Assembly (NCBI GenBank): GCA_030428385.1
Contig: JAUIDY010000032.1
Coordinates: forward strand, 1-50,037
Reading direction: 5' to 3'
DNA length: 50,037 bases
DNA from: Rhodothermia bacterium
GTDB taxonomy: Bacteria; Bacteroidota; Rhodothermia; Rhodothermales; JAAAOL01
Positions 1 to 50,037 of this stretch are shown here, piece after piece. The notes beneath the pieces are model-generated. The model did no database searches. It saw nothing but the letters and a program-made list of their open reading frames with translations, and was not told where the DNA came from. The position numbers were made by a program, and so were the translations under genes. Position 1 is the first letter of the stretch. Every line of letters begins with the position of its first letter.

Positions 1-3000
1 GGGACAACGTCATCGGGACCGATGCCGGGGCGACGCTCGATCTGGGCAATGCCAGCGACGGCGTTCGTGTGGCCGAGGGCGGCAATACCATCGGCGGGAC
101 CGGGGCCAATCATCCCAACATCATCGCCTACAACGGCGGCAGTGGCATCGCGGTGACCACGGCGGCAGGGGCAGCGGCGGTGCCAGTGCGGCGCAACGTG
201 GTGTTCTCGAACGAGGGGATCGGGATCGACCTCGTAGGCGGCACCGAGGATGCCGACGGCGTGACGGCCAACGACGACGGCGACGGCGACGATGGCGCGA
301 ACAAGCTCCAGAATTTCCCCGCATTGAGCGGGGCGAGGCTCGACGGATCGGACCTGCTGGTGACCTTTCTGGTCAATACGGGCTCGGCCAACGCGAGCTA
401 CCCGCTGACGGTCGACTTTTTTCTAACCGACAGCGACGATCAGGAAGGCATGACCTACGTGGGCACGGCGAGCTATGCGCAGACCGATGCGACGAACGAG
501 GTCACCACCACCCTCTCCGGGATCACCTCGGTGAGCGTGGGCGACCAGATCGTGGCGACGGCGACGGATGCCGACGGCTACACGAGCGAGTTCTCCGCGC
601 CCGTCGCCGTGCTTGACAACTGCCTGATCGTTACGACGACAGCGGACGAGGGGGCAGGCTCGCTGCGCGAGGCGATCACCTGTGCCAATGACCTGGCGAG
701 TGCGGGCACCATCACGTTCGACATTCCCGGCGATGGCCCGCACGTCATCGCACCGCTGACCCAGCTTCCAGAGATTACGGACCCGGTCGTGATCGACGGT
801 GCAACGCAACCCGGTGGTGAGACCGTCTGTACGACGGCCATTCCCGACCGGCCTGCCTACAAGATTATCGTTGACGGGTCGCTCATGACTCGTAATCTAG
901 ACGACGGCTTTCGTGTCCAATCGAGCGACGTCACCATCCGAGGATTGAATATTCGCAACGTACCCCACTTTGGCATCTCAGTCGAAGGGGAGGTATCGGG
1001 CTTTCGCAGCGAGTGCAACTTTATCGGAACCAATGAAACCGGACTGGTTGCACAGGGCAGTTCAATCGGCGTCTATTTCAGAGATGCCTCCTCGGGCGGA
1101 GCGAATGTGATCGGCGGGACAGATCCCGCACAGGCTAACCTGATCTCGGGAAATGGTTACGGCGTCTACATTTCGAACTGGTCGACGAATACGGTTGTCC
1201 AGGGCAACTACATCGGCACCGATAAGACCGGCGAGACGGCTCTCGGCAACACCTACGATGGTGTACAGATCTGGCGAGGAGCAACCGGCAACCTGATCGG
1301 GGGAACGGAGCCGGGGGCGAGAAACGTGATTTCGGGGAACGGTGAGAATGGCGTCAATATCGATGAAAGTACCTCGACGGGAAACACGGTCCAGGGCAAC
1401 TATATCGGCACCGACGCCAACGGAACTGCCGATCTGCACAATGGCCTGAGCGGTGTACGGATCGAGTCGAGTGACAACACGGTTGGCGGACTGGCCGCAG
1501 GTGCGGCCAACACGATCGCCTATAATAGCAGGAGCGGGATTCGGGCGGTCACAGGCACCGGCAATGCGATCGAGGGCAACCGCATCTACTCGAACGTGGA
1601 GCTTGGCATTGACATCTTCCAGGTGGATGCCAATGACGAGAACGACGTGGACGAAGGAGCGAACCGTGGGCAGAACACGCCGGAGCTTGCCTTCGCCTCG
1701 CTCTACGAAAGCGAACTGCTGCTGCGCTACGCCGTGGACTCGGCCCCGGCCAACCAGGCCTACCCGATCTCGGTCGTCTTCTACCTCGCCGACGCAGATG
1801 GCGAAGAAGGCATGGCCGTCCTCGGCGCAACCACCTACGAAGAAGCCGATGCGCAAAGCACCCTCACCCTTACCATGACGCCCGCCACGCCGGTGAGTGT
1901 GGGCGACCGGATCGTAGCAACAGCGACGGACGCCGACGGCAACACGAGCGAATTCTCTGCGCCGGTGACGGTGGGCGACTGCCTGGTCGTCACGACAACG
2001 GCGGACGACGGGGCTGGCTCGCTGCGTGAGGCAATCACCTGTGCCAATACCTTCCCGGGTGCCGACACGATCTCGTTCAATATCCCCGGCGATGGTCCAC
2101 ACGTCATTGCACTGCTGAAGGAACTGCCGGGCATTACCGACCCCGCCACGATCGACGGATCGACGCAGCCCGGCAATGAGGCGGTCTGTACGACGGCTAT
2201 CCCCGACCGCCCCACCTACCAGGTCGTGCTGGACGGCACCCATTTACCGGGCCAGTTCGGTAGGGGCCTTCAAGCCCAGTCGAACGATGTCACCATTCGC
2301 GGTCTCAACGTTCGGAACATGCTTAGCCAAGGCATCTCTATCGATGACAATATTTCGGGCGTCCATATCGCGTGCAACTTCATCGGTACCGACGAGACCG
2401 GCCTAGTCGATCAGGGCAATAGACAGTTCGGCATCTATTTGCCTCAGGCCAATGCGTCCGGAGCCCCGAACGTTATCGGTGGGACCGATCCCGGAGACGG
2501 CAACCTTATATCGGCAAATCAATTTGGCATCGTGAGCTTTTTCAATACGCGGAATGCGATTATCCAGGGCAACTACATCGGCACAGACAAGACCGGGGAG
2601 ACGGCCCTTGGCAACGACAATGGCGGCATACGGATCTGGGGAGGCGGCAAGGACATTATGATTGGTGGCACCGAAGTAGGCGCTGGGAACGTGATTTCAG
2701 GCAACGGTGGGAATGGCGTGTCATTCGAGGCGCCTGGACCGACGGATAACTTCATCCAGGGTAACTACATCGGGACCGATGTCACCGGGACCGTTAACCT
2801 CGGCAATGCGAATAACGGTTTACAAATCGAAGTAGGTGGCAATACGGTCGGTGGACTGGCTGCGGGCGCAGGCAACACGATTGCCTTCAACGGTAAGAAT
2901 GGAATTTTTGTGACCGGGGGGAGCGGCAACTCGTTCGAGGGCAACAATATTTTCTCGAACGACGAGCTTGGCATCGACCTGAATGGCGTGACAGCCAATG

Positions 3001-6000
3001 ACGAGGATGACCCCGACGGGGGCGTAAACCGGGGACAGAACACGCCGGAGCTTGCCTTCGCCTCGCTCTACGAAAGCGAACTGCTGCTGCGCTACGCCGT
3101 GGACTCGGCCCCGGCCAACCAGGCCTACCCGCTTTCGGTGGTCTTCTACCTCGCCGACGCTGATGCCACCAATCCAGAGGGCATGACCGTCCTCGGCGCG
3201 ACCACCTACGAAGAAGCCAATGCGCAGGACGAAGTCACCTTCACGATGACGCTCGCCTCGCTGGGCCTGGGCGACCGGATCGTGGCGACGGCCACCGACG
3301 CCGATGGCAACACAAGCGAGTTCTCCGCCCCTGTCACCGTAGCATCGCCGTTGGATTGCCTGACCGTGCTGACGGCAGAGGATGCCGGGCCAGGCTCGCT
3401 CCGCGCAGCCCTCGCATGCGCCAACGCCACCGCCGAGGCCGACACCATCGCCTTCGACATTACGGGCGACGGGCCGCACATCATCACCCTGGCTTCACCG
3501 TTACCGACCCTCAGCGCGCCCGTCGTCCTCGACGGCACCACGCAGCCGGGCAACGAGGATCTCTGCACCACCGCCATCCCCGACCGGCCTGCCTATCAGG
3601 TTGCTATCGACGGCGGCGATCAACTCGCCCTCCTCTACCTCGCCGCTGGCTCCGACGGATCCACGATTCGCGGACTCAACCTTCGCGGCAATGGCGTGCC
3701 GATCTACCTCGACGGAAGCAACAACGCTACCATCGCATGCAACTTTCTCGGCACTGATGAGACCGGCACCCTCGACGCCAGCGGTACGCCGATCTTCGGC
3801 GCGCCGAGCCTCGTGACCATTCGCAGCGCCTCCGGAACGACCGTCGGTGGCACCGATGCCGGGCAAGGCAATCTGCTCGCCGGTGCATCGAGCTTCGGCG
3901 TCTATCTCGGCTTCGGTACCAGCACCACGCGCATCCAGCACAACTTCGTCGGCACCAACAAGGGCGGCAGCACGGCGCTACCCAACGGCGGTGGCATCGG
4001 TGTTGCGACGGACCTCGATGGTACGACCGAGAGCGACATCGACATCCTCGACAACCTCATCTCGGGCAACGACGGGCACGGCATTGAACTCAACAATGCG
4101 ATGGCGCTCGTGCAGCGCAACATCGTTGGCCTAGACGGGGGCGCCTCGGTGCCGGTGGGCAACACTGGCGTCGGCGTGCTGATACGGGGTGAGAGCGCGG
4201 TGACTGTTGGTGGCACGGCGGACGGCGTGGGCAACACGATTGCCTCGAACAGTGGCAACGGCATCACGATCCTCGGCGACAACACGTCTGCCAGCGTCGT
4301 GGGCAACCTCATCTACGAGAACGGCAGCCTGGGCATCGACCTCGGTGGGGACGGCGCGACGGCCAACGACGCAGGCGACGCGGATGCTGGTCCCAATGGC
4401 CTCCAGAATTACCCGGTGCTTTCGTCTTCCGTGTTGAACGGCTCCGATCTTACGATCTCCTATCTGGTCTCCACCGACCCGGCCAACGCCACGTATCCGC
4501 TCCGCATCGACTTTTTTAAAGCGGACGCCGATGGCGAGGAAGGGAAGACCTACCTCGGCTCCGATGTCTACACGGGCACAGGCGGCGACTACGACAGTTG
4601 CGGCAGCGCGCCCTGCACAAAAGACGTGATGCTCGCAGGCGTGGCACCCGAGGGGCTGGCCGACGTAGTGATGGTGGTTGCGACAGCCACCACCGCCGCC
4701 ACGCCGACGGCGCAAACGTCCGAGTTCTCAGCGGCGGTGACGACGGGGGCAGATTGTCTCGCGGTCACCACGACAGCGGACGCGGGCACTGGCTCGCTGC
4801 GTGAAGCGATCACCTGTGCCAACAACCAGCCCGGCCTCGACACGATCACGTTCTTTATCTCAGGCGACGGGCCGCATGTGATCACGCCGCAGACGGCCTT
4901 GCCCGAGATCATAGATCCGGTGATCATCGACGGCGCGACGCAGCCGGGCAACGAGGATGTGTGCACTGCTGCCATTGCAGATCGATCTGACTACCAGATT
5001 GTGCTCGACGGTGCGGGGGGCGACTTCGACGGGTTGTTGCTGAGCGATGGCTCCAGCGGCTCGGCCGTCCGGGGGCTGAACGTGCGCGGATTCGGTGGCT
5101 ACGGGCTCCTTGTCCTTGGCTTTGGCGGCGATAGCAACGGGCACACGATCACATGCAACTTCATCGGCACCGATGAGACGGGCCTGAGCGCTGACGGCAA
5201 CGAATCGGGCATCGGCCTCGTGGCCTCGGGGGGCAACACGGTAGGCGGCACCGAAGCCAGTGCAGGCAACCTGGTTGCTGGAAACGACTTGGACGCACTC
5301 GGCCACGGCATCTTCATGCTGACCGCACAGGCGACGGGCAACGCGATCCAGGGCAACTTCGTCGGCACGGACAAGACGGGCAGCGCCGCTCTTGCTAACG
5401 GAGGCGCAGGCATCTATATCGACGGCAACGCGTCCGGCAACACGGTGGGTGGAACGGAGGCGGGTGCCGGCAACACGATAGCTTACAACGGCACCGTCGG
5501 CATCACCGACGTGAAGGCAGGCACTGGCAACGTGGTGCGTGGCAACGCGATCTTCTCGAACAACGGCCTCGGCATTGATCTGGGCGGTGACGGCGCGACG
5601 GGCAACGACAGCGGCGATGATGATAGCGGCGCAAACAACCTCCAGAACCATCCCGAGATCAGCGCGGCGAGCTTCGGCATGATGAGCCTCACCGTCAGCT
5701 ACCGCGTCCCGACGGCGACGGCCAACGCTATCTACCCCCTCACCATCGACTTCTACCGGGCCGACGCCGATGGGGAGGAAGGCCAGACCTACCTCGGCAC
5801 GACGACGTACGAGGCCGCCGATGCACAGACCATCATCGAGGCGACCGTGACGACCACCGTCGCGCTCAGCGAAGGCGACGAGATCCTAGCCACCGCCACC
5901 GATGCCAATGGCAACACGAGTGAGTTCTCGCCGACGTTCACGCCCAGTGCGTTCTCGCTTTCTATCGCTGCAAGCCTTTGGCTCGAAGGCCCTTGGAATG

Positions 6001-6719
6001 GCACCGACATGGATGTGAATCTGACGGAGATGTTACCGCAGGCAGATCCCTACGGTTTGGGACAGTCCGTCGTGGCAAGCGATTTCTTCACCACTTTCGA
6101 TCTTGGAACGCTCGTCGTCGATTGGGTGTGGCTCCAACTCCGCTCCGATGAAACCACCGTGGTCGCTTCCACGGCTGCGCTGCTCATGTACAATGGCTCC
6201 GTCAAAGCCTCCGATGCTGCCAGCGACGTCCGCTTTGATGGCGTCGCCCCCGGCAGCTATTACCTCGTCGTTGGGCACCGCACCACGCTCGCGGTGATGA
6301 GCGCCAGCGCAGTGGATTGCACGAGCGGCAGCTGCACGTACGACTTCCGCACCGCGATGACACAAGCCTACGGCACGGGTGCGATGATCGACCTCGCTGG
6401 TGATGGCAGCGGGTCGTATGCGCTCGTGACGGGCGATGCGGATCAGAACGGTCAGGTACAGGCGTCGGACAAGAACGCCTACTTCAGCGTGCAGGTTGGG
6501 CAGAGTGGCTATCGGGAGGCCGATTTCGACCTCAATGGTCAGGTACAAGCCTCAGACAAGAACGCCTACTTCACGAAGAATGTGGGCAAGGGCTCTCAGG
6601 TGCCTGCTTCGAGCGGTCCGGCGATGGCAGCAAAAGTCAATAGATCTTCGCCTAATCGATTTGATGGACTAACAACAGCAGGATCAAGTTCGGGCGAAGC
6701 AGGTCCGCGCAGCGATTAA
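1..6719 (+). CDS. Giant modular right-handed beta-helix surface protein with dockerin-like tail (5' end outside window)
   Basis: The reading frame is open from position 3, with GNxIGTDxxG-type repeats already running, so the start lies before the window. At least 2238 residues are visible. Four large modules begin with a CSLREA-like motif (SLREAITCAN or variants) at about 621, 1980, 3357 and 4755, a period of 453-466 residues. Each module has a Cys-containing opening, a beta-helix built of short 'GNYIGTD', 'VIGGT' and 'AGNxI' turns, and an Ig-like closing segment ending 'ATDADGNTSEFS'. The final part (about 6430-6600) carries two copies of an Asp/Asn-rich, dockerin-like loop (NGQVQASDKNAYF) followed by GKGSQVP. 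Proteins of this style are secreted surface or adhesin-like proteins; the ligand is unknown. About 37 low-complexity residues follow the usual SQVP end. No type IX sorting domain is visible. The surface location is inference; the modular repeats are seen directly. Confidence 0.9.
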   Translation, partial: DNVIGTDAGATLDLGNASDGVRVAEGGNTIGGTGANHPNIIAYNGGSGIAVTTAAGAAAVPVRRNVVFSNEGIGIDLVGGTEDADGVTANDDGDGDDGANKLQNFPALSGARLDGSDLLVTFLVNTGSANASYPLTVDFFLTDSDDQEGMTYVGTASYAQTDATNEVTTTLSGITSVSVGDQIVATATDADGYTSEFSAPVAVLDNCLIVTTTADEGAGSLREAITCANDLASAGTITFDIPGDGPHVIAPLTQLPEITDPVVIDGATQPGGETVCTTAIPDRPAYKIIVDGSLMTRNLDDGFRVQSSDVTIRGLNIRNVPHFGISVEGEVSGFRSECNFIGTNETGLVAQGSSIGVYFRDASSGGANVIGGTDPAQANLISGNGYGVYISNWSTNTVVQGNYIGTDKTGETALGNTYDGVQIWRGATGNLIGGTEPGARNVISGNGENGVNIDESTSTGNTVQGNYIGTDANGTADLHNGLSGVRIESSDNTVGGLAAGAANTIAYNSRSGIRAVTGTGNAIEGNRIYSNVELGIDIFQVDANDENDVDEGANRGQNTPELAFASLYESELLLRYAVDSAPANQAYPISVVFYLADADGEEGMAVLGATTYEEADAQSTLTLTMTPATPVSVGDRIVATATDADGNTSEFSAPVTVGDCLVVTTTADDGAGSLREAITCANTFPGADTISFNIPGDGPHVIALLKELPGITDPATIDGSTQPGNEAVCTTAIPDRPTYQVVLDGTHLPGQFGRGLQAQSNDVTIRGLNVRNMLSQGISIDDNISGVHIACNFIGTDETGLVDQGNRQFGIYLPQANASGAPNVIGGTDPGDGNLISANQFGIVSFFNTRNAIIQGNYIGTDKTGETALGNDNGGIRIWGGGKDIMIGGTEVGAGNVISGNGGNGVSFEAPGPTDNFIQGNYIGTDVTGTVNLGNANNGLQIEVGGNTVGGLAAGAGNTIAFNGKNGIFVTGGSGNSFEGNNIFSNDELGIDLNGVTANDEDDPDGGVNRGQNTPELAFASLYESELLLRYAVDSAPANQAYPLSVVFYLADADATNPEGMTVLGATTYEEANAQDEVTFTMTLASLGLGDRIVATATDADGNTSEFSAPVTVASPLDCLTVLTAEDAGPGSLRAALACANATAEADTIAFDITGDGPHIITLASPLPTLSAPVVLDGTTQPGNEDLCTTAIPDRPAYQVAIDGGDQLALLYLAAGSDGSTIRGLNLRGNGVPIYLDGSNNATIACNFLGTDETGTLDASGTPIFGAPSLVTIRSASGTTVGGTDAGQGNLLAGASSFGVYLGFGTSTTRIQHNFVGTNKGGSTALPNGGGIGVATDLDGTTESDIDILDNLISGNDGHGIELNNAMALVQRNIVGLDGGASVPVGNTGVGVLIRGESAVTVGGTADGVGNTIASNSGNGITILGDNTSASVVGNLIYENGSLGIDLGGDGATANDAGDADAGPNGLQNYPVLSSSVLNGSDLTISYLVSTDPANATYPLRIDFFKADADGEEGKTYLGSDVYTGTGGDYDSCGSAPCTKDVMLAGVAPEGLADVVMVVATATTAATPTAQTSEFSAAVTTGADCLAVTTTADAGTGSLREAITCANNQPGLDTITFFISGDGPHVITPQTALPEIIDPVIIDGATQPGNEDVCTAAIADRSDYQIVLDGAGGDFDGLLLSDGSSGSAVRGLNVRGFGGYGLLVLGFGGDSNGHTITCNFIGTDETGLSADGNESGIGLVASGGNTVGGTEASAGNLVAGNDLDALGHGIFMLTAQATGNAIQGNFVGTDKTGSAALANGGAGIYIDGNASGNTVGGTEAGAGNTIAYNGTVGITDVKAGTGNVVRGNAIFSNNGLGIDLGGDGATGNDSGDDDSGANNLQNHPEISAASFGMMSLTVSYRVPTATANAIYPLTIDFYRADADGEEGQTYLGTTTYEAADAQTIIEATVTTTVALSEGDEILATATDANGNTSEFSPTFTPSAFSLSIAASLWLEGPWNGTDMDVNLTEMLPQADPYGLGQSVVASDFFTTFDLGTLVVDWVWLQLRSDETTVVASTAALLMYNGSVKASDAASDVRFDGVAPGSYYLVVGHRTTLAVMSASAVDCTSGSCTYDFRTAMTQAYGTGAMIDLAGDGSGSYALVTGDADQNGQVQASDKNAYFSVQVGQSGYREADFDLNGQVQASDKNAYFTKNVGKGSQVPASSGPAMAAKVNRSSPNRFDGLTTAGSSSGEAGPRSD
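1671..1766 (+). repeat. Perfect 96-bp direct repeat, copy 1 (inside the beta-helix gene)
   Basis: These 96 bases are identical to 3036-3131, 1365 bp downstream. They encode the start of the Ig-like closing segment of two successive modules (…NTPELAFASLYE…). The surrounding modules are clearly more diverged, so this block was homogenised or duplicated recently. Confidence 0.97.
3036..3131 (+). repeat. Perfect 96-bp direct repeat, copy 2 (inside the beta-helix gene)
   Basis: Identical to 1671-1766. The repeat offset (1365 bp, 455 codons) keeps the reading frame, so recombination between the copies would remove or add exactly one protein module. Confidence 0.97.
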
Positions 6720-6877
6720 TGAGCAAAGGAGCGAAATAATGGAGCTGTTGGGCGAAGCGAGTCAATAGCAAGGTAGTATCCACATGCAGTAATTCGCTAT
6801 TATTGATTATAAAAATGCACAAATGAGTCGAACGTATTTTTTGCAGAAAGATGAAGTGTGTTGTTCTGTGATAAATA

Positions 6878-6913
6878 AAAACCGGCCTAAACAAGAGCGT
6901 TTAGGCCGGTTTT
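6878..6913 (-). terminator. Rho-independent terminator downstream of the tRNA-Pro 3' fragment
   Basis: A perfect 15-bp stem (6878-6892 with 6899-6913) has a 6-base loop. On the minus strand it is followed by a T-rich tract. It lies 6 bases beyond the end of the tRNA-like sequence at 6920, which is where a tRNA terminator is expected. It is probably the terminator of the original tRNA gene. The rest of 6720-7206 holds no convincing gene. Confidence 0.85.
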
Positions 6914-6919
6914 GGGTTG

Positions 6920-6961
6920 TCGGGGTGGCGGGATTTGAACCCACGACCTCTTGGTCCCGAA
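6920..6961 (-). pseudogene. 3' half of tRNA-Pro (anticodon loop to discriminator base), candidate attR
   Basis: Read on the minus strand, this is a tRNA-Pro from the anticodon loop (TTCGGGA, anticodon CGG) through the variable loop, T-arm and acceptor strand to the discriminator A. The 5' half is absent; unrelated sequence begins at 6962. The 43 bases 6919-6961 match 9445-9487 of the intact tRNA-Pro with one mismatch (6953 versus 9479, in the anticodon stem). It lies downstream of the intact gene in the same orientation, the arrangement left by integration of an element into a tRNA gene. Confidence 0.85.
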
Positions 6962-7206
6962 GGCAGGAAAGGGTTTTCCGGACACTGCCAGATCGTCCGT
7001 TTTTGGGTCGAAAAGGGCAATTGGGGGCGGTTGCCTTATTCCTGAAAACCGTCTGTTATCGGACGTTTCCGCACGATGCGTGTACACTTCGATGTACACC
7101 TTGAGACACGCTTCATTTTAACGCCGAATCGTAAAATGTTTTTTCCAGCGATGAGGTGCATGATACTCATGGATCCATCGCGTTTGACAGGGGGAGCGTA
7201 TGTGCG

Positions 7207-8049
7207 TCAACGCAAGGAGTCTAGAATTCCCTGTATGAGGGCTTGCAGACAACGAAAACGAAAAGCGTAATCAAAATGGCAGGCCGTTCCCATGGCTTGG
7301 GTCAGCTTGCTGTCATTTTCATCCACCGTGTGTTGGTGCAATATAGCGAGGATGCGTTCTTTCAGGCGGACCTGATGAAGAAGGGAAGCCATGTCGCGTC
7401 CGTAGATTTGGGCCGCGGCCACCCGCACATCGAAGCTGTCATCTTCCAGTAGGTCGGCATGCTCCGTGAAAAGACGTTCGCCGACAACCTCTTGGTAGGC
7501 CATCATTATCGTGCAGAGATCTATGGGATCTTGCGGTCGTTGGTGAGGAGACTCGCTCCATGCAATAAGTTTGAGTATCCCGATGCCTGGAAGTGAGGCA
7601 ATACGGACCGTTGGAGCATCGCCTATGACAAGATGCACGGAGGCATCAAAAACCTCTTGATACCCCAGCACTGACAGGGCGGTGGTTTCTTGGGGCCACA
7701 CGACCTGATTTTGATCCGTTGCAATGGGTCCAAAAGGTATCACATCAAGCATGAGGTCCTCACGCCGGAGACGGTGTGGCTCACGGTCACGGGCAAAGCT
7801 ATGCTTGTGGCACAGGCGCTCGATAAGGGTTTCGTAGTCTTCCCACCCTTGTACAGCAATGGCAACGTCTACATCTTTGGTCGCACGAAGAGACTGAACC
7901 CCGTAGACATATTCGAGGAGCAGGTCGCGAGCGGCAGCACCCATAATAAAAAACGCAATGCCGAGCGCGTCGCAGGCATCATGCAGCACATCAAGAGCGG
8001 GGGCCAGGTAGCCAATGGCTTGTCGGCTCACCCGGAAGCGTTCAGTCAT
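7207..8049 (-). CDS. AbiEii-like nucleotidyltransferase toxin
   Basis: A 280-residue protein of the minimal nucleotidyltransferase fold. It shows the helix motif MGAAARD (about 36-42), the catalytic pair D59-x-D61 in TKDVDVAI, and a third acid at D102 in LMLDVIPF. In type IV AbiE systems such NTases are toxins proposed to transfer nucleotides to an RNA or protein target, blocking growth or phage multiplication; the target here is unknown. The start at 8049 is chosen because ATG is preceded by GGAGG at good spacing and overlaps the stop of the upstream gene by 8 bases (8042-8049), implying translational coupling. A longer frame extends to 8097 but lies inside the upstream gene. Antitoxin first, toxin second is the usual AbiE order. 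Family membership is moderately sure; toxicity is inferred. Confidence 0.78.
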   Translation of the reverse strand: MTERFRVSRQAIGYLAPALDVLHDACDALGIAFFIMGAAARDLLLEYVYGVQSLRATKDVDVAIAVQGWEDYETLIERLCHKHSFARDREPHRLRREDLMLDVIPFGPIATDQNQVVWPQETTALSVLGYQEVFDASVHLVIGDAPTVRIASLPGIGILKLIAWSESPHQRPQDPIDLCTIMMAYQEVVGERLFTEHADLLEDDSFDVRVAAAQIYGRDMASLLHQVRLKERILAILHQHTVDENDSKLTQAMGTACHFDYAFRFRCLQALIQGILDSLR

Positions 8050-9085
8050 GCGGTGCCTCCTCGATTTTTTCCCGCAACAAGGCGGCGACCTCAGCATTGC
8101 GCGGATCGCCTGAAGTGATCAGGTCGGCATAGGCAAGCAGAGGCGGGACTGTTTTCTTGAGGAAACAGGTGGCGCATGCTTCTTCAAAGCGGGTGGTCCA
8201 GAACGTACGAATAATCTCAACGGTGCCTGCCTCGTCAGGGACGATATGTAGTCGTTTCATGACACCGGGCCGGGTATCATGGGTGTATAGTGTAAGCTGG
8301 GCGGGTTTGAGGTACCCTGTCAGCAGGGCGGCAGCCGATTCGCCGCCCCAGTGCTCATGCATAGGTTCTAGGGGGAGGTGCTTCCAGTTCGAAGCGCGGT
8401 CAGCGGGCATGAACCGAAACAGGCCCATGGATTGTTTCGGGCGCAGGTGTTCCGTGTAGGCCCTTACCCATCGGTCGAGCAAGCCCGGCAGGTTCTCTAG
8501 GCTTCGCTTGGTGCGTCCTTTTCGGATGATATACCCGAGTTGCTCCAGGTCCTTGATGGTGTACTGAACCACGCCATGAGAGACGCCAGAAAGGTCAGCC
8601 ACGTCTCGGTACGAACGCGTTACCCATTGGGGTAGAAGCAGCAGGACAAAAATAACCTTGAGCCCTTCTCCCTTAAACGCACGGATGTAGGTTTTTTTAT
8701 TCGAAGTCGTTCGTTTGCGTCCTTCAATATGTAAGAACAGTGGGGGGTGCACAATGTGGCAATTCCCGGCAAGGTCTGTGTAGTTTACGCCGCGCATCTG
8801 AAGGGCTTCGGCCACCGCTGGTTGTACATACGTTGTTAAAAGCAGCGGCGGCGGACCGCTTTCATCTTTCATGCTGTTAGCGAGGTGCACGGCTCCTGCT
8901 ACATTGACATGACGCTTCACTTGCACTGTAAACGGGTACCGCTGTTCACCAAGAATGAGCACCACGCGGTCATCACCAAGCTGTCCCTTGGAGTTTGGTT
9001 GGGGCACTTCCAGTTTCAGTTGGTGGCTCGGTGAAACAGCAGCAAGGCTTTTGCTCGCCAGGAGGAGCATTTCTTGTTCATTCAT
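8042..9085 (-). CDS. AbiEi-like antitoxin / transcriptional regulator
   Basis: A 347-residue protein with a winged helix-turn-helix around residues 155-190 (DVADLSGVSHGVVQYTIKDL). Before it is the segment 'LQMRGVNYTDLAGNCHI', and after it 'GGESAAALLTGYLKPAQLTLY', both typical of AbiEi-type type IV antitoxins. These proteins neutralise the partner NTase indirectly and repress their own promoter by binding repeats. The start at 9085 (MNEQEMLLL) is preferred over an upstream frame start at 9202, because the sequence between them is AT-rich, holds palindromes and encodes an implausible Cys-rich peptide. No strong Shine-Dalgarno sequence is visible. The stop overlaps the toxin start by 8 bases. 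Base composition is lower in GC than the flanking genes, consistent with transfer. Confidence 0.75.
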   Translation of the reverse strand: MNEQEMLLLASKSLAAVSPSHQLKLEVPQPNSKGQLGDDRVVLILGEQRYPFTVQVKRHVNVAGAVHLANSMKDESGPPPLLLTTYVQPAVAEALQMRGVNYTDLAGNCHIVHPPLFLHIEGRKRTTSNKKTYIRAFKGEGLKVIFVLLLLPQWVTRSYRDVADLSGVSHGVVQYTIKDLEQLGYIIRKGRTKRSLENLPGLLDRWVRAYTEHLRPKQSMGLFRFMPADRASNWKHLPLEPMHEHWGGESAAALLTGYLKPAQLTLYTHDTRPGVMKRLHIVPDEAGTVEIIRTFWTTRFEEACATCFLKKTVPPLLAYADLITSGDPRNAEVAALLREKIEEAPHD

Positions 9086-9092
9086 CGCATCG

Positions 9093-9149
9093 CTTGTACA
9101 AGAATAGAAAAAGTTCAATATAGTTGTACAAATACAAATATTGTACAAG
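9093..9149 (-). promoter_or_regulatory. Three TTGTACAA palindromes: probable antitoxin operator and promoter
   Basis: The perfect 8-bp palindrome TTGTACAA occurs at 9094-9101, 9124-9131 and 9141-9148, all within 64 bases of the antitoxin start. The spacer is AT-rich and could carry promoter elements read leftward. Spacings of 30 and 17 bp are compatible with cooperative binding on one or two helix faces. AbiEi antitoxins are known to autoregulate through repeats at their promoters; assigning these palindromes to that role is inference. The rest of 9150-9401 holds no gene; a small GGTAGG/CCTACC inverted repeat sits at 9348-9366. Confidence 0.65.
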
Positions 9150-9401
9150 GAAGTTCGGGATATGTCGTGAGAATCAAGATAACCGCCAGCGATAACAGCC
9201 AAGCAGACTCTTGGATTAGCCAGAGGGGTACACGGCTTTGTGAGGGCGAAGCGCGTAGTTTGAAAGGAAGGAGCCGTTATTGTGATTCGTATTCAAAAGG
9301 GGCCTTTGGAGTGAAATAGACAGGGTGAATACGAAAGGGCCGTGTAGGGTAGGATGTACACCTACCATTTGGGGGCGAAGAGGCTAAGAAGGGATGTAGA
9401 T

Positions 9402-9440
9402 ACAAAAAGCGCCCTTTTGAATCAAAAAGGCGCTTTTTGT
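9402..9440 (-). terminator. Terminator of tRNA-Pro
   Basis: The arms 9402-9413 and 9429-9440 are complementary (ACAAAAAGCGCC against its reverse complement). On the minus strand the stem ends in a run of T. It starts 6 bases past the tRNA 3' end. Symmetric A/T flanks would also let it stop transcription coming the other way. It is a different hairpin from that at 6878-6913. Confidence 0.85.
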
Positions 9441-9445
9441 AAAAG

Positions 9446-9519
<74 letters not shown>

Positions 9520-9680
9520 AGGTGGTTAAGTGGCCTTTTCACGACACGCTGTCGAAAAAGGATCCGAAAGATAGGGCAAACACGTACCGTCATCTACTCC
9601 GCCTACCAAGTTCAACGGTTATCCACATTTGGGAAGGGTATGAAGCATTCAGAAGCCAACAGCCTGCACGACGTCGCTGA

Positions 9681-10193
9681 CTAAAACGGACCAGGGCCGT
9701 CAAGCAGAGCAGGTGCGCAGGGGACATCCGGCGGGAGCGTGCTGGTTTCGCCCGGCTTGAGCACTTCGAGCAACTGAACGAGGAAGATGACATCTTCGTT
9801 GGGTGGCACGTCACAGTTTTCGCCATTTTCGTCGCAGCCACCACCACGGGCACCCCAGGCCAGCGCCGAGGGCACGGACATCAGGCGAATGCCTGCCTCC
9901 CGCATCCTCGAGGCACCGTCATCGCCGAGGATGCCCCGGTTCCAGCCGTCAATCAGCGTCGTCGCGCCGAGTGTGAAGGTAAATGGGGTATTGGCATCAC
10001 CGCAGGTGGTCAGAAACTCTTTGCCTGTGCGCAGGCTTCCGCGATAATGCACCGTCAGTTGGTCGCCTTGTGCTGCCGTGTCGCCCGTTCCTTCCACCAC
10101 ATCTTCGACTGCCACCATAGGGGCAGGATCGGTGGTGTCGCAGGCAGCAATCACCAGCAGGGCAAGCAGCGGTATAAGATGGGCAGACCGCAT
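9681..10193 (-). CDS. FKBP-type peptidyl-prolyl cis-trans isomerase lipoprotein
   Basis: A 170-residue protein. A hydrophobic N-terminus ends in the lipobox LVIAAC, with the lipidated Cys at residue 18, so it is likely attached to a membrane facing the periplasm. The FKBP domain spans about 27-150: 'GDQLTVHYRGSLRTGKEF', then 'LIDGWNRGILG', and 'RLMSVPSALAWG' followed by 'PPNEDVIFLVQLLEV'. FKBPs catalyse cis-trans isomerisation of X-Pro bonds to help secreted proteins fold. A Cys-containing insertion (GGGCDENGENCD) before the last strands is unusual and might form a disulfide. It stands alone, downstream of the tRNA; the next gene upstream on the same strand is over 160 bp away. The fold assignment is firm; the substrate is unknown. 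Confidence 0.93.
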   Translation of the reverse strand: MRSAHLIPLLALLVIAACDTTDPAPMVAVEDVVEGTGDTAAQGDQLTVHYRGSLRTGKEFLTTCGDANTPFTFTLGATTLIDGWNRGILGDDGASRMREAGIRLMSVPSALAWGARGGGCDENGENCDVPPNEDVIFLVQLLEVLKPGETSTLPPDVPCAPALLDGPGPF

Positions 10194-10360
10194 TAAACAG
10201 GCAGTGAGTAGCAGTTAAGCGGTGTATGCCAATGACGGACGTTTGTTCAAGCTTCATATCACTTCTGAAGAATGCAAGAGCATTAATCAGGGAGGTGATC
10301 TGCTGAACCTGTCCCGCTTTGCGGAAGACATGAAACACAGACAGTCATTGCAGCGGAGTT

Positions 10361-10855
10361 TCAAATCTGGAAAGATCCGATTTGTATCCACTCCACGTTG
10401 TCGTGCGTGAGGGTGACTTCGCCGTTGTCAGTGATGAAACGCTCAGCGCTGTCGGCGGGGAACTGCAGGAGGTCGAAGGGTGCGGTACGTTGCCGGTCAG
10501 AGACGGCGGCTTCGACGATCTCAGCGTACGGATCGAGTCGGGTGGCCCACTTGCCCATCGCAAAATGGGTGTTGCGGTAGCGTTTCGTCAGCGCTTCGAT
10601 CTTATCCACACCCACCTTGCCTGCCTCGCCCCAGAACAGGGGCTGCCCGCGTTCATCGAGTTGCACCACATCGGGCTTGTAGCGGTCACCAATCTTGACC
10701 TCCACCGACAAGGCGGGATACCTCGGCAGATACAGCGCCCACAAAAACGCCTTCATCAGCACATGCTCCAACCGCTCCTGGGGCTTTTTGACAAACACCA
10801 CCTGCTGTCCGTGGGCGCGAAGCGTGAGTTTGCGGCGGAGGAGACGGTCGGACAT
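10361..10855 (-). CDS. YaeQ-like / PD-(D/E)XK-fold protein of unknown function
   Basis: A 164-residue soluble protein. The segment 'ERLEHVLMKAFLWAL' followed by 'GDRYKPDVVQLDERGQPLFW' and 'GEAGKVGVDKIEALTKR' resembles the arrangement of YaeQ-family proteins, which share the restriction-endonuclease-like fold. KPD and GEAGK could supply the acidic and lysine positions. The biochemical role of this family is not established. The start at 10855 (MSDRLLRRK) is chosen because the longer frame to 11185 translates the 14-bp tandem repeat and the malate dehydrogenase 3' region. No good Shine-Dalgarno sequence is seen. The 167 bp after its stop (10194-10360) show no recognisable gene. Family assignment is tentative; that it is a real gene is likely. 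Confidence 0.6.
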   Translation of the reverse strand: MSDRLLRRKLTLRAHGQQVVFVKKPQERLEHVLMKAFLWALYLPRYPALSVEVKIGDRYKPDVVQLDERGQPLFWGEAGKVGVDKIEALTKRYRNTHFAMGKWATRLDPYAEIVEAAVSDRQRTAPFDLLQFPADSAERFITDNGEVTLTHDNVEWIQIGSFQI

Positions 10856-10930
10856 GGAGAGGGAAGCGGGAAGAGGTTTGGGGAAAGTGGATTTTGGAGC
10901 GTAGCGATGATACAAAAGACCTACGTGCTG

Positions 10931-10986
10931 CTGATAGCCGAAAGCTGATAGCCGAAAGCTGATAGCCGAAAGCTGATAGCCGAAAG
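10931..10986. repeat. Four perfect tandem copies of a 14-bp unit
   Basis: CTGATAGCCGAAAG is repeated four times without a mismatch, and the unit is itself two similar 7-mers (TGATAGC and CGAAAGC). It lies between the YaeQ-like gene and the malate dehydrogenase terminator. Translated, it gives the 'QLSAISFRLSAFGY' pattern that often appears as spurious peptides where such minisatellites occur in unrelated bacterial genomes. It has no spacers and is not a CRISPR. Confidence 0.97.
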
Positions 10987-10990
10987 CCAA

Positions 10991-11026
10991 AAAAGCCGCT
11001 CCCCGGTGGTTCGAGAAGCGGCTTTT
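10991..11026 (-). terminator. mdh: Terminator of malate dehydrogenase
   Basis: AAAAGCCGCT at 10991-11000 pairs with AGCGGCTTTT at 11017-11026. Read on the minus strand, the stem ends in TTTT and continues into a T-rich stretch. It lies 20 bases after the mdh stop codon, directly before the 14-bp tandem repeat. Confidence 0.85.
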
Positions 11027-11046
11027 GAACAAAAAATCCGCGCTGA

Positions 11047-11982
11047 TCAGCCCGCAGCCTGGAGGCGTTCCAGGTTGGCGAGGTTGGTGCGGACATGCTC
11101 CGCAGAAACGTTCATCTGGGCGATTTCGTCGTCGTCGAGGTCTACCTCGATAATTTCTTCGATGCCGGTGGTGCCCAGCTTGCACGGCACACCGATGAAC
11201 AGGTCATTGAGGCCGTACTGCCCGGTGCACCACGCGGCGCACGGCAGCACACGACCCGAATTCTTGATGATGGCTTCCACCATTTCGGCAGCCGCCGCAC
11301 CGGGTGCGTACCATGCCGAGGTGCCCATCAGCTTGACGATTTCGCCGCCGCCGGTTTTGGTGCGGGCAACGATGCTATCCAGCGTTTCGCTGTCGATGAG
11401 CTCGGTCACGGCAATGCCGCCGATGGTGGTGTAGCGCGGCAGCGGCACCATCGTGTCGCCGTGGCCGCCCATGAGCAGGGCCTGGATGTCGCGCACCGAT
11501 ACGCCCAGTTCCATCGACAGGAAGGCGCGGTAGCGGGCGGTGTCTAGCACACCGGCCATGCCCATGACACGGTTGCTGGGGAAGCCGCTTGCCATGTAGG
11601 CCACGTAGGTCATCACGTCGAGCGGGTTCGAAACGACAATGATGATGGAATTGGGGCTGTGGGCTACAAACTGCTCCGTCACCGACTTGACGATGGCAGC
11701 GTTTTTGGCGAGCAGGTCGTCGCGGCTCATGCCGGGCTTGCGAGCCAGCCCAGCGGTGATGACGCAGATGTCGGAGTTCGCGGTGTCGGCGTAGTCGTTG
11801 GTGCCAACAACGGTGGTGTCGAAGCCATGGATGGGGGCGGCTTCGGCGAGGTCGAGGGCTTTGCCCTGTGGCAGGCCTTCCACGATGTCAATCAGGACGA
11901 CCTCGTTAGCCATATCTTTGCGGGCGACACACTCGGCGACGGTCGCGCCGACGTTGCCTGCCCCGATAACGGTGACTTTCAT
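11047..11982 (-). CDS. mdh: Malate dehydrogenase (LDH-like type)
   Basis: A 311-residue NAD-dependent enzyme interconverting malate and oxaloacetate in the TCA cycle. It has the Rossmann motif GAGNVG (7-12), Asp32 at the end of the second strand for NAD ribose binding, substrate arginines R81 and R87 (ARKPGMSR), Asp147/Arg150 and the catalytic His174 in GGHGDT. An Arg at position 81 in place of the Gln found in lactate dehydrogenases marks it as malate dehydrogenase. Length matches the tetrameric LDH-like class. The start at 11982 (MKVTVIG) is dictated by the family; 15 codons further upstream are in frame but not conserved. It has its own terminator and a 325-bp upstream region with a palindrome, so it is probably transcribed alone. 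Confidence 0.97.
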
Positions 11983-12052
11983 GGGTGTATGATGATGAGC
12001 GATGTGTAAAAATGCGAGTGCCTCCAACTAACATACGCGCACACGATTCATC

Positions 12053-12067
12053 TGCCAATATTTGGCA
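12053..12067. promoter_or_regulatory. 15-bp palindrome upstream of malate dehydrogenase
   Basis: TGCCAATATTTGGCA is a palindrome with a central 3-base spacer, 71 bp before the mdh start, within the mdh-sixA divergent region (11983-12307). Its size and symmetry fit a dimeric repressor or activator site. No regulator is identified. Nothing else recognisable was found in this 325-bp gap. Confidence 0.4.
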
Positions 12068-12307
12068 AAAAAGACTTGTTGTTGCGGGCCAAAGCGGCGA
12101 TGTTGAGGAGAGAAGCCGTTGTTTGGGGACAGGGTTGGTGAATGGAAGAACCGATGATCCGACGAACCGAAGCGATCTTGCTCGAAGTCAAGCGCTGATA
12201 AGGATAGCCTGGCGCGACAAATAAAATCCTCCTTCCCTGAAAAAGACCTGTGACCTGACAGACCAGCCGACCTCTCACCGACACCCCCAAACACCCACAC
12301 TCAAACG

Positions 12308-12784
12308 ATGCGTCTCTACTTTGTTCGTCATGGTATTGCCGAAAGCGCGGCACCGGGCCAGCGTGATGCCGACCGTGCCCTTACGGCACAAGGCATCGCT
12401 CGTATCAAGCTGCAAGGCCAGGTGCTGGCGTCAGGGGCGTTTCCCCTCACGCATCTTTTTTCGAGTCCGCTCCAACGGGCGCACGAGACGGCGGCGCTGC
12501 TGGGCGAGGCGTTGCAGGTAGCGGTGGACGTAGACACACTGCTTGCGTGTGGCGCCGGGTTCGATGACATCGCAGAACTGCTGCACCGGGTGCCGAACGA
12601 GGCGCACGCGATGATGGTAGGCCACCAGCCCGACCTGAGCTATTTGATCTATCAGTTTACCGGTGTGCGTGTGGGCATGCGTCCCGGTTCCCTCGCCGTG
12701 ATCGAAACGCCTGTTTTGCGTCCTGGTCGAGGGGAGTTGCGGGCGCTGTTCGACCCGGATGCGATGGTGCAGATGGCCGCCTGA
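12308..12784 (+). CDS. sixA: Phosphohistidine phosphatase SixA-type
   Basis: A 158-residue histidine phosphatase. R7-H8-G9 forms the catalytic RHG motif in 'YFVRHGIAE', SSPLQRAHET (52-61) supplies the second Arg, and H106 in VGHQPDL is the second catalytic His. The short length without large insertions is characteristic of SixA, which removes phosphate from phosphohistidine residues of signalling or phosphotransfer proteins such as His-containing phosphotransfer domains. It is cytoplasmic. Transcribed away from mdh, it ends 3 bp from the end of the disrupted minus-strand TolB-like gene. The partner protein in this organism is not evident from the window. Confidence 0.9.
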   Translation: MRLYFVRHGIAESAAPGQRDADRALTAQGIARIKLQGQVLASGAFPLTHLFSSPLQRAHETAALLGEALQVAVDVDTLLACGAGFDDIAELLHRVPNEAHAMMVGHQPDLSYLIYQFTGVRVGMRPGSLAVIETPVLRPGRGELRALFDPDAMVQMAA

Positions 12785-12787
12785 TGG

Positions 12788-13693
12788 TTAGGGGAGCGGA
12801 GGCACTTCCACCACCCAGATATCCAGGCTGCCCGAGCGGTCTGAGGTAAACGCGATGTGTTATCCATCCGGCGACCACGAAGGACGCATGTCGTTGGCAG
12901 GGCCGCTGGTAATTGGGATGGCTTCACCGCCATCAGCCGGTTGAATCCAAATGTCGGAGCTGCCCGCCCGGTCTGAGTCGTAGGTCAGATACCTCCCGTT
13001 GGGCGACCAGTCGGGATACGATTCATAGCCCTCGTCATCCGTCACTGGGGTGAGGGTGCCGTCGTCTACGTCAAGCACCCAGATGCTGGTGGTTTCCCCT
13101 CGGTCTGACTGAAACGCAAGGTGTCGCCCATCGGGCGACCACTCCGGGGCATGGTCGCGTTCCGGGTGGTCCGTCACCATAACCGCCGCTTCACCATCCA
13201 ATGGCTGAATCCAGAGGTTGAACGCTCCACTGCGCGTGGACGGAAAAGCAAGCTGGGTTCCATCCGGTGACCACGACGGGCTTCCATCGATGCTTTCCTC
13301 ATGCGTGACTTGCCGGATCGTGCGCTGGTTCACCTCCACCACGTAGATATGGCTCACAAAACCATTTTCAGTGGGCGCACTCGTCACATACGCAAGTTGG
13401 GTTCCACCGGGTGACCACGAGGTGGCATGGACAAACGGCAGTCCCGTGGTGAGGAGGGTTTCTTCCTGGGTGTCCATATGAAACACCGCAACGTTCTGGT
13501 TGCCGTCTTCCCCACTGCCATACGACAGCCATTTGCCATCGGGGGACCATTGCGGTTCCCATTCTTCGAGGGGGCTCTGGGTGATTTGCACCGGAGCGGA
13601 GGGTTGCAGATTGGTCGAGGAAGCACAACCCACGCCTACTCCCAAAGCCAGTAGTACGACGAGGGGTTTGAAGAAAGCCACGTCAGGAATCAA
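12788..13693 (-). pseudogene. TolB-like PD40 beta-propeller lipoprotein gene with an in-frame stop in the last repeat
   Basis: The open part (12860-13693) encodes 277 residues. A hydrophobic N-terminus with Cys at about 23 (GVGCASS) suggests a lipoprotein, followed by six PD40 repeats of the form 'SWSPDGTQLAF'. Translation stops at TAA (12860-12862) immediately after SWSPDG. The same frame then continues with HIAFTSDRSGSLDIW… for another 23 codons to a natural TAA at 12788-12790, 3 bp from the sixA stop. One base change (such as AAA to TAA, giving the expected SPDGKHIAF) explains the break. The product could still be made but would lack the last propeller blade strands. The TTG start at 13693 is uncertain; GTG at 13681 is also possible. 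It could be a true mutation, a strain polymorphism or a sequencing error. Confidence 0.85.
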
Positions 13694-13748
13694 CGGAGAA
13701 GCGACCTACGGGTGGGTCTACGAGAAAATCGGCCATTGAGGGCAAGGC

Positions 13749-15491
13749 CTAATGGCTGGCTTTGCGGATGGTCATTCCCCATTGCTCAGGCGCATCGGGC
13801 GCATCAAGGCCGAAGTCGTTGAAATTGTGGGAGAAGTCGGTTTTGTAGTGGGCAGTGTAGGCACCCGGTTCCAACTCGATCACATCGTCGAAGCGGCGGT
13901 TGCGCTCATCACCTCCAGCAGGGAGGGTGTTGTCTACGGTCATCATCCACACCTGCTCGCCCGTCGTGGCATTTTCAATCCACCCATAGTCATGCCAGCC
14001 TTGCATGGTTTGTTCTCCCAACGCTGTGATGTGCAAGGCGGTGGTTTCGGTGAGGGTAAACGAAAAGGTGCCGGAAAAATCTTCCTTGACGCGGCTCCAC
14101 GCCAGGATTTCGCCATCCGGCTGCTGGTTCACCCACACCATCGTCTGGCTTTCTTCCGGGGTTTGCGCGTCTTCATGACCAGCGCGGTCAAGACGCAGGC
14201 CGGGCCGGATCGCATCGTTGTCGTCAAGGGCAAACAACGTAACGCCCCAGCGTTCGGGATGGTCGGGCGCATCTTCATTCCAGTCGCCAAACGAATGGGA
14301 GCCATCGGTCTGGTAGCCGAGGGTATAGGTGCCGGGCTCAAGGGTGAGGAAGGCCGTCTCTGCCCGATTTTTGCGCCCTCCGCCCGCCGAATGCGACTGC
14401 TCGGCGCTCATCTTCCATACGGTTTCTTCGCCGCGTTTGAGCCAGCCATAGTCCCAGACGTTGTCCGAACCGGTGATTTCGCCCATGCTGTAGATGACGA
14501 CATGGACGGGGCGCACCACCGTAAATTTTTGGGTCAGGTGGGCATGGTCTCGCACTTCGCTAAATTGAAGGACGGGGGTGTTGTTTTCCCAGGGATCAAA
14601 AGCAGCAATGGCGTCCGGCGTATCGGAGCGGAGGGTAAGGCCCCAGCCTGCCGGATCGAGGGGCGGACTGAAGCGCCACCGGTAGGCATGGTGTCCGGCA
14701 TCCGTTTGATAGCCTGCCCGGTAAAAGCCCGGGGCCAGGGTGATGCTGCCATTAAAACGACGGTTTTCATCTTCGCCGCCCGCCGGTTCGGTTTCGGCAT
14801 AGGTCATGGTCCATACCTGTTCACCCGTGCTGGCATTCTCAATCCAGCCAAAATCCATAGGGTGTTGTTCGTCCAACTCACCCACGGCATAGAGGTGCAC
14901 TGTGGCTGTTTCGCGCACTTCAAAGGGAAAGGTAGCAGTGGTATAACCGCGTGCGGGTGCCGAGGTCCAAACCACATCAGGGCCAGCAGGGGCGGCGTCG
15001 GCAATACTTTCGTGGAGGTGATGTGCAGGGCCGCCCGATATCGAGCGGATAATCATCTGCCACCGGGTGCGATCGCGTCCCCAGGTGTCATGCCCATTGC
15101 CAATCGAAGAAAAATAGGCATCGTAAACGCCCACATCGAGAAGGAGGGTGTCGGCGACTTTGGCCACGGTGCCGCGGTCTGCGGTGACGTAAGAGCTTTG
15201 CATTTGCCACATCGGTTCACGGTCACTGCGGCGGACAATCCACCCATAGACATCGAGCGGAGGAAGGGCGCCGCCCTCGCTTGGGGTTCGTTCAAAGGAC
15301 CCCGTGGCACTGATCGCAAGTTGGGTGGGTTGTTCTACCTCAAAGGCGTGGTGATAGAGTTGGTGTGATTTGAGATCATGGAACACCACGAGGCCAGACG
15401 GGGCGGGTGGGCCTGTCACCCAGCGCACAAACACAAGAACCACCAGAAGTGCCAGCAGCACCAGTTGCACACGAACGAGGCGACGTCGCAT
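13749..15491 (-). CDS. Membrane-anchored protein with four tandem beta-rich repeats, function unknown
   Basis: A 580-residue protein. After MRRRLVRV comes one hydrophobic helix (about residues 8-27), then an extracytoplasmic region of four related domains of roughly 130-150 residues. The repeats share 'YGWIENATTGEQVW', then AGGxxxNRRF, then 'LEPGxYTAHYKTDxSH', and end near 'PEQWGMTI'. The repeats resemble carbohydrate-binding or protease-accessory beta-sandwich domains by eye, but no known family is recognised and no catalytic motif is seen. The start at 15491 is preferred because it places the positive cluster just before the membrane helix; a TTG 12 codons upstream is the alternative. It is followed by the disrupted TolB-like gene on the same strand, 55 bp away. 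Confidence 0.75.
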   Translation of the reverse strand: MRRRLVRVQLVLLALLVVLVFVRWVTGPPAPSGLVVFHDLKSHQLYHHAFEVEQPTQLAISATGSFERTPSEGGALPPLDVYGWIVRRSDREPMWQMQSSYVTADRGTVAKVADTLLLDVGVYDAYFSSIGNGHDTWGRDRTRWQMIIRSISGGPAHHLHESIADAAPAGPDVVWTSAPARGYTTATFPFEVRETATVHLYAVGELDEQHPMDFGWIENASTGEQVWTMTYAETEPAGGEDENRRFNGSITLAPGFYRAGYQTDAGHHAYRWRFSPPLDPAGWGLTLRSDTPDAIAAFDPWENNTPVLQFSEVRDHAHLTQKFTVVRPVHVVIYSMGEITGSDNVWDYGWLKRGEETVWKMSAEQSHSAGGGRKNRAETAFLTLEPGTYTLGYQTDGSHSFGDWNEDAPDHPERWGVTLFALDDNDAIRPGLRLDRAGHEDAQTPEESQTMVWVNQQPDGEILAWSRVKEDFSGTFSFTLTETTALHITALGEQTMQGWHDYGWIENATTGEQVWMMTVDNTLPAGGDERNRRFDDVIELEPGAYTAHYKTDFSHNFNDFGLDAPDAPEQWGMTIRKASH

Positions 15492-15814
15492 TGTGGAAAG
15501 GAGATAATCGGAAAGGTGAGAGAACAACCCTAGGTGTTACGGAGCAATATGTGTAAAGTTACCCCAGGCAGGCAGCGGGTGTAGAAGTGTCGTTCGCGCA
15601 CGCGCAGGACAGCGGTGAAGCGGCGGGAGGAGGGTACCAGCACATCGGAACAACAAAAACAAACACCGCAAATTATGTGTGTCCCTACGAATACTGCTTG
15701 GAACGTAATGCCCGTCTGGGTTTTTGTAACAATTCGGTTTCGGTCTGAGTAGAACCTTCGCTGGTTGGTCCCCGCCAGGGATTTTAACCGTTTATCACCA
15801 ATCACCCGCTTCCA
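15492..15814. other. Divergent intergenic region between the repeat protein and the phosphatase gene
   Basis: These 323 bp separate two genes that diverge and must hold both promoters. No clear -35/-10 pair, long palindrome or small gene stands out. A long minus-strand open frame running from here into the phosphatase gene translates to low-complexity Gln/His/Arg-rich sequence and is a shadow of that gene. Confidence 0.5.
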
Positions 15815-18106
15815 TTGCCCGGCATGCGTGCCGCGTGGTTCGCCAAATTGCCTGCCAAATCTCGACTGGCCGCGCTGGATACGCGGGCCGGACGCGTTGC
15901 ATTGTGGGTAATGGGGGTGACCGGGTTTGTACTCGGATTTGTTTACCACGGCATTGTTTTTCTCAGCGGCAAACCCGCCGCCATGGGGCTTGCCATCAGC
16001 TACAACGTCGTGGTGTTGTTGGCAGCGGCCGCGCTGTGGCTGCTGTTGTCGTTGCTGTTTCAGCGGCGTCCCGCCTCCACCGCCCGGCTGTTCTGGTCGA
16101 CGCTTTTTGTGGGAGGGGTGGTGTTGGGCAGCAGTTGGCTGGTTTCGCTTATCGGGCGTCCGAGTGCGGCCATGGCCTATACCGCTGGGTTCGATTATGA
16201 GACCGGCGTGCCGCTGACGCTGGCCACGGTGCTGAAGATGAACCTGCTGAGCCTGCTCGAGGTGACGTTTGCGTTTGTCTTGTTGCTGCGCTTCCGCGAC
16301 CTGGTGCTCTTTAAGCGCTCGCGGAGTAGCCAGCGCAACTGGTACCTGATGCTGGGCCTGATGGTTTTTGCCAGCCTGCTCGTCTTTATGCGCCCCCCGC
16401 AATCCGAAACACACTGGCTGGATGGGGTGGTGATGGTGCCCGCGGTCCTCTTTATGGTCATCAACTCGTTCCGGCTTTCGTGGATCGTTTTTCTTTCGTT
16501 CCGGGAAAAAATTGCATCGATTGGGCTCTCGTTGCTCTTGCTGGTCCTGCTGGCTTTTAAGCTGGCAAGCATGGATGACGCTATGGCGATGGGAGTGATC
16601 GACATCACCTACTTTGCCTACTACAGCCAGCCGCTGATCGTTTTTTCCACCCTGGCGCTCATCTTTGGCATTCTGTACTGCACCACGGCGTTTCTGTCGC
16701 TGCTCTTTCACCTGCCCACCACGGGTGATTTTCAGCGCAAGGAAGATGAACTGGCCGCGATGCACTCGCTAACCAACCTCGTCAGCCAGGTCTTCGATCT
16801 TGAGCGTTTGTTGGCCACCATCGCTGCGTCGCCGGTGGAGGCAGGTGCGGCGAGTGCCACGTGGTTGGCGGTGCGTGATCTGGGAAGTGGATCCCTGCGT
16901 CCACAGATCGTGGCCACCCACAACATGGATCCCGTGCGCGTCATGGAATTGGTGGATGTACAAGCGTTTTATGATGAACTGAGTCCATCGCGCGAGCCCT
17001 TGCTGCTAGAACAAGCCCCGGCCGATCATCGCATCAGTGCGGGGCCCGGCGAGGGCATCGGGAGCTTGTTGGTGATTCCGCTGGTGGCCCGTGATGAGAT
17101 GCTGGGCGCGTTGTTCGTCACCAGCGAGGTGGCCCACGGCTTCGAGAAGGACGATGTGCGGGCGATGGGGGTATTTGCGGCGCAAGCCGCCCTGGCGCTC
17201 GACAACGCACGGCTCTTTGAGGAGCAGGTGGAGAAGGAACGGCTGGAACGCGAACTGAGCATCGCCCGCGAGGTGCAGCAGAAACTGTTGCCCCAATGCC
17301 TCCCTGTGATCGAAGGGGCGTCGATCTGTGCCTCCAGCGTGCCCGCGCAAGAAGTGGGCGGCGACTATTATGACTACGTTCACCTCGGGCCGCACCGGTT
17401 GGCGTTTATTGTCGCCGATGTCTCGGGGAAAGGGGCCTCGGCGGCGTTTTATATGGCCGAGTTGCAAGGGGTGTTTAAAGCCATTGCGCCCATTGCGCCT
17501 GACCCGAAGGACTTTCTCAGCCACGCCAACCGTGCCCTCTCCGAGACGCTCGAAAAGAACGTTTTTATCTCTGTGCTCTACGGCGTGCTCGATACGCAGA
17601 AAGAAGAACTGGTCCTCGCTCGGGCGGGGCACTGCCCGGCGGCCACCATCGACTTAAACGGCTCGGCCCGGTTCCTGCGCACGCGGGGCCTGGGGCTGGG
17701 GCTCGACAATGGCCCGTTATTCCGCAAGACGCTGGCCGTAGAGCGGCACCGCCTGCAACCGGGCGATGTGTTTGTCCTTTATACCGACGGGGTGGTCGAA
17801 AGCCGCTCGCCACAAGGCGAAGAATATGGCTATGAGCGGTTGCTCGACGCCCTTCGTGAGAACCGGCACGAAGACGCCGACACGCTCCACGATGCGGTGC
17901 TGGCCCACCTGAACGGGTTTATTGTAGAAGGCGACTACGGTGATGACATGACCCTGCTGGTACTGAAATGGCATGGCATCACCCTGCCCTCCGCGAAAGA
18001 ACAGCGGGCCAATGGGGCCGAAAACCCGGTCGCTGGATCCAGAGGCGACGGATCCGAAAGTCAAGAAAATTCTGTCCCTGCCGTTCCAGCCTCGACTAAG
18101 GCATGA
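15815..18106 (+). CDS. Membrane GAF-domain PP2C/SpoIIE serine phosphatase (RsbU-like)
   Basis: A 763-residue protein. Residues about 28-297 form some eight membrane helices; about 310-470 is a GAF sensor domain; a short coiled linker (EEQVEKERLERELSIAREVQ) leads to a SpoIIE-type PP2C phosphatase at about 490-710. Metal-binding acids are visible in VGGDYYDY (about 514), ADVSGKG, LYTDGVVE (about 655) and GDDMTLL (about 709). Such phosphatases dephosphorylate a STAS-domain antagonist in partner switching. The next two genes encode a STAS protein and a HATPase kinase, so the substrate is probably the neighbour. The membrane part suggests sensing of an envelope or small-molecule signal. The last ~55 residues are low complexity. 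Confidence 0.93.
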   Translation: MPGMRAAWFAKLPAKSRLAALDTRAGRVALWVMGVTGFVLGFVYHGIVFLSGKPAAMGLAISYNVVVLLAAAALWLLLSLLFQRRPASTARLFWSTLFVGGVVLGSSWLVSLIGRPSAAMAYTAGFDYETGVPLTLATVLKMNLLSLLEVTFAFVLLLRFRDLVLFKRSRSSQRNWYLMLGLMVFASLLVFMRPPQSETHWLDGVVMVPAVLFMVINSFRLSWIVFLSFREKIASIGLSLLLLVLLAFKLASMDDAMAMGVIDITYFAYYSQPLIVFSTLALIFGILYCTTAFLSLLFHLPTTGDFQRKEDELAAMHSLTNLVSQVFDLERLLATIAASPVEAGAASATWLAVRDLGSGSLRPQIVATHNMDPVRVMELVDVQAFYDELSPSREPLLLEQAPADHRISAGPGEGIGSLLVIPLVARDEMLGALFVTSEVAHGFEKDDVRAMGVFAAQAALALDNARLFEEQVEKERLERELSIAREVQQKLLPQCLPVIEGASICASSVPAQEVGGDYYDYVHLGPHRLAFIVADVSGKGASAAFYMAELQGVFKAIAPIAPDPKDFLSHANRALSETLEKNVFISVLYGVLDTQKEELVLARAGHCPAATIDLNGSARFLRTRGLGLGLDNGPLFRKTLAVERHRLQPGDVFVLYTDGVVESRSPQGEEYGYERLLDALRENRHEDADTLHDAVLAHLNGFIVEGDYGDDMTLLVLKWHGITLPSAKEQRANGAENPVAGSRGDGSESQENSVPAVPASTKA

Positions 18107-18167
18107 AACTTCCGTAACATAGGGCCGTCCACCCACCCGCATCCCCAATGATACCAATTTATATTCC

Positions 18168-18524
18168 ATGAGCAGTTTCTCTGTGGGATTTCGCTCCTCT
18201 GGCGTTGTGCAGATTCTAGAGCTAAACGGCGAACTCGACGCCCATACGGCCTCCGAGCTTGAGGCCGCGATACAAAAATGTCAAAGCGACAAACAGTACC
18301 ACATCATCGTCAACGGCGAGAACCTGCAATACATTTCCAGCGCAGGGCTCGGTGTGTTTATGGCCTATATCGAAGAAGTGCGTGACGAAGGCGGCGACAT
18401 CAAAATCGCGGCGCTGCGGCCGAAGGTATACAACGTGTTCGACCTGCTCGGCTTCCCGATGCTGTTCGACATCATGGAAACCGAGGCCGAAGCACTACAG
18501 AAGTTTACCGACGGTGCGTCCTGA
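18168..18524 (+). CDS. STAS-domain anti-sigma factor antagonist (RsbV/SpoIIAA-like)
   Basis: A 118-residue protein made of a single STAS domain: 'VVQILELNGELDAHTASELEAA' split over the first strand and helix, and the phosphorylation loop YISSAGLGVF with Ser57/Ser58. In known systems the Ser is phosphorylated by the cognate kinase and dephosphorylated by the PP2C phosphatase; the unphosphorylated form binds the kinase and frees the kinase's other partner. It lies 61 bp after the phosphatase gene and 33 bp before the kinase gene, an operon in the order phosphatase-antagonist-kinase. Cytoplasmic. Family identification is firm; partners are inferred from position. Confidence 0.93.
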   Translation: MSSFSVGFRSSGVVQILELNGELDAHTASELEAAIQKCQSDKQYHIIVNGENLQYISSAGLGVFMAYIEEVRDEGGDIKIAALRPKVYNVFDLLGFPMLFDIMETEAEALQKFTDGAS

Positions 18525-18557
18525 CATCCGATAACCCCTGAACCAGCGCTCCACCTC

Positions 18558-19013
18558 GTGGCTCGTTCCATCCATACCTTCTCCATTCCAAGCTCGACGC
18601 GCTTCCTCGAAGACGTGCGGCGGTTTGTGGAGATGCATGCGGTGGAAGCCGACCTGCCCGAGGCCATCGTAGAACAGTTTAAGCTGGCCGTAGACGAAGC
18701 GTGCACCAACGTCATCGAACACGCCTACGGAGGCGATGAAACCAAGAAGGTGGACCTGGCTGTCATCATCGACAACGACCGTTTCACGGTGCGCATCCGC
18801 GACAAAGGGACACCGTTTAACCGCACCACCTACACAGAGCCGAACCTGCTGGAGTTTGCCAAACGGGGCAAAAGCGGCGGCTTCGGCGTACATATCATGC
18901 GCCGCCTGATGGACCGGGTGGAATACCGCACGCGGGGGCAGACCAACGAGGTGCTGCTCACCAAATACCGCATCGTGTCCAACGCCAACGGCGACGACAC
19001 CGGCATGGCCTGA
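18558..19013 (+). CDS. HATPase anti-sigma serine kinase (RsbW/SpoIIAB-like)
   Basis: A 151-residue GHKL-type ATPase. The N box is DEACTNVIEHAYGG (about 46-59), the G1-like motif is IRDKGTPF (about 86-93), and the G2-like motif is GKSGGFGVHIMRRLMD (about 109-124). Such kinases phosphorylate the STAS antagonist and bind either that antagonist or a sigma factor/other target. The start is GTG at 18558. No sigma factor gene adjoins it, so the output may be an unlinked sigma factor (the ECF factor at 34687-35307 already has its own zinc anti-sigma) or another target. It ends 9 bp from a convergent minus-strand gene. Confidence 0.92.
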   Translation: MARSIHTFSIPSSTRFLEDVRRFVEMHAVEADLPEAIVEQFKLAVDEACTNVIEHAYGGDETKKVDLAVIIDNDRFTVRIRDKGTPFNRTTYTEPNLLEFAKRGKSGGFGVHIMRRLMDRVEYRTRGQTNEVLLTKYRIVSNANGDDTGMA

Positions 19014-19022
19014 AGAGCGCGT

Positions 19023-20111
19023 TTATCGCGCCAGCACCGCCACTTGGCGCTGCACTAATTCTCCCGCCTGCACTTCGTAGAAATACATCCCGGCGGGTTT
19101 CCCGGTGAGATCAAACGTTTCCGCATGCGTCCCCGCCGCCTGAACACCCAGCGAACGTAAGGCGATTTTCCTCCCCGTCAGGTCGTACACCGTCAGTGTT
19201 ACCACTGCCGCTTCGGTCAGGGCATAGGAAACCGTGGTGGTTTCGGCGAACGGATTCGGGTAGTTCGACAACTTGGCGTGAGGAGGCAGCGGAGCTTGGG
19301 GAACTGTAGACGTTGTGCCTGCGCCGAGGAACGCGAGGTCTTCGGCGGCCTGGGCGAGGGGTTTGGTGCGGCTGCACAGGGACGTAACAAATGGGACACT
19401 CGAATTGCCTCCAAACTCATAACTTTCGAAGGCATAAATGAGATAGGTTTCGCCCACCGCAAACGGATAGCCACAGGCAGCAGAGGTAGGCACCGCAACG
19501 CCGGGAGTGTTTACCGTGCCCTCGAAGAAGGGATATCTGTTCTTCCAGAGCGTGTGTGCATCAAAGGCGACCGAAATGACATAGTCGGTGGTGTCGGGGT
19601 CATCGTAAAGGGCGGTTACAGTTCCCGAGAACACCGCCGAAGCCGAGCGAAGCGCAATTTCTGGGGTGGGCATGGCATTGCAGGGGCACGTCGCGCTATC
19701 CAGAAAGGCAAGGTGTTGCCCGGCCCTTTCCATTTCGATGGCCCAACAGCCGCCGCTCCCATGATAATCGCCCGTGGCGTCATAATAGGTGTAGACCAAA
19801 TACGTCGTCCCCACGTCATAATACGCGGCGCAGGACGTTTGGCGATTCTCTATTTCTATGGTCGCGCTTTCCACCCCTTTCCAGGCTTGGATCACCGAAA
19901 ACGAAACCGGTTGCGAGTACCCACGGCCTAAATCATGATCAACCAGCCGTCGCTCCCCGATTTCCAAGACCGTCCCCAGAAAAACCCGCGAGGCGTCGTT
20001 GCTCCATTGGGCCGGAGTTCGTGCTGGGGCGCAGACACACGCCGAAGCGGTTTGCATCCCGCCAAGCAGGGGCAAGAGCACAAGGGAAAGCACAGAAAGA
20101 ATTCGTCTCAT
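19023..20111 (-). CDS. Secreted protein with two TIMP/NTR-like domains and a type IX sorting domain
   Basis: A 362-residue protein. MRRILSVLSLVLLPLL…ASA is a signal peptide, and the mature protein begins CVCAP. Two related domains follow (about 25-140 and 143-265): each has a Cys-x-Cys opening, 'ASRVFLGTVLE'/'ASAVFSGTVTA', a 'W+G/WKN' strand and a Cys-rich closing part ('YDVGTTYLVYTY' and 'FAVGETYLIYAF'). This is the pattern of the tissue-inhibitor-of-metalloprotease/netrin-like domain found in bacterial secreted proteins, where the function is unproven. The last ~80 residues (NYPNPFAETT… VYDLTGRKI) are a type IX secretion sorting domain, directing surface attachment or release. The start at 20111 (ATG) is clear; an in-frame TTG upstream is rejected. 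Confidence 0.87.
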   Translation of the reverse strand: MRRILSVLSLVLLPLLGGMQTASACVCAPARTPAQWSNDASRVFLGTVLEIGERRLVDHDLGRGYSQPVSFSVIQAWKGVESATIEIENRQTSCAAYYDVGTTYLVYTYYDATGDYHGSGGCWAIEMERAGQHLAFLDSATCPCNAMPTPEIALRSASAVFSGTVTALYDDPDTTDYVISVAFDAHTLWKNRYPFFEGTVNTPGVAVPTSAACGYPFAVGETYLIYAFESYEFGGNSSVPFVTSLCSRTKPLAQAAEDLAFLGAGTTSTVPQAPLPPHAKLSNYPNPFAETTTVSYALTEAAVVTLTVYDLTGRKIALRSLGVQAAGTHAETFDLTGKPAGMYFYEVQAGELVQRQVAVLAR

Positions 20112-20240
20112 GGTACCGAAGGAGAAAGAGGACAAATCCTTAATAGTACACCAACTGTTTTGTCAGTAATGAAGTGGACACCTATGTGGAGGAGAAACGC
20201 GCGCGACGCCCTGCTATGATTTTGCGGTAGCAGCCGTCAG

Positions 20241-21284
20241 CTACCTGGCTAAAAGCATGGCTTTTGTTTCATGGAAACGCCCTGCGGAGAGTTGATAGAA
20301 GTAGAGGCCAGGCGAGAGCAAGGCTGCGTCAAAAGGAACCTCATACCTTCCTGGTCCCTTGGTGGCATCAACGAGAACGGCCAGACGCCGCCCTTGTATG
20401 TCGTAGACAGTCAAGCGCACGGCGGCAGGCTGATCTAGCACATAACGGATTTGCGTCGAGCGATGGAAAGGGTTGGGTAGGTTGGAAAGCAGAAAACTTG
20501 GTTTCGGCAAGAGCGGGGGCGTGTCCTCAATGTTCACGCTAAGGGCGGTACTTGTCGAATCGACCCAGCGAAAAGCACGGGTTAGGCGCTGATCCCGGTC
20601 AGGAAAATGAATGGTATGGCCGACGCCTTGCAAGATTAAGGAATTTACCTGGGCTCCTGCATCAATTAAGGCATCTCGAATGGGGAAAAAGCCGGTGGCG
20701 AGATTTACGGTATTGTCCCGGTCGCCATGCATGATGAAGAACGGTTTGTCTTGGGCACGACTGAGCAAGTTCATGCCCACCTGTGCGGTGCCGTTTATAA
20801 AAGCACCGATGGTAATAAACCCAGCGAACTTCTCGGCATTATCCAGGCCATAGGTGTAGGTGGCCCGGGCACCCCAAGAAAAGCCAAGCGCAAACAGTTT
20901 GTGGGGATTAATGGAATACCAGGACGCTACGGAGTCGATTAAGGCGGTGGTAAATGCTTTGTCAATCGCGTCGTCTACGCGTCCGTCATTGCCCCCATCT
21001 GGACAAAAAAGCAACAGGTTATTTTCTTCAGCAAAAGGCGTTAGGATGTCACACCACGTCGTGGAATTACCCCAGTTTGCATGCAGTGGATGAAAGGCGA
21101 CCATCGCTTTTGTCGCAACGTCGGGCGAATACCCGGAGGGCACATACACCGCAAACTTTTTCGCCGGGTCATTGAGGAAGGCAAAGGAGGAGTCTAGGCG
21201 TACTTGCGCAGAGGCAAGGCTGGCCGATAAGCCGAAGCCAAGGGTGACAAGAAGTAGGAGGAACCCTAACCGATGATGCAACAT
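20241..21284 (-). CDS. Secreted alpha/beta-hydrolase (esterase/depolymerase-like) with type IX sorting domain
   Basis: A 347-residue protein. A signal peptide ends near ASAQ (26-27). The hydrolase domain (about 35-240) has the nucleophile elbow G-F-S136-W-G, an Asp in HGDRDNTV (D190) and His223 in GVGHTIHF, completing a Ser-Asp-His triad. The layout resembles LpqC/feruloyl-esterase/PHB-depolymerase-like carboxyl-ester hydrolases; the substrate cannot be told. The C-terminal ~80 residues (NLPNPFHRSTQIRYVLD… VYDIQGRRL) are a type IX secretion sorting domain, so the enzyme acts at the cell surface or outside. It is followed 129 bp later by the TIMP-like gene on the same strand. The gap 20112-20240 shows no further gene. 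Confidence 0.9.
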   Translation of the reverse strand: MLHHRLGFLLLLVTLGFGLSASLASAQVRLDSSFAFLNDPAKKFAVYVPSGYSPDVATKAMVAFHPLHANWGNSTTWCDILTPFAEENNLLLFCPDGGNDGRVDDAIDKAFTTALIDSVASWYSINPHKLFALGFSWGARATYTYGLDNAEKFAGFITIGAFINGTAQVGMNLLSRAQDKPFFIMHGDRDNTVNLATGFFPIRDALIDAGAQVNSLILQGVGHTIHFPDRDQRLTRAFRWVDSTSTALSVNIEDTPPLLPKPSFLLSNLPNPFHRSTQIRYVLDQPAAVRLTVYDIQGRRLAVLVDATKGPGRYEVPFDAALLSPGLYFYQLSAGRFHETKAMLLAR

Positions 21285-21586
21285 GGCTGCTACGCAATAG
21301 TGAGAACCGATAGCTTCACAGGGTCAAGGTGACGTAAGGAAGTACGTTCATCAAGGCAAAAGAGCAGCCCTTGGTTATGCATTGTGTAGATAAAGAAAGA
21401 AGCAACCGAGGGTTATGCGCTTGTTCGTGTAGGTGCCTACCTGCCGGGAGTTTGGGTGGTCACTTCCAGGCTTTCTCCGGCATCTCATGTTCCTCTTTAT
21501 ACCGTTTTGATGTACTGTTAAGGTGAACGTCGCGTTGGAACATTGTGGCGTTGGTGCTTGCTTTTCTCATACTCCCCCCTGATCTC
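21285..21586. other. Divergent intergenic region
   Basis: 302 bp between the hydrolase gene (leftward) and the HhH-protein operon (rightward). It should hold both promoters. I see no clear promoter pair, hairpin or small gene. Frames extending the downstream gene upstream to 21545 are judged not coding. Confidence 0.5.
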
Positions 21587-22690
21587 ATGGACCGTTCCTT
21601 GCCGGTCACTGCCATCGAAGGCATTGGCCCGAAGACCGCCGCCTTGCTCGAAGCCGTAGGCATTGTCGGTGCGTTCGACCTGCTGCGGGTGTCACCACAG
21701 CGGCTGCACCCCGAAGTGAAAACGCTGGCCTCGCTCGCCGAGGTGACCGCGTGGCGCAATGCCGCCGCGCTGCTGCAAGTAGACGGCGTCACGTCGCAAG
21801 CCGCCGAAGCGCTCGTTCATGCGGGCGTAGAAACCATTGAGCGGCTGGCCCGACAGGGCTTGGAAAACCTCCTCAGCCTGTTCACCGAAGCCGAAGCACA
21901 GGGCCTGATTCCTGACGTGCCGACGCCTGCCCAGTGCGCCGACATGATGCGCGATGCTGCCATTTTGCAACACACGGGTTATCTGCGCGGTACGGTGCAG
22001 ACTGCCGATGGCACGCCCGTCGCCGACGCGCAGGTTCGCCTCGGCACCCGACGCACTACGACGGATGCACACGGGCGCTTCGACCTGCTGCGTCTGCCGC
22101 TGGGCACAGCCACGCCGCTGCTCATCACACATCCCGACCATGCATCGAAAACCATCGAACGGCCCACGCTGCTGCGCGACATGGGTGCGGTGAGCGTGCG
22201 GGTGATCCGGCTGGAAGCCGCCACCGCCGAGCCAATGCCTGCTCGCATTCAGTCGGAAATAGACGGCGACACGCTGCCGCCCACCGCCGGGCTGCCCGTA
22301 CGAACCGTGTGGCTGGAGCCCACGGCGTTGCGCGAACACGATCTGCTGATGGTGCGCGCTCATGAACCTGGTGACGACACCGTGCGGCTGGTTTCCAAAC
22401 TCAAAGCCTATGTGAACGGCGAAATTCAGGTGTACGCGCACAAGATGCCCGCCGCACACCTGCCCGATCCGATTAAAAACGGCGACCACTTTCGGGTGCG
22501 TGACAGAGCGCTGGTGCCCATCGCCATCAACAGCGATGGCGTGCGGCGATACAAAATTAAGCGCCGCCTCGCCCGCTCGTTTGACGGCGCACCGAAGCCG
22601 ACAACCGTCGATGCCTTCATCGATCAACTGAAGGCGCAGGCGGCGTTTCTGAAGCAGCACGAGTTCTTCAACGCTACGCGGAGGGTCTGA
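21587..22690 (+). CDS. Helix-hairpin-helix (DUF4332-like) protein with transthyretin-like domain
   Basis: A 367-residue protein without signal peptide. Residues 1-125 carry helix-hairpin-helix turns (AIEGIGPKTAALLEAVGI; VDGVTSQAAEALVHAGV) like DUF4332/HhH proteins that contact DNA or serve as scaffolds. Residues about 130-205 (LRGTVQTADGTPVADAQV… TTDAHGRFDLLRLPLG) match the carboxypeptidase-regulatory/transthyretin-like fold, usually found outside the cytoplasm. The remaining ~160 residues are unrecognised. The start at 21587 (MDRSLPVTAIEGIG) begins right at the HhH region. The stop is 1 bp from the start of the first Cys-rich gene, so they are one operon. The domain mixture is unusual, and the function is unknown. 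Confidence 0.8.
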   Translation: MDRSLPVTAIEGIGPKTAALLEAVGIVGAFDLLRVSPQRLHPEVKTLASLAEVTAWRNAAALLQVDGVTSQAAEALVHAGVETIERLARQGLENLLSLFTEAEAQGLIPDVPTPAQCADMMRDAAILQHTGYLRGTVQTADGTPVADAQVRLGTRRTTTDAHGRFDLLRLPLGTATPLLITHPDHASKTIERPTLLRDMGAVSVRVIRLEAATAEPMPARIQSEIDGDTLPPTAGLPVRTVWLEPTALREHDLLMVRAHEPGDDTVRLVSKLKAYVNGEIQVYAHKMPAAHLPDPIKNGDHFRVRDRALVPIAINSDGVRRYKIKRRLARSFDGAPKPTTVDAFIDQLKAQAAFLKQHEFFNATRRV

Positions 22691-22691
22691 C

Positions 22692-23120
22692 ATGTACGAA
22701 TGGATCAGCCACGGCGGCTGCGAGCGCTGCGACGCCATGGAAGGGTTCTACGATGAAGAACCCGTCCGCCCGCATCCCAACTGCCAGTGCGACATCATCC
22801 ACCACGAAACCCACACGACCCACTCCATCGTTGCCGAGGTGACCGACATCGATTGGACCGAGCGCCGCCACTGGTTTGAAGACGGCATGTGGCACTGGGA
22901 AGGGTTCTTTTCTATCACGGGTGACATCCGGGTGCAGTGCGCCAATGGCACCCAGTTGATGGACACGTTTAGCAAAGACTACGACTGGAAGCTGGATGCC
23001 GACCAGCCCGACTTCTACCCCTCTGGCGTAGACGGGTGGAGCGACCCGTGGTATCGGGATGCCGTGGCCGTTGGAGAGCGGCTGGCAGAGCAGTGCAACG
23101 AGGCGTTTCGGTGCTGCTGA
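22692..23120 (+). CDS. Cys-rich small protein with CxxC…HPNCxC motif, copy 1
   Basis: A 142-residue acidic protein with no signal peptide. Its N-terminal module has C10-x-x-C13, DAMEGFYDEEPVRPHPNCQC with H28, C31 and C33, and an Asp/Ile-rich end. The same C..C…HxNCxC layout occurs at the C-terminus of phage head-morphogenesis (Mu F/SPP1 gp7-like) proteins, where it looks like a metal-binding knuckle; here it stands alone at the N-terminus. The rest is Trp/Asp-rich with a central strand pair (SITGDIRVQCANG) and ends in CC. It is a close paralogue of the next gene, and starts 1 bp after the HhH gene. No function is recognised; a zinc-binding role is inferred. Confidence 0.8.
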   Translation: MYEWISHGGCERCDAMEGFYDEEPVRPHPNCQCDIIHHETHTTHSIVAEVTDIDWTERRHWFEDGMWHWEGFFSITGDIRVQCANGTQLMDTFSKDYDWKLDADQPDFYPSGVDGWSDPWYRDAVAVGERLAEQCNEAFRCC

Positions 23121-23154
23121 CACAACGAAAAACCGAGCTTAGCGATAGATAACC

Positions 23155-23577
23155 ATGTACGAGTGGATCAGTAGCGGCGGCTGCGAGCGTTGCGATGCAA
23201 TGGAAGGGTTTTATGACGAAGAGCCTGTGCGTCCGCATCCCAACTGCCAGTGTGAAATCATCAATCACGGTGCCGAAACGGCCAACATCATCGAGGCCGA
23301 GTGGGATGATTATGAATGGGACCTGGAACGCCGCTGGTTTGACAACGGCGTGCGCAACCGCAAGGGCGTGCTGACGATCCGGGGCACCGTGCGGGTGACG
23401 TGCCAGAACGGCGCGGAGTTTTTTGACGATGTGGATATTCAACTCGACCTCCACATCGAGGGCGATCAGGTTGATTTTCCCCTTGAGGAGATTGACTGGG
23501 ACGACCAGTGGATGGAGAAAGCGATGGAAGTAGGGGAGCAACTCGCCACCCAATGCCCCGATTTTCTGTGTTGCTAG
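23155..23577 (+). CDS. Cys-rich small protein with CxxC…HPNCxC motif, copy 2
   Basis: A 140-residue paralogue of the preceding gene, 34 bp downstream. The first 36 residues are almost identical (MYEWIS-x-GGCERCDAMEG… RPHPNCQC), and the DNA over that stretch is about 80% identical by eye. The remainder has diverged but keeps strand 'TIRGTVRVTCQNGAEF', the acidic loops and the terminal CC. Conservation of the N-terminal module in sequence, with drift elsewhere, suggests the Cys/His module is the functional core. It completes the three-gene operon beginning at 21587. Function unknown. Confidence 0.8.
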   Translation: MYEWISSGGCERCDAMEGFYDEEPVRPHPNCQCEIINHGAETANIIEAEWDDYEWDLERRWFDNGVRNRKGVLTIRGTVRVTCQNGAEFFDDVDIQLDLHIEGDQVDFPLEEIDWDDQWMEKAMEVGEQLATQCPDFLCC

Positions 23578-23651
23578 GCACATGGCGTTCGAGGTTTTGA
23601 GCGGCGTCGCCTATCTTGCGGTTCCGCTGTTTCAATCGCCTTCGCTGATAC

Positions 23652-24800
23652 ATGCTCATCGAGAATCTTGCCACGCCGTGCGTGCTTATCGAGCGCCGTC
23701 GTCTGCGGCACAACCTGGAGCAGATGCAGGCCAAAGCCACGGCCAACCGGGTGGCGCTACGTCCGCACGTCAAAACGCACAAGTCCACCGCCCTCGCCAA
23801 GCGGCAGCGGGCGCAGGGTGCCCAGGGCATCACCGTTGCCAAGGTCGCCGAAGCCGAAGCGTTTGTGGATGCCGGGTTCGAGGATATACGGCTGGCGTAC
23901 ACCATCGTGGGGCGCGGTAAACACGAGCGGTTGCAAACGCTCCGCGACCGGGCACGGATCTCGTTCTGCGTCGATACGCTTGAAGGGGCCCAGGCCGCCT
24001 CAGCGGTGTACGCGGCGGCGAGTAACCCCGCAGAGGTGTTGCTGGAAGTAGACGCGGGTTACGGACGCTGTGGGGTGCTGTGGAACGCGGCGTCGAGCGT
24101 GCGGCTGGCGCAAAAAATCGCCGCGCTGCCGGGGCTGAACCTCGTGGGCATCCTCACGCACGCGGGCCATGCCTATCGCGGCCCGGCAGACGGCGAGTCG
24201 CAGGCCGAGACGCTACACCGCATTGCGACCGAAGAGCGCGACCGCATGCTCGACTTCGCTGGACGTTTGCACGAAGCAGGACTGGCTTCGCCCGACACCT
24301 TTGAAATCAGCATCGGCTCCACGCCCACGATGGCGGTGTTCGAGAACAACAGCCGCCACGGCTTTTCCATCACCGAGATTCGCCCTGGTAACTACGTCTT
24401 CAACGATGCGATTCAGGTGGCCCTCGGCGTGGCGACGCTGCATGACTGTGCGCTCACGGTGCAGGCCACCGTGGTGAGTAAACACCGCGACAGCATGGGG
24501 CGCGAGCGGCTGTTCATCGACGCAGGCAAAAAGGTGTTTACCACGGACACCGGCTACCAGACAGATGGCTACGGCATCATCCTCTACAACCCGTCCGACA
24601 TGGTGCCCCAGCCGCATGCCCGGCTCACCGGGCTTTCTGAAGAACACGGCTGGGTGTCGGTGCTCGGCGGTGCGACGTTCAGTGTGGGCGACCGCGTACG
24701 GATCGTGCCGAACCATGCCTGCGTGGTGGCTCACACGCAAGATCAACTCTATGTGGTGGACGATGATGAGGTGGTGGATACGTTTGCTGTAGACGCCTGA
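23652..24800 (+). CDS. D-threonine aldolase / D-serine dehydratase-like PLP enzyme
   Basis: A 382-residue fold-type III PLP enzyme of the alanine-racemase-like DSD1 family. The PLP-binding lysine lies in RPHVKTHKS (37-45). A TIM-barrel core with VDAGYGRCGV and 'GILTHAGHAY' follows, then a C-terminal beta domain with PNHAC, the His/Cys pair that binds the metal ion needed by DSD1 and D-threonine aldolases. Members cleave D-threonine or dehydrate D-serine/3-hydroxy-D-aspartate; the exact substrate cannot be chosen from sequence alone. Cytoplasmic. It heads a plus-strand cluster with the membrane-SRPBCC gene starting 12 bp after its stop. Confidence 0.92.
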   Translation: MLIENLATPCVLIERRRLRHNLEQMQAKATANRVALRPHVKTHKSTALAKRQRAQGAQGITVAKVAEAEAFVDAGFEDIRLAYTIVGRGKHERLQTLRDRARISFCVDTLEGAQAASAVYAAASNPAEVLLEVDAGYGRCGVLWNAASSVRLAQKIAALPGLNLVGILTHAGHAYRGPADGESQAETLHRIATEERDRMLDFAGRLHEAGLASPDTFEISIGSTPTMAVFENNSRHGFSITEIRPGNYVFNDAIQVALGVATLHDCALTVQATVVSKHRDSMGRERLFIDAGKKVFTTDTGYQTDGYGIILYNPSDMVPQPHARLTGLSEEHGWVSVLGGATFSVGDRVRIVPNHACVVAHTQDQLYVVDDDEVVDTFAVDA

Positions 24801-24812
24801 CGAGATCAATCC

Positions 24813-26225
24813 ATGGAAAACGACGCTGCTCCCCGCCTGCGCTTCGCCGACCTCTGGCAATGGCACGGCACCATCCACCGCTTGCCGTACCTCGGCCTGG
24901 GCGTGTTGCTCATGATCGCCAAATACGGGCTGGACCGGGCCGTGAGTCTGTTGGGCTTCGACCGCCCCTGGTCGCCGGTGAACTACCTGAACCTGCCGGG
25001 TGTGGACAACCTGCTGGATCTGGCCGAACAAGATGCCACCTATGCCGCCGTGCTGCTGTTGCTGGCGCTGCCGTTCATCTGGATGGGCACGGCGCTTACG
25101 GCGAAGCGGCTGCGAGCGACGAAGCTGCCCGTCTGGCTCGTAATGCTATTTTTTATCCCGCTCGTTAATCTGCTCTTTTTTGCGATTCTGTGCGCCCTGC
25201 CTTCGCGCACGGACGAGCCTGTTGAACCTGCTCCTCTCACGGAAGAGCGCGCCCCCTTTTTCCATCGCCTGCTGCCCCGTGATGCGTTCGGCAGTGCCCT
25301 CATTGCTTTGCTGATTACGGTACCGATTGCCCTGATCGGGTCGGTGCTGAGCGTGAAGGTGTTTTCGTCGTACGGCTGGAGCTTGTTCGTCGGGATGCCT
25401 TTTGCGCTGGGGATGATTGCGGCGATGTTGTACGGCTATCACGAGGAGCGCGACCTGGGAAGATGTATCGGCGTAGCGAATGCGGGGCTGGTGATGCTGG
25501 CAGTGGGGTTGTTGATTGTTGCTGCGGAGGGGGCAATTTGCCTGATTATGGCGGCTCCGCTCGGGTCGATGCTGGCGACGCTGGGCGGGATCGTGGGCTA
25601 CTGGGTGCAAAAACGCCCGAACGCCCACGCCGACACGTCGCGGGTGACGGTGGCGGTGTGGATCGTGTTGCCGCTGGTGTTTGGACTGGAGCAAATCCAT
25701 CAGCCCGAGGCTCCGCTCATCGCGGTGCGCACCTCCATCGTCGTAGACGCGCCGCCCGAAACCGTGTGGCCGAACGTCGTCGCGTTTTCGGAGTTGCCAC
25801 CGCCGGAGGACTGGCTGTTCAAGACGGGCATCGCCTATCCCAACCGCGCCCGCATCGACGGGCACGGCGTCGGCGCAATCCGCTACTGCGAGTTCACCAC
25901 GGGGCAGTTTGTCGAACCCATCACGGTGTGGGACGAACCCAACCTGCTTGCTTTTGATGTGAGTTCGCAGCCCCACCCGATGCAGGAATGGACGTTTTTT
26001 CAGGACCTCGACCCCGCGCACCTCGACGGCTACTTCGGCTCGGAGCGGGGGCAGTTTCTGCTGACGGCACTGCCCGGCGGCAAGACGCAGCTTGAGGGCA
26101 CGACGTGGTACCGCCACCGCATCTGGCCCAACGGCTACTGGCGCTTGTGGTCGGATTGGATCCTGCATCGTATCCATCTGCGCGTGCTCAAACACGTCAA
26201 GCGTCAGGCCGAAGCCGCTGTATGA
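24813..26225 (+). CDS. Multi-pass membrane protein fused to a C-terminal SRPBCC (START-like) domain
   Basis: A 470-residue protein. Residues about 20-300 contain roughly seven hydrophobic helices; the opening 'LWQWHGTIHRLPYLG' recalls DUF805-type membrane proteins. Residues about 305-470 ('IAVRTSIVVDAPPETVWPNV… FSELPPPEDWLF… GAIRYCEFTTGQFVEPITVW') form an SRPBCC/polyketide-cyclase-like domain, a hydrophobic-ligand-binding fold. This pairing suggests a lipid or other hydrophobic ligand handled at the membrane, but the ligand is not known. The stop overlaps the start of the next gene by 4 bases (ATGA), so translation is coupled. The domain borders are estimated by eye. Confidence 0.85.
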   Translation: MENDAAPRLRFADLWQWHGTIHRLPYLGLGVLLMIAKYGLDRAVSLLGFDRPWSPVNYLNLPGVDNLLDLAEQDATYAAVLLLLALPFIWMGTALTAKRLRATKLPVWLVMLFFIPLVNLLFFAILCALPSRTDEPVEPAPLTEERAPFFHRLLPRDAFGSALIALLITVPIALIGSVLSVKVFSSYGWSLFVGMPFALGMIAAMLYGYHEERDLGRCIGVANAGLVMLAVGLLIVAAEGAICLIMAAPLGSMLATLGGIVGYWVQKRPNAHADTSRVTVAVWIVLPLVFGLEQIHQPEAPLIAVRTSIVVDAPPETVWPNVVAFSELPPPEDWLFKTGIAYPNRARIDGHGVGAIRYCEFTTGQFVEPITVWDEPNLLAFDVSSQPHPMQEWTFFQDLDPAHLDGYFGSERGQFLLTALPGGKTQLEGTTWYRHRIWPNGYWRLWSDWILHRIHLRVLKHVKRQAEAAV

Positions 26226-26614
26226 GCACGCCGCTGGTTAAAAAACTGGGCCTGAAAGACGGCATGCGGGCGTATGTGCTGGAGGCACCGCCTTCATATC
26301 CTGCGTTGCTGGGCGATCTTCCTGCTGGCATCCACTTTTTGCAGAAGCCCGAAGCAGGACTTGACTTCATTCACTACTTTGCCCGCGCTGCTGCCGCGCT
26401 CGACACGCAGTTTCCAACGCTGAAATCACGCTTGGCTCCGGCCGGCATGCTGTGGATTAGCTGGCCGAAGAAATCGTCGCCCTTGTCTACGGATCTCAAC
26501 CGGGATCGCATCCGCGAAATGGGTCTGGGGCACGGATTGGTGGATGTGAAAGTCTGCGCCGTGGATGCCGATTGGTCCGCGCTGAAATTTGTGTATCGCC
26601 TCAAAGACCGTTAA
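26222..26614 (+). CDS. DUF3052 family protein
   Basis: A 130-residue cytoplasmic protein. 'KKLGLKDGMRAYVLEAPPSY', LPAGIHF, 'GMLWISWPKKSS… TDLNRDRIREMGL' and 'GLVDVKVCAVDADWSALKFV' are the signature lines of DUF3052, a family often found beside or after membrane or SRPBCC genes; its biochemical role is not established. The start at 26222 gives a 4-base ATGA overlap with the upstream gene, which fixes the start better than the longer frame beginning at 26105. It is 12 bp before the oxidoreductase gene. Confidence 0.88.
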   Translation: MSTPLVKKLGLKDGMRAYVLEAPPSYPALLGDLPAGIHFLQKPEAGLDFIHYFARAAAALDTQFPTLKSRLAPAGMLWISWPKKSSPLSTDLNRDRIREMGLGHGLVDVKVCAVDADWSALKFVYRLKDR

Positions 26615-26626
26615 AAACGACAACCC

Positions 26627-27610
26627 ATGACCGCTGTAACCCGCTGGGGCATCCTTGGCACCGGAAACATCACCCGCAAGTTCACCGAGGACTTACATCT
26701 GCTGCCCGACGCCCAGGTGTTGGCCGTTGGCTCGCGCTCGCAGGCACGCGCCGAGGCGTTTGGCGCAGCGCACGACATCCCCCGTTGCTACGGCAGCTAC
26801 GAAGCCCTCATCAGCGACCCGGACGTGGACGTGATCTATGTCGGCACGCTGAACCCGGCGCACTACGCCGATACAAAGATGTGTCTGGAAGCGGGCAAGC
26901 CGGTGCTATGCGAGAAGCCGTTTACGCTCAACGCGGCGCAGGCGCAGGAGTTGATCAATCTGGCGCGGGACCGCAGGCTATTTTTAATGGAAGCCATGTG
27001 GACGCGCTTCATTCCGGCGGCGGTGGAATTGCGGCGGCTCCTCGACGCCGACGCCATTGGGCCGGTGCAGTACGTGCAGGCCGACTTCTGCATCTACCGC
27101 GACTTTGACCCCGACCACCGGCTCTTTAAGTACGAAGCCGCCGGAGGCGTGATGCTGGACCTTGGCATTTATCCGATTTCGTTTGCGTCGTGGGTGCTGG
27201 GCCAGCACGAAGAGTTATTCACCACTGCCACGCTGGGCCAAACCGGCGTCGACGAGCAGTCGGCCTATGTGATGCGGTATGCGAACGGTGCACTGGCGGT
27301 GGCGGCGTCTTCGGCGCGGGCCAGCGGGCCGCTCGAAGCCCTCGTGGCGGGCTCCAAAGGACGGCTCCGGCTGCTCGAACCGTGGTGGTTCTCCAAACAC
27401 CTCAGCATCGAGATGAGCGGCAAGCCAGCCAAGGTTGTTAAATTTCCGTATGAAGGGCACGGCCTGCGCTTCGAGGCCAGCCACGTCATGGAATGTCTGC
27501 GCGCAGGAAAGACCGAAAGCGATGTCATGCCGCTGGACGAAACCTTACGTATCATCAAGACGATGGACGCCTGCCGGGCCCAATGGGGATTGGTGTATGA
27601 AGGAGAATGA
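26627..27610 (+). CDS. Gfo/Idh/MocA family NAD(P)-dependent oxidoreductase
   Basis: A 327-residue protein. The N-terminal Rossmann motif is GILGTGNITRKF (8-19), the conserved Glu-Lys-Pro is at 96-98 (CEKPFT), and 'GGVMLDLGIYPISF' holds the active-site Tyr region of the dimeric dihydrodiol/xylose dehydrogenase branch. These enzymes oxidise sugars or related alcohols using NAD(P); the substrate is not determined. Cytoplasmic. It is the last gene of the plus-strand cluster begun at 23652, 12 bp after the DUF3052 gene, and converges with the cupin gene about 66 bp further on. Confidence 0.93.
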   Translation: MTAVTRWGILGTGNITRKFTEDLHLLPDAQVLAVGSRSQARAEAFGAAHDIPRCYGSYEALISDPDVDVIYVGTLNPAHYADTKMCLEAGKPVLCEKPFTLNAAQAQELINLARDRRLFLMEAMWTRFIPAAVELRRLLDADAIGPVQYVQADFCIYRDFDPDHRLFKYEAAGGVMLDLGIYPISFASWVLGQHEELFTTATLGQTGVDEQSAYVMRYANGALAVAASSARASGPLEALVAGSKGRLRLLEPWWFSKHLSIEMSGKPAKVVKFPYEGHGLRFEASHVMECLRAGKTESDVMPLDETLRIIKTMDACRAQWGLVYEGE

Positions 27611-27676
27611 ATCGATTGCCAATCGGCATGGTCGGTAGCGCCACGGCGCGTCGCGTGCCTGAACGACCTGCAGCCT

Positions 27677-28051
27677 TTATCCCCGCAGATACGCGTCGTC
27701 CTTGTCCAGCCAATCCTGACGCGGCGGCGTGAAAATATCAAGGTCGAGGGTGTCTTCTAGCGCTTCGGCCTTGTGTGGTACATTGGAGGGGATGTGCAAC
27801 ACCTCGCCCGTGCGGACGATGACTTCCTCGCCGTCTTCGCTGCCGATCCAAAACCGCAACGCGCCCTCCAGGACGTAGGCAAACTGCTCGTTGTCGTGGT
27901 GGTGCAGCGGCACCACAGCTCCTTTTTTCAGGTAGACGTGCGCCAGCATCGTGCGCTCGCCCGTGACGAGGCGGCGGGTGATGGTGGGTGACATTGTTTC
28001 GAGGGGCACATCGGTCCAGCGATGCACCGTGACCGTGGCATCAGACGGCAT
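27677..28051 (-). CDS. Small single-domain cupin
   Basis: A 124-residue cupin. Motif 1 has H50, H52 and E55 in LHHHDNEQFAYVLEG; motif 2 has 'GEVLHIPSNVPHKAEAL' with H93. These residues bind a metal ion. Single-domain cupins of this size include enzymes and stress or regulatory proteins; the function cannot be specified. The start at 28051 (MPSDATVTVHRW) is chosen over a longer frame to 28132 whose extra residues are Cys/Arg-rich and overlap the promoter zone of the divergent YebC gene. Monocistronic. Confidence 0.87.
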   Translation of the reverse strand: MPSDATVTVHRWTDVPLETMSPTITRRLVTGERTMLAHVYLKKGAVVPLHHHDNEQFAYVLEGALRFWIGSEDGEEVIVRTGEVLHIPSNVPHKAEALEDTLDLDIFTPPRQDWLDKDDAYLRG

Positions 28052-28214
28052 AAAAACGGCGGGTTCGGCGAAAGAGGGAAAACGTAGACGGTGAGGATGT
28101 TTAAGGTAGCATCTACCCGCGAAAGAACACACCGAAACCTCATCGCGTTAATGGGCAAGGCACCGCATGGGCGCGGACGCCGGTATTGTATCCACCCACG
28201 CTATTATTTCAGGT

Positions 28215-28964
28215 ATGGCAGGACATAATAAATGGTCGAAGATTAAGCGACAAAAGGCCGTTACAGACAAAAAAAGATCAAAAATCTGGGCACGCATCAG
28301 CCGTGATATTACGGTAGCTGCGCGTAGCGGTGGTGGTGATCCCAGCATGAATGCGCCGTTGGCGTTGGTGGTGGACAAGGCCAAGGCCGAGAACATGCCC
28401 AAGGACAACATCGAACGCGCCATCAAGCGCGGCACGGGTGAACTGGAAGACGGAGCCGACTACGAAGAAGTGACCTACGAAGGCTACGCGCTCGGTGGGG
28501 TGGCCGTATTTGTGGAAACCCTCACCGACAACACCAACCGCACCGTGGCTGACCTGCGGCACCTGTTCAGCAAGAACGGCGGCAGCCTGGGCAAAAACGG
28601 CTCCGTGGCGTTTCTTTTCGAGCGCAAAGGCGTCATCGAAATCCCTGCCGAAGGGCACGATGAACTCGAACTGTTTGAACTCGTCGCGGAAGCTGGGGCG
28701 GAAGACCTCGTGCAGGAAGACGAGGCCTTTATCGTCACCACGCCCGTCGAAGCTTTTGGCAGTGTGGAGGCGGCCCTGCACCAGGCAGGTGTCACGCCTG
28801 CTTCCTCGGGACTCGTGCGGATGCCCACCATCACCACCAAACTTGATCCCGACGATGTGCGCAAGGTGCTGGCCTTCATCGAAAAGGTAGACGACCATCA
28901 GGACGTGCAAGAAGTCTATACCACCCTCGACGAGGAAGACATCCTCGCCGTAGAGGAATCCTAA
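28215..28964 (+). CDS. yebC: YebC/PmpR family translation/transcription regulator
   Basis: A 249-residue protein starting MAGHNKWSKIKRQK, the hallmark of the YebC/TACO1 family. 'WARISRDITVAARSGGGDP… NAPLALVVDKAKAENMPKDNIERAIKRGTGE' and 'YEGYALGGVAVFVETLTDN' follow in standard order, and the length is usual. YebC proteins have been described as DNA-binding regulators and, more recently, as factors aiding translation of difficult (such as proline-rich) stretches. The start at 28215 is fixed by the family; sixteen upstream in-frame codons are not conserved. The gene is 31 bp upstream of ruvC, a common pairing. Confidence 0.97.
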   Translation: MAGHNKWSKIKRQKAVTDKKRSKIWARISRDITVAARSGGGDPSMNAPLALVVDKAKAENMPKDNIERAIKRGTGELEDGADYEEVTYEGYALGGVAVFVETLTDNTNRTVADLRHLFSKNGGSLGKNGSVAFLFERKGVIEIPAEGHDELELFELVAEAGAEDLVQEDEAFIVTTPVEAFGSVEAALHQAGVTPASSGLVRMPTITTKLDPDDVRKVLAFIEKVDDHQDVQEVYTTLDEEDILAVEES

Positions 28965-28995
28965 GCTTCCCACAACCCCTTTTCCTTTTCCCTCC

Positions 28996-29541
28996 ATGAT
29001 CGTTCTCGGCATTGATCCCGGCTCGCGGTTTACGGGCTACGGCGTTCTGGAAATAGACGGCGGGCGGGAGACAGTGGTGGAGTACGGCGTGTTGAACCTC
29101 GACAAACTGGAGACCCATGTGTTGCGGCTCCGGCATATCTACGAGCGCCTCAGCCAGGTGGTGGAACGGTGCCTGCCGGATCAGTGCGCCATTGAGATGC
29201 CGGTTTACGGACGCAATCCGCAGTCGATGTTGAAGCTGGGACGGGCGCAAGCCGCCGCGATGCTAGTGGCGCTCAACCGCGAGATCCCCGTGACGGAGTA
29301 CACGCCCAAAGAAGTCAAAAAGTCGGTGACCGGCAACGGCAATGCGTCGAAGGAGCAGGTGTGGTACATGATCCGTTCCATCCTCAACATCACCGACGCG
29401 GACCCCACGCTGGGGTTGGATGCCGCCGATGCGCTGGCGGTGGGGTTATGCCATGCCCATCGGCAGAGCCGTGGGGGAAAGACAACGTCGTACCGCGACT
29501 GGGAAAGCTTTCTGCGTGCCAACCCAGATCGTCTGGGCTAG
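28996..29541 (+). CDS. ruvC: Crossover junction endodeoxyribonuclease RuvC
   Basis: A 181-residue Holliday-junction resolvase. All four catalytic acids are present: D7 (GIDPGS), E67 (AIEMPV), D142 and D145 (LDAADALAV). It cleaves four-way junctions during recombinational repair with RuvA and RuvB, which are not in the window. The yebC-ruvC order is widely conserved. About 20 residues follow the usual end. It ends 6 bp from the convergent pilin-like gene. Confidence 0.97.
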   Translation: MIVLGIDPGSRFTGYGVLEIDGGRETVVEYGVLNLDKLETHVLRLRHIYERLSQVVERCLPDQCAIEMPVYGRNPQSMLKLGRAQAAAMLVALNREIPVTEYTPKEVKKSVTGNGNASKEQVWYMIRSILNITDADPTLGLDAADALAVGLCHAHRQSRGGKTTSYRDWESFLRANPDRLG

Positions 29542-29547
29542 CAGCCA

Positions 29548-30057
29548 TCACGGGGACGTTTTCCCTGAGGTGAGATATTGTTGCGACGTATACCACACGA
29601 TCTGGTCAGCCCGAAGGCCCGTAACCACCGCTACGGCATCGGCGTTCGAGAACAAGGTACCTTCGAGGGTGCCCACCGGCTCACAGGTCACCTCATTGGT
29701 GTAGGCTCCGAGCAGAAAACCTTTGGGCGGTACCGTGACGCCCGAAGTGGCAAGGACGAAGCAGCCGGTTATGGTTTGGTGGAACGAGAGTTGGGCGGCG
29801 GAAAGGGCAGCATGTTGGCTAAATCCCATGTCGTCAAACGAGACATCGTAGAAGCCCGGGGTGTCGGAGCCGCCACCAAACGTCGACGGCTTGCTTTTCC
29901 ACATCTGAATATCCGTGATGATGCGGGTACCCTCGGCGACGAGGGCATCGTGTTGCATGTTCGTTTTGGCATTGCTGAACAGGTCAATGCCAACCGCCAC
30001 TGCGGTGCCAACAGCGACGGTGACAAAGATCAGCAAGAGCAATTGCTGCTGTCCCAT
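29548..30057 (-). CDS. Pilin-like protein with N-terminal hydrophobic helix (MGQQQ-type)
   Basis: A 169-residue protein starting MGQQQLLLLIFVTVAVG, with one hydrophobic helix at about 5-24 and then a polar, amphipathic region (SNAKTNMQHDALVAEGTRIITDIQMW) leading into a globular C-terminal part with a Cys pair (TGCFVLA… EVTCEPV). The shape (very short leader, hydrophobic alpha-helix, then globular head) is that of type IV pilins/pseudopilins, and MGQQQLLL openings recur in proteins from related phyla. However, the Glu5 of classical pilins and a GFTLIE motif are absent, so assembly into a pilus is inference. No pilus assembly genes are nearby. Confidence 0.7.
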   Translation of the reverse strand: MGQQQLLLLIFVTVAVGTAVAVGIDLFSNAKTNMQHDALVAEGTRIITDIQMWKSKPSTFGGGSDTPGFYDVSFDDMGFSQHAALSAAQLSFHQTITGCFVLATSGVTVPPKGFLLGAYTNEVTCEPVGTLEGTLFSNADAVAVVTGLRADQIVWYTSQQYLTSGKTSP

Positions 30058-30215
30058 CGGATTGTCCTTGTGCCGAATAAAAAATGTGGGAGCGGTCGGG
30101 CTCGGCCACGTTAGGACGTATTTCAGCCATTAATTATATACTAAACGCTCGGCGAAAGCGCCAGTAAATCCCTTTGTTATTTTATACTTCGCTAAAAAGA
30201 CAAAAAATAGCTCAT

Positions 30216-30238
30216 CGCCCCGTTCATTTGAACGGGCG
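30216..30238 (-). terminator. Terminator of the DUF4290-like gene
   Basis: A hairpin with about 10 paired bases and one bulge (30216-30226 with 30229-30238). On the minus strand it is followed, after about 10 bases, by TTTTTT. It lies 42 bp past the stop of the gene ending at 30280. The rest of 30058-30279 shows only AT-rich sequence, probably including the pilin-like gene promoter. Confidence 0.7.
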
Positions 30239-30279
30239 AACACGGTGGCGGCACATCGAAGGGAAAGTGGGGAGCCGGA

Positions 30280-30570
30280 TTAGTCGTAATAATAGCCCCG
30301 TTCTTCGTCACGCACCCGCACCACTTCCGCGATTTCATCCGCGTCGAGGGCATTGTTGCAAAGCTGGCCGATGAGGTAGGCCATTTGCTTGTCTTTGTGC
30401 GGAGCCTGGTTCCATTCGGGATGGGCCAGTTCAATGATGCTGATGAGAATGCGGAGATACGGATACCGTGCCGCCGGGGTGTCGAGCGTGGCAATTGCGT
30501 TGGCAAACAACTGGGCATTTCGCCCGACTTGTCGGTCGGCGATTTTTGTGTCGTAGACGTGGTACGCCAT
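30280..30570 (-). CDS. DUF4290-like small helical protein
   Basis: A 96-residue acidic, all-helical protein. 'QVGRNAQLFANAIATL… RYPYLRILISIIELAHPEW' and 'DKQMAYLIGQLC' resemble a short, divergent version of the N-terminal part of DUF4290, a family found in Bacteroidota that typically has 'EYGRNIQ…VMGNLNP'. No function is known. It has its own terminator. The similarity is weak, so the family name is tentative; the reading frame is well supported by composition and by the terminator. Confidence 0.6.
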   Translation of the reverse strand: MAYHVYDTKIADRQVGRNAQLFANAIATLDTPAARYPYLRILISIIELAHPEWNQAPHKDKQMAYLIGQLCNNALDADEIAEVVRVRDEERGYYYD

Positions 30571-30803
30571 GAATACTACGGTGGAGATAGGATGTAGTGG
30601 GGCAGAAGTGTCGAATGGAAGAGGTGGCGGGAAGACAAGGAAGGTCCTCTTGCATCCAAAGAAAGGTCAGAAGATCAGAGGACCTTATTTGTTCCGAAGC
30701 AAATGCTTTCTTTACACAACTATAGGAATCGCCACAAAGAAAGAGGGCGGGTGAACTCGTTTTATACTGTGGCGTACAGAGGGCACCGAACAAAAAAGGC
30801 GCG

Positions 30804-31091
30804 ATGCATCCAAAGCGAGCCACATACGAACGTAGTCCCTACCGCCTCGAACTTTTGCCCGTGGTGCCTGCCTTTCACCGGCGCGCCCGCAAAAAAGGGC
30901 GGCTCGAAAAGGGACAGTTGGTCTATTACGGACCCATGCCGGCATATTACGGCATTGGCGAGGTCAAGCGCGTGGTGGGCGAATATGTGGCCGTCGATTT
31001 TCGGGGCACCGGAACGTTTGGCGTTCACGAAGATGTCTTCGAGCCGCAATACCTGATGGCTATTCCCGCCTCCACGATGGCGCTGCTCTAG
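30804..31091 (+). CDS. Small basic protein of unknown function
   Basis: A 95-residue protein with a basic first third (YERSPYRLELL… RRARKKGRLEKG) and a beta-rich remainder (QLVYYGPMPAYYGIGEVKRV, then EYVAVDFRGTGTFGVHEDVF). The second part reads like a small SH3/KOW- or CarD-type beta barrel, but no family is recognised with confidence. It ends 2 bp before the convergent isocitrate dehydrogenase gene. A minus-strand frame covers the same bases but has less protein-like composition. The 233 bp before it (30571-30803) contain no other clear gene. Confidence 0.55.
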   Translation: MHPKRATYERSPYRLELLPVVPAFHRRARKKGRLEKGQLVYYGPMPAYYGIGEVKRVVGEYVAVDFRGTGTFGVHEDVFEPQYLMAIPASTMALL

Positions 31092-31093
31092 CG

Positions 31094-32353
31094 CTACCCC
31101 ATGTTCTCAACGAGCGCTTCGCCGAACTCGCTGCACTTGAGCAGCGTCGCGCCGTCCATCAGCCGCTCGAAGTCGTAGGTGACGCGCTTCTGCGTGATGG
31201 TTTTTTCGACGGCATGGATGATGAGGTCGGCGGCTTCGTGCCAGCCCATGTAGCGGAACATCATCTCCCCCGAAAGGATCACCGACGAGGGATTCACCTT
31301 GTCGAGCCCAGCATATTTCGGTGCGGTGCCATGCGTGGCTTCGAAGATGGCGAGGCCCGTGTCGTAGTTGATGTTGGCGCCCGGCGCGATGCCGATGCCG
31401 CCCACCTGCGCTGCCAGCGCGTCGGAGATATAGTCGCCGTTCAGGTTCATCGTAGCGATGACGCCGTATTCCGCGGGGCGGGTGAGGATCTGCTGCAAAA
31501 ACGCGTCGGCAATCACATCCTTGACGATGATCTCGTGGCCTTCTTTTGTGGTGATTTTCTGCCACGGCCCGTCGCCGATCACTTCGCCGCCAAACTCTTC
31601 GTTGGCGATGCCATAGCCCCAGTCGCGGAAGCCACCTTCGGTGAACTTCATGATGTTGCCCTTGTGGACGAGCGTGACGCTGTCGGCCTTCTGGGCGATG
31701 GCATGGCGGATGGCGGCGCGCACGATGCGGGCGGTGCCTTCCTGAGAGACAGGCTTGATGCCGATGCCGCTGGTGGCGGGGAAGCGGATTTTTTCGTAGC
31801 GGGCCGGGAAGGCTTCTTTAAAGAGCTGCTTAAAGCGCTCGGTGTCGGCGTTGCCATCCTGAAACTCGATCCCGGCGTAGATGTCTTCCGAGTTCTCGCG
31901 GAAGATGATCATGTCGATGAGTTCGGGCTGCTTCACCGGCGAAGGCACGCCCTCGAAGTAGCGCACGGGGCGGACGCAGGCAAACAGGTCAAGTTGCTGG
32001 CGCAGCGCCACGTTCAGCGACCGGATGCCGCCGCCGACAGGTGTGGTGAGCGGGCCTTTGATGGCAACCAGGTAGTCCTTGATGGCGTCGAGTGTGTCGG
32101 CAGGCAGCCATTCGCCGAACTGATCAAACGCTTTTTGTCCGGCAAACACCTCGAACCATTCCACCTTGCGGGCACCGCCATAGGCCTTGGCCACAGCACC
32201 GTCGAACACATGCTGCGCGGCGTTCCAGATGTCCGGCCCGATGCCATCGCCTTCGATGTAAGGGAGGATCGGGTTGTCGGGCACGTTCAGGGTGCCGTCG
32301 GTCAGGGTGATTTTTTCGCCAGCGGTGGGAGGGGTGAGGTGCGTGTAGGACAT
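31094..32353 (-). CDS. icd: Isocitrate dehydrogenase (NADP-dependent)
   Basis: A 419-residue homodimeric isocitrate dehydrogenase of the E. coli type, converting isocitrate to 2-oxoglutarate and CO2. Visible features are [13 protein letters not shown] near the start, S112 in [13 protein letters not shown] (the substrate-binding Ser), '[16 protein letters not shown]', the metal-binding region, and [15 protein letters not shown], where the Lys-Tyr pair is the NADP-specifying signature. Length matches the family. It converges with the small unknown gene with almost no gap, and the two genes share no visible terminator. It belongs with mdh and pdh in central metabolism. Confidence 0.97.
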
Positions 32354-32568
32354 TATGAGTCGAGGTTTTGCAGGTTGGGTGCTTCGGCATCATTGTTTTC
32401 GGGGCGCTAAAGATCACGCACCGCGCCCGAATCTGCAAATGAGGAGCCCGCTTCGCATGCAAAACCCATCAAAGCTTCCCAAAGCAAGGGTGCACCCTAT
32501 TGGCGTTGCTTGTTATTGAAGCGAAGAACGGCGACCTTTTGCCATTCCTCATCCAAATCCCCCCGCTC

Positions 32569-33507
32569 ATGCTTACGTCCAAAAACCTTGCCTTCTCCAC
32601 AGGCATGTGGGGCCTTGCCGTGCTGCTGCTCATGGCGCTGGTCGCCTGCGAACCCCAGCCTGCACCCGAGCCTGCCGCTCCTACTGCATCCGACGCAGCC
32701 ACCACGGATGGGCTCGACACCTCGCCGGAAGCACTGGCGGCCTACTTGCTGGATTTACGCGCGCGCACAGCGTCTTCGGCGGAACTGGCGCAGCAGCTTC
32801 CGGATCTAGACCGGGAGACGGCATATCAGATTCAGAAGCTAACGTTGGATGCACAATTGGCCGATGGGCGCGTCGTGCGGGGGTGGAAGATGGGCGGTGC
32901 CCGCACCGCCACGGCAGAATCGGTGGCCGATCCGTCGTATGGCTATTCGCTGGATTCGGTGGTGTTTGACGACAGCGTGACGGTTCCGGCAAGCCGGTTC
33001 GTGAACGGCGTGCCGCAGGTTGAAGCCGAACTGGCATTCTGGATCGGAGCCGACCTGCCCGGCGCCGAGGTATCCCGCGATGAGGTCATCGCAGCCATTG
33101 ACGGCGTCAGCGGCTCGGTGGAGTTTATCTCCCAGCGCCTGCTGCCTGCCACCGACAGCACCGGTCTGTCGATTAACCTCGCCATTGCGGACAACCTCTC
33201 GCATGGCGGCACGGTGTTGGGGTCGACGCGGGTGCTGCTGGCCGACATGGCCTTGACCGAAGAAGTGGCCTACACCGAGGTTGACGGCGTGGAAGTCGCA
33301 CGCGGCGGCGGCAACCAGATTATGCACGGCGATCCGCTCGCGGCGGTGGTGTGGCTGGCCAACGAACTGCCCAAACACGGCATGATGTTACAAGCGGGGC
33401 AGTTTGTTATCACCGGCTCCGTGTACGACAACCCCACGATGCAAGCCGGACAGCAGGCCGCCGTGCATTTTTCCACGCTCGGCACGATTCACGTTGGGCT
33501 GGAGTAA
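32569..33507 (+). CDS. Lipoprotein of the 2-keto-4-pentenoate hydratase / fumarylacetoacetate hydrolase family
   Basis: A 312-residue protein. An N-terminal hydrophobic stretch ends in LMALVAC with lipidated Cys27, then a Pro/Ala-rich linker to about 50. The rest is a full MhpD-like domain: GWKMGG with Lys107 (family GWKIG), metal-binding E152-x-E154 in QVEAELAFW, 'VEFISQRLL', 'DNLSHGGTVLG', GDPLAAVVWLANEL and the C-terminal 'AGQFVITGSVY'. The family hydrates 2-hydroxy-dienoates in the cytoplasm; a lipid-anchored, exported version is unusual, and its role is unknown. The start at 32569 gives the signal peptide directly. It ends 2 bp from the convergent glycosyltransferase gene. Confidence 0.9.
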   Translation: MLTSKNLAFSTGMWGLAVLLLMALVACEPQPAPEPAAPTASDAATTDGLDTSPEALAAYLLDLRARTASSAELAQQLPDLDRETAYQIQKLTLDAQLADGRVVRGWKMGGARTATAESVADPSYGYSLDSVVFDDSVTVPASRFVNGVPQVEAELAFWIGADLPGAEVSRDEVIAAIDGVSGSVEFISQRLLPATDSTGLSINLAIADNLSHGGTVLGSTRVLLADMALTEEVAYTEVDGVEVARGGGNQIMHGDPLAAVVWLANELPKHGMMLQAGQFVITGSVYDNPTMQAGQQAAVHFSTLGTIHVGLE

Positions 33508-33509
33508 GG

Positions 33510-34322
33510 TTACAACTTGCGCAGCAAGGCACGGAGTCGCAGTTCCCACACTTTCCATGCGGCTTCTCGAACGATGGCTTTGCTCATCTTCGATTGGCCC
33601 TCGGTGCGTTCGGTGAAGACGATGGGGACCTCCGTGAGGCGGAAGCCCCGCTTCCAGGCGCGGTACTTCATTTCCACCTGAAATGAGTAGCCGTTGGACT
33701 TCACGCGGCTAAGATCGAGGGCTTCGAGCACGCGGCGGTGATAGCATTTAAAACCGGCCGTCACATCCATCACTGGCATGCGCGTGATGGCGCGGGTGTA
33801 GATGCCCGCACCATAAGAGAGGATGAGCCGCGAAAGCGGCCAGTTCATTACCCGTACGCCCTCTACATACCGCGAGCCAATGGCGAGGTCCGCGTTTCCG
33901 CTGCGAATGGGCGCGATGAGGTTTAGCAGATCGTCGGGGTTATGCGAGAGGTCGGCGTCCATCTCGCAGATGTAGGTGTAGCCGTGCGTCAGGGCGAAGT
34001 CGAAGCCACGTTTGTAGGCCGTGCCCAACCCTTGCTTGCCTTCCCGTTCGATGAGGTGAATGCGGTCAGGCACCTCCGCCTGTTTATCGCGCACAAGCTG
34101 CGCCGTGCCATCGGGGGAGCCGTCGTCGATGATGAGCACGTCGATGCGTTCGGGCAGCGCCAGCGTCCGGTCTAGCACGGCCTCGATGTTGGCGGCTTCG
34201 TTGTACGTCGGAATAATGACGAGGGCGCGGTCCTGGATAGCAGGCGGAGACGGGGCGTCGGGCAAGGGCTCGGCGTGTGTTGAACAGCGAAAGCAGCGCA
34301 AGATGCCGGGTGGGGCGGGCAT
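33510..34322 (-). CDS. Polyprenyl-phosphate mannosyl/glucosyltransferase, DPM1-like (GT2)
   Basis: A 270-residue family 2 glycosyltransferase. Motifs: 'VIIPTYNEAANI', IDDGSPDGT, the metal-binding EMDADLSHNPDDL, GSRYVEG and 'MPVMDVTAGFKCY'. It resembles soluble DPM1-type enzymes that move mannose from GDP-mannose (or another sugar nucleotide) to polyprenyl phosphate for later use in glycans or glycoproteins; the donor is not certain. No C-terminal membrane segments are present, as in short DPM1 forms. The first ~30 residues (Pro/Ala/Cys-rich) may not be translated, and the true start could lie inside; the frame start at 34322 is kept. It stands 50 bp after the anti-sigma gene on the same strand. 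Confidence 0.92.
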   Translation of the reverse strand: MPAPPGILRCFRCSTHAEPLPDAPSPPAIQDRALVIIPTYNEAANIEAVLDRTLALPERIDVLIIDDGSPDGTAQLVRDKQAEVPDRIHLIEREGKQGLGTAYKRGFDFALTHGYTYICEMDADLSHNPDDLLNLIAPIRSGNADLAIGSRYVEGVRVMNWPLSRLILSYGAGIYTRAITRMPVMDVTAGFKCYHRRVLEALDLSRVKSNGYSFQVEMKYRAWKRGFRLTEVPIVFTERTEGQSKMSKAIVREAAWKVWELRLRALLRKL

Positions 34323-34371
34323 CGCAGGGCTACAAACGTTTAATCAGAGGGGCAGTTCGCAGAGAACGGAC

Positions 34372-34668
34372 TCAGGCATTGCGAGAGGATGCATCGTCGG
34401 GGTTCAGGTGCTGGCGTAGGAAGTCGAGGGTGGCGTTGGCGATCTCGGCAGGTGGCTTCGGGCTGGTGTCCCCTGTTTCTTTGGCCAGGGCAATGGTCTT
34501 GCGGTACTGCTCGAAGTAGGTGTTACAAATGGAGCACCGCTTCAGGTGCGTTTCAAAGCGCTCGCGAAGACCCGGTTCAAGCGTGTCTTCGAGGTAGTCA
34601 ATAATAAACGCGTTGACGTCTTGACAGGTCAACATGATATGGCGGCGAAGGTTTGAGAAGGTCCCCAT
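34372..34668 (-). CDS. Zinc-finger anti-sigma factor (ZAS-type)
   Basis: A 98-residue protein with the ZAS motif H41-x3-C45-x2-C48 plus an upstream Cys15 ('LTCQDVNAFIIDYLE… FETHLKRCSICN'), which binds zinc and holds an ECF sigma factor inactive. There is no membrane segment, so it is a soluble anti-sigma as in redox-responsive systems. It begins 18 bp after the stop of the ECF sigma gene. ATG at 34668 has a weak GGAT-type ribosome site; ATG at 34635 is the alternative. The partner is clearly the adjacent sigma factor; the signal is not known. Confidence 0.85.
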   Translation of the reverse strand: MGTFSNLRRHIMLTCQDVNAFIIDYLEDTLEPGLRERFETHLKRCSICNTYFEQYRKTIALAKETGDTSPKPPAEIANATLDFLRQHLNPDDASSRNA

Positions 34669-34686
34669 CTGCGTGATCCAGCTTGG

Positions 34687-35307
34687 TTATTCAAAATGAT
34701 TGCTCAGGAGGCCCCGCAAAGCCTGCCGGGCACGGTGCAGGCGCACACGGGCGGCTCCGTTGCTGATGTCGAGGATTTCGGCGGCTTCATCGGTTGAAAG
34801 CTCTTCGATGTCGCGCAGCAGGATCACCATGCGGTAGTCTTCGGGCAGTTTGTTGATGGCTTCATGCACCAGCCGGCGGCGGTCGGCTTCCTCCGTGATT
34901 TTGTGCGGATTCCAGGCTTCGGGTTTTTGCGCATACATGCCTTTGGAGAACTGCGGCTGCAACCCTTCAATGTCGCCTTCTTCCAGCGTTTGGTAGCGGC
35001 GCTGCTTGCGCAGGGCGGCCCGCGCCAGGTTGATGCCAATTGCATAGAGCCACGTCGTCAGCTTCGACTCGCCGCGAAACGTGTCCAGCCGCTGATAGGC
35101 CTGAAGAAACGTCTCTTGCATAATGCTTTGCGCTTCGTCTTCATCATGGATAATGCGCAGGATGACCCGAAAGAGACGAGGGCTTTCCACGCGCACCAAC
35201 TCCTCGAAGGCATGGCGGTCACCCTGCAGGATGGCAGCCACATCGAGCGAGCGTGCGCGTTCCGCCGCTGTCGTCGCGTCTTTTTTGTGTGCAGAAGAAG
35301 AGGACAT
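34687..35307 (-). CDS. ECF-family RNA polymerase sigma factor
   Basis: A 206-residue sigma-70 factor of the ECF type. Region 2 (about 38-105) contains 'DEDEAQSIMQETFLQAYQRL' as two helices and 'TTWLYAIGINLARAALRK'; region 4 (about 150-200) contains 'LPEDYRMVILLRDIEELSTDE' and 'VRLHRARQALRG'. It directs RNA polymerase to a set of promoters and is controlled by the anti-sigma gene 18 bp downstream. It diverges from pdhA across a 430-bp region. Its targets are not known; an autoregulated promoter just upstream would be usual for the class but was not identified. Confidence 0.95.
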   Translation of the reverse strand: MSSSSAHKKDATTAAERARSLDVAAILQGDRHAFEELVRVESPRLFRVILRIIHDEDEAQSIMQETFLQAYQRLDTFRGESKLTTWLYAIGINLARAALRKQRRYQTLEEGDIEGLQPQFSKGMYAQKPEAWNPHKITEEADRRRLVHEAINKLPEDYRMVILLRDIEELSTDEAAEILDISNGAARVRLHRARQALRGLLSNHFE

Positions 35308-35543
35308 ATGTTACAACAGCAACAACTACTTCAGGGGGAGTCCTTCAAACGAAAGACGGGCCAGTGTAGGATCCACGTCGTGCAAAGTTTCGGAAAATTG
35401 ATTCCTCTTATCATTTGAATGCCCGCTGAGGTAAGGTATTGGTTGGCATTCTTTCGTAGTTTAGAAACTGGGAGCAAACGGTTGAATACAATTAAGCGCT
35501 TTCTAAGAAGTATACCGTGCGGGCGAAGGTTTTTGTTTTAATG

Positions 35544-35651
35544 ACGTGAAAAGCTAAAAACGTGAACCTTATTTCAGCGATGGTGCCGAAAACGCATCTT
35601 CACGTTTCATAAGCTTCAACGGTATTCGTCGTAAGAAACAAGCAATCACGT
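35544..35651. promoter_or_regulatory. Cluster of ACGTGA motifs upstream of pdhA
   Basis: In the 430-bp sigma factor-pdhA intergenic region, ACGTGA occurs at 35544-35549 and 35560-35565, and its complement TCACGT at 35600-35605 and 35646-35651, ending 87 bp before the pdhA start. The neighbourhood is AT-rich for this genome. Two direct and two inverted copies suggest a regulatory site, but the hexamer alone is not rare enough to prove it. No small gene or hairpin was seen in 35308-35737. Confidence 0.35.
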
Positions 35652-35737
35652 TTAAAACCTATTAGCGGTGTTTCCCACTCCCCTGACACCGACGCTCCCG
35701 TAGCAAACCTAGATATTCACCTAAGCACAGAGGCGAT

Positions 35738-36868
35738 ATGGCGACCAAGAGCAAGCCATCCGCAGAGGCGGCGATTGAAAACGGGGCCGACACAAACGGT
35801 CACGCGGTAAAAGTACCAAACGCGCTGGAATTTGGCTTTTCTTCCAAAACCTACCAGGCCGATGAGTTCACGCATGAGGAACTGGGCCTGAGCGCAGAGC
35901 AGTTGTTGGCGATGTACCGCAACATGCTTCTGCAACGCCGCTTCGAGGAGCGTGCTGCGCAAATGTATGGCAAGCAGAAAATCGCGGGTTTCTTGCATCT
36001 CTACATCGGGCAAGAAGCGGTTTCCACCGGGTCGGCCACGGCGCTCAACATCGGCCTCGACTCCGTCATCACGGCGTATCGGTGCCACGGCATCGGCCTG
36101 GCGCTGGGCATGGAGCCGAACGTGTGTATGGCTGAACTGTTTGGCAAAATCGACGGTTGCTCACGGGGCAAAGGCGGCTCGATGCACTTCTTCGACGCCG
36201 AAAAAGGATTCTACGGCGGTCATGGTATCGTTGGTGGACACATTCCTGTGGGTGGCGGCTTGGCCTTCGCGCATAAATACAAAGGCGATGGCGGCGTGAG
36301 CCTGACGTTCTTCGGTGACGGTGCCGTGGGGCAGGGCTCGTTCCACGAAGCCCTTAACCTCGCGGGGCTTTACGATCTCCCCGCCCTCTTTATCATCGAA
36401 AACAACCAGTACGCGATGGGCACGGCCTCGCACCGCGCCTTCGCCGACCCCGACTTCTACAAGCAGGCGATTCCGTACGACATGCCTTCGGCATTGGTCA
36501 ATGGGATGGATGTGCTAGCGGTTTACAAAGCCGTCTCCGACCACGTGGCGCTGGCCCGCGAGCAAAGCCAGCCGTCGCTCTTGGAGATCCGCACGTACCG
36601 GTACCGGGGCCATTCGATGAGTGACCCGCAGAAGTACCGCACCAAAGAGGAACTGGAACAGAAGAAAAACGAAGACCCCATCATCCGCCTCAAAAGCTAC
36701 CTGATGGAGCACAACCTGTCCGACAACGACGCGCTGGATGCGATCGATGATGAGGTGAAGCAGTTGGTGCTGGATGCCGTCGAGTTTGCCGAGAACAGCC
36801 CGTTTCCCGACCTCGATACGATCTGGGAAGACGTCTACGTCCAGAAAGACTACCCCTTCATCTCCTAA
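35738..36868 (+). CDS. pdhA: Pyruvate dehydrogenase E1 component, alpha subunit
   Basis: A 376-residue protein. The thiamine-diphosphate motif runs from GDGAVGQGSFHEALNLAG to ENNQYAMGT, and the phosphorylation-loop region is YRGHSMSDPQKYR. 'RCHGIGLALG' and 'GGSMHFF' are typical of the alpha subunit. With the beta subunit it decarboxylates pyruvate and passes the acetyl group to E2. An N-terminal low-complexity tail of about 30 residues precedes the fold. The start ATG at 35738 follows AGAGGCG. It is the first gene of pdhA-pdhB-pdhC, with the next gene 90 bp away. Confidence 0.96.
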   Translation: MATKSKPSAEAAIENGADTNGHAVKVPNALEFGFSSKTYQADEFTHEELGLSAEQLLAMYRNMLLQRRFEERAAQMYGKQKIAGFLHLYIGQEAVSTGSATALNIGLDSVITAYRCHGIGLALGMEPNVCMAELFGKIDGCSRGKGGSMHFFDAEKGFYGGHGIVGGHIPVGGGLAFAHKYKGDGGVSLTFFGDGAVGQGSFHEALNLAGLYDLPALFIIENNQYAMGTASHRAFADPDFYKQAIPYDMPSALVNGMDVLAVYKAVSDHVALAREQSQPSLLEIRTYRYRGHSMSDPQKYRTKEELEQKKNEDPIIRLKSYLMEHNLSDNDALDAIDDEVKQLVLDAVEFAENSPFPDLDTIWEDVYVQKDYPFIS

Positions 36869-36958
36869 GGCCGCGAGGCCCGCTGTGCACACCTTATATA
36901 TATAGGGCGCACGACGTACGACGTTTTAGCTTTGTCAACCTGAGACTACGATATACCT

Positions 36959-37939
36959 ATGCCTGAAATGCAACTGCGCGAAGCCATCCGCCAAGCCATG
37001 GTGGAAGAGATGGAGCGCGATGAAAACATTTTCCTCATCGGTGAGGAGGTGGCCCAGTACAACGGGGCCTACAAAGTGAGCCAGGGAATGCTGGACCAGT
37101 TTGGTGAAAAGCGCGTCATCGACAGCCCCATCTCGGAAGCCGGGTTTGCCGGGCTCGGGATCGGCGCGGCGCTGAACGGCCTGCGTCCCATCGTCGAGTT
37201 TATGACGTGGAACTTCTCCTTTGTTGCCATCGACCAGATCATCAACAACGCGGCGAAGGTGGGCTACATGAGCGGCGGGCAGTTCAAGACGCCCATCGTC
37301 TTCCGAGGCCCGAACGGCGCGGCGGGGCAGTTGGCCGCCACGCACAACACCTCGGTCGAAGCCATCTATGCCTATTTCCCTGGCCTCAAGGTCATCTCTA
37401 TCTCCAACCCGGATGACGCCTACGGCCTGATGAAGTCCGCCATCCGCGACGACGACCCGGTGGTGTTCCTGGAAAGTGAGGTGATGTACGGGCTCAAAGG
37501 CGAAGTTGAGGTCGATCCCGAACGCCTGATCCCGATTGGCAAGGCCCGCATCGCCCGCGAAGGTGACGACGTGACCCTGGTGGGGCACAACAAAAGCTAC
37601 TGGGTTGCCATGGAAGTGGCCGACCGCCTCGCCGCCGATGGCTACAGCGCCGAGGTGATTGATCCACGCACGATTCGCCCGTTCGACTTCGATACCGTCA
37701 TCGAGTCGGTGAAAAAAACCAACCGCTGTGTCATCATCGACGAAAGCAACCCGTTCGCCAGCATCTCCTCCGAGATCGCGTTCCAGATTCAGGACCGGGC
37801 GTTTGACTATCTCGATGCACCCATCCGGCGCGTGACGGCGAAAGATGTACCGGCTCCGTATGCCAAAAACCTCATCGCCCATTATATGCCCGGTGCCGAT
37901 GATGCGTACGAAGCCTGCAAAAAAGTGATGTACGTATAA
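36959..37939 (+). CDS. pdhB: Pyruvate dehydrogenase E1 component, beta subunit
   Basis: A 326-residue transketolase-like protein. 'LREAIRQAMVEEM', GEEVAQYNGAYKVSQG, 'GFAGLGIGAALNGLRPIVEFM' and the C-terminal transketolase domain with 'ITLVG'-type strand (DDVTLVGHNKSY) and IDPRTIRPFD are the usual beta-subunit landmarks. It pairs with the alpha subunit encoded 90 bp upstream; the spacer (36869-36958) contains TATATATA and a tandem ACGACGT pair, so an extra promoter there is possible. pdhC follows after 55 bp. Confidence 0.96.
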   Translation: MPEMQLREAIRQAMVEEMERDENIFLIGEEVAQYNGAYKVSQGMLDQFGEKRVIDSPISEAGFAGLGIGAALNGLRPIVEFMTWNFSFVAIDQIINNAAKVGYMSGGQFKTPIVFRGPNGAAGQLAATHNTSVEAIYAYFPGLKVISISNPDDAYGLMKSAIRDDDPVVFLESEVMYGLKGEVEVDPERLIPIGKARIAREGDDVTLVGHNKSYWVAMEVADRLAADGYSAEVIDPRTIRPFDFDTVIESVKKTNRCVIIDESNPFASISSEIAFQIQDRAFDYLDAPIRRVTAKDVPAPYAKNLIAHYMPGADDAYEACKKVMYV

Positions 37940-37994
37940 GTTTAGCGTTCGGCTGATACGCCTACTCTTTCAACACTCGAATCTAAATAGCATT

Positions 37995-39317
37995 ATGGCG
38001 ATAGCGGTAGAAATGCCAAAGATGAGTGACACCATGACCGAAGGTGTGCTCGTAGCATGGCTGGCCGATGAAGGCGATACGGTGGCTCCTGGCGATATTA
38101 TTGCGCAGGTAGAAACCGACAAGGCAACGATGGATCTGGAAGCGTACGACGATGGCGTCTTGCTGAAAAAAGTCATTGGCGAAGGCGAGGCTGTTCCGAT
38201 AGGCGGGCTCATCGCGGTGCTGGGCAAGGCGGGTGAAGATCCGTCGGCCATCTTGGCTAAGTATCAGGGGGGCGATGGCGCTGCGGCAGCACCAGAAGCG
38301 TCGGAAGCGGAGGTCAGCACCGACGCAACACCGTCGGCGGCTCCTGCGGCTTCAGGCGATGGGGCTGCTACGGCCAGCGCATCCGGCGGACGCATCAAGG
38401 CTTCGCCCTTGGCCCGACGGTTGGCGCAAGAACATGGCATCGCATTGGGAAGCATTGCGGGCTCTGGTCCAGAAGGACGCATCGTGAAGCGCGATGTGGA
38501 GGCCGCCATGAGCACATCTGCTGCCGCGCCTGCCACCGCACCTGCACCTGTAACCACGCCCGCCGTGGCCGCTCCGGCTTACCAGCCGCCGCCGCCCATC
38601 GCGGTGACGGGCAGCGAACCCGCCTACAACGCCGTACGAATCTCGCAGATGCGCAAGACCATCGCGCGTCGTTTGGCTCAAAGCAAGTACACGGCTCCGC
38701 ATTTCTATCTGACCATCGACGTAGACATGGACCGGATGGTAGAAGTGCGCAAGCAGCTAAACGCCGTTGCCGAAGCGCAGGGCACCCAAAAGATTTCCTT
38801 CAATGACTTAATTACTAAGGCGTGTGCCGCCGCACTGAAGCAACACCCGGAAGTCAACGCCTCCTATTTGGAGCAAGAAGGCGAGATTCGGCAGTACCAC
38901 GCCGTGCATATCGCTGTTGCTGTTGCCGTTGATGAAGGTCTCGTCACCCCCGTGATTCGTGATGTGGACCAGAAGGGGCTGACGCAGATTGCGGAAGAGA
39001 CGCGCGCGTTGGCGGCCAAGGCCCGCGACCGCAAGCTGCAGCCGCAGGAAATGGAAGGCTCCACATTTACCACGAGTAACCTGGGCATGTTTGGCATTGA
39101 GGAATTTACGGCCATCATCAATCCACCGAACGCCTGTATTCTTGCGATTGGAGGTATCCGTGACGTGCCGGTGGTGAAGGACGGAGCGATTGTGCCCGGG
39201 AAACGAATGAAAGTGACCCTGTCGAGTGACCACCGGGTGGTAGATGGAGCGGTGGGTGCGACGTTTATGGCTACGTTGCGCAGCTACTTTGAAGAACCGA
39301 TGACGTTGTTGCTGTAA
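37995..39317 (+). CDS. pdhC: Dihydrolipoamide acetyltransferase (pyruvate dehydrogenase E2)
   Basis: A 440-residue protein. A single lipoyl domain (1-78) has the lipoylated Lys43 in VETDKATMDLEA; an Ala/Pro-rich linker follows; the E1/E3-binding domain is at about 130-172 ('IKASPLARRLAQEHGI'); a second Ala/Pro linker; and the catalytic acyltransferase domain (about 210-440) has the active-site His near residue 413 in SSDHRVVDGAVGA. It transfers the acetyl group from E1 to coenzyme A. One lipoyl domain is the short form of E2. No E3 (lipoamide dehydrogenase) gene is in the window. Confidence 0.96.
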   Translation: MAIAVEMPKMSDTMTEGVLVAWLADEGDTVAPGDIIAQVETDKATMDLEAYDDGVLLKKVIGEGEAVPIGGLIAVLGKAGEDPSAILAKYQGGDGAAAAPEASEAEVSTDATPSAAPAASGDGAATASASGGRIKASPLARRLAQEHGIALGSIAGSGPEGRIVKRDVEAAMSTSAAAPATAPAPVTTPAVAAPAYQPPPPIAVTGSEPAYNAVRISQMRKTIARRLAQSKYTAPHFYLTIDVDMDRMVEVRKQLNAVAEAQGTQKISFNDLITKACAAALKQHPEVNASYLEQEGEIRQYHAVHIAVAVAVDEGLVTPVIRDVDQKGLTQIAEETRALAAKARDRKLQPQEMEGSTFTTSNLGMFGIEEFTAIINPPNACILAIGGIRDVPVVKDGAIVPGKRMKVTLSSDHRVVDGAVGATFMATLRSYFEEPMTLLL

Positions 39318-39346
39318 GCAAGCCGGGAGGCGCGGTTTTTAGCAGC

Positions 39347-40171
39347 ATGATTGAACCCCAGCCCGCCAAGGCCACGCCTACCACGATTGCGCATCTTTCC
39401 GACGTTCATTTCGGACGGATCGCGTATCCTGGGATCGTTCAAACACTTATCGACGAGGTCAACGCCCTGGGTGTTGACCTCGTCGTGGTAAGTGGTGACC
39501 TCACCCAGCGTGCCATGCATCGGCAATTCCGAAAGGCTGCTGCCATGCTTCAGGCATTTCATGCGCCAACGCTGGTCATTCCTGGTAATCATGATGTGTA
39601 TGCGTGGTGGTACCCTTGGGCTCGATTGGCCTATCCGGTGCGGCGGTATCAACAGCTCATTACCGCAGAATTATTTCCACAAGCGGTGTTAAAGAATATT
39701 GCGGTGCTGGGAATCAACTCGGCGTTTGGGGCTACGGTGAAAGGGGGGCGCATCACCACCGCGGCACAGCAGCGCGTACGCGCCTTTTTTTCTGCGCAGC
39801 CCGCTGATAAATGCAAGATTTTGGTGGTTCATCACCACCTGACCCACTTGGCTGCATTGGTTCCTCACGATGTGGCTCAAGGAGGCATGGACACGTTGGC
39901 GGTTGCGCAGCAAGTGGGCGTTGAGCTTATTCTTTGCGGTCACCTTCACGTATCCCATATCGAACCAGCTCATCAGACGCCAACAGGTCGTCAACCCATG
40001 ATTGTCAGCGCAGGTACGGCGACCAGCAATCGGGGGCGTCATTCGAATCAAGGAAAGAATTATTATAACGTCCTTGAGGTTACGGCAAATCAGGTGAAGA
40101 TAACGGAAAGGCGCTACGAGCAGAGGTTAGAGGAGTTCGTCTTAGACAAGGAAACCGTCTTTCCGAGGTGA
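39347..40171 (+). CDS. Calcineurin-like metallophosphoesterase (CpdA/Icc-like)
   Basis: A 274-residue protein with the complete dimetal phosphoesterase signature: D19-x-H21 (LSDVHFG), D51 (GDLTQ), N81-H82-D (GNHDVY), HHHL, and GHLHVSH near the C-terminus. The spacing is that of the CpdA/Icc group, which includes cyclic-nucleotide phosphodiesterases, but the substrate cannot be predicted safely. No signal peptide, so cytoplasmic. It starts 29 bp after pdhC on the same strand and might be co-transcribed. It is lower in GC than pdhC. Confidence 0.93.
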   Translation: MIEPQPAKATPTTIAHLSDVHFGRIAYPGIVQTLIDEVNALGVDLVVVSGDLTQRAMHRQFRKAAAMLQAFHAPTLVIPGNHDVYAWWYPWARLAYPVRRYQQLITAELFPQAVLKNIAVLGINSAFGATVKGGRITTAAQQRVRAFFSAQPADKCKILVVHHHLTHLAALVPHDVAQGGMDTLAVAQQVGVELILCGHLHVSHIEPAHQTPTGRQPMIVSAGTATSNRGRHSNQGKNYYNVLEVTANQVKITERRYEQRLEEFVLDKETVFPR

Positions 40172-40600
40172 AAACATCCGCGTTGGCACAGGCAGATATG
40201 TTTTCTATTAACGCTGGGCAAGATGCTTGACAATGGAAGAGGGTACCTGTAGTTTCCAGCCCTAATTAGGGAATTGTACATTTGAGGCCTTTTAAACGTC
40301 AATCCTTGATTGTTTAGGAGGTTTTCGCTGCTTCCATCATGGTGTTGTAGGATAGGTAATGGGGAATGCAATTTTTTTTGTGTTCTCATTACGTATTCCA
40401 CATGTCTGTGGTGTATAGGGGGCAGCGAGACGTGCCCTTGGCAAACATATAAGGCCAATCGCGCACGCTTTTTCTGTTCACCCACCCCACTGATTATGTC
40501 TTTGTGTCGTTTTGATAAGAATGATGCAGGGGCCTTTTCCGCGCTGGTAAAGCGTACATTTTCACTTATCACCACTAACCAATCAGGAGGAAATTCTCCT
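40172..40600 (+). promoter_or_regulatory. Leader of the giant surface protein, with ribosome-site hairpin
   Basis: The 429-bp gap before the giant gene holds no gene: the coding frame can be extended through it, but its peptide is Cys/Arg-rich and precedes a perfect signal peptide. The ribosome-binding site AGGAGG (40585-40590) has ideal spacing to ATG at 40601, and AGGAG at 40585-40589 can pair with CTCCT at 40596-40600, forming a small hairpin over the site. A 10-bp palindrome CCTAATTAGG is at 40261-40270. The length suggests a long 5' leader or distal promoter. Confidence 0.55.
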
Positions 40601-43600
40601 ATGAGCAAACCTACTAACCTGCTGGTGCGCTTGGGTGCTCTGCTGGTGCTTGGTCTCTTTATGACGACCGGCACGGCATGGGCCCAGACGATCTTCGTCG
40701 CGCCAGGGGCGGATCCCGGTAACGGGGGCGCTTCGGATGGGGATGCCACAAGCCTTCGGACGGCTATTATTGCCGTAAACGGTGGCTTGAATGATGTCAT
40801 CTCCCTCCGCCCTGGTATGTACGAGGCTGACTCTGGTACCGAAGGCGACCTGCCTAATGAGTTCGAGCTCGTGAACAGTGTTACCTTGACGATTACGGGC
40901 GGCGTAAGCGGCACCGTGACCTTCGAGGACGTTGTCACCTGGCAGCTCGGCGATGTGAACGATCCGGCGGATCCGTTCGACGATGATAACATCACTGTGA
41001 CCCTCGATGAAACCATCGAGTTGGTGCTTGATGACATCGGTGACCTGCGCTTCGCCTTTGATGCAGGCGGTACGCCTGAGCTTGGAGGCGACGACACCCC
41101 CAGTATGATCATCGGCGACGGTGTGTTGGTCTTCGATACGGATGGTGAATCCACCATCTCCGTTGACGACACCCCGGGTCGTGCAGTCATTGAAAACCTT
41201 CAGATGACGGACGACAGCAATGGTACCGTCAGCTTCATCAACCGCAACATCCTCCAGTTCAACACGGCGGATGCGACGGCTCGCCTCCATGTCTTTGGTT
41301 CCTTTGACATCTTCGGCGGTACGTTTGAAGCTGGTCGTTCCTCGAATGGCGGCGACCTGATCGTCTCGCTTGACGTGGAAGATACCGGCTCTAGCTTCAC
41401 CATTGCTGACTCTGCGGAATTGACTGGCTCGGGCGACCTCGTCTTCGTGCTGGTTGACACCTTCCCTGGTGATGGCGGCGAATTCTTCAGCACGGCAGGC
41501 GCAGGCCCGGCTTCGCTGGACTTCGAATTCCCCTTCAGCGAAGCTGATGACAGCAACAGCGATAACTCCTATGACGTCGACGTCACCTTCTCGCAGATTG
41601 GTGAAGACGAGTCGGTTATCGGTGGTACCATCTCCGAAATCCTCGAGATTGATGTCGAGAGTGTCTTCCCTGGCGTTGATGCCTTCGATGACAACTCCGA
41701 TGCCACGACCGACCCGAAGGTTCGCTTCACGAACCTGACGTTGGTAAACGGCGACCTGGAAATTCTGGGTACCACGCCGGGCTTGGATACGGATCCTGAG
41801 TCGATCTACGACTACCGTGAAGACCTTGATGAAGGCGACGACGAAGGTACCGCTGTTGGTTTCCGTGAAGGAGGTGTGGTTACGGGCCTCTTTACGCTGC
41901 ATAGCGGTGCCCTGACGCTCTTCGGTGGCTGGAACTTCGAAGAAGACGCTCACCTGAACGAAGGTACCCTCCGGTTGTCTGCTGACACCCGCGCCGGCGT
42001 TACCACCGTTGAAGGTGATACGTTTGCTGATGGTATGTACCCGGCTATTATTATCCTTAACAATAGCAGCAAGGGTGCCCATAACCTGAAACTGGATGGC
42101 GACATTGAGTTTGACACGTCGCCGCTGTTCAGCTTCCAGGAAGCTGGTGCGCCGTTTAACCCGAGTGAGTGGCCCATCACGCCGCGTGAATACTGTGGTG
42201 CGGATAGCCCGCTCATTACATCCAACATTGGTAGCGATGGCTACAATGTGGTCAACGAACTGCTGCTTACGAGCGGTAACGACCAGGATATCCGCCTTAA
42301 TGGGACGGACCTGATCGTGCGTCGCACGACCATCATTGGTACGGGTGGCACGGATGTGGAACTCAACGACGACAATGTTGCGAACTTCATCTCTGCTGCG
42401 ACCAACTACTCCCACTTCGGTACGCCGTTCTTTGGTGACCGTAGTATCATTGGCGCCCCTGACAGCGATGCGTCGAGCTTCGTCTCTGTCTCTCAGTCTG
42501 AATTTACCACCAATGGTCGCTTGAATGCGAACGGGACCTCTCAGATCGAGATCATCTGGACGGCCACGGACCGTGGTATTCTTTCTGCTGGTGATGCGGA
42601 TCGTGCATACACGAGTGATGCACTTGACGAAACACCCTTCAAAAACCGTTACGTGAGCCGGGATGGCGTGGCCATCTTCTCCGGCGATGAACTAGCGGGT
42701 AACTCCGAAGGTCGTAGCGTTGATGTGGATCTAAATGGTGACGGTGCCGACGGCGACGTCGTGCGCGTGAACATCGTTCAGGTTGCCATGGATGACGAAG
42801 ATCCGCTTAACTTCCTTAACACGCCGCTGTTGACCATTGGTAAAGACATCGCCATCACCTGTAACCTCGACCTCTACGAAGGTCGCGTGGGTCCGGGTTC
42901 GGCGCAGATCTTCCTGGCCAACGACCTGCTGATCTCCGTGCGTAACGGTCGGATTGACGGTCGCGGCAACCCGCCGTTCGAAGGCGAAGTGGTCTTCCCG
43001 ACGGAAACGGCTCCTGGCGACTTTGGCCTAGGTGGCTTGATCCTTGGTAGCTCCTTCTCGCCGAGCAACGACGGTATCGACCTGTACTACTACAGCACGA
43101 TGGACCGTACGATCAGCCTTGAATGGCCGACCGAATTCGATACGGACATTGATGTGGTTCGTGACGTTTGGGTTGACGTTTGCCTCCGTCCCGAAGACGG
43201 TTGTGGCGGTAGCCCCAGCGGCCCGACCATTGCACTGCGTCGTACCACGGAAGACGTGAGCACCGCCGATGCCGATCCTGACGGTGCGGAAGAAGAATCC
43301 TTCCGGATCAACCGTACGCTTCGTGTGATCGAAGGTGAATTTGACATCATCGGTCGTGAGTTCCAGATCAACGCCGTCAACGGTGTGAACAGCCGCGTCT
43401 TTGTTGACTCGGATGCCAACTGGAATGACTCGTTCTTCTACGGTGCTTCCAAAGCGAGCCTTGATCTCGATCATGCTCAGCTTGGTGAACTCTCGGCTCA
43501 GGTTCGTGAACTGGGCGAAGAAGATGCTGCACGTCGTGCAGAACTCTTTGCTGAGATCCGCGAAATCAAAGCCCGCGTTGCTTCGGCTGCGAAGAGCTCC

Positions 43601-46591
43601 CAGGTGGATGGCTACGGCTATGCCCACTACATTGGTAGCCAGGCGACGGACGTTCACCTGAACACCACGCGTGGCCGTCTGGAATTCAATATTCCGGCCC
43701 AGGTGATCAACCGTAGCGGGTCCAACTCGCGTCCGCGTCAGGTAACGTACGACTCCCAGCCGTTTGTGCCAGGTGCCCCGGCAACGGGTAACAACCTGAC
43801 CACGGGTGGCGACACGGTTGTGCCGCTTGACTACGTCGGGATGCCGTACTTCACGATCGTGAATGCGCACAACGGGCATGACCCGGGTACCTCGAATGAT
43901 GACAACACCGCCACCAACCAGGGTGGGATTGGTGTAACCATCTTCGCTGGTTTCGACATCTTCGATATCTTCGGCGATTACAACCAGTTCGACGGTGAAA
44001 TGGCCTTCGCTGCGGGTGTGGCTAACACGACCGCTAACACGGGTGCCTCGGACTTCACCCCGGCGGGTGGATTCTGGTTCATGGAAATGCGCGTTGGCTT
44101 CCAGACGGTGCCGACGAGCCTTCCGGGTAACTTCACCGAAGAAGACGGCGAAGCCTACTTCCAGGGTGGCGACCTCTGGGTCATTGGTGACTTCCAGTTG
44201 GGTCTCCCGAATGCTGCCTCTACGGCGCACTGGAACGGCTATCCGTACACCTACCACTACCAGTTCGGTAACTTCTACGTGGGCGAAGATCAGGATCCAG
44301 GTCCTGGGTTCTACCTCGGTGCGCCTTGCACCACGCCTCCGGGAGTCATCGGCTTTGGTAGCGAAGATTGTGGTCACACCGCTGCCGACAACAACTCGGA
44401 ACTCCGTAACCAGTACGCCCAGGGCGGCTGGAACGAAGCACCGGGCCCGAGCGGCAACCTGATCCACTTTGGTCCTACCTATGAATTCCAGGGTACGGGC
44501 GACATCTTCCAGGACTCCTTCGTGATGGCTAGCATCCACGGTCTGGACGGTATCGTTTACTTCGCTGGCAACGTGTTGCAGACGGTTCTGCACCGCCAGG
44601 ACGAAGACGCGATGTTCAACAAAGTGGAAGTGACCAACAGCTCGCAGTGTGCCGCTGGCGATTTCAATTGCCCGACCGGTATCCTGACGCTGGACAACAT
44701 GTGGGTCAACTGGTACGGTACGCTGAACCTCGATCTCGGCAACGTGAACGCTCCGGCTGGCAACATGCCGGGTGTCGCAGGCGACATCGAAGTGATCGTG
44801 CTGAACCCGACGCCGGAAGGTCCCTTCGTGGGTCGCAACTCCGCCCTTGACCAGTTCGTGAGCGGCTTCGGCGACGGTGCGCGTGACAGCTATGTTGCGC
44901 CGAACGCACCGATCCGTCGTACGACGATCGAAGAACTGGCCTCCGGTGGTGATGTGAATACGTACGCGTATTACTTCCCGCATGGTTGGGTCCGCGGTCC
45001 TGACGCCGAGTTGCCGCAAGGCCGTGAGTTCTTCCAGCCGCTGCTCCTGCAGACGACGGAAGACCAGAGCCGTGGCAACTGGGCCAAGAGCACGCGTCTC
45101 GACTATGACGAAGTTGCCGATGCGCTCGCCGAAACGTTCGAGCCGTTCAATACGGATGCCCAAGGCTCCGATGGCACGAACATTCAGGATGGTCTCTTGG
45201 TCAACACCGTGAGCCAGATCCTGTACCAGGTTGAGTACTTCGACACGCCGCTGAACGACGACGTCGACCTCGTCAACCCGAACGACCAGATCCCGTCGGC
45301 TGACCCGAACATCCGCATCTCCGCGGACGGTCTGCCGGGCGTGCTTGATCTGAAGCGTATTCGTATCCTGCACTGGTCTTGCGATGACCTCGATGGTGAC
45401 GGTATCCGTGACTACGAATTCCTCGGCCTGGCCGGTGTGTATGACACCGAAGCTGACGGTGGCATTGACGATGGTAGCTTCTTCAACAATGACTTCATCA
45501 ACGGCATCCCGAACCTGATTCAGGAAGGCGTTGACGTGCGTCAGTGCAACATCTTTGGTATCGGTGCCAACGGGTTTGAAAACCCGATCGATGCGCCTAT
45601 CGGCGGTGGTACCTTTGTCCAGGATGTGGCTCGTCTCCAGCTCATCCACGATGCACCGGGTGCCGGTGAAGTGGACGTGTACCTGGACGGCGAATGGGTC
45701 ACGACGCTTGAGTTCGACAACGATGGCGATGCCGTAGGCAAAGCCACCGGCTTTGGTGCCGCTCCTGCTGGCAACATCTCCATCGATGTTGTGCCTGCTG
45801 GTGGTGCTATCGGCGACGCCGTGCTCTCTGCGACGATCGACCTGACGCAGGACGAAAGTCATGTGGTTGTGGTTGGCAACGACGGTGGTACGTTCAACGC
45901 CTCGGTCCTGCCGGACGCGAAGCTGCAAGCTGACGGTAGTGGTGTGGACATTCGCTTGCTCCACAACGCCGCCAACGCTCCGAGCAGCGTCGACATCCGT
46001 ACGCTCGATCCGTTCAACAACAACCTGCCGAACAGCATCCTGGCTAACAACCTCGACTACCTCGAGTACTCAGGTTACACGAGCCTCGCTGCGGAAACGC
46101 ATAGCATCGAAGTGAGCACGTCGGACAACGCCGCTGTGGCGGGTGTCTACCTGTTCAACTTCAACGGCCTCGGTGGCGAAGCGCTGACGTGCTTCGCGTC
46201 GAATACCGACCTCGGCAAGCAGGACGCCGTCGCGATCCTCTGCGCCGACATCAACGGTAACATCATCGAGCCGGATGTGATCACGGACACCGAAAGCTCG
46301 GAACTGCCTGCTGAGTTTGCGCTCGAAGGCAACTACCCGAACCCGTTCAACCCGTCCACCACGATCCAGTTTGACCTGCCGGAAACGGCTGAAGTCAGCG
46401 TCGAAGTTATCGACATGCTGGGCCGCCGCGTGATGACGCTGCCCGCTCAGACGGTGCAGGCTGGTGCTGACCGCACCTTCCAGGTTGATGCCGCGAACCT
46501 CGCTTCTGGCGTCTACCTGTACCGCCTCATCGTCAAAACGGCGAACGGAACGCCTGAATTCCACACGGGCCGGATGACGTTGGTCAAGTAA
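40601..46591 (+). CDS. Very large secreted surface protein with DUF4397-like domains and type IX sorting domain
   Basis: A 1996-residue protein. The signal peptide (residues 1-29, ending GTAWAQ) follows a perfect AGGAGG ribosome site. The body is beta-rich and acidic, partly beta-helix/pectate-lyase-like in its first ~600 residues. A helical, coiled-coil-like insertion lies at about 949-998 (HAQLGELSAQVRELGEE). Two DUF4397-like domains lie at about 1675-1866 (LQLIHDAPGAGEVDVYLDG; IRLLHNAANAPSSVDIRT). The last ~85 residues (NYPNPFNPSTT…) are a classic type IX secretion sorting domain. Codon use is strikingly biased to GGT, CGT and GAA compared with neighbours, the mark of strong expression, so it may be a main surface component. 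Frames upstream of 40601 are rejected because the signal peptide starts there. Confidence 0.93.
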   Translation: MSKPTNLLVRLGALLVLGLFMTTGTAWAQTIFVAPGADPGNGGASDGDATSLRTAIIAVNGGLNDVISLRPGMYEADSGTEGDLPNEFELVNSVTLTITGGVSGTVTFEDVVTWQLGDVNDPADPFDDDNITVTLDETIELVLDDIGDLRFAFDAGGTPELGGDDTPSMIIGDGVLVFDTDGESTISVDDTPGRAVIENLQMTDDSNGTVSFINRNILQFNTADATARLHVFGSFDIFGGTFEAGRSSNGGDLIVSLDVEDTGSSFTIADSAELTGSGDLVFVLVDTFPGDGGEFFSTAGAGPASLDFEFPFSEADDSNSDNSYDVDVTFSQIGEDESVIGGTISEILEIDVESVFPGVDAFDDNSDATTDPKVRFTNLTLVNGDLEILGTTPGLDTDPESIYDYREDLDEGDDEGTAVGFREGGVVTGLFTLHSGALTLFGGWNFEEDAHLNEGTLRLSADTRAGVTTVEGDTFADGMYPAIIILNNSSKGAHNLKLDGDIEFDTSPLFSFQEAGAPFNPSEWPITPREYCGADSPLITSNIGSDGYNVVNELLLTSGNDQDIRLNGTDLIVRRTTIIGTGGTDVELNDDNVANFISAATNYSHFGTPFFGDRSIIGAPDSDASSFVSVSQSEFTTNGRLNANGTSQIEIIWTATDRGILSAGDADRAYTSDALDETPFKNRYVSRDGVAIFSGDELAGNSEGRSVDVDLNGDGADGDVVRVNIVQVAMDDEDPLNFLNTPLLTIGKDIAITCNLDLYEGRVGPGSAQIFLANDLLISVRNGRIDGRGNPPFEGEVVFPTETAPGDFGLGGLILGSSFSPSNDGIDLYYYSTMDRTISLEWPTEFDTDIDVVRDVWVDVCLRPEDGCGGSPSGPTIALRRTTEDVSTADADPDGAEEESFRINRTLRVIEGEFDIIGREFQINAVNGVNSRVFVDSDANWNDSFFYGASKASLDLDHAQLGELSAQVRELGEEDAARRAELFAEIREIKARVASAAKSSQVDGYGYAHYIGSQATDVHLNTTRGRLEFNIPAQVINRSGSNSRPRQVTYDSQPFVPGAPATGNNLTTGGDTVVPLDYVGMPYFTIVNAHNGHDPGTSNDDNTATNQGGIGVTIFAGFDIFDIFGDYNQFDGEMAFAAGVANTTANTGASDFTPAGGFWFMEMRVGFQTVPTSLPGNFTEEDGEAYFQGGDLWVIGDFQLGLPNAASTAHWNGYPYTYHYQFGNFYVGEDQDPGPGFYLGAPCTTPPGVIGFGSEDCGHTAADNNSELRNQYAQGGWNEAPGPSGNLIHFGPTYEFQGTGDIFQDSFVMASIHGLDGIVYFAGNVLQTVLHRQDEDAMFNKVEVTNSSQCAAGDFNCPTGILTLDNMWVNWYGTLNLDLGNVNAPAGNMPGVAGDIEVIVLNPTPEGPFVGRNSALDQFVSGFGDGARDSYVAPNAPIRRTTIEELASGGDVNTYAYYFPHGWVRGPDAELPQGREFFQPLLLQTTEDQSRGNWAKSTRLDYDEVADALAETFEPFNTDAQGSDGTNIQDGLLVNTVSQILYQVEYFDTPLNDDVDLVNPNDQIPSADPNIRISADGLPGVLDLKRIRILHWSCDDLDGDGIRDYEFLGLAGVYDTEADGGIDDGSFFNNDFINGIPNLIQEGVDVRQCNIFGIGANGFENPIDAPIGGGTFVQDVARLQLIHDAPGAGEVDVYLDGEWVTTLEFDNDGDAVGKATGFGAAPAGNISIDVVPAGGAIGDAVLSATIDLTQDESHVVVVGNDGGTFNASVLPDAKLQADGSGVDIRLLHNAANAPSSVDIRTLDPFNNNLPNSILANNLDYLEYSGYTSLAAETHSIEVSTSDNAAVAGVYLFNFNGLGGEALTCFASNTDLGKQDAVAILCADINGNIIEPDVITDTESSELPAEFALEGNYPNPFNPSTTIQFDLPETAEVSVEVIDMLGRRVMTLPAQTVQAGADRTFQVDAANLASGVYLYRLIVKTANGTPEFHTGRMTLVK

Positions 46592-46632
46592 GCTTGATCT
46601 CGTTCTCTACCCGATAGAGGATAAAGCGTAAG

Positions 46633-46666
46633 AAGCGCCCTGATGCCGTAAGGTGTCAGGGCGCTT
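46633..46666 (+). terminator. Terminator of the giant surface protein gene
   Basis: AAGCGCCCTGA at 46633-46643 pairs perfectly with TCAGGGCGCTT at 46656-46666, with a 12-base loop, and is followed by TTGCTTTTG. It lies 42 bp after the stop codon. The start of the next gene is beyond it, at 46701. Confidence 0.9.
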
Positions 46667-46700
46667 TGCTTTTGTTGACTTTGGAGTATCATTGATATTG

Positions 46701-47549
46701 ATGAAGCAGGACGGATCTCCCAGCGCATGGCAGGCATGGCTCATGTACTCCGGCGTGATGGTGGGAGGAATAGCCGTTTGTGTCGTCTTAGGCACCTTCG
46801 CGTTGTTGGAGCTTGCCCCGGATATACCTCTGCTGATCCTCGCTTTTGCTGGCACGCTGCTGGTATATCAGGCAGAACGCTTTGTGTATCGCGCTGCAGA
46901 AGACGAGATCAATCAGCCAAAACGTATTGCCTGGGCAAAGGAGAATCGGGTATATGTGAGGGGCTCACTACTTGCTGCGCTGGTTGGTGCTTTGCTTGTT
47001 TTGCCAAGGCTGCGCCCCGAAGTGCTAGTTGTGGGAGCGGGGCTTGCTGTGTTGAGCACCGTGTATATGCTGCCTGTTTTGCCAGGAAAAAAACGGTTAA
47101 AAGGAGCAGGCTATTTGAAGCCGGGTGCCATTGCGCTTGGTTGGAGCGTGGGAGGCGTGGTGCTTCCCGTACTTGAAGTGCAGCAGGCCCTGTCATTAAC
47201 GGTAGTGCTGTTGGGCGGCTATCGTTTTTTCTTGGTGTTTGCCAATGCCTTGGTGTCCGATTGGCCCGATCGTAAAGGTGATGAAGCGGTTGGGTTGGTC
47301 ACCCCTGCTGGACGAAATGAAGAAGGGGTACTGCGTCGGTTTGCACTACTGGCTGTGCTCGTGAGTATGGGTTTGGGTGTCATCCTTTTATGGAAAGGCA
47401 CCGTGCCGCGCATGTTGCTTCTGGTCGATGGTGTGGGGCTTGTGTTGTTGGCCACATGGATTGCTGGACCGTGGTATAAACGCTGGTATTTTGGATTAAT
47501 CTTGGATGTGTTGGTGGCGTGGCCCGTGGTCACGTTTCTGGTACACTAA
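46701..47549 (+). CDS. UbiA-like polytopic membrane protein
   Basis: A 282-residue protein with about eight hydrophobic helices. Two polar loops carry conserved-looking acids: around 57-72 'YQAERFVYRAAEDEINQPKR' and around 188-201 NALVSDWPDRKGDE. Both positions match the Asp-rich loops of UbiA prenyltransferases, which bind a prenyl diphosphate through magnesium. The first loop lacks a clean NxxxDxxxD, so enzymatic activity is uncertain. The start at 46701 (MKQDGSPSAW) is used; the longer frame starts inside the preceding terminator. Not linked to any quinone genes here. Confidence 0.6.
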   Translation: MKQDGSPSAWQAWLMYSGVMVGGIAVCVVLGTFALLELAPDIPLLILAFAGTLLVYQAERFVYRAAEDEINQPKRIAWAKENRVYVRGSLLAALVGALLVLPRLRPEVLVVGAGLAVLSTVYMLPVLPGKKRLKGAGYLKPGAIALGWSVGGVVLPVLEVQQALSLTVVLLGGYRFFLVFANALVSDWPDRKGDEAVGLVTPAGRNEEGVLRRFALLAVLVSMGLGVILLWKGTVPRMLLLVDGVGLVLLATWIAGPWYKRWYFGLILDVLVAWPVVTFLVH

Positions 47550-47622
47550 AATATGCCTCGTTGCTTCTTTAGGAACTGGGGCGACCGTGGAACGTGTGTT
47601 GCGCATGCGCAGGGCATTCTGT

Positions 47623-47649
47623 GCGCCCTACGAAAAGCCGTAGGGGCGT
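47623..47649. other. Inverted repeat in the gap before the GWxTD gene
   Basis: GCGCCCTACG (47623-47632) pairs with 47639-47648 apart from one bulged G, loop of 6. There is no T-run after it, so it could be a weak terminator or an mRNA structure. A 12-bp palindrome TGCGCATGCGCA sits just upstream at 47600-47611. Confidence 0.4.
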
Positions 47650-47720
47650 CCTATCTTACGACGCGAACCCTGCCCCTTGCTGGGTACGGTTGCTGATTTA
47701 TCCCACTTCCTCAGGAATCC

Positions 47721-49157
47721 ATGAAACGTATTAGGATACAAACGGCCCTCATTTTGACGCTTGCGGTTGTTTATATAGTGACGCCTGCTCATGTTGTGGC
47801 GCAGGAAGCCCTGCCGCTACAGGTCGACCTCGACCAAGCAGCTTTTGCTTATGATGAAGACACATCGCTGCTCGAAATCTATCTGGCCTTCGGTGCGAAG
47901 ACGCTCACCTATCAGGCCGATTCCACCCAAGGTTTTTGGGCGGCGTTGCCCGTTGATCTCGCCATCCACCGCAGCACAGCAGCTACCCTCGAAGGAACGC
48001 CGGCCGATCCCATATGGCAGGACTCCCTGACGTTGTCGTTTGCCGTTCCTGATACCAGCCAGTTGGTAGAAGGACAATATTTTGTGCATCAGGTACGAAC
48101 GGCGGTAGCGCCGGGCGAATACGAATTACATGTTGAGGTGCCCACACAAGGCGCACGGCAGGGCCTCGAACTGCAACGCGACGTGTTAATTTCTGACTAT
48201 TCAGATACCGGATTGGTTGGGCTGTCGGACATTACCCTCGCGAATGTTATTGCGCAGGGAGAAAACCGCGAAGATCCCTTTTTCAAGAATGGGTTGATCG
48301 TGCGCCCTAATCCCAACCAACTCTACGGACAGGCGCTCAACCGGGTGTATTATTACGCCGAGGCATACAACACCACCGAAATAGCAGGCGATGATGGGCA
48401 GTATACCTTGCTGGCCTACATTGCCGAGGCCAACCGTCCCCAGCCGCTTCCGGGTTTGCAGGACCGCAGTGAGCGTCCCGCCCGCACGCCCGATGTACTC
48501 GTAGGCGCGTTCGACATTGCAGCCCTGCCCAGTGGCTCTTATTTCCTGCGCCTTGCCCTATTAAATGAAGACAACGAAGCAGAGGTGGAGCAAGCCCGCA
48601 AGTTTTTTGTCTACAACCCCGGTATTCAACGCGAAGAGCCCGTGGCCCTAGAGGTTTCGTTCGAGACCAGCCAGTATGCCACGATGTCGGAGGAAGAAGT
48701 GGAGCGCTCCTTTAAGCACATTGACATCATCGCTACCGAGCGGGAGCGGCGGCGCATCCGCAACATCCAGGACCTCGACGAGCGGCGGCGCTTTCTCATG
48801 GAGTTCTGGCAACTCCGTGACCCCAATCCCGCAACGGTTGTGAATGAATACCGCGATGAGTTCTACCAGCGCTTCCAATATGCCAACCAACGGTACAGCA
48901 ACAGCTTCCGTGATGGCTGGGAGGCCGACCGGGGACGTATCCTCATCAAGTATGGCGCGCCCTCGCAGATTGAACCTCACCTCTACGACCGAGATGCCGA
49001 CCCGCACGAGATCTGGCAGTACAACAACATTGCGGGTGAAGGGCAGGCCATGTTTATCTTCGCCGACCGAAACGGATATGGCGACTTCGAGTTGTTGCAT
49101 TCGACCGTAGCCGGAGAACGCAAAACGCCTGACTGGCAACAATCCATTCGCCGCTAA
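47721..49157 (+). CDS. GWxTD domain-containing secreted protein
   Basis: A 478-residue protein. The signal peptide ends near HVVAQ. A beta-rich domain fills the first ~290 residues, and the C-terminal GWxTD region (about 330-478) contains 'FRDGWEADRGRILIKYGAPSQIE', 'PHEIWQYNN' and 'FIFADRNGYGDFELLHS' (each shown in part). GWxTD proteins are exported proteins of unknown function, typical of Bacteroidota-related phyla. Here the name-giving motif reads GWEAD, with Ala in place of Thr. The next gene begins 22 bp later, so the two are probably co-transcribed. Confidence 0.88.
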   Translation: MKRIRIQTALILTLAVVYIVTPAHVVAQEALPLQVDLDQAAFAYDEDTSLLEIYLAFGAKTLTYQADSTQGFWAALPVDLAIHRSTAATLEGTPADPIWQDSLTLSFAVPDTSQLVEGQYFVHQVRTAVAPGEYELHVEVPTQGARQGLELQRDVLISDYSDTGLVGLSDITLANVIAQGENREDPFFKNGLIVRPNPNQLYGQALNRVYYYAEAYNTTEIAGDDGQYTLLAYIAEANRPQPLPGLQDRSERPARTPDVLVGAFDIAALPSGSYFLRLALLNEDNEAEVEQARKFFVYNPGIQREEPVALEVSFETSQYATMSEEEVERSFKHIDIIATERERRRIRNIQDLDERRRFLMEFWQLRDPNPATVVNEYRDEFYQRFQYANQRYSNSFRDGWEADRGRILIKYGAPSQIEPHLYDRDADPHEIWQYNNIAGEGQAMFIFADRNGYGDFELLHSTVAGERKTPDWQQSIRR

Positions 49158-49179
49158 GAAACGGCCTGACGAGAACCAC

Positions 49180-49956
49180 ATGATCCTACGTTTTGCCGGT
49201 GTGGCCCTGCTGTTGATGGTTGGTTGGAGCAGCCAGGCGTCGGCGCAGCTTTTTTCCTTTGATGCCAACCAGCCGCGCGCGGTGCAGTCGGCAATGGTGG
49301 GTTATTACCTGATCGATTTTGCCTACGATGGCGATGAGGACGATCCACCCTATACGGTGAACTTCAACGAACCCGCGTATGGCATCATGTATTCCCGGCC
49401 TAACTTCTTGCTGACGGCAGGAATTGGAACGCAGGAGGCGGGGATGCAAGACGCCGATATCGTGGCGGCTGATACCGTCGATCTGCGTTTGGTCGATCTC
49501 TCGCTGAGTACCTGGGGAGAGTTATATGTGTTGCCGGATTTGCTAGATCGGACGCAGTTATTCATCCCTATCATTTTGCATAGCGACTACCGCCGCGTAG
49601 CGCCCAAGGGCAATGACACGTCGTTGGATGCGTTTAATGTGACGGTCCTGGGTATTGGAGCCGGTGTTGGCTTTGGACAAAGTTTTGGCGAGTTGGTCTT
49701 CGAAGCCCGTGCCCACCCGGTGATTGGGATTACCACCAGTTCATTTGGCGATGCCTTGGGGAACGCCCGGTTGTTTGAGGCTGATATCCAACTCCATACC
49801 GGGCGCATCGTGGGGCGTCTCGGGCTGAGCCTGGGTTATAACTTCCGCGTGCAGCGCTGGAATGTGAATGCCTCCGACCTGTTTGCCGAGTTCACCGAGG
49901 AACTGTTCGACTATTCCGGTCAAACCCACATGTTTCGCGTCGGCTTGAACTGGTGA
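49180..49956 (+). CDS. Outer-membrane beta-barrel-like protein
   Basis: A 258-residue protein. The signal peptide ends at about ASAQ (22-23). The mature protein alternates hydrophobic and polar residues in strand-like runs (FIPIILHSDYRRV, VTVLGIGAGVGFG, RIVGRLGLSLGYNFRVQRW) and ends in an aromatic residue (VGLNW), as outer-membrane barrels do. No specific family is recognised. It follows the GWxTD gene by 22 bp and is likely its operon partner. Downstream, CCCCAAG (49967-49973) and CTTGGGG (49998-50004) could form a weak hairpin; the last 81 bases of the window contain no gene. Confidence 0.75.
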   Translation: MILRFAGVALLLMVGWSSQASAQLFSFDANQPRAVQSAMVGYYLIDFAYDGDEDDPPYTVNFNEPAYGIMYSRPNFLLTAGIGTQEAGMQDADIVAADTVDLRLVDLSLSTWGELYVLPDLLDRTQLFIPIILHSDYRRVAPKGNDTSLDAFNVTVLGIGAGVGFGQSFGELVFEARAHPVIGITTSSFGDALGNARLFEADIQLHTGRIVGRLGLSLGYNFRVQRWNVNASDLFAEFTEELFDYSGQTHMFRVGLNW

Positions 49957-50037
49957 GGTGGCTTTTCCCCAAGAGAAGGCAAAAGGAACCCGAACTCCTT
50001 GGGGTCCGGTGGGTAGATAGCGGCGGTATAAGCGGAG

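Follow-up and report, generated by a model that had tools for sequence, protein, structure and literature searches.

Among described proteins, those closest to part of the locus analysed here include the phage head-morphogenesis proteins of the MuF/SPP1 gp7 family (PF04233). The functions of the MuF domain and of Mu gpF were given as unknown by Jamet et al. (PMC5576092). MuF proteins are often extended at the C-terminus, with toxin domains in 13% of them (PMC5576092), and small immunity genes adjoin MuF toxin genes (PMC11699363).

We analysed a stretch of 50,037 nucleotides from a Rhodothermia bacterium, referred to below as the window. It contains a gene for a protein with a helix-hairpin-helix (HhH) region and a transthyretin-like domain, followed by genes for two small paralogous proteins, S1 and S2, that begin with a Cys/His knuckle. 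Consistent with the preliminary description of this DNA, no system with such a gene set was found in the libraries and literature searched. The features of the locus are collected in Table 1.

Table 1. Features of the HhH-S1-S2 locus, in window coordinates.
Feature	Position	Strand	Details or basis
HhH/transthyretin-like gene	21587..22690	+	367 aa from ATG; GTG start at 21545 possible
DUF4332 / HHH_5 region of HhH protein (aa 11-107)	21617..21907	+	Pfam PF14229, PF14520
CarboxypepD_reg, transthyretin-like domain (aa 133-190)	21983..22156	+	Pfam PF13620
Orphan basic C-terminal region of HhH protein (aa 216-367)	22232..22687	+	pI 9.8
GGAGG, possible ribosome-binding site of S1	22680..22684	+	within the 3' end of the HhH gene; sequence reading
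S1	22692..23120	+	142 aa, pI 4.45, eight Cys
S1 knuckle module (aa 1-36)	22692..22799	+	paralogue alignment, codon comparison, knuckle profiles
S1 beta-beta-beta-alpha domain (aa 43-137), predicted	22818..23102	+	AlphaFold2 model, block pLDDT mostly 59-89
S2, paralogue of S1	23155..23577	+	140 aa, pI 4.05, eight Cys
S2 knuckle module (aa 1-36)	23155..23262	+	paralogue alignment, codon comparison, knuckle profiles

Three genes and the domains of the HhH protein

The HhH gene, S1 and S2 all lie on the + strand and are separated by gaps of 1 bp and then 34 bp; when the coordinates were re-checked, this tight spacing was as originally claimed. The possible ribosome-binding site of S1 stands 7 nt before its start. 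Scored for codon usage against the other window genes, S1 reaches 0.79, S2 0.76 and the HhH gene 0.69, compared with 0.52-0.79 for the other window genes and 0.47-0.60 for the overlapping long antisense frames. Because their codon usage lies above that of the antisense frames, the three are real + strand genes, and that usage is host-like. A promoter search at the locus returned no match. Those window genes around the operon that have family matches are of housekeeping type, and the downstream gene with an Ala-racemase fold is present in 30 of the 30 relatives searched. A recent phage insertion is made unlikely by the host-like codon usage and the absence of flanking repeats.

Two other groups of window genes lie upstream. 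At 15815-19013 (+), genes with Pfam matches to a SpoIIE phosphatase with GAF, a STAS protein and an anti-sigma-type ATPase stand in a row, which by these matches is a partner-switching (RsbU/V/W-like) module. On the - strand, 19023-20135 and 20241-21284 encode two proteins whose C-termini are alike and of the type IX secretion sorting kind; the Pfam family Por_Secre_tail matches the second of them weakly.

The HhH protein has Pfam matches above the respective cut-offs to DUF4332 (PF14229; E 1.7e-14, 54.4 bits with a cut-off of 23.2), HHH_5 (PF14520; E 1.4e-8) and CarboxypepD_reg (PF13620; E 4.1e-8), which bears out the proposed fusion of an HhH domain to a transthyretin-like domain. The C-terminal region of about 150 residues has no Pfam match. 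Searches with this region, as suggested in the preliminary description, found no credible relative in 345 genomes of the phylum and 114 of the order. One match to it, in L041, was discarded for an internal stop and overlap with other genes. Pentatricopeptide sequences in the PDB that matched the HhH protein were also dropped, since these matches spanned fewer than 50 residues and contained no stretch that passed on its own. The structure model of this protein has a pLDDT of 36 and is unusable.

Paralogy, selection and predicted fold of S1 and S2

S1 and S2 are 53% identical, and 34 of their first 36 residues are the same. The nearly identical N-termini, the pattern C10-x2-C13...H28-x2-C31-x-C33 within them and the terminal CC at the protein ends are all present as first described. 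All eight Cys residues are common to both proteins, and four of the eight lie outside the knuckle.

Over the first 39 codons, the two genes differ at 2 first, 2 second and 16 third positions, which amounts to 13 synonymous and 4 replacement codons. Replacement codons make up 4 of these 39 codons and 62 of the other 101 aligned codons (Fisher p=1.9e-8). By comparison, third positions differ at 16 of 39 codons in the module and at 52 of 101 in the remainder (Fisher p=0.35), a similarity that rules out gene conversion as the origin of the like N-termini. Since replacements are scarce in the module while third-position divergence is similar in the two parts, the N-terminal module is kept by selection on the protein and not by recent copying. 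The earlier suggestion of selection on the knuckle is thus supported.

For residues 43-137 of S1, the AlphaFold2 model, whose input alignment consisted of two sequences only, predicts three long strands and a helix, at a local confidence that is fair to good; in the knuckle its pLDDT is under 50. Fold searches with this domain gave no match at E 0.001. Weak matches at Z 4-5.3 include LptE, Cj1090c, Rad52, capping protein and SecB.

Probable kinship and distribution of the knuckle

The likeness of the knuckle to that of phage head-morphogenesis proteins, already remarked upon in the preliminary description, is seen in PHROGs, tblastn and profile searches. Against PHROGs, S1 and S2 each score best with a family of head-morphogenesis proteins (E 0.03-0.06). 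All tblastn matches of the module in 50,697 phage records are weak (E 0.04-10); MuF-like or head-morphogenesis proteins recur among them, from unrelated Weissella, Mycobacterium, Microbacterium and Bacillus phages and a methanogen virus. Of the 163 matched records, 99 are Staphylococcus phages, and there the annotation is for another protein, a helicase loader. A rough binomial estimate of MuF enrichment, which took an assumed background and groups counted by hand, is given no weight. A ten-member profile of HPxCxC knuckles places S2 (E 3e-7) and S1 (E 1.5e-6) first among 6,930 sequences, eight of the ten members having been found through S1. When a mixed profile that includes S1 and S2 was run through 394 genomes of the phylum, the strong matches outside the window were MuF proteins or MuF fragments. 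S1 and S2 were not recovered by a profile of the phylum's MuF proteins as retrieved with Pfam; the 28 proteins in it mostly have H for the CxxC and no HP. The module query matched plasmids four times, with none of the four annotated as MuF, and neither S1, S2 nor the isolated module matches PF04233 in Pfam. The likeness between S1/S2 and MuF proteins reaches the W before the metal ligands and the strand after them. To judge from these comparisons, the S1/S2 knuckle is likely kin to those phage MuF knuckles that form the HPxCxC subclass. We call this likely and not more because support is partly circular, with eight of ten profile members obtained by way of S1, and because the Pfam-only profile fails.

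In L130, where the knuckle matches at 1501-1590, a MuF-like frame contains what looks by eye like an intein with HNH/Vsr-like sequence. The last residues of this intein-like stretch seem to be VVVHN, with the first Cys of the knuckle following at once.

Searches for S1/S2 homologues in 60 relatives, 114 genomes of the order and 394 of the phylum produced only chance-level matches beyond the window, as did those in phages, plasmids and viral contigs; a PDB sequence search found none. A scan of 84,980 species, with one genome each, for the two peptide patterns CDAMEGF and MYEWIS[HS]G, which could miss diverged relatives, returned one Alistipes contig bearing a full MuF protein and no S1/S2 homologue. 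The cassette was found at none of eight relatives' loci that were read, two of the eight being short contigs. With no homologue in the genomes searched, the operon seems restricted to a single sampled species, although these searches could have overlooked a diverged relative elsewhere. The HhH gene is therefore tied to S1 and S2 by operon layout in one genome. At the start of the Alistipes contig (L039, 1-454), beside the MuF gene, the translation has a recurring peptide (e.g. YLIDFLHQTTT), which suggests a repeat array, perhaps CRISPR.

Some of these results could be expected of a convergent metal or redox motif. The knuckle would then be a zinc-ribbon or thiol site of a general kind without MuF descent, and S1 and S2 would act as stand-alone metal-handling or thiol proteins. 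Such an origin would fit the failure of the profile of Pfam-retrieved MuF proteins, the many helicase-loader records from Staphylococcus phages and the four further conserved Cys residues beyond the knuckle. We consider it somewhat unlikely, given that MuF or head-morphogenesis proteins of several unrelated phages recur among the matches, that the best PHROGs match is a family of head-morphogenesis proteins and that the likeness extends past the metal ligands on both sides. A phage-derived conflict cassette, in which S1 and S2 are immunity-like or are detached C-termini of MuF polymorphic toxins, each comprising the MuF domain's end and a tip domain, and the HhH protein is their partner or target, would fit the C-terminal extensions and adjoining immunity genes of MuF proteins described above, and the order of a knuckle followed by an extra domain that both S1 and S2 repeat. 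Against this, a search of the whole source genome found no MuF (PF04233) protein, there is no match to a toxin or defence family and PADLOC gives nothing meaningful, the S1 and S2 tips are homologous and not exchanged, codon usage is host-like, and the neighbours are of housekeeping type; we judge this unlikely.

DNA binding is common among HhH domains, and many of the weak fold matches are to Rad52 chains and phage ERF proteins. Both would suit a Rad52/ERF-like beta-beta-beta-alpha domain in S1 and S2 that binds single-stranded nucleic acid, DNA or RNA, in cooperation with the HhH protein. However, no fold match reaches E 0.001, the best Rad52 score of Z 4.8, a level that the search tool calls common, is tied with LptE, capping protein and other unrelated folds, and S1 and S2 are strongly acidic, all of which makes such a role highly improbable.

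Proposed role and comparison with known systems

The explanation that we favour, tentatively, is a lineage-restricted chromosomal operon that encodes a complex of metal-knuckle proteins in the cytoplasm, with a knuckle possibly of phage origin. S1 and S2 would each join a knuckle of the MuF/gp7 C-terminal type, which is constant and probably binds zinc, its Cys and His residues predicted to hold the metal, to a faster-evolving beta-beta-beta-alpha domain. The knuckle may be the fixed part, used for docking or structure, and different contacts of S1 and S2 may come from the variable domains. Their likely partner is the HhH protein, a putative modular adaptor composed of helix-hairpin-helix, transthyretin-like and basic C-terminal parts, whose gene is probably translationally coupled to S1 (1-bp gap, GGAGG). 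With a pI of 9.8 in its C-terminal region vs 4.0-4.5 for S1 and S2, this protein could bind the acidic paralogues, and we infer that a complex forms, presumably in the cytoplasm. S1 and S2 could also be functionally unrelated to the HhH gene. In a fuller version, a bacterium recruited a portal-associated phage knuckle as its constant docking module; after duplication and fusion to a new beta-beta-beta-alpha domain, the module came under an HhH/transthyretin-like adaptor, giving a three-protein cellular system not described before. As a whole, this version is doubtful. If the kinship is true, the locus shows that a cell has reused a phage head-building module, and it offers the MuF knuckle for study in a small, separate form. 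If it is false, what is left is a well-supported orphan operon whose knuckle is sharply conserved.

Separate knuckle proteins also occur in uncultivated phages. The exact-spacing pattern C-x2-C-x14-H-x2-C-x-C matched 13 viral contigs, which contain MuF-like proteins, chance matches and four small separate knuckle proteins (L146, L148, L149 and L153). These four resemble S1 and S2 in being separate small proteins with identical knuckle spacing, and differ in their length of 55-102 aa, in the C-terminal position of the knuckle and in lying within virion gene clusters. In L148 the gene order is terminase, portal, knuckle protein and major head protein, the usual muf position. The L149 and L153 knuckle genes lie directly upstream of related large structural-type genes, with an HNH-like gene between in L153. 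Because the four contigs encode such proteins, the knuckle module can stand alone in phages, at the C-terminal end; in S1 and S2 it comes first and another domain follows. The earlier claim that the knuckle here opens a free-standing protein is therefore correct for S1 and S2, while separate knuckle proteins as such are not unique to this locus.

The HhH part of gene 1 is like DUF4332 proteins (PF14229), with relatives throughout the order and also in Persicobacter, but these match that part only, without the transthyretin-like and C-terminal regions. The MuF polymorphic toxins (PMC5576092), including Bxa (PMC11699363), share with S1 and S2 a knuckle followed by a C-terminal extension, and small genes alongside; unlike them, S1 and S2 have no MuF domain, toxin domain or prophage, and their tips are paralogous. 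Residues 1-36 of S1 and S2 align with the C-terminal knuckle (W-strand, C, HPxCxC, strand) of the HPxCxC subclass of MuF/SPP1 gp7 proteins. In contrast to those proteins, S1 and S2 lack the remaining MuF domain, carry the knuckle first and are encoded outside phage or prophage, with no adjoining portal gene and among housekeeping-type neighbours.
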